Shown: piece by piece, positions 1-22,155 of the stretch
Position numbering within the stretch: position 1 is the first letter of the stretch
Layout of the letters: each line of letters starts with the position of its first letter
Virus record (IMG/VR): IMGVR_UViG_3300031999_000217
Location: 1 to 22,155 of that record
Origin: a virus
DNA length: 22,155 nt
Reading direction: 5' to 3' (one strand)
Translations under genes and position numbers: made by a program
The notes under the pieces: generated by a model
The model's input: only the letters and a program-made list of their open reading frames with translations
The model's database searches: none
Told to the model about the DNA's origin: nothing

Positions 1-2
1 TG

Positions 3-155
3 GCCCATAAAGCCGCGGTTTCTGTGGCAGAAGCGGCCGTCAAAGTCGTGCCCGCCGGCACCGAGGCGGAGGCGTACATTGCCACATACCAGACGGTGTT
101 CAAGGCCGTGGCGAAGACTCTGGCGAAACGACTGGAGAACATTGACGAGACATAA
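3..155 (+). CDS. C-terminal fragment of an unknown protein (5' truncated)
   Basis: An open frame enters from the window's left edge and ends at TAA 153-155, leaving 50 residues. The visible part is Ala/Val/Lys-rich and probably helical, ending in KTLAKRLENIDET. The next gene's ATG shares the last A of the stop (TAATG), a translational-coupling arrangement used throughout this operon. I do not recognise the protein. Because the start lies outside the window, neither its length nor its role can be judged. Short helical tails like this occur in many small phage proteins, so no function is assigned. Confidence 0.6.
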   Translation, partial: AHKAAVSVAEAAVKVVPAGTEAEAYIATYQTVFKAVAKTLAKRLENIDET

Positions 156-358
156 TGGACAAACCCGCGTTTGACCTCGACGGCGACTACTTCCTCGGCG
201 CCGAGTATTCCACGGACGGGACCGACCCGTGGCTTGGGACCTCCTACGTCCTGCGCAACTGGCTCAACAACTGGTTCGCCTCCCGTTGCTGCGGCATCCC
301 AAAAACAGAACCGACCCTTGGGGAGACGGGGGACGATGACGGATTGGGGGTGGCGTAG
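155..358 (+). CDS. Small hypothetical phage protein (67 aa)
   Basis: A 67-residue protein that starts at an ATG overlapping the previous stop by one base and ends in a TAG that overlaps the GTG of the next ORF by one base. That chain of TAATG and TAGTG junctions is the main reason to believe it. It is acidic and aromatic in the first half (DLDGDYFLGAEYSTDGTDPWLG), then has a Trp/Asn/Arg patch and a Cys-Cys pair, and a Gly/Asp-rich end. There is no signal peptide, membrane helix or recognisable domain. An overlapping frame starting at 171 encodes a Thr/Ser/Pro-rich product and looks like a shadow. Confidence 0.6.
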   Translation: MDKPAFDLDGDYFLGAEYSTDGTDPWLGTSYVLRNWLNNWFASRCCGIPKTEPTLGETGDDDGLGVA

Positions 359-498
359 TGCCGTTCAAGAAGATAACCTCAGGTAAGAACCGCGGCAAGT
401 ATCGTTCGCCCTCTGGCCGCATCTACACCGCGGCCCAAGTGAGACTCTACTACCACGGCGATGGATTTCCGAAACGCAAGTCTAAGAAGAGGAGATAG
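358..498 (+). CDS. Small basic protein with SPSGR and QVRLYY motifs (46 aa)
   Basis: A GTG at 358 overlaps the previous stop by one base and opens a 46-codon frame ending at TAG 496-498. The protein is strongly basic (MPFKKITSGKNRGKYRS at the start, KRKSKKRR at the end). Its centre, SPSGRIYTAAQVRLYYHGDGF, has the look of short conserved proteins found near phage structural genes, though I cannot name the family. A Gly-rich GGGGGTGG stretch just upstream may act as a ribosome-binding site. The last codons carry the GAGGAGA that serves the next gene at 502. The charge would suit binding to nucleic acid or to an acidic partner, but that is inference. Confidence 0.7.
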   Translation: MPFKKITSGKNRGKYRSPSGRIYTAAQVRLYYHGDGFPKRKSKKRR

Positions 499-501
499 CA
501 G

Positions 502-954
502 ATGGCTGCACCTTCCGCATGGAGATTCTACAACGGATTCTCCGAACTCAGCATGGACGGCACGATTGACCTGGATACCCACGCGTTCAGGATGGCCCTG
601 TTCCTGTCTACGTCCAACGCCGCTACTCTCAGCACCGTTGGCTATTCCAACCTGACCAACGAGGTTGCTCAAGCCTACGGGTATCTAACGACCGGCAAGG
701 CGCTGACGCCCACCTGGAATCGTTCTGTGGGGACGACAACGTTCGACGCGGACGATCAGGTATGGACCGCATCGGGCGGTTCCGTCACGGCTAGGTTCGC
801 CGTCATCTACGACAACACGAGTACCAATAAAGACTTGGTTTGCTACTCGCTGTTGGACACCGCGCCCGCGGACGTGACGGCAACGGACGGGAACACCCTG
901 ACGATTGCGTTCCATTCGAGCGGCTGCTTCACGTTCACGCCGCCGACGGCGTAG
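502..954 (+). CDS. Conserved phage virion-type protein, beta-rich (150 aa)
   Basis: Probably a virion structural or decoration protein. It starts at an ATG 6 nt after GAGGAGA. The sequence resembles a family I know from many tailed phages: an N-terminal WRFYNGFSELSMDGTIDLDTH, then FRMALFLSTSNA, a central ALTPTWNRSVGTTTFDADD and VWTASGGSVTARFAVIYDNTS, and an ending TDGNTLTIAFHSSGCFTF. Thr/Ser-rich beta strands dominate; there are no signal peptide, membrane or catalytic motifs. It is followed 7 nt later by the repeat-bearing fibre-like gene, so the pair may act together on the particle surface. Family resemblance is from memory; the exact position in the virion is unknown. Confidence 0.72.
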   Translation: MAAPSAWRFYNGFSELSMDGTIDLDTHAFRMALFLSTSNAATLSTVGYSNLTNEVAQAYGYLTTGKALTPTWNRSVGTTTFDADDQVWTASGGSVTARFAVIYDNTSTNKDLVCYSLLDTAPADVTATDGNTLTIAFHSSGCFTFTPPTA

Positions 955-961
955 GTAGTGC

Positions 962-2200
962 GTGGCAGTCAATCTGCACTGTAACCACTTCCGGTTCGGG
1001 AAAAACGAACTCGCCGAGAATACGCACGGCTGGTATGCGGCCGAGGACGTTAGCCCAAGCCATACGTGGGGATTTGCGTCCTTCTTTTTGCTCCGGCTCA
1101 ACGAGCAGGAAACCGGCGGGACGGCCGCGGCCGACACCGACGCGACCTTCCAGTACCAGAAGAATGGCGGAACATGGACCGCTATTACAACAACGTCCGC
1201 CAATGTCAAGGCGGTTAATGGTGTACTGACCAACGGCGGCAACTGCACAAAGCGCCTATCGGGGACAGGGACATTTGAAACAACCGGGGCGGGCCAGACG
1301 GAGGATGGAACATCGGGCGGGTCAGCAAATGACATAGCCATCAACGGGTGCAGCGAGACTGAGTGCGCGCTTCAATTCGTTGAAGCGGACTTGGCGAACG
1401 GCGACATAATCAACTTCCGCATAATCTCGCCCGACTGGACCGTTACGATGGACGTAGCTCCGACTATTTCCGTCGTCAAGTCTGTTACTCCCGGAGTTTC
1501 CGCGGCCGTCTTGGTGTCTTACGCGCCGACTGTTGCGCTGTCGAACAACAAACTCATAACGCCGCCCGTCTCCGACGCGGTTCTAGTAGCATACGCGTTG
1601 ACGGTTGCGGTATCCGATAACAAAGTCGTCACGCCCAGCGTGGCGACCGCGAACCTTACCAGTTTCATACCTGCCGTTGTCCTTGGAACCGTGGTTACAC
1701 CGGGGCTGACGGCCACAGAGTTGGCGGCCTACGAACCGACGGTTAGCGTCAGTTACGGAACAGTCATAACTCCGAGTGGGTCGGAAGTCACGCTTGTTGC
1801 CTACGCACCCTCCATTGCCGCGAGTGACAATATCGTTGTCGCGGTTGGGTTGGCTGAGGCGGAACTGTACTCGTTCTATCCGACAGTAACCGCAACCGAG
1901 GGACTATGTATCACCCCGTCCCCCTCAACCGCAACGCTCGTGTCCTTTGCGCCGACGGCGACGAGGACCTATACCATTGTCAGGATTGCGAAGGACCGAT
2001 ACGGGCCACTCGCTGGCGCAGAAGTGTACCTGTTTGACACAGACACAAAGACGCTTCAGGCGACAACCACTACCGGTTCGGATGGGATATTCCGGTTCCC
2101 CGGCCACTGTGCGGGACAACAGCACTTCGCGGTTCTCTTCTCTGGAACAAGTCCGAGAAGGGCGGGCGTAACACCCGATACCGTGGTGGGGACCGAATGA
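962..2200 (+). CDS. Repeat-bearing fibre/decoration-like virion protein (412 aa)
   Basis: Begins at GTG 962 (MAVNLHCNHFRFGKNELAENTH) and has three parts. Residues about 1-170 form a Thr/Ala/Asn-rich beta-type domain. Residues about 174-340 are seven tandem units of about 24 residues, with consensus (V/I)TP-x2-S-x-A-x-L-x-S-(Y/F)-x-PTV. Residues about 336-412 begin IVRIAKDRYGPLAGAEVYLFD and continue TTTGSDGIFRF, which looks like a carboxypeptidase-regulatory-like beta-sandwich domain, often used as a surface-adhesion module. The layout suggests a fibre or head decoration that binds host or environmental surfaces; this is inference. No chaperone or peptidase motif was seen. Its stop overlaps the next gene by ATGA. 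Confidence 0.75.
   Translation: MAVNLHCNHFRFGKNELAENTHGWYAAEDVSPSHTWGFASFFLLRLNEQETGGTAAADTDATFQYQKNGGTWTAITTTSANVKAVNGVLTNGGNCTKRLSGTGTFETTGAGQTEDGTSGGSANDIAINGCSETECALQFVEADLANGDIINFRIISPDWTVTMDVAPTISVVKSVTPGVSAAVLVSYAPTVALSNNKLITPPVSDAVLVAYALTVAVSDNKVVTPSVATANLTSFIPAVVLGTVVTPGLTATELAAYEPTVSVSYGTVITPSGSEVTLVAYAPSIAASDNIVVAVGLAEAELYSFYPTVTATEGLCITPSPSTATLVSFAPTATRTYTIVRIAKDRYGPLAGAEVYLFDTDTKTLQATTTTGSDGIFRFPGHCAGQQHFAVLFSGTSPRRAGVTPDTVVGTE
1484..1981 (+). repeat. Seven tandem 24-residue (72-bp) repeats inside the fibre-like gene
   Basis: The V or I before each TP motif is encoded at 1484, 1556, 1628, 1694, 1766, 1838 and 1910. The spacing is exactly 72 bp except for one 66-bp step, where two residues are missing in unit 3. 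The sixth unit has AV in place of TP. The DNA of the units has diverged clearly while the protein pattern is kept, which suggests selection on the fold rather than recent slippage. The end given is approximate, one unit length after the last TP. Confidence 0.85.
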
Positions 2201-2745
2201 TCGAGGAGGTCTTTCTTTTCGAGGCGGACCCATTCGTTGTAATTCTCATTGCTCTGGGCGAGTTCTCCCCCGAGGTCCCACACGGGGGACGCGGCAAGCG
2301 TAGACCATCGGTATACCACGTCCCGTTCCATCCTCGGGAAGACGACATCGAGGAACAACTGGAGCGCGCCGCACACGAGGCGATGCTCCAGCAACTCACA
2401 GAAGCGAGGGGGGTTGCCAGGGCCAACAGGGAATATGAGAAACGCGGGGAGGATGCCAGGGCACTGTCTCTGTTGAGCGCCCAACGAAGTAGGGCCATAG
2501 GAAGCGACCCGTTACACAGACCACTTCCCGTTACGGCGGCAAGTCTCCAGAAACATCTGAGGCAAGAGCGGGAGAGGCCAAGTGTCCTGCCAAAGAACAT
2601 GCAGGATGAATTGCTTCACATGAAGCGCGACGCGGCACTACAGGAGGCGAACCGCGTTCGCGAAGAGAAGAAGAAGCGCGAGGAGGAGATACGACAGAAA
2701 CGGTTGCAGAACTTGGCGAAGGCACGAAAAGCTCGCCGCCGCTAG
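2197..2745 (+). CDS. Basic coiled-coil protein upstream of terminase (182 aa; possible small-terminase position)
   Basis: ATG 2197 overlaps the fibre gene stop as ATGA. The N-terminus has a short hydrophobic stretch (VFLFEADPFVVILIALGEF), too polar to call a membrane helix. From residue about 50 the protein is charged and helical. It ends in a long Lys/Arg/Glu coiled coil (QEANRVREEKKKREEEIRQKR) and a basic tail KARKARRR. Sitting directly before TerL, it holds the place where small terminase subunits usually lie, but no helix-turn-helix is obvious, so that role is only positional. Its last 136 nt overlap an open frame in phase with TerL, which itself lacks a normal start; a -1 frameshift joining the two is possible. 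Confidence 0.7.
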   Translation: MIEEVFLFEADPFVVILIALGEFSPEVPHGGRGKRRPSVYHVPFHPREDDIEEQLERAAHEAMLQQLTEARGVARANREYEKRGEDARALSLLSAQRSRAIGSDPLHRPLPVTAASLQKHLRQERERPSVLPKNMQDELLHMKRDAALQEANRVREEKKKREEEIRQKRLQNLAKARKARRR

Positions 2746-2750
2746 AGTTC

Positions 2751-4343
2751 CTGCGCAAGTTTAGGACTGAGGCCATCGCCGGCGGTGTATCGAGTAATAC
2801 GCTGGAGGAGGCTTGTGCCATCGTCCGGTCGGACACTCCGGATGGATTCCGCCTATTCTATGAGCTTATCCGTAATCGTCCCCTCCCGGATCACTGTTGC
2901 GAGTGGATTGAAAGACTCTACCGCGCCCATTCTGCCGGGGAGTTCTTTGGCATCGAGGCTTTCCGGGGGTCTACTAAGACAACGACGATCACGGAGACCT
3001 TCACTGCCTATAGGATTGGACTGGAGCCGGAGAAATCCCACCTCTTCATTCAGGCGGACGAGGGACAGGCGAACAAACACGCCGCAAACGTCGCGAACAT
3101 TATCTCAAACAACGCGATGTGGCGGGAGGTCCTCTTTCCAAACGTGGTACCGGACACAACTTGGGGGGCGATGGGTTACTGGGTAATAGACGAGAACCGC
3201 AAGACCGACTGGGCACGTCTGAGACACAAAGACCCGACACTGGTGGGGGCCGGTTATACATCGGCTATCATTACCGGCTCCCACCCAAACGGGGGACTTG
3301 CCATTGACGACATCAACAACGACAAGAACTCCGAGTCGGATAGAGAGAACGAACGCGTCAATCGGGTTCTTACGGAGACCGTATATCCCGGAATAGAAGA
3401 CCCCGATGTGTGGCATACCTTTGCTCAGACACCGTGGACCACCCGAGATGCACTGAGTGTAGCAAAGGCAACGGGGGTTTACCAGTGGTGTCGGACTCCC
3501 GTTCTAACACCGTGTTCGGAGGACGAACCCGGAGCGGAGTGGGTTGAGGTAAAGAACGACGTAAGGCAGGTGGTTTATGGGGTCTGGGCGCGTCTGACCT
3601 GGCCGGAAAAGTTCGGCGTCCGCGAGATACGGAAGTGCTACAAGACCTCCCTCCGAAGGGGGTTTGCGCGGATGTATTTGCTAGACCTCTCGCAGGCCGA
3701 GGGGGTTAATCTTCGAAGGGAATGGTTGCACAGTTTCCCGGCGGAGAAACTAAACGAGAGTTGGCCCGTCTACATGGGTATCGACTACGCCTCAAGTGCG
3801 GGAGACCTGAGATACAGGGATCGGGACTACTGTTCCATCAGCATCGGGAAAGCGATGCCCACCGGCGGAGTTGTCCTGGTGGACGGTTTCCGCGACAGAC
3901 TCCCAAGAGCAGAGGCGGTACTGAAGGTCCGAGCTATTGCGGGGATGTATCCGACGCTCGTAAGTATCGGAGTAGAGGCAGAGGGGACCGGAATCGAGTT
4001 CTACAACGACTTGGCGCTTACTACGACCCTGCCGGTTCTGCCGATGAGGACCAAGGGCAGAAGCAAGGGCACTCGATTCGAGGACATCATGGCCCCTCGC
4101 TTCGAGATGTCCCAGGCGTGGATTTCGGATGTTAGGACACCATTCGTAACCAAGTTCATCGACGAGTGGTGTGGGTGGCCGGATAGCGACCACGACGACA
4201 CGCTGGACTCGACCTACTACATGCTCGCCGTTTCTGGGATGTTCCTGAAGGACCTGGAACAATCCGACGATATACCGGACCCGTGGTGGCAACCAAAGAA
4301 GAAACGCCTAGACTGGTCGGGAATGAGGGAGCGAAGTGGATAA
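2751..4343 (+). CDS. terL: Terminase large subunit (ATPase and nuclease); start uncertain
   Basis: The DNA-packaging motor: it cuts concatemers and pumps DNA through the portal. Counting from CTG 2751 (530 aa), the motifs run in the usual order: P-loop FRGSTKTT (about 71-78), Walker B LAIDDI (Asp186/187), coupling-type motif TPWTTRD (from 227), then an RNase H-like nuclease with acidic residues in GIDYA (Asp345), VEAEG (Glu409/411) and HDDTLD (Asp482/483). The length is normal. The frame is open from 2610, but no ATG, GTG or TTG occurs in phase until 3117, which is after the P-loop. Candidate starts are CTG 2751 or ATC 2820 (8 nt after GGAGGAGG), or a -1 frameshift from the upstream gene. The portal gene overlaps its end by 8 nt. 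Confidence 0.93.
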   Translation: MRKFRTEAIAGGVSSNTLEEACAIVRSDTPDGFRLFYELIRNRPLPDHCCEWIERLYRAHSAGEFFGIEAFRGSTKTTTITETFTAYRIGLEPEKSHLFIQADEGQANKHAANVANIISNNAMWREVLFPNVVPDTTWGAMGYWVIDENRKTDWARLRHKDPTLVGAGYTSAIITGSHPNGGLAIDDINNDKNSESDRENERVNRVLTETVYPGIEDPDVWHTFAQTPWTTRDALSVAKATGVYQWCRTPVLTPCSEDEPGAEWVEVKNDVRQVVYGVWARLTWPEKFGVREIRKCYKTSLRRGFARMYLLDLSQAEGVNLRREWLHSFPAEKLNESWPVYMGIDYASSAGDLRYRDRDYCSISIGKAMPTGGVVLVDGFRDRLPRAEAVLKVRAIAGMYPTLVSIGVEAEGTGIEFYNDLALTTTLPVLPMRTKGRSKGTRFEDIMAPRFEMSQAWISDVRTPFVTKFIDEWCGWPDSDHDDTLDSTYYMLAVSGMFLKDLEQSDDIPDPWWQPKKKRLDWSGMRERSG

Positions 4344-6252
4344 ATACGTCGAACAACGAACCCATCTTATGCGGATGGTTGAGAGAGACAAGGAGTTACA
4401 ACGCGCCCGCCTCGCCTACGAGAGAATGAGTAGAGGAGAATACCATCTTCCAGAACCACTCAACTCGTTTGAATGGGTCCGTCCAGTTATCTCTGCCTCG
4501 CCGTATGTAGGTCTCAACGCGGCTACGCGAGCCTTCGCAAACAAAGAGGCCCTGCCGACGGTGAATCCGGCAACGGTCCTGAAGGCATTGGGGAAAGTAG
4601 ACGCCGACTCTAAGACGGCCCGCAAGACGGCCAATGACTGGGAGAAGAATCTACGATGGCAGATGTCCCGCATGGAAGAACGAGGCCCGGCGCTACGAGC
4701 GTCGGTCATGTGGTCCGCGCTTCTGTACGACGAAATTGTGGGACAACTCATTCACTTGCCGACGCAGTTCAAGGCGAAGCCCATTGGCAAGGTTCGAGAG
4801 GCTGCCGCACTACGGATGGGGGACTGGGCGCTTCGATTGGTAGACCCGAAGACGACTTACATCGACTACTCGGAGTTCATGCCTGAGAGAATTGCGTGCG
4901 TTACTCAGAAGACGGCTCAACAGATCATCGACTTCTGGGGGCCGGGGGCCAAGAAGATTTCGTCCAGGTTGAAGGCAGAAGAGATTGAGCAGGACACCCC
5001 TTACTTGGAGGTGGACTTCACCGACTACGATAATCGAGTAGTCTGGGCCATCGAGGGGACCGACATTGAGCAAGTGGTTGATGAGGATGGCATTACTCTG
5101 TTTGGCCCCGAGCCGTGGCTGAAGGATGCCAAGACTAGAGAGCCAGCACCATTCCTGTCTTGGATTGCCGTAGCTGGGGGGAATGACATTGATTGTGAAC
5201 CTGAACACCAGAGAAGACCGATGTTGTATCCCCTGTGGACTACCGAACAGTGGGCGAATGCCAACATCTTCGGCAGTATCCTTATGGGGTTGGCAACGGC
5301 AGAGGCGGCTGCGCCGACAAATGTGTTCGAGGGCGTGGGTGCGGAGAATGTCGAGATAGACTATACCCAAGCTGGAGGAAGGGTTGACCTGCCCAGTCAG
5401 TATGTTACGTACCAGCGGGTACAACGTCTTGGTCTTGCTCCAGCCCTTAGCGATGCCCTGGCGATGTTCGAGACTGCGCAACGAAGATGCACCGTGGCCG
5501 AGGTTCTTGTTACGGGTTCTCCCACGACCACGGGAGGGACATTCTCGGCCTATAACCTGGAGGTTATGCAGGCTCTCGCGTCTTTGGGTGGCCCCAAGGG
5601 CATAGCAGAACGTTTCCTGAGTCAGTTGTGGCAGAAGATGCTCCTGATGTCTCACTATACCGGGTCTGACATAACCGGATATGGCAAGGATAACGAGAGG
5701 TACACCATCGACTCGGAAGACATTGACCCGGAGCACATCTACGTCTCCGCCTCTCTACAGGTAGATGCGCCAGTAGACCAGATGCAACGTGCCGCAAGTG
5801 CAGTCCAGATGTCGCAGTCACTTCCCTACGCGCCACAGAAGATTCTGGAACAGTTGGGGGAGACCGATCCCGAGGGTTCACTTGCTCTTTGGAAGAGATG
5901 GCGCCTGGAGTTGGCGGACTTTGAGGGCTGGTTGCAGAAGATCAAGATGACCGCCTCTGGCGAGATCGAGCAACTTGCACAGCAGATGGCCCAACAGATG
6001 ATCCAGCAGATGCAACAGCAGGGACCTCAAGGACAACAGCAAGGCGTCCAACCCGAGGGGATGAGTCCCGGCCTTGGACTTACCGCGGGGCCGCAACCTA
6101 ATCCGAATGCGCCTCCGGGAACCGCACTAGAGGGACAAGGATTTAATCCCGCAGGCAGAGGTGCGCCTCCAGCGATGGCCTCTCCAGGAGCGACGTTCGA
6201 GGGCCAGAGAGGCAGAAGTAGAGGCGGTCAGGAGGCCCAAGGTGGATACTGA
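4336..6252 (+). CDS. Portal protein (638 aa)
   Basis: Forms the dodecameric ring at one capsid vertex that docks TerL and later the neck. The call rests on its place directly after TerL, its size, and a mixed helical pattern typical of portals (for example KTARKTANDWEKNLRWQMSRMEERG near the start and WTTEQWANANIFGSILMGL in the middle). It starts at GTG 4336, overlapping TerL by 8 nt, with AGGGAG upstream. From residue about 544 the tail becomes low-complexity, first Gln/Met-rich (LAQQMAQQMIQQMQQQ), then Gly/Pro/Gln-rich to the end. A disordered tail of about 90 residues is long for a portal and may contact the Pro/Gly-rich proteins encoded next. Confidence 0.85.
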   Translation: MDKYVEQRTHLMRMVERDKELQRARLAYERMSRGEYHLPEPLNSFEWVRPVISASPYVGLNAATRAFANKEALPTVNPATVLKALGKVDADSKTARKTANDWEKNLRWQMSRMEERGPALRASVMWSALLYDEIVGQLIHLPTQFKAKPIGKVREAAALRMGDWALRLVDPKTTYIDYSEFMPERIACVTQKTAQQIIDFWGPGAKKISSRLKAEEIEQDTPYLEVDFTDYDNRVVWAIEGTDIEQVVDEDGITLFGPEPWLKDAKTREPAPFLSWIAVAGGNDIDCEPEHQRRPMLYPLWTTEQWANANIFGSILMGLATAEAAAPTNVFEGVGAENVEIDYTQAGGRVDLPSQYVTYQRVQRLGLAPALSDALAMFETAQRRCTVAEVLVTGSPTTTGGTFSAYNLEVMQALASLGGPKGIAERFLSQLWQKMLLMSHYTGSDITGYGKDNERYTIDSEDIDPEHIYVSASLQVDAPVDQMQRAASAVQMSQSLPYAPQKILEQLGETDPEGSLALWKRWRLELADFEGWLQKIKMTASGEIEQLAQQMAQQMIQQMQQQGPQGQQQGVQPEGMSPGLGLTAGPQPNPNAPPGTALEGQGFNPAGRGAPPAMASPGATFEGQRGRSRGGQEAQGGY

Positions 6253-6421
6253 CCGAGATAGGGACATCGCGTTACTGGAAATCCAAACCGAGCATCAGAA
6301 ATTGGTAGAGGAATACTACCGCGAGAAGTTGGGCAAGAGAGGGATGCAGAATGCCGAAAGCGGACAAGGCGTTGCCGCGGGTAACGCGCCCGCCAGTACC
6401 GCGGGTCCAACCCAGATTTGA
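6242..6421 (+). CDS. Small helical protein (59 aa)
   Basis: GTG 6242 is chosen because AGGAGG lies 6 nt upstream, and it overlaps the portal stop by 11 nt. An earlier in-phase ATG at 6161 lies deep in the portal tail and has no such site. The first 35 residues form a charged helix (DIALLEIQTEHQKLVEEYYREKLGKR), probably coiled-coil, followed by a flexible Ala/Gly/Ser/Thr tail. It overlaps the next gene (ATG 6351) by 71 nt. No function is recognised; short helical proteins here can be head cofactors, but this is not evident. Confidence 0.55.
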   Translation: MDTDRDRDIALLEIQTEHQKLVEEYYREKLGKRGMQNAESGQGVAAGNAPASTAGPTQI

Positions 6422-7004
6422 TACAGAGAACACTCCGCTCCCTCCGACCCTGGGGAGATATCTTCCCGCGGATTTCTCGGCACAACTGAATCCCAGGGGC
6501 CAGAGAGAGATTGCAGGAATGCCGGTTGTCCCAATTCAAGGAAGAAGTCGCGCCCCGGCAGGGCACGTGAATCTCAACATCTCCGATCCTTGGACTACTA
6601 GCATGGAGGCTACCCACGAGGCAATGCACACGGGAGACGCGGGGCGCGATATAGGGGCACCGCCAGGATTTAGTTCCTACAACGCCTCGCGGCAATTCTA
6701 TTTGTCCGCCAACAATCCCACGCCCTGGCAATTACAGCCAGACCTAATTGGCCCAGCCATCGAGGCATCGCTAACATTTCTTTCTCCGCGGGTTCGCAGC
6801 GACGAGGTGTTAGCCACCGCAACGCAGATAATGACGGCCGCAAATCAACCCCTTAGTGCCCTGAGGGGGATGGGGTACACGCCGGCGCAACTATCGCAAC
6901 TCACTAGATATTTCTGGCCGTCATCTCTTGGTTTAGGTGGGGGGCGTAGGTCAGAACGAGAAGTGAGAACACGCGTTTGGTCCATGTATCAAGGAGGCCC
7001 CTAA
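6351..7004 (+). CDS. Unknown head-region protein with HEXXH motif (217 aa)
   Basis: Starts at ATG 6351 after the purine-rich AGAGAGGGA. The N-terminal 60 residues are Pro/Arg-rich and likely disordered. The centre contains MEATHEAMHTGDAGRD, with His89-Glu90-x-x-His93 matching the HEXXH zinc-binding motif of metallopeptidases. The C-terminal half looks helical (IEASLTFLSPRVRSDEVLATATQI, then ALRGMGYTPAQLSQLTRYFW). No other peptidase landmark is clear, and the metzincin extension with Gly and a third ligand does not fit, so the motif may be chance. Position after the portal would suit a maturation protease or a head-completion factor. Ends 1 base into the next ATG (TAATG). Confidence 0.7.
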   Translation: MPKADKALPRVTRPPVPRVQPRFDTENTPLPPTLGRYLPADFSAQLNPRGQREIAGMPVVPIQGRSRAPAGHVNLNISDPWTTSMEATHEAMHTGDAGRDIGAPPGFSSYNASRQFYLSANNPTPWQLQPDLIGPAIEASLTFLSPRVRSDEVLATATQIMTAANQPLSALRGMGYTPAQLSQLTRYFWPSSLGLGGGRRSEREVRTRVWSMYQGGP

Positions 7005-7846
7005 TGGCCAAAACAGCCTCGGGCGGGAACAAGGGCGGGAAAGGGGGCGGGATTGTTCTACCCGCCGTCCCCAAAGTTACAACTGCGCCCCCGCCGCAAG
7101 TTGCCCCGAATGTCTCGCCCATCATACAGCCGTTCATACAGCCGGGATTGACTCTGGGGCCGGGGGGATACGCTGGTCCGACGCCCACGGGAGGTAATCT
7201 GGAGTCGTTGTACTATAACCCCCATGCCATTCCATCGACGACCGTTCCCCCCACGTTGCCGATACCAGGCGGGTCGCCCTTCTATAACCCGGCGGCTGGG
7301 CAAACTCTACCCAGACTTCCTGTTCCGTCAGGATCGCCGTTTTACGTCCCTCCTGTCGCAACCGCACAACAGTTCCTTATGTCAGAACACCTTGCCCCGC
7401 CGCCGACGCTGGCGCAACAAATGGCGTCCGTTTATGCCTCGAACCCGCGCCTACGTGCCCTGGGCGGGCGGCCGGGAACGAACCAGCCCAACACGGCATT
7501 TGAGGACCTGTATGCCCGGAGTGGACTTGGCGAAGGCTTGGCCGTCTCTGGCATGGGTTACACACTGACCCACGGCCCCAGAGTTCCTACGCCGTGGGAG
7601 ATACGAATGCAGAAGGACTATGGGCAGGCGGCGGGGGGAACCATCGCTCCGACAGAAGTAAAGGATTACAGCCAAGCCGCGGGGGGAACTCTCGCCCCGA
7701 CGCAGCCCCCCCTCATTGTCGAAAAGCCCCCGACCTACACGCCGCGCAGGGGCGGTACCGGTTTCGAGAATTACGGCGGGGGGGGCGGGGGAACCAGATA
7801 CACCAGTGCTGGCAATGGTCTTATCAACTGGCGAATAGGATACTAG
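7004..7846 (+). CDS. Pro/Gly-rich, probably disordered protein (280 aa)
   Basis: ATG 7004 shares a base with the previous stop and follows AAGGAGG by 6 nt; an in-phase ATG at 6977 lacks a site. The protein is dominated by Pro, Gly, Ala and Thr. It starts KTASGGNKGGKGGG, has two copies of a GSPFY(N/V)P module (near residues 93 and 115), one helical island around residues 124-150 (TAQQFLMSEHL, LAQQMASVYASNPRLRALGG), two copies of DY(G/S)QAAGGT(I/L)APT, and a polyglycine run near the end. There are no catalytic motifs, signal peptide or membrane segments. A flexible linker or scaffold-like role near the portal or inside the head is a guess from composition and position. Confidence 0.7.
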   Translation: MAKTASGGNKGGKGGGIVLPAVPKVTTAPPPQVAPNVSPIIQPFIQPGLTLGPGGYAGPTPTGGNLESLYYNPHAIPSTTVPPTLPIPGGSPFYNPAAGQTLPRLPVPSGSPFYVPPVATAQQFLMSEHLAPPPTLAQQMASVYASNPRLRALGGRPGTNQPNTAFEDLYARSGLGEGLAVSGMGYTLTHGPRVPTPWEIRMQKDYGQAAGGTIAPTEVKDYSQAAGGTLAPTQPPLIVEKPPTYTPRRGGTGFENYGGGGGGTRYTSAGNGLINWRIGY

Positions 7847-7847
7847 A

Positions 7848-10800
7848 ATGCTTCCTCAGAACAAGGTACCTCCGGTATCAACAGCCCCGCCAGTAGACCA
7901 GACTGGATACAAGGGCGGCCAGGGCGCCGCGGACTGGCAGACGGAGATCAATGCGTCCAATCACTCCGTCATGGGGGTGATTGGCGGCGTCTTCACATGG
8001 CCCGCGCGGCAGATTGAGCGGTTGTGGGGATTTGTCTCACAGTGGGCAAACGATCCCGAGGAAGTCCGCGCCAACCCGAGGGCCGCATGGATGGCTTCCC
8101 CGCTGTTCTATGAGACGGGGGCGCTTACTGGAAGTTACGGCGAACCCGTCCAGATGCAGGCGCTCCACGATGCCAGGACGCTTCTTGCCGCTGGAACACC
8201 GTTCGACGAGGTGCAGGCCCGTATCTACTCTCAACACACGAATGCCGATGTGCGCAATTCCCAGACCCTTGATATGGTTGCGCAGATGTCGCTCGACCCA
8301 TTGAACATCATCTACCCGATGTGGCCCGCGGAACTATTGAATATTCCGGGCGCGGCGTTCAACGCGGCGAGTGCTCTCCTGGGGGGAAGTGCGCGGGTTG
8401 GTGAACTCCTCCCCGCGACCCGTCTTGTCCCAGGTCTTGTTGAGACGGTACAGAGAACTGCCACATTGGCGCGTTGGGGAAGTGAACCTCTGCAAGCCGC
8501 TCTTCGTGCCGAGTCCGCCGCGATGCAGGCGCTACGCGCGGCGGAAGAGGCCGGACAGGGCGTTGACACCGCCGGCCCCCTCATCGCTAGGGCAATATCT
8601 GCTTCGGCGGAAGTGGCAGAGGTCCAGGGTCGGGGGATGAACTTCTTCACGCGCATGTCTGTTGCGCTTACGGGCGGTTTGCCCCAGACGGCAGAAGAGG
8701 CCGTTCGTTGGGCAGATGGTGGGGCAATCGGAATGCTCGACTCTGCCCGTGCAGCCCTTAGAGGAGATTGGCGGACGGCGGGCAGGTGGGGACTTCTGCC
8801 CCACATGCTCTTCCGCCCAACGCAGGTATCCTCCGCACAACAGGTCCTAACGGAACTCGACCGCGTGGTGCAGAGTATTACCGCGGGCGCCCATTCGCGG
8901 GAGGAGATTGCCGGCATCCTGACGCGGGCAATGACATCCATTCGGTCGGGTGAACTCACTGGCATTCTGGCCACTCCCGCGGGAAGAGTTGTTGCAACAT
9001 GGCTTGAGCGTGCGGGCGCGGACATTGATGGGCTATTGGCCTTTGCCGCAAGTCCTGTCGTTCGAGAACAGACAGCGGACATTGCAAATATAGCCAGATT
9101 GCTTCCCCCCACAGTGCGGCGAGACGGAACCGCGGTTGCACAGACCGCCGATGACCTGATGGGTCGTATTTGGAACGGTCACGCCGACGAGACGATGACC
9201 CTTCTTCGAGAGGCCGTAGCACATCCTGTCCAAGGGCTGGAGCAGTTGGCCGAAGCCTACCGCCCAGCCATCGAGGGGGGACAACTCACGGCGGAGACAC
9301 TCAGGGCCTTTGGCGAGACGTTCAAGGAGCTGCCGTATACGGATGAACTCTGGCGCATTCACCTGATGGATCGCCTGCGCACAAACACGGCTACCCTCGC
9401 CAGGGGACTATTGGGCGAGCAACATGCCGGCTTCTGGATGCGGACGGCGCAATCCATAAAGGCGGTGGAGACACTTCTTTACCTTAGACTCAATCCCGGT
9501 TATATGGTCAGGAACTTCTGGAACAACGAGGCCACGGGTCTTGCCTGGCACTTCTGGAGCGGTTTGTCCGCCGACGACATTGCGCGTGTGTGGGAGCGCG
9601 CTGGCGTCCTAGACCCACGTGTGTACTCCGGTATTGGTGCGGCGGACATTGCCGCCAGTGGTCCACAAGCCGCCAGGACGGTTGCGGATAGGATTAGACA
9701 GTCCTTCAGCGAGGCGAGCGACATCATCGGGGAAGCTGGCCAGGTAAGTACGGGCTGGGTTGGCAGACTGGTAAACAAGGTTACAAATCTCCTCCCGACG
9801 GACGCCGGACGTATTGCACAACAGATGGAACAGATCGCCTCGTCCCGCTTTATGACCCACGGGTTTCTTGAAGCATTCCCCCGCTACGCCGAGATAGGGT
9901 ATGAGCGTATCCCGCAGGCTCTTCGAGGACAGATGGGCGAGGAGGCGGCGAATGCACTTGAGGCAGGTCTTCGTGGGGCGATGAACCGCGCCGAACGGGA
10001 GGCCATCCTATTCGGCAACATCAACATCAGCGCCGGAAACCTGATGGATGAGACTGCCCGCAGGGTGGGCCTGAGCCAGGATGCCATTCGAGGCATCTTT
10101 GGTTCGGAACTCCAGGGCCAACTCTCCACAGACCTGGTTGCGGCAATGGCCTCCAGGAACCAGGACGAGGTAGCTGCGGCGGTACGGGCCTTTAGTCTGA
10201 GAGCAGAACAGCGCATCGACAACGCAATCACTGGGGCGGAGTGGGCGGAACGCACGAGGCAGACGGTACAACTTGACGGCCCGATGGGCGCCGCCAGGGT
10301 TTATCGGGACGGTGAGGCATTTGCAACCCAGGCCCTTGAGATACATCTGCGGACGCTGGATACGGAAGTTGCCGCAATTCGGCAACTCCCCACGCGCGGG
10401 GAAAGACAAGCCGCGTGGGGCGCACTAGACACTCGCCAACAGGCATATTGGACTCGCATCCGCAGAGTCCTTGGAGAACAAGCGGATGGATTGACAAGAG
10501 GTCTCCGAGACGCGGGTCTTGCGACTGGTGACGAGTTTGCCGCCACCGTTAGACTTAGAAACGCGGCCTACCAAGAGTTCTTTGTGGCACGCCGAAGAAT
10601 CTTGGACGCTTTCTATAAGGGCGAGTGGGCGGACGATGCGGTTCGAGAGGCGGCCTACGCCGACGCCATGGGCCAGATAGACACGGCTTACGGGGAACTC
10701 ACAAATGCGGTAGGACAACACGCCCAGGCCCTCGATGGACAGATTGGCGCACTAATAACCGACCCGACGCAGAGGACCGGGTTTGATGCCGTTCGCGCGC

Positions 10801-12965
10801 AAGTGCGAACCCTCCAGCAGCAATATATGGTGGACATAAGGGCGGCATATCGACAAGCCGCCAATATGAACGAGGCGGAACGGGCCGCATTCTTCGATGA
10901 CGCGGTTGTTCCATTGCGGGTTCAATATCAGACGACTCGTTACCAACTAGAGGCTGGCCTAGAGAGACAGATGGGTCTTCCGAACGCCACCATTCTTGTT
11001 CCTGACCCGGACCCCCGAGGAATCGTCCAGGCAGAGTTGTGGGCCGATAGGGGACAGCAGATTGTCCAGGAGATGGGCAACGCCGCCGCCGACCTAATGA
11101 CCCGGCGTCCGCTACGGCTTACGAACCTGACGGGCGACAATGCCGCCGCCCTGAGGATGTACGCGGCCCGTATTGAGGAACAGGCGCCTGGAGTTCTTGT
11201 GGCGAGCATGAGCCACGCCGCAGCCAGACGAGACATGGCACTCCTAAACTACGGGATGAGGACGAACTTCGATACCTACTCGGGGATGATGTTCCCCTTC
11301 TCGTTCTGGACTACACACTCAGCATTGCACTGGTTCCTGTGGAGCGTAGACCATCCGGGATACATGGCGACGATGCTTCGGTTCCGCCAGATCATGCAAA
11401 ACGCGAGTACGCAGGCGGGAGTACCGCGACGATTGCAGGGATACGTTCCTACAATCAATCTCCCGTTCGCGCCCGCGTGGATGGGGCCGGCATTCGTCAA
11501 CGTGACGGGTATTGCCCTGCCAATAGACCAGTGGATACGGACCGCCGAGAATATGCAGTATGACCTCGAAAGCGAAGAGGGTCGAGTTATGAGACAACTC
11601 GACACGATGGTCGAGAGTGGGCAAATCACGCAAGCCGCACGGGACCAGGCGGTTTCAACCCATTCCGGAGATGTCTGGTCTCTAGCCGCGAGCGCAGTGG
11701 AGAATGGCGACGACTCGTGGGTGGACACGATGGCCATGCTTACCAGTCCACACGCGCCCATCATGTGGGCTTACAACGCCGCCAGGGGTAGACCCTTCCA
11801 GTCTGGCCCGTTCCTTCCCATCACCAGGACCATTCGGGGCTTGGCGGGGATGTTTGGGGCAGATGTCAATATCGAACAACCGCTACAGGATGCCCTCGGC
11901 CTTCCCAGGTTTGACGTCTACGACGAGTACCGCGTTCAGCGCCAACTATCAGACATGGCGATGGAGGGCTTCCCAACGCAAGACCTCTCGCGTGCGGCAA
12001 CCGACCGTTCTGGTCCACTATGGGAGGAGGCCAGAAGGCGTTCCGTACAACAGTACAGCGTGTCTGCGGTTGGAGGGCTTCTGGGTATTCCCGCACAGGC
12101 ATATCCTCCCGGAGAGGACGCCGCACGGGACCTTGCGCAGCAATTCGGGGAGGCGGTAGACCGAGAGAATAGCGGCACAGAACCAAATGCTATTGGGACG
12201 TTCCTAAACGAACATCCCGAGGTTGGGTTACGTCTTGGCCTGAACGATGCGCCAGCAGAGAGAATACAGCGGTTCCTAGTAGACCAAATCTGGAGTGGTT
12301 GGAACCAGATGCCCAGTTACAACCAGAGGGAGATAGTGGAGCAGTTCGGTCCCCTATTCGAGCAGGCTATTCTCAACCCCGAGACACGATCATACGATAC
12401 TGTTCCCACAGAGGTATTGGGGATGTGGGCGCGTGCGATGGGCGGAGAACCCCTGGGTTCCCTGCCCGCCACACAAGCCACGACGATGGCCCTATCCCTC
12501 ACCCCGAGGGATGTGGCAGAGCGCCTCCAGGTCTTCTACGATACCCGGAACCAATACTTCGACTACGACGCGATAAGCGCTGCCCAGACAGAGTATTTTG
12601 CCATTGCCGAGTCGCAGAGGGCCGCTTTCCGACAGGCAAATCCCGAAATGATGCGATATTGGGACTGGAGACGCCAGTTCCTCTATCAAAACCCGGCACT
12701 TATCGACTATCTGGTAGAGGACCCGAGCACGTTTCTATTCCCCACGGCCCAGGCATATGAGCAGGCGACTGCTACTGAACCGAACTTCCAGTGGGCTGAG
12801 TGGTATTCGTATCTCGGACCCAACTTGTCGAATCTGGTCCTAGACTGGAACCGAGGCGAAGTCATGCCTGCCGCGGCGGAGGCGCGGCTGAGAGAGATGG
12901 CGACTGACTTGGGTATCGAATATGATGCGCTACTAGAACGTTTGAGTGCATCCCTTGCGCGGTAG
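7848..12965 (+). CDS. Giant phage protein of unknown function, likely virion-associated (1,705 aa)
   Basis: The largest gene here, with an ATG 1 nt after the previous stop. No enzyme motif is certain. Residues about 170-470 are Ala-rich helices. About 530-573 is a conserved-looking aromatic segment (TLLYLRLNPGYMVRNFWNN), reminiscent of NPxxxxRN motifs in phage 'large polyvalent' proteins. About 730-1090 is long charged helices. About 1138-1230 is a second aromatic block (GMMFPFSFWTTHSALHWFLW, then INLPFAPAWMGPAF), amphipathic rather than clearly transmembrane. About 1400-1700 is helical and Gln/Trp/Tyr-rich. Lying between portal and scaffold, it is a candidate for an internal or DNA-ejection protein; peptidoglycan hydrolase and RNA polymerase signatures were looked for and not seen. 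Confidence 0.85.
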   Translation: MLPQNKVPPVSTAPPVDQTGYKGGQGAADWQTEINASNHSVMGVIGGVFTWPARQIERLWGFVSQWANDPEEVRANPRAAWMASPLFYETGALTGSYGEPVQMQALHDARTLLAAGTPFDEVQARIYSQHTNADVRNSQTLDMVAQMSLDPLNIIYPMWPAELLNIPGAAFNAASALLGGSARVGELLPATRLVPGLVETVQRTATLARWGSEPLQAALRAESAAMQALRAAEEAGQGVDTAGPLIARAISASAEVAEVQGRGMNFFTRMSVALTGGLPQTAEEAVRWADGGAIGMLDSARAALRGDWRTAGRWGLLPHMLFRPTQVSSAQQVLTELDRVVQSITAGAHSREEIAGILTRAMTSIRSGELTGILATPAGRVVATWLERAGADIDGLLAFAASPVVREQTADIANIARLLPPTVRRDGTAVAQTADDLMGRIWNGHADETMTLLREAVAHPVQGLEQLAEAYRPAIEGGQLTAETLRAFGETFKELPYTDELWRIHLMDRLRTNTATLARGLLGEQHAGFWMRTAQSIKAVETLLYLRLNPGYMVRNFWNNEATGLAWHFWSGLSADDIARVWERAGVLDPRVYSGIGAADIAASGPQAARTVADRIRQSFSEASDIIGEAGQVSTGWVGRLVNKVTNLLPTDAGRIAQQMEQIASSRFMTHGFLEAFPRYAEIGYERIPQALRGQMGEEAANALEAGLRGAMNRAEREAILFGNINISAGNLMDETARRVGLSQDAIRGIFGSELQGQLSTDLVAAMASRNQDEVAAAVRAFSLRAEQRIDNAITGAEWAERTRQTVQLDGPMGAARVYRDGEAFATQALEIHLRTLDTEVAAIRQLPTRGERQAAWGALDTRQQAYWTRIRRVLGEQADGLTRGLRDAGLATGDEFAATVRLRNAAYQEFFVARRRILDAFYKGEWADDAVREAAYADAMGQIDTAYGELTNAVGQHAQALDGQIGALITDPTQRTGFDAVRAQVRTLQQQYMVDIRAAYRQAANMNEAERAAFFDDAVVPLRVQYQTTRYQLEAGLERQMGLPNATILVPDPDPRGIVQAELWADRGQQIVQEMGNAAADLMTRRPLRLTNLTGDNAAALRMYAARIEEQAPGVLVASMSHAAARRDMALLNYGMRTNFDTYSGMMFPFSFWTTHSALHWFLWSVDHPGYMATMLRFRQIMQNASTQAGVPRRLQGYVPTINLPFAPAWMGPAFVNVTGIALPIDQWIRTAENMQYDLESEEGRVMRQLDTMVESGQITQAARDQAVSTHSGDVWSLAASAVENGDDSWVDTMAMLTSPHAPIMWAYNAARGRPFQSGPFLPITRTIRGLAGMFGADVNIEQPLQDALGLPRFDVYDEYRVQRQLSDMAMEGFPTQDLSRAATDRSGPLWEEARRRSVQQYSVSAVGGLLGIPAQAYPPGEDAARDLAQQFGEAVDRENSGTEPNAIGTFLNEHPEVGLRLGLNDAPAERIQRFLVDQIWSGWNQMPSYNQREIVEQFGPLFEQAILNPETRSYDTVPTEVLGMWARAMGGEPLGSLPATQATTMALSLTPRDVAERLQVFYDTRNQYFDYDAISAAQTEYFAIAESQRAAFRQANPEMMRYWDWRRQFLYQNPALIDYLVEDPSTFLFPTAQAYEQATATEPNFQWAEWYSYLGPNLSNLVLDWNRGEVMPAAAEARLREMATDLGIEYDALLERLSASLAR

Positions 12966-12971
12966 ACATAA
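12942..12971 (+). promoter_or_regulatory. Candidate sigma70-type promoter before scaffold and capsid genes
   Basis: TTGAGT at 12942-12947 and CATAAT at 12966-12971 are separated by 18 nt, giving 4/6 and 5/6 matches to the -35 and -10 consensus. It falls at the end of the giant gene and in the 45-nt gap before the scaffold gene, one of the longer gaps in the window, and ahead of the genes needed in the highest copy number. A second weaker pair (TTGCGC 12955, TAGACT 12978, 17-nt spacing) overlaps it. Short consensus matches are common by chance. Confidence 0.35.
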
Positions 12972-13010
12972 TCGTGATAGACTAGACAATAACACAGGAG
13001 GTTTACCAGG

Positions 13011-13730
13011 ATGACCGAGAAGGCGCAGGACGCCCTTCCGGTGGTCGAGCAGGACGCCGTGGGAAAGCCAATTCCACAGGTTTCTGGCGGATCAGCGGAT
13101 GCGGGTTCGGCAACAACCGGCCCAGACGTGAGTGCTCTTGATAAAAGGCTTGCGGGAATTGAGGAGAAACTGTCTACGCTGGACAGGATTGACGACAAGA
13201 TCGACGCTCGTTTCAAGTCCAGCACAGACAAGCGGTTCCAGAATCTCCAGCAATTCAAGGATGCTCTGGACGAGGCGAAGGGGGACGTGAAACTCGCCGC
13301 GCGCAACATGCTCCTCGACGAGATGCTGGAGGAACGAAAAGCCTCCCCCGCACCTAGTTCCGGTGGGGATCGTGGCAGGTCGCCCGCCGCGAACGACGAG
13401 AGTCTAACCGCGAAGTTCCTGAATGAACTCAAAGACGAGTCCGGCGTAGAACTCACCGACGAAGAGTTGCACAGGGTTTGGGATGGCAAACGCTATACCG
13501 CCTTGGACGACGCCTTCAAGGACGCCAAGAAGGCCGCATGGAAGAAGGCCAAGGGCGAGAGCATCGGACTCGGCGCGGCCGCGACTGGTGGCGGAAAGCA
13601 AGTCACACAGTCGGATACCGACGATGAGCTTCTGGAGCAGTACGAGAAGGCTTCGAAGCAACCCGTCGGCAAGGCCGAGGAACTAAAGAGACTTCGAGAG
13701 GAGGCAAAGAAACGCGGCCTCCTGAAATGA
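13011..13730 (+). CDS. Capsid scaffold protein (239 aa)
   Basis: Expected to guide assembly of capsid protein into the procapsid and then leave. It lies directly before the capsid gene, starts at ATG 13011 after a perfect AGGAGG, and shows scaffold traits: a disordered acidic N-terminus, a coiled coil at about 40-75 (LDKRLAGIEEKLSTLDRIDDK), a charged helical stretch (QQFKDALDEAKGDVKLAARN), a Pro/Ser/Gly linker near 110-130, a second helical part (DESGVELTDEELHRVWDGKRYTALDD), and a basic C-terminal helix (EELKRLREEAKKRGLLK) of the kind that binds capsid subunits. Sequence motifs are weak, so position and composition carry the call. Confidence 0.82.
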   Translation: MTEKAQDALPVVEQDAVGKPIPQVSGGSADAGSATTGPDVSALDKRLAGIEEKLSTLDRIDDKIDARFKSSTDKRFQNLQQFKDALDEAKGDVKLAARNMLLDEMLEERKASPAPSSGGDRGRSPAANDESLTAKFLNELKDESGVELTDEELHRVWDGKRYTALDDAFKDAKKAAWKKAKGESIGLGAAATGGGKQVTQSDTDDELLEQYEKASKQPVGKAEELKRLREEAKKRGLLK

Positions 13731-13745
13731 ACATAGGAGTTTGAA

Positions 13746-14984
13746 ATGACTGTCACGCAGAGTTCGACTCTGTCGAATAGCCTGCGCATCCAGTACTTGA
13801 ATGACTATCAGCAAGGCGCTATGCGGCGTCGGTTCTACGACATCGTGGCCTCGCCTATCGACGGCCTTTCGGCTGCCGCGGGTCAGGCACAGGCGATGGC
13901 CGACCTGTCCAAGGGCGGAACTGTTCGGATTCCTTTCCTCAGCGACATGAACGTAACCACAACCCCGCTGAGTGAGATTTCGGACATTCTTCCCCAGACA
14001 CTCGCAGACGCGACCGCTGATGTCACCGTTGATATGTTCGGTGATGGCATCCAGACATCTCAAAAGGCGCTGATCGAATACTACACCAACTACGGGTCTA
14101 GTTCACCGGCGAAGGTCGGGTTGAATATGATGGACCTCGTGGACTTCAAGGCTGGTGAGGCTGCGCTGAATGGGTCTCTGGTATACCGATATGTCGGACG
14201 GGCAACTCTGGCTGCGGCTACTTCGGCACACTATGCTTCGGACGGCGTTTTTGCGAACGTCGCGGCTCGTCTGAGCAGTTTCTCGTGTCCAGGATGGGAA
14301 GGCGAAGGAAAGCCGACCTCCTGGGTGGCTCTGATGGACCACTTCGTTCTCAATGACATCGCTCGCGGCACCAACGGGACCATTGTCCTCAATGTCGCAC
14401 AGTACCAGGACAAGGAAATGGTTCTGAACAACGAAGTGGGACGACTCCATTCGTTCCGCATCGTTGCTAGTGGTTTCGCCAAGACGTTCTACGGCGCGGG
14501 GCTTGCAGACACGGGTGGCCACACGGTCACCACGACTTTAACTGTTGCCGCCGCAAGATTGGCGAAGACCCTTACGTTGACCTACGGCAACCTTCACGCA
14601 GACGAGTGGCTCAATATCGGCACCGTCGAAACTGGCAGCACCTTCTACCCGAATAACGAACGGGTAAAGGTGGCATCGGTTTCCGGGTCAACGGTCGTCG
14701 TCATTGTTGGCGAAGGACCGAATGGCGGATTGCGGTTCTCACATGCAGCCGGGGAAGCGATCAGTGACAGGGTTAGTGTTCACACTATCCTGTTCGGCGG
14801 ACCGCAGTCCATAGTGAAGGTGTGGGCACCAGACATCGGGGAGTTCGGAGAACTGGTTGGGCCAAAGAAACAGGGTTTGGCAGATCAGTGGACTTCCTTC
14901 GCCTGGAAGTGGTTCGGCGGATACGGTCGAATCAGCGAGAACTGGCTCTACCGCGGCGAGTTCGCCGTAAGCGAGGAGGCGTAA
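13746..14984 (+). CDS. Major capsid protein, N4 gp56-like, HK97-type fold (412 aa)
   Basis: Forms the icosahedral shell. The order scaffold-capsid and the sequence support this. The N-terminal half has MADLSKGGTVRIPFLSDM followed by TPLSEISDILPQTL. The middle has WVALMDHFVLNDIARG and NNEVGRLHSFRIVASGFAKT (about 228-247), close to the EVG-GFRIV signature I associate with N4 gp56-type capsid proteins. The end has QSIVKVWAPDIGEFGELVG and WKWFGGYGRISENWLYRGEF. Residues about 250-350 are Thr/Val-rich and look like an inserted or variable beta region. TAGGAG precedes the ATG by 6 nt. The HK97-type fold is inferred from the family, not visible directly. Confidence 0.88.
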   Translation: MTVTQSSTLSNSLRIQYLNDYQQGAMRRRFYDIVASPIDGLSAAAGQAQAMADLSKGGTVRIPFLSDMNVTTTPLSEISDILPQTLADATADVTVDMFGDGIQTSQKALIEYYTNYGSSSPAKVGLNMMDLVDFKAGEAALNGSLVYRYVGRATLAAATSAHYASDGVFANVAARLSSFSCPGWEGEGKPTSWVALMDHFVLNDIARGTNGTIVLNVAQYQDKEMVLNNEVGRLHSFRIVASGFAKTFYGAGLADTGGHTVTTTLTVAAARLAKTLTLTYGNLHADEWLNIGTVETGSTFYPNNERVKVASVSGSTVVVIVGEGPNGGLRFSHAAGEAISDRVSVHTILFGGPQSIVKVWAPDIGEFGELVGPKKQGLADQWTSFAWKWFGGYGRISENWLYRGEFAVSEEA

Positions 14985-14985
14985 C

Positions 14986-15561
14986 ATGGGTACTTATGAT
15001 GGAATGGCCATCCCGCTTTGCGGCGGATACATCACTAAGACCTCGAACGGAACGACGACCGTGGCGGTCATGGACGACTACGGATTTCAGTATATCGACC
15101 TGGCCTACAATGCCACTGCGGCGGCGAGCGGTAACTATGCAACAAGGGGTTTCGTTGAGGGCCTCTCCGTGTACGTTACCGTCACCACCACCAACACAGC
15201 ATCCATTGACGGTGGGTGTTTCTCGGTCAAGCACACGTCCGGCACCAGCACTGGTCAAATCTGGGCGGCCGAGTTCTGGCTCGAAGGGGCGGCCAGTCAA
15301 AGTATGGCCGGTGGGCGCGTCGGGTGCATCCAACTCGTTCTGAACCACCCGTCCACATATACTTGGGTGAACGCGGCCGTTTCGTTCATCAACTTCTATG
15401 CCCTGGACAAGCAACCGTATGCTTGCATGACGTTCCTGGGCGCCACGGTGGACAGTAGCTACTTTGTGACCTGTGTCGCGTCTGCCGCGGATCACGCACT
15501 GAGAATCTACGTAGACAACGTGGCGTACTATATCATGCTGTCCGACACCACGGCGGCATAA
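14986..15561 (+). CDS. Capsid-linked beta-rich protein, possible head decoration (191 aa)
   Basis: Starts at ATG 14986, one base after the capsid stop, with GAGGAGG located inside the capsid gene end, so its translation is probably coupled to the capsid gene. Thr, Ser, Ala, Val and aromatics alternate in beta patterns (GFVEGLSVYVTVTTTNTASI, INFYALDKQPYACMTFLGAT, RIYVDNVAYYIMLSDTT). No signal peptide or catalytic motif is seen. Placement right after the capsid gene suggests a decoration or stabilising protein made at similar levels; it could equally be a head-fibre component. I do not recognise a named family. Confidence 0.7.
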   Translation: MGTYDGMAIPLCGGYITKTSNGTTTVAVMDDYGFQYIDLAYNATAAASGNYATRGFVEGLSVYVTVTTTNTASIDGGCFSVKHTSGTSTGQIWAAEFWLEGAASQSMAGGRVGCIQLVLNHPSTYTWVNAAVSFINFYALDKQPYACMTFLGATVDSSYFVTCVASAADHALRIYVDNVAYYIMLSDTTAA

Positions 15562-15573
15562 GGAGAAACAAGG

Positions 15574-15888
15574 ATGAACCTGTCTGTGCTTGAGAGGCTA
15601 GTGCTGCTCAAGATTCTTCCCAAAGAGGGGGATTACGCCAGTCTGAAAATCCTAACGAACCTCCGTTTATCTCTAGCCTTTACAGAGGACGAGGTGAAGG
15701 GTTGGGGAATCGCCGGGGATGCGGCAACCAACCGCACCACCTGGCAGGTTGACGGCAGGGCCGACATTCCCATCGGAGAGAAGGCCACAGACATCGTCGT
15801 AGATGCGTTCAAGAAACTCAACCGCGAAAAGAAACTCTCGGTTGATGATATGACCGCCTACGAAAAGTTCATCCCGACAACTGAATAG
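15574..15888 (+). CDS. Small conserved phage protein (104 aa)
   Basis: ATG 15574 follows AAGGAG by 8 nt. The sequence resembles a family of about 100 residues I know from many phages but which has no established function: an opening LSVLERLVLLKILPKEGDYASLK, a middle predicted helix LRLSLAFTEDEVKGWG, then an ending IPIGEKATDIVVDAFKKLN and YEKFIPTTE. It is compact and mostly helical. The gene closes the capsid sub-block, followed within 9 nt by a strong inverted repeat. A head or neck accessory role is possible from position alone. Confidence 0.72.
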   Translation: MNLSVLERLVLLKILPKEGDYASLKILTNLRLSLAFTEDEVKGWGIAGDAATNRTTWQVDGRADIPIGEKATDIVVDAFKKLNREKKLSVDDMTAYEKFIPTTE

Positions 15889-15896
15889 ATGCGACG

Positions 15897-15925
15897 ACTA
15901 GGGGCGGGACTGTCCCGCCCCTAGT
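15897..15925 (+). terminator. Perfect 14-bp inverted repeat; terminator or processing hairpin
   Basis: ACTAGGGGCGGGAC at 15897-15910, a single T, then its exact reverse complement at 15912-15925. Folded RNA would give a stem of about 12 G/C-rich pairs with an ACTGT loop. It sits between the capsid block and the glycosyltransferase cassette. No U-tract follows (next bases GGCAATTATC), so classical Rho-independent termination is doubtful; it may limit read-through, protect the 3' end of capsid mRNA, or mask the start of the next gene, whose possible GTG (15924) lies in the stem. Confidence 0.6.
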
Positions 15926-15935
15926 GGCAATTATC

Positions 15936-16706
15936 ATGGAAACGAAACTAGGCAAGTGCAAACTCTGTGGTTCGCCGGTTCGGATTGTCCGCCGTGCCGG
16001 CGGGGAGGCAGATCATTACGAGGGGGTTGACCCCGAGGATTGTCCGCCGCCAAAGATTTCCCCGGCACTTAATGACTTCCTGTGCGCGTCTCGGAAAGGC
16101 AAGAGGACGGTCTCTATCGTAGGCGCGGCGTGGTCCTCTCGGGCTTGGGCGCCCTACCAAGACGAGCGGGTGGAAATCTGGACCCTGAATGAGATGCACG
16201 GGCGCAGTGGTCTATCTAGAGTAAGTCGATGGTTCGATATACACCCGAAGAACTGGTTCATGGGCAACAACAGACATGGACACCGCGACTGGATGGAACA
16301 GGAACATCCGTTCCCGATCTACACGCAACAGGTCTATGACAATGTTCCGAACTCGGTTCCATATCCACTGGCGGAAATACAAGCGAAACTTCTCACAAGG
16401 ACTTGGCGGAACGACAGACAAATCAAGAAGTTGTTCAGTTCCACGGTTTCCTATATGGTCGCACTGGCTTTGCACGAGGGTTTTGAGAGGATAGAACTGT
16501 TCGGAATCGAGCTGGTGATGACAGATGAGTGGGCGTATCAGCGGGAGGCACTGGCCTATTGGTTGGGCAAGGCGGACGGCATGGGCGTCGAGGTTTGGAT
16601 GCCCGAGACTTGCGCCCTGTTCCAAATCCCACTGTACGGATACGAAGAGGTACGCAACGCCACTGGCGGGTCAACGCCAATAGACTTTTCAAAGGAGGCC
16701 CCATGA
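15936..16706 (+). CDS. Rossmann-like phage protein with Cys-rich N-terminus (256 aa)
   Basis: I use ATG 15936; an in-phase GTG at 15924 lies inside the hairpin. Cys8-x2-Cys11, with Cys36 and His27, could form a small zinc site. From about 58 the sequence SIVGAAWSSRAWAPY looks like a nucleotide-binding beta-alpha turn, followed by VEIWTLNEMHG and VSRWFDIH. A helix-rich C-terminal half has SSTVSYMVALALHEGFERIELFGIEL, and the protein ends near LYGYEEV. This pattern resembles proteins with a DUF115/MptE-like Rossmann fold that often sit beside phage glycosyltransferases, though this is from memory and uncertain. Next to a GT4 gene, a sugar or nucleotide-linked job is plausible. Ends with an ATGA overlap with the next gene. 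Confidence 0.7.
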   Translation: METKLGKCKLCGSPVRIVRRAGGEADHYEGVDPEDCPPPKISPALNDFLCASRKGKRTVSIVGAAWSSRAWAPYQDERVEIWTLNEMHGRSGLSRVSRWFDIHPKNWFMGNNRHGHRDWMEQEHPFPIYTQQVYDNVPNSVPYPLAEIQAKLLTRTWRNDRQIKKLFSSTVSYMVALALHEGFERIELFGIELVMTDEWAYQREALAYWLGKADGMGVEVWMPETCALFQIPLYGYEEVRNATGGSTPIDFSKEAP

Positions 16707-16900
16707 GTTACGAAAGTCGCCTGGAAGACGCCATGCTTCTATCCCGCACCGTCACTACCATTGAGGAAATGAGGAAAGTTGAGGGTTTTGCCCTGACCGA
16801 GGATTCCTATACGGCTCGCATCCCCGGCAAGACACTGAGAGACTGGACGGAGACCGTCGAGAAACTTCACTTCCGACTACGGTATGTAACCGAGGTCTAA
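16703..16900 (+). CDS. Small hypothetical protein (65 aa)
   Basis: ATG 16703 overlaps the upstream stop as ATGA and follows AAAGGAGG by 4 nt, an excellent site; the longer in-phase frame from 16529 is a shadow inside the upstream gene. The protein is helical and charged (SRLEDAMLLSRTVTTIEEMRK at the start, TLRDWTETVEKLHFRLRYV at the end), with no cysteines or membrane segment. No family is recognised. Its place between two putative sugar-related genes may be fortuitous. Confidence 0.65.
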   Translation: MSYESRLEDAMLLSRTVTTIEEMRKVEGFALTEDSYTARIPGKTLRDWTETVEKLHFRLRYVTEV

Positions 16901-16902
16901 TA

Positions 16903-18300
16903 GTGTCCCTTAGTTGTATGTGGCATTCCGCGCCGGCCTATTATCCGACCGGCTACGGCGTCCAGACCGCGGGGTTCGTGACACGTATGATCGACGACGG
17001 CCACGAGGTTGTCGTGCTGACCACAACTCAGCAACCCGGCATAACGTGGAATGGTATCACTCACGTTCCGGGAGGGAACGCCAAATACGGAGCAGACGGT
17101 CTATTGGAGTGGCCGAAGCGGGTCAAGACAGATATCATGCTCACCCTCTTTGACATCTGGATATTCCCAGAGGACATCGGCAAGAAGATAGCGGCGTTAG
17201 GCACGGCATGGGCGCCAATCTGTCCCATAGACCACGACCCCATCCCGCCGACTATCTTAGAGAGACTCAAGGGGGCGCAGTATCCCATCGCAATGAGTCC
17301 TCATGGCTTCCGGGAGATGCAACGGGTTGGGATAACGAATGCAACCTACATCCCGCACGGTGTCGATACCCAAGTATTTAGGCCGCGCCAGCCGGACAAG
17401 GGACTATTCAGGGTCAACAACGAGACTTTTGTTGTCGGCATTATTGCTACAAACATGGAGCCACTGGATCGCAAGGGTTGGTATCCGACACTTGCCGCAT
17501 TCGGGAAGTTCCACGCCAAACACCCAGACAGTATCTTGTATGTCCACGCCACGGCGGGAAGGGAAGATGGCGGATACGACCTGATGCGAATAGCGGAGTC
17601 GTTCAACTTCAAACTTCACGTCCCCGACCCATGGACGTTGACTGCGGGAATTCCGGTGCTAAAGATGGTTGAGTTGTACAACTCGATGGACGTGATGTTG
17701 CTCCTTACCAGGGGCGAGGGATTCTGCGTCCCGCTGATTGAGGCGCAAGCCTGTGGCACCCCGGTCATAACGACCGACTTCACTGCTCCAGCAGACTTGG
17801 TAGGGGCGGGCTGGAAGATTCCGATTACTGGCACCCGATACACACTGATGAACTCCTTTTGGGCAGAGCCGGATATTGACGCAGGTACAAGAGCGCTCGA
17901 ACAGTGTTACCAACTCTGGCGCGCCGGCGAACTGCGCGAGGAGATGCAGCAGAAGGCGCGCAACTTCGCCAAGACGTTTGACTTCGACCTAGTGTACAAG
18001 ACCTATATGCGGCCATTCTTGGAGAAAGCCGAAGCGGAGATACGGGAGAAACAGAATGCGGCGAAAACGGGTGATGACGGAGTACGGCAAGCGACCTCCC
18101 CCGAACAAGGGCGAGGAGTTCATAATCGTCAACAGCGGGCATCAAAAGGTAACGGACGTGGAGGTGGGGGGAACGGCCATTCATCTTCTAAGCGCCGGCG
18201 CCACCGTATACGACCGGGCGCTGGCAATGGAAGTAAAGGACAAGTACAAGTGGGACCCGAATGTGAAGGTGATAGAGAAACCGTACCTGTCACTCAATGA
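16903..18300 (+). CDS. GT4-type glycosyltransferase, GT-B fold (465 aa)
   Basis: Transfers a sugar from a nucleotide-sugar to an unknown acceptor. GTG 16903 is chosen because GAGGT lies 6 nt upstream; ATG 16918 is an alternative. The start has the Gly-rich donor/acceptor loop region APAYYPTGYGVQTAGF. The C-terminal Rossmann half has FVVGIIATNMEPLDRKGW and the EX7E motif EGFCVPLIE (Glu272, Glu280), followed by AQACGTPVITTDFTAP, typical of GT4. The core probably ends near residue 390. The remaining tail is Gly/Ser/Arg-rich and overlaps another, better-looking reading frame by 245 nt, so it may be unselected read-through or a frame error. Acceptor candidates are a capsid/tail protein or host glycan. 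Confidence 0.87.
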   Translation: MSLSCMWHSAPAYYPTGYGVQTAGFVTRMIDDGHEVVVLTTTQQPGITWNGITHVPGGNAKYGADGLLEWPKRVKTDIMLTLFDIWIFPEDIGKKIAALGTAWAPICPIDHDPIPPTILERLKGAQYPIAMSPHGFREMQRVGITNATYIPHGVDTQVFRPRQPDKGLFRVNNETFVVGIIATNMEPLDRKGWYPTLAAFGKFHAKHPDSILYVHATAGREDGGYDLMRIAESFNFKLHVPDPWTLTAGIPVLKMVELYNSMDVMLLLTRGEGFCVPLIEAQACGTPVITTDFTAPADLVGAGWKIPITGTRYTLMNSFWAEPDIDAGTRALEQCYQLWRAGELREEMQQKARNFAKTFDFDLVYKTYMRPFLEKAEAEIREKQNAAKTGDDGVRQATSPEQGRGVHNRQQRASKGNGRGGGGNGHSSSKRRRHRIRPGAGNGSKGQVQVGPECEGDRETVPVTQ

Positions 18301-18481
18301 CGGGCACAGAAGCAGTTTCGTCGTCCCGGAACTGCCCTGGAAGCGGGAGGTGAAAGATGGCGAAGAAGAGCATGAAACCGGGGGGCGGGGGACGGTTCGC
18401 CAAGATGAAGGCCAAGCTGAAGGGGAAGGTCCGCAAACCCGCCGCAGTAGCGGCCGCGATTGGCCGCAAGAAGTACGGTAA
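18056..18481 (+). CDS. Unknown conserved-looking protein, overlaps both neighbours (141 aa)
   Basis: ATG 18056 follows GGGAG by 7 nt; a second ATG at 18074 is possible. The first 100 residues look like real protein: PPPNKGEEFIIVNSGHQ, VTDVEVGGTAIHLLSAGATV, ALAMEVKDKYKWDPNVKVIEKPYL, then SSFVVPELPW. It overlaps the glycosyltransferase tail (different frame) over 18056-18300 and the next basic protein over 18357-18481, where its own tail turns into Glu/Gly/Arg low complexity. So the functional part is probably about the first 105 residues. It reminds me of small beta-rich phage structural proteins, but no family name is safe. Confidence 0.6.
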   Translation: MRRKRVMTEYGKRPPPNKGEEFIIVNSGHQKVTDVEVGGTAIHLLSAGATVYDRALAMEVKDKYKWDPNVKVIEKPYLSLNDGHRSSFVVPELPWKREVKDGEEEHETGGRGTVRQDEGQAEGEGPQTRRSSGRDWPQEVR

Positions 18482-18545
18482 GAAACGCTTCCAGAAGATG
18501 GCCGCAGCAGGCCGCAAGCGCGCCGCCAAGCGGCGAGGGAAGTAA
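18357..18545 (+). CDS. Very basic small protein (62 aa)
   Basis: ATG 18357 lies 3-4 nt after a near-perfect GGGAGGTGA. The sequence is Lys/Arg/Ala/Gly-rich (MAKKSMKPGGGGRFAKMKAK to AAAGRKRAAKRRGK) with about half basic residues in its second half, including AVAAAIGRKKYGKKRFQKM. It resembles the small basic proteins common in phage structural operons, and could neutralise packaged DNA or assist assembly; that is inference. The gene overlaps the preceding ORF by 125 nt in another frame and ends 3 nt before the endonuclease. Confidence 0.72.
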   Translation: MAKKSMKPGGGGRFAKMKAKLKGKVRKPAAVAAAIGRKKYGKKRFQKMAAAGRKRAAKRRGK

Positions 18546-18548
18546 CAC

Positions 18549-19136
18549 GTGACGGAGAGGACCTGGACCGTCTACGGACTGATTGATCCGCGTCAACCTC
18601 GGGATATCCGGTATGTCGGTATCACCATCGACCCGCGGCGGAGAGAGGGGGAACACCGTAGAGTACAGGATAAGGGGAATCGGCGTCTAGTGACATGGGA
18701 AAGTGCCGCTCGTGTCGATGCAATTAGTCTCCTCGCCCTTCCCTTAGAGGTCCATCGAACACTAGATTCGGCGCAGGACGGCGAACGGTGGTGGATTCGC
18801 GAGTTACGCGAAGACTACGGTTGTGATCTACTCAACCTAAACAACGGCGGAGCATGGAACTCAACAAAATGTGGCCCGAAGTCGGCGATAACTCGCGCGA
18901 GAATATCGGCAACACTCGCCAAGCACGTGGAAGATAGACGCGCGAAAATACTGCAAGGAGTACGGCGTCCAGCGGCGCGGGCTGCACATTTGGCGGCAAA
19001 TTGCTCCCCGGAGAAGCGGGCCAAGTTATCTGCCGCGCACCTTGGTAGGCCGAAGTCTCCCGAACATAGAGCCAAGATTTCGGTGGCACTCAAAGGGCGG
19101 GTACCCTGGAACAAGAGGGTGGAGGAGCGGTCGTGA
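18549..19136 (+). CDS. GIY-YIG homing endonuclease with NUMOD3-type repeats (195 aa)
   Basis: A free-standing mobile DNA endonuclease. GTG 18549 opens WTVYGLIDP (VYG in place of GIY at residues 8-10) and RYVGIT (YVG at 22-24), followed by basic RRREGEHRR, Glu79 in GERWWI, and Asn96 in LLNLNNGG; these match the usual active-site Tyr, Tyr, Arg, Glu and Asn. C-terminally it carries DNA-binding NUMOD3-like helices (TRARISATLAKH, SPEKRAKLSAAHLGRPKSP, SPEHRAKISVALKGR). It overlaps the next gene by GTGA and has GGAGGAG for that gene within its own end. Substrate site unknown; the most likely target is the gene or intergenic region it flanks. Confidence 0.9.
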   Translation: MTERTWTVYGLIDPRQPRDIRYVGITIDPRRREGEHRRVQDKGNRRLVTWESAARVDAISLLALPLEVHRTLDSAQDGERWWIRELREDYGCDLLNLNNGGAWNSTKCGPKSAITRARISATLAKHVEDRRAKILQGVRRPAARAAHLAANCSPEKRAKLSAAHLGRPKSPEHRAKISVALKGRVPWNKRVEERS

Positions 19137-20026
19137 CTTACACACTTAGTAATATGATGACCGACATGTACATGTCCTTGGGGCAACTCAACGTATCTAC
19201 GGTCACTGGCGGCAGCACCACCGCACTTGCCGATACCAAGCAAGCGACCCTCCACGGGGACGATTCCTGGAAGAACGGCGCGGTCATCGTCATTCGAGAC
19301 GGGACAACTGCCGGCGCTGCGCCAGAGGGCGAGTTCTCCCTGTGTACTGCCTACACCGACAGTACGGGGAGTTTCGCCACAGTCTGGACTGCCGCACCTG
19401 CCGCGACAGATACCTATGCCTTCGTAAACGACTTCTACCCCCTGTACCCGATGATCGAAGTCTGCAACATGGCGTTGCAGGAACTTGGCGACATCATCCT
19501 GGTGGACACCTCTCTCACCACGGCGGCCAATCAGACGGAGTACGCACTTCCCGTAACCTGCAAGGGGTCGCGGCCTCTCTCCGTCGCCATCCAAGGCGTT
19601 ACGACTGACGCAAATGATAATCGGTACACTACGGTATTCGGCTGGGACTACATTCCCGCCGCGCCCGGAAGTACCGGCAACCTCGTCTTTGATGTCCAGC
19701 CCATCACGGGTAAGTCAATCAAGATCGTCTACTCGGGCAGACATCCCAAACTAAGCATCTACAGCAGCGTCGTCTCAGAGACCATCCATCCCTCGCTTGC
19801 CGCAGCCGCGGCTACGGAGATGGCGTTGCGGTGGCAGAACTCGCGACTTCAGGGCGGGGACGACTTCCTGCTCCAGAGATGGAACGACGCCAAGCAAAGT
19901 CTAGTTACTGCTAAGGCATTGTTCCCTGTGTGGAAGCCGAAGAGACAGGCGAAGTTGCTGATTATTAACTCGTCCTATTGGGACGCCGACAGTATTGCCG
20001 CTCCGGCCCCTGGAACCCGAACATGA
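19133..20026 (+). CDS. Head-tail connector-like structural protein (297 aa)
   Basis: Starts at GTG 19133, overlapping the endonuclease stop as GTGA, after GGAGGAG with 5-nt spacing. It matches a structural family I know in tailed phages: an N-terminal LSNMMTDMYMSLGQLNVSTV, then TGGSTTALADTKQ, a Thr/Ala/Ser-rich middle, the motif NMALQELGDIILVDTSLTT, QTEYALPVTCKGSRP, and IHPSLAAAAATEMALRWQN, ending KAKQ-like basic helices. No enzyme motif is seen. It stands between capsid genes and a tail-like gene, so neck or connector is the best guess; a different virion role cannot be excluded. Confidence 0.72.
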   Translation: MTYTLSNMMTDMYMSLGQLNVSTVTGGSTTALADTKQATLHGDDSWKNGAVIVIRDGTTAGAAPEGEFSLCTAYTDSTGSFATVWTAAPAATDTYAFVNDFYPLYPMIEVCNMALQELGDIILVDTSLTTAANQTEYALPVTCKGSRPLSVAIQGVTTDANDNRYTTVFGWDYIPAAPGSTGNLVFDVQPITGKSIKIVYSGRHPKLSIYSSVVSETIHPSLAAAAATEMALRWQNSRLQGGDDFLLQRWNDAKQSLVTAKALFPVWKPKRQAKLLIINSSYWDADSIAAPAPGTRT

Positions 20027-20643
20027 CAAGCTCCGGTGTCTACCTCATCGAGAACAGCAATAACGGGAAGAGATACATTGGCTCTTCCGTGAACATGCCT
20101 GGCCGTTTCTTGGACCACAAGAAGTTGCTACGCAGAGGAAGACACCACAGCCCCCATCTCCAGGCATCCTGGAACAAATATGGCGAAGGGGCATTTCGGT
20201 TCGAAGTTCTAGAGGAATGGGAACCCGAGTTCTGTGTCAGCATGGAACAGTGGTGGATTAACATGCTTCGGCCAGAGTACAACCACCGCTCCGTGGCCCA
20301 GGCCAACTTGGGGGTTATCCCGAGTGAGGAAACGAGGGCGCGCATCAGCAATTCTAAGAGGGGGAAATCACAGACGCCGGAGCACATCGCCAAGAGAGTG
20401 GCCGCGAACACGGGCAAGAAACGCTCGCTAGAAAGTAGGGCCGCCATCTCGGCCGCCCTGAAGGGCCGGAAGAATGGGCCTATGCCACAAGAGCAACGGG
20501 ACAAGATTGGCGCGGCATTGAGAAAGCCCTGGTCCGCGACCCGCCGCCGGGCCGGTAATCCATCGGGCTGGCACCACACGCCCGAGGCGCGGCAGAAGAT
20601 TTCGGCCGCTAGGCGGAAGTGTCTCGGGGAGGCGCGGCCGTGA
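20023..20643 (+). CDS. GIY-YIG homing endonuclease with five NUMOD3-like repeats (206 aa)
   Basis: ATG 20023 overlaps the connector-like gene as ATGA; the longer in-phase frame from 19978 is inside that gene. The motifs are textbook: GVYLI (5-9), KRYIGSSV (16-23), Arg28 of MPGRF, Glu75 of MEQWWI, and Asn87 of PEYNHRS. C-terminal repeats for DNA binding: SEETRARISNSKRGK, TPEHIAKRVAANTGKK, LESRAAISAALKGRK, QEQRDKIGAALRKP and TPEARQKISAARRK. It belongs to the T4 Seg-like class of free-standing endonucleases. It is not close in sequence to the endonuclease at 18549, so two separate acquisitions are likely. The next gene's GTG overlaps its stop. Confidence 0.92.
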   Translation: MTSSGVYLIENSNNGKRYIGSSVNMPGRFLDHKKLLRRGRHHSPHLQASWNKYGEGAFRFEVLEEWEPEFCVSMEQWWINMLRPEYNHRSVAQANLGVIPSEETRARISNSKRGKSQTPEHIAKRVAANTGKKRSLESRAAISAALKGRKNGPMPQEQRDKIGAALRKPWSATRRRAGNPSGWHHTPEARQKISAARRKCLGEARP

Positions 20644-22155
20644 CCGTCGTACGGGTAGGACCTCGCGTAAAAAATCCCACGCACGACCTCGCCCTAGAGA
20701 GCGACAGCGAAATCTGGGGATTGAGGTTGGATGGTGGCGTCCGGGCGATGCAGGAAATATCCCAGACGCCCTCGACGTTGCTTATCGGTAGTGGAGGAAA
20801 GAAGTGGGGGACCGGCGACCCGACGTTCACCGAGATTGAACAATCCACTTGGCACGGGGGAAGAGGTTCGGAGTTCTTTTCCGACGACGAGACGCGGTAC
20901 CTAGACGCCTGGCAGGCGATGACCCGCATTCCGGGAAGGCTGCTCCCTCAGTTGCGGTGGAACTTCGGAACCGGGTACCGCGCCGTAGACCAGATTGCAT
21001 TCTCCTCGCATTCTTGGAAGCAACTCGTCGGTTCCAGCCGATACATTGATGTGTCCTTTGCGGCGAGTACGGTTGCCCTCGCCGCGGACAAGTGCTACAT
21101 CTGGCTTCGCAGGAGAGGCAATCCCGGAACCCTAACCCTCGAACTCTGTGCAGACTTGGGAGACGGACACCCCGCGCTCACTGCTAATGCCCTCAAGTCC
21201 ATTACTGTAACGACCGCGACGATCACCGATACTCTTTCGCAGTTCTATGGCTTTGACTGGGCCACGACATCCACGCTGACCAATGGGACGACCTACCACA
21301 TCAAGGTTTTTGGGGCCTCGACAGATAGTGCGGCCAATCACTGGGAGGTCGCAGTAGACGAGGACGGAACTGCCTCGCATACCGCCACAACTGACGGGAC
21401 GTGGACCGCCGCCTCCTACAGCATGTACTATCGTGTTGTGGGCGCAGACGCGGCGATGAAGTGGCACTTCTTCACCATCAGCGGGACGTTCCATGCCATC
21501 AGCCAGAAGGATAGTGGGGACAGTACCCTCTTCGAGTGGAACGAAACAACGGACAACTGGGACGCCGTTACCTTAGACGCCAGCGACGCACTAAGCGGAA
21601 CCGTCAAATCTGTTGCCGTCTCGAAGAACATCGCCCATTGCGCCAGAAGTACGGGGGAGACTATCTGGACGTTTACCAATGTCTCCGGTACCGCCACTGG
21701 ACAGGACGACGCCACCGGAGGGAACACGGCGGATGTTCTGGTGGCTTTCAACGACGCTGTAGACGGTCCACAAATAGGCAGATTTGAGAATGACAACTGG
21801 TACTGGTCTCGCTCGGCGGTGAAGGCGCTCAATACAGACCTCGTGTTTGGGACGGACGTTCCCTTCCCGCAGGGCTTCGATGGCCTGAACATGGCGGTTT
21901 ACAATAATCAAGTGTGGGTCAGAACCACAGATGGGTTATGGTCCATCAGCAACGACCGACCCGCGAGACTCGACGTTGGATTAGACGCGGTTCTGGAGCC
22001 GAATACCTCGGCAGGCGCGATGCTGGCGAAGGACCTGTTCCTCTACCTAAAGTGGTCCTACTCCCTTGAGAGACTGTACAGCGGAACGCTAGATGACGTT
22101 GGCCCGTGGAAGGGCGCTGGGCTACCGGACGGAAGACAAGGCGTTGTCTCGTGTC
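20640..22155 (+). CDS. Large tail/virion structural protein (3' truncated, at least 505 aa)
   Basis: GTG 20640 overlaps the endonuclease stop as GTGA and has GGGGAGG 7 nt upstream. The frame stays open to the end of the window. The N-terminus MTVVRVGPRVKNPTHDLALE, then GGKKWGTGDPTFTEIEQSTW and FFSDDETRYLDAWQAMTRIPGRL, is followed by many Thr/Ser/Trp/Gly-rich beta segments such as WKQLVGSSRYIDVSF, DGTASHTATTDGTWT, and GETIWTFTNVSGTATG. It has no cleavage, membrane or hydrolase motif. Composition suggests a beta-propeller or fibre-type tail protein; the family and full length cannot be decided here. Confidence 0.7.
   Translation, partial: MTVVRVGPRVKNPTHDLALESDSEIWGLRLDGGVRAMQEISQTPSTLLIGSGGKKWGTGDPTFTEIEQSTWHGGRGSEFFSDDETRYLDAWQAMTRIPGRLLPQLRWNFGTGYRAVDQIAFSSHSWKQLVGSSRYIDVSFAASTVALAADKCYIWLRRRGNPGTLTLELCADLGDGHPALTANALKSITVTTATITDTLSQFYGFDWATTSTLTNGTTYHIKVFGASTDSAANHWEVAVDEDGTASHTATTDGTWTAASYSMYYRVVGADAAMKWHFFTISGTFHAISQKDSGDSTLFEWNETTDNWDAVTLDASDALSGTVKSVAVSKNIAHCARSTGETIWTFTNVSGTATGQDDATGGNTADVLVAFNDAVDGPQIGRFENDNWYWSRSAVKALNTDLVFGTDVPFPQGFDGLNMAVYNNQVWVRTTDGLWSISNDRPARLDVGLDAVLEPNTSAGAMLAKDLFLYLKWSYSLERLYSGTLDDVGPWKGAGLPDGRQGVVSC

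Follow-up and report, generated by a model that had tools for sequence, protein, structure and literature searches.

A large terminase frame lacking a canonical start codon in an uncultured phage, and its possible near-cognate start

The terminase locus and the remainder of the window

The sequence studied, referred to below as the window, is a stretch of 22,155 bases from the IMG/VR virus record IMGVR_UViG_3300031999_000217, which belongs to an uncultured phage. The features of its terminase locus are listed in Table 1. The gene for the large terminase, TerL, is preceded by a gene whose product carries a basic coiled-coil C-terminus. The two share 136 nt, and the TerL frame lies at -1 relative to the upstream gene. 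The TerL frame is open for 577 codons after a stop at 2607–2609, and its first in-frame ATG, GTG or TTG is the ATG at 3117, downstream of the P-loop. The absence of a canonical start before this position had been pointed out in a sequence-only reading of the window, and it is borne out. The coordinates given there for the preceding stop (2607–2609), the P-loop (about 2961), the 136-nt shared stretch, the TAG at 2743 and the tetramer A_AAA (2727–2730) are correct, and the non-AUG candidates that it named, CTG 2751 and ATC 2820 with GGAGGAGG (2804–2811) in front of an 8-nt spacer, are all present as described. A further in-frame near-cognate codon, absent from that list, is ATC 2775, which lies downstream of AGGA.

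Table 1. Features of the terminase locus (positions in the window)
Feature	Position	Strand	Basis or remark
Upstream gene, 182 aa, C-terminus basic coiled-coil	2197–2745	+	ATG 2197 to TAG 2743–2745
TerL open reading frame	2610–4343	+	phrog_38 E 3e-50; ATG/GTG/TTG absent before 3117
A_AAA, sole homopolymeric slip tetramer in the overlap	2727–2730	+	overlap scan
Interval for the TerL translation start	2742–2790 (approx.)	+	homologue N-termini, model helix 2793–2828, codon usage
Candidate start CTG	2751–2753	+	5 nt past the upstream TAG; 27 residues before the conserved D
Favoured candidate start ATC	2775–2777	+	AGGA 2763–2766, 8-nt spacer; 19 residues before the conserved D
GGAGGAGG plus ATC 2820	2804–2822	+	strong Shine-Dalgarno match, within the conserved first helix
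TerL P-loop FRGSTKTT	2961–2984	+	frame reading and homologue alignment

Besides phrog_38, which is matched by all 25 members of the TerL homologue alignment, the product of the TerL frame matches the profile phrog_4758 (E 3e-10); the Pfam profile search of TerL gave no match. The motifs FRGSTKTT, AIDDIN, GIDYA and HDDTLD align with the homologues and represent the Walker A and B motifs of the ATPase and the acidic residues of the nuclease. The AlphaFold2 model (mean pLDDT 87) displays a terminase fold. Its top Foldseek matches are the large terminases of PhiV-1 (E 8e-18), HK97 and T4, with whole-chain TM-scores of only 0.35–0.5. Judged from sequence and model, the gene looks intact apart from its start, with profile, fold, Walker and nuclease motifs retained. 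The terminase and the gene order are otherwise ordinary, and it is the single start that is unusual or erroneous.

Elsewhere in the window, two GIY-YIG/NUMOD3 genes (18549–19136 and 19978–20643) flank an adaptor-like gene (19133–20026). The relative L012 carries neither of them and is contiguous across both places, which suggests that they are homing-endonuclease insertions. In the relative L011 the capsid gene (631–2476) has, close to its 3′ end, an insert of about 613 nt (about 1801–2413) that holds an HNH-like open reading frame (1958–2482). An Rfam search of this insert yielded no family at threshold, and the insert is possibly an intron. The 3′ end of the window glycosyltransferase gene (16903–18300) overlaps the next open frame (17993–18481) by about 230–300 nt in another frame. 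A frame error in this gene near 18070 was considered and rejected, as L009, L010 and L012 all keep both of the overlapping frames. The scaffold-position protein (13011–13730) is 97–99% identical to those of L009–L011, and the adjoining capsid protein (13746–14984) only 80–82%; this change of identity is read as a sharp mosaic step.

Related terL records and the expected position of the start

Relatives were recovered via a capsid alignment, followed by searches with TerL alignments and with a degenerate pattern for the P-loop. Together these yielded 27 records of related TerL genes, drawn from IMG/VR and from GTDB genomes and including a few near-duplicates. Single-sequence scans of IMG/VR with TerL, the portal and the giant protein yielded no close relatives, and neither did two scans that used a portal alignment. 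The capsid alignment did find IMG/VR relatives, one of which, L018, carries terL on its record. The identity of TerL to that of the window is 33–48% among the aligned relatives. In the distant podovirus MW202608, counterparts of the window TerL (25%) and portal (37%) occur, as do those of the giant protein and the capsid.

In each of the 27 related records an ATG, GTG or TTG precedes the P-loop, and none uses a near-cognate terL start. This indicates that the missing start in the window is more than a matter of chance. ATG 3117, which falls after the P-loop, was therefore discounted as the start of TerL. The sequence-only reading had proposed homologue N-termini as a test of its observation; as they begin before the equivalent of 3117, the missing start was not refuted.

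The homologues in which the conserved D-x-P-x-G-F motif was placed automatically start 12–41 residues ahead of its D, many of them at 14–24. The ATG of the L018 terL aligns with window TerL residues 57–58 (2778–2781). An apparent tblastn extension of L040 to window position 2712 was discarded; it is ungapped, contains very few identities and is attributed to chance. The TerL model built from 2742 has a confident helix at residues 18–29 (2793–2828), which places the start before 2793, and a less certain helix at residues 2–12 (pLDDT about 69). Codon-usage scores, trained on the genes of the window itself, describe the TerL frame as non-coding in 2610–2742 (-11.5 bits over 44 codons) and as coding in 2746–2819 (+12.6 bits over 24 codons); in 2610–2742 they favour the frame of the upstream gene (+8.3 bits). 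The signal of the TerL frame in 2748–2774 is modest: a score this high is reached by 43% of in-frame windows, by 3.5% of windows that are off-frame or reverse, and by 7% of random sequence free of stops. Taken together, homologue N-termini, helix and codon usage bracket the start of TerL to about 2742–2790. This interval contains no canonical start; its near-cognate codons are CTG 2751 and ATC 2775.

Explanations for the missing start codon

We propose, as a tentative first choice, that TerL is translated separately from a near-cognate start used by ribosomes directly after termination at TAG 2743. It would be a functional protein of about 520–530 residues and not a fusion. The basic coiled-coil gene and the TerL frame behind it appear to form a compact operon, an arrangement also seen in several relatives. 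We infer that ribosomes, once they have terminated at TAG 2743, probably resume initiation a few codons further on, more likely at ATC 2775 (AUC) than at CTG 2751, and that such a start would give a low output of TerL; since few copies of a motor protein are needed, this is plausible. Separate initiation of terL in all 27 related records is consistent with this proposal, and so is the position of ATC 2775, whose distance from the conserved D falls inside the range of the homologues and which lies next to the place where the L018 ATG aligns. The stop of the upstream gene and the TerL start overlap by 4 nt in 10 of the 27 records, and several homologous terL starts show an overlap with the upstream stop and a weak Shine-Dalgarno match, a combination that suits coupling. 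Against ATC 2775 stands the modest coding signal in 2748–2774, which would favour an earlier start. Its Shine-Dalgarno duplex (-3.9 kcal/mol) is unexceptional, since 45% of the internal terL codons are equal or better, and upstream of CTG 2751 there is nothing that amounts to a Shine-Dalgarno match; the lack of a relative with a near-cognate start also speaks against the proposal. Starts at near-cognate codons are both weak and very rare: CUG accounts for 0.024% of bacterial starts and yields 0.86% of the output of AUG (PMC11497404). AUC is the start of infC in Streptomyces (PMC5472188). A more specific version, in which the TerL dose is set at few copies by obligatory AUC or CUG re-initiation coupled to the upstream stop and depends on the IF3 stringency of the host, is doubtful.

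An erroneous contig or a lost start is nearly as likely as a near-cognate start. The consensus may be wrong near the start through a miscall, an indel or a mixture of strains, or a mutation may have removed the start in this strain. Under this explanation the living phage population would, like all relatives, carry an ordinary start there. Errors turn up occasionally in metagenomic contigs, about as often as true near-cognate starts. The canonical starts of all 27 relatives fit this explanation, as does a GTG in another frame at 2785, which sits at the distance typical of the family. However, no frame break was found against the four closer relatives L009–L012 where they align within 13.1–22.1 kb, so the contig is not generally poor, and from 2746 on it is the TerL frame that scores best in codon usage. 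The family junction ATGA, GTGA or TTGA reads CTAG in the window and differs from each at three positions; a single miscall there would thus be insufficient. The missing start could be due to an indel or to a change at another place in the bracket. The searches of IMG/VR and GTDB that yielded TerL records found no close relative of the terL junction.

It is highly improbable that TerL begins at ATC 2820, driven by the Shine-Dalgarno sequence GGAGGAGG. The duplex of this sequence (-12.1 kcal/mol, with good spacing) is the best in the window and unequalled among the internal terL codons tested. A start at this codon would leave 4 residues ahead of the conserved D, where the homologues have at least 12, and would remove most of the confidently predicted helix 2793–2828, which resembles that of L041 (NTEELAQVARSDTP versus NTLEEACAIVRSDTP). 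Moreover, GGAGGAGG largely consists of two Glu codons, and Glu-Glu occurs at the same place in L041. ATC 2775 or CTG 2751 therefore fits better. Of the three options offered in the earlier reading, non-AUG initiation is thus the best supported, but not at ATC 2820, which would cost most of the conserved first helix.

The same reading had also suggested a fusion of the coiled-coil protein to TerL through -1 ribosomal frameshifting within the overlap, with A_AAA as one possible site. To this we assign very little probability. The TerL frame does lie at -1 and is open through the overlap, with A_AAA just ahead of the TAG, and the terminase of Streptomyces phage Hau3 has been suggested to involve translational bypassing (PMC5009743), the only case that paper searches on terminase frameshifting brought up. 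The relatives, however, make two proteins, as follows from the separate terL starts in 27 of 27 records, the 4-nt overlaps in ten and the arrangement of L074, where a stop separates the two genes although they share a frame. The frame relation, whose retention in related phages had been proposed as a check, is therefore not conserved. The C-terminal 42 residues of the upstream protein are 38% identical to the product of the gene before terL in L039 (BLASTP pair E 2e-5); the resemblance to the L046 counterpart is only suggestive (E 0.51). No X_XXY_YYZ slippery heptamer was found in the overlap. The predicted folding downstream is not significant in stability, with z -1.61 for 2731–2830 (14 of 200 shuffles as stable) and z -0.06 for 2735–2800, and an Rfam search of the window found nothing. 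Two proteins in the relatives, the absent heptamer and the non-significant folding together make a programmed fusion of TerL with the preceding gene unlikely. Transcriptional slippage needs runs longer than four A and was rejected, since the tract consists of four A only. The probabilities attached to the four readings above are judgements and were not computed.

Should the near-cognate start prove true, an essential viral motor gene would join the few genes that start at other than AUG, GUG or UUG, and gene callers limited to these codons would truncate the window terminase at 3117, with loss of the P-loop. Should the sequence be in error, the case would be a caution against over-reading a single metagenomic contig.

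Comparison with known systems

The terminase of Streptomyces phage Hau3 bears a possible likeness to the window TerL in that its expression may need non-standard decoding (PMC5009743). For Hau3 bypassing was proposed and linked to a UUA codon; there is no such evidence for the window TerL. A near-cognate start would place TerL beside infC, the gene of initiation factor 3, which starts with ATT in E. coli and ATC in Streptomyces (PMC5472188). The infC starts are experimentally shown and IF3-autoregulated, whereas that of TerL is putative. Among phages, MW202608 (Caudoviricetes sp. ctptF532), L018 and L039–L046 have TerL and portal in the same order as the window, and the order of giant protein and capsid is also the same where the records reach. 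Their TerL proteins are 25–48% identical to that of the window and, unlike it, all have canonical starts. The large terminases of PHROG 38, with structures from PhiV-1, HK97 and T4 (gp17), likewise differ from the window TerL in that the latter has no canonical start codon in its record; profile, fold, P-loop, Walker B and nuclease residues are shared with them.
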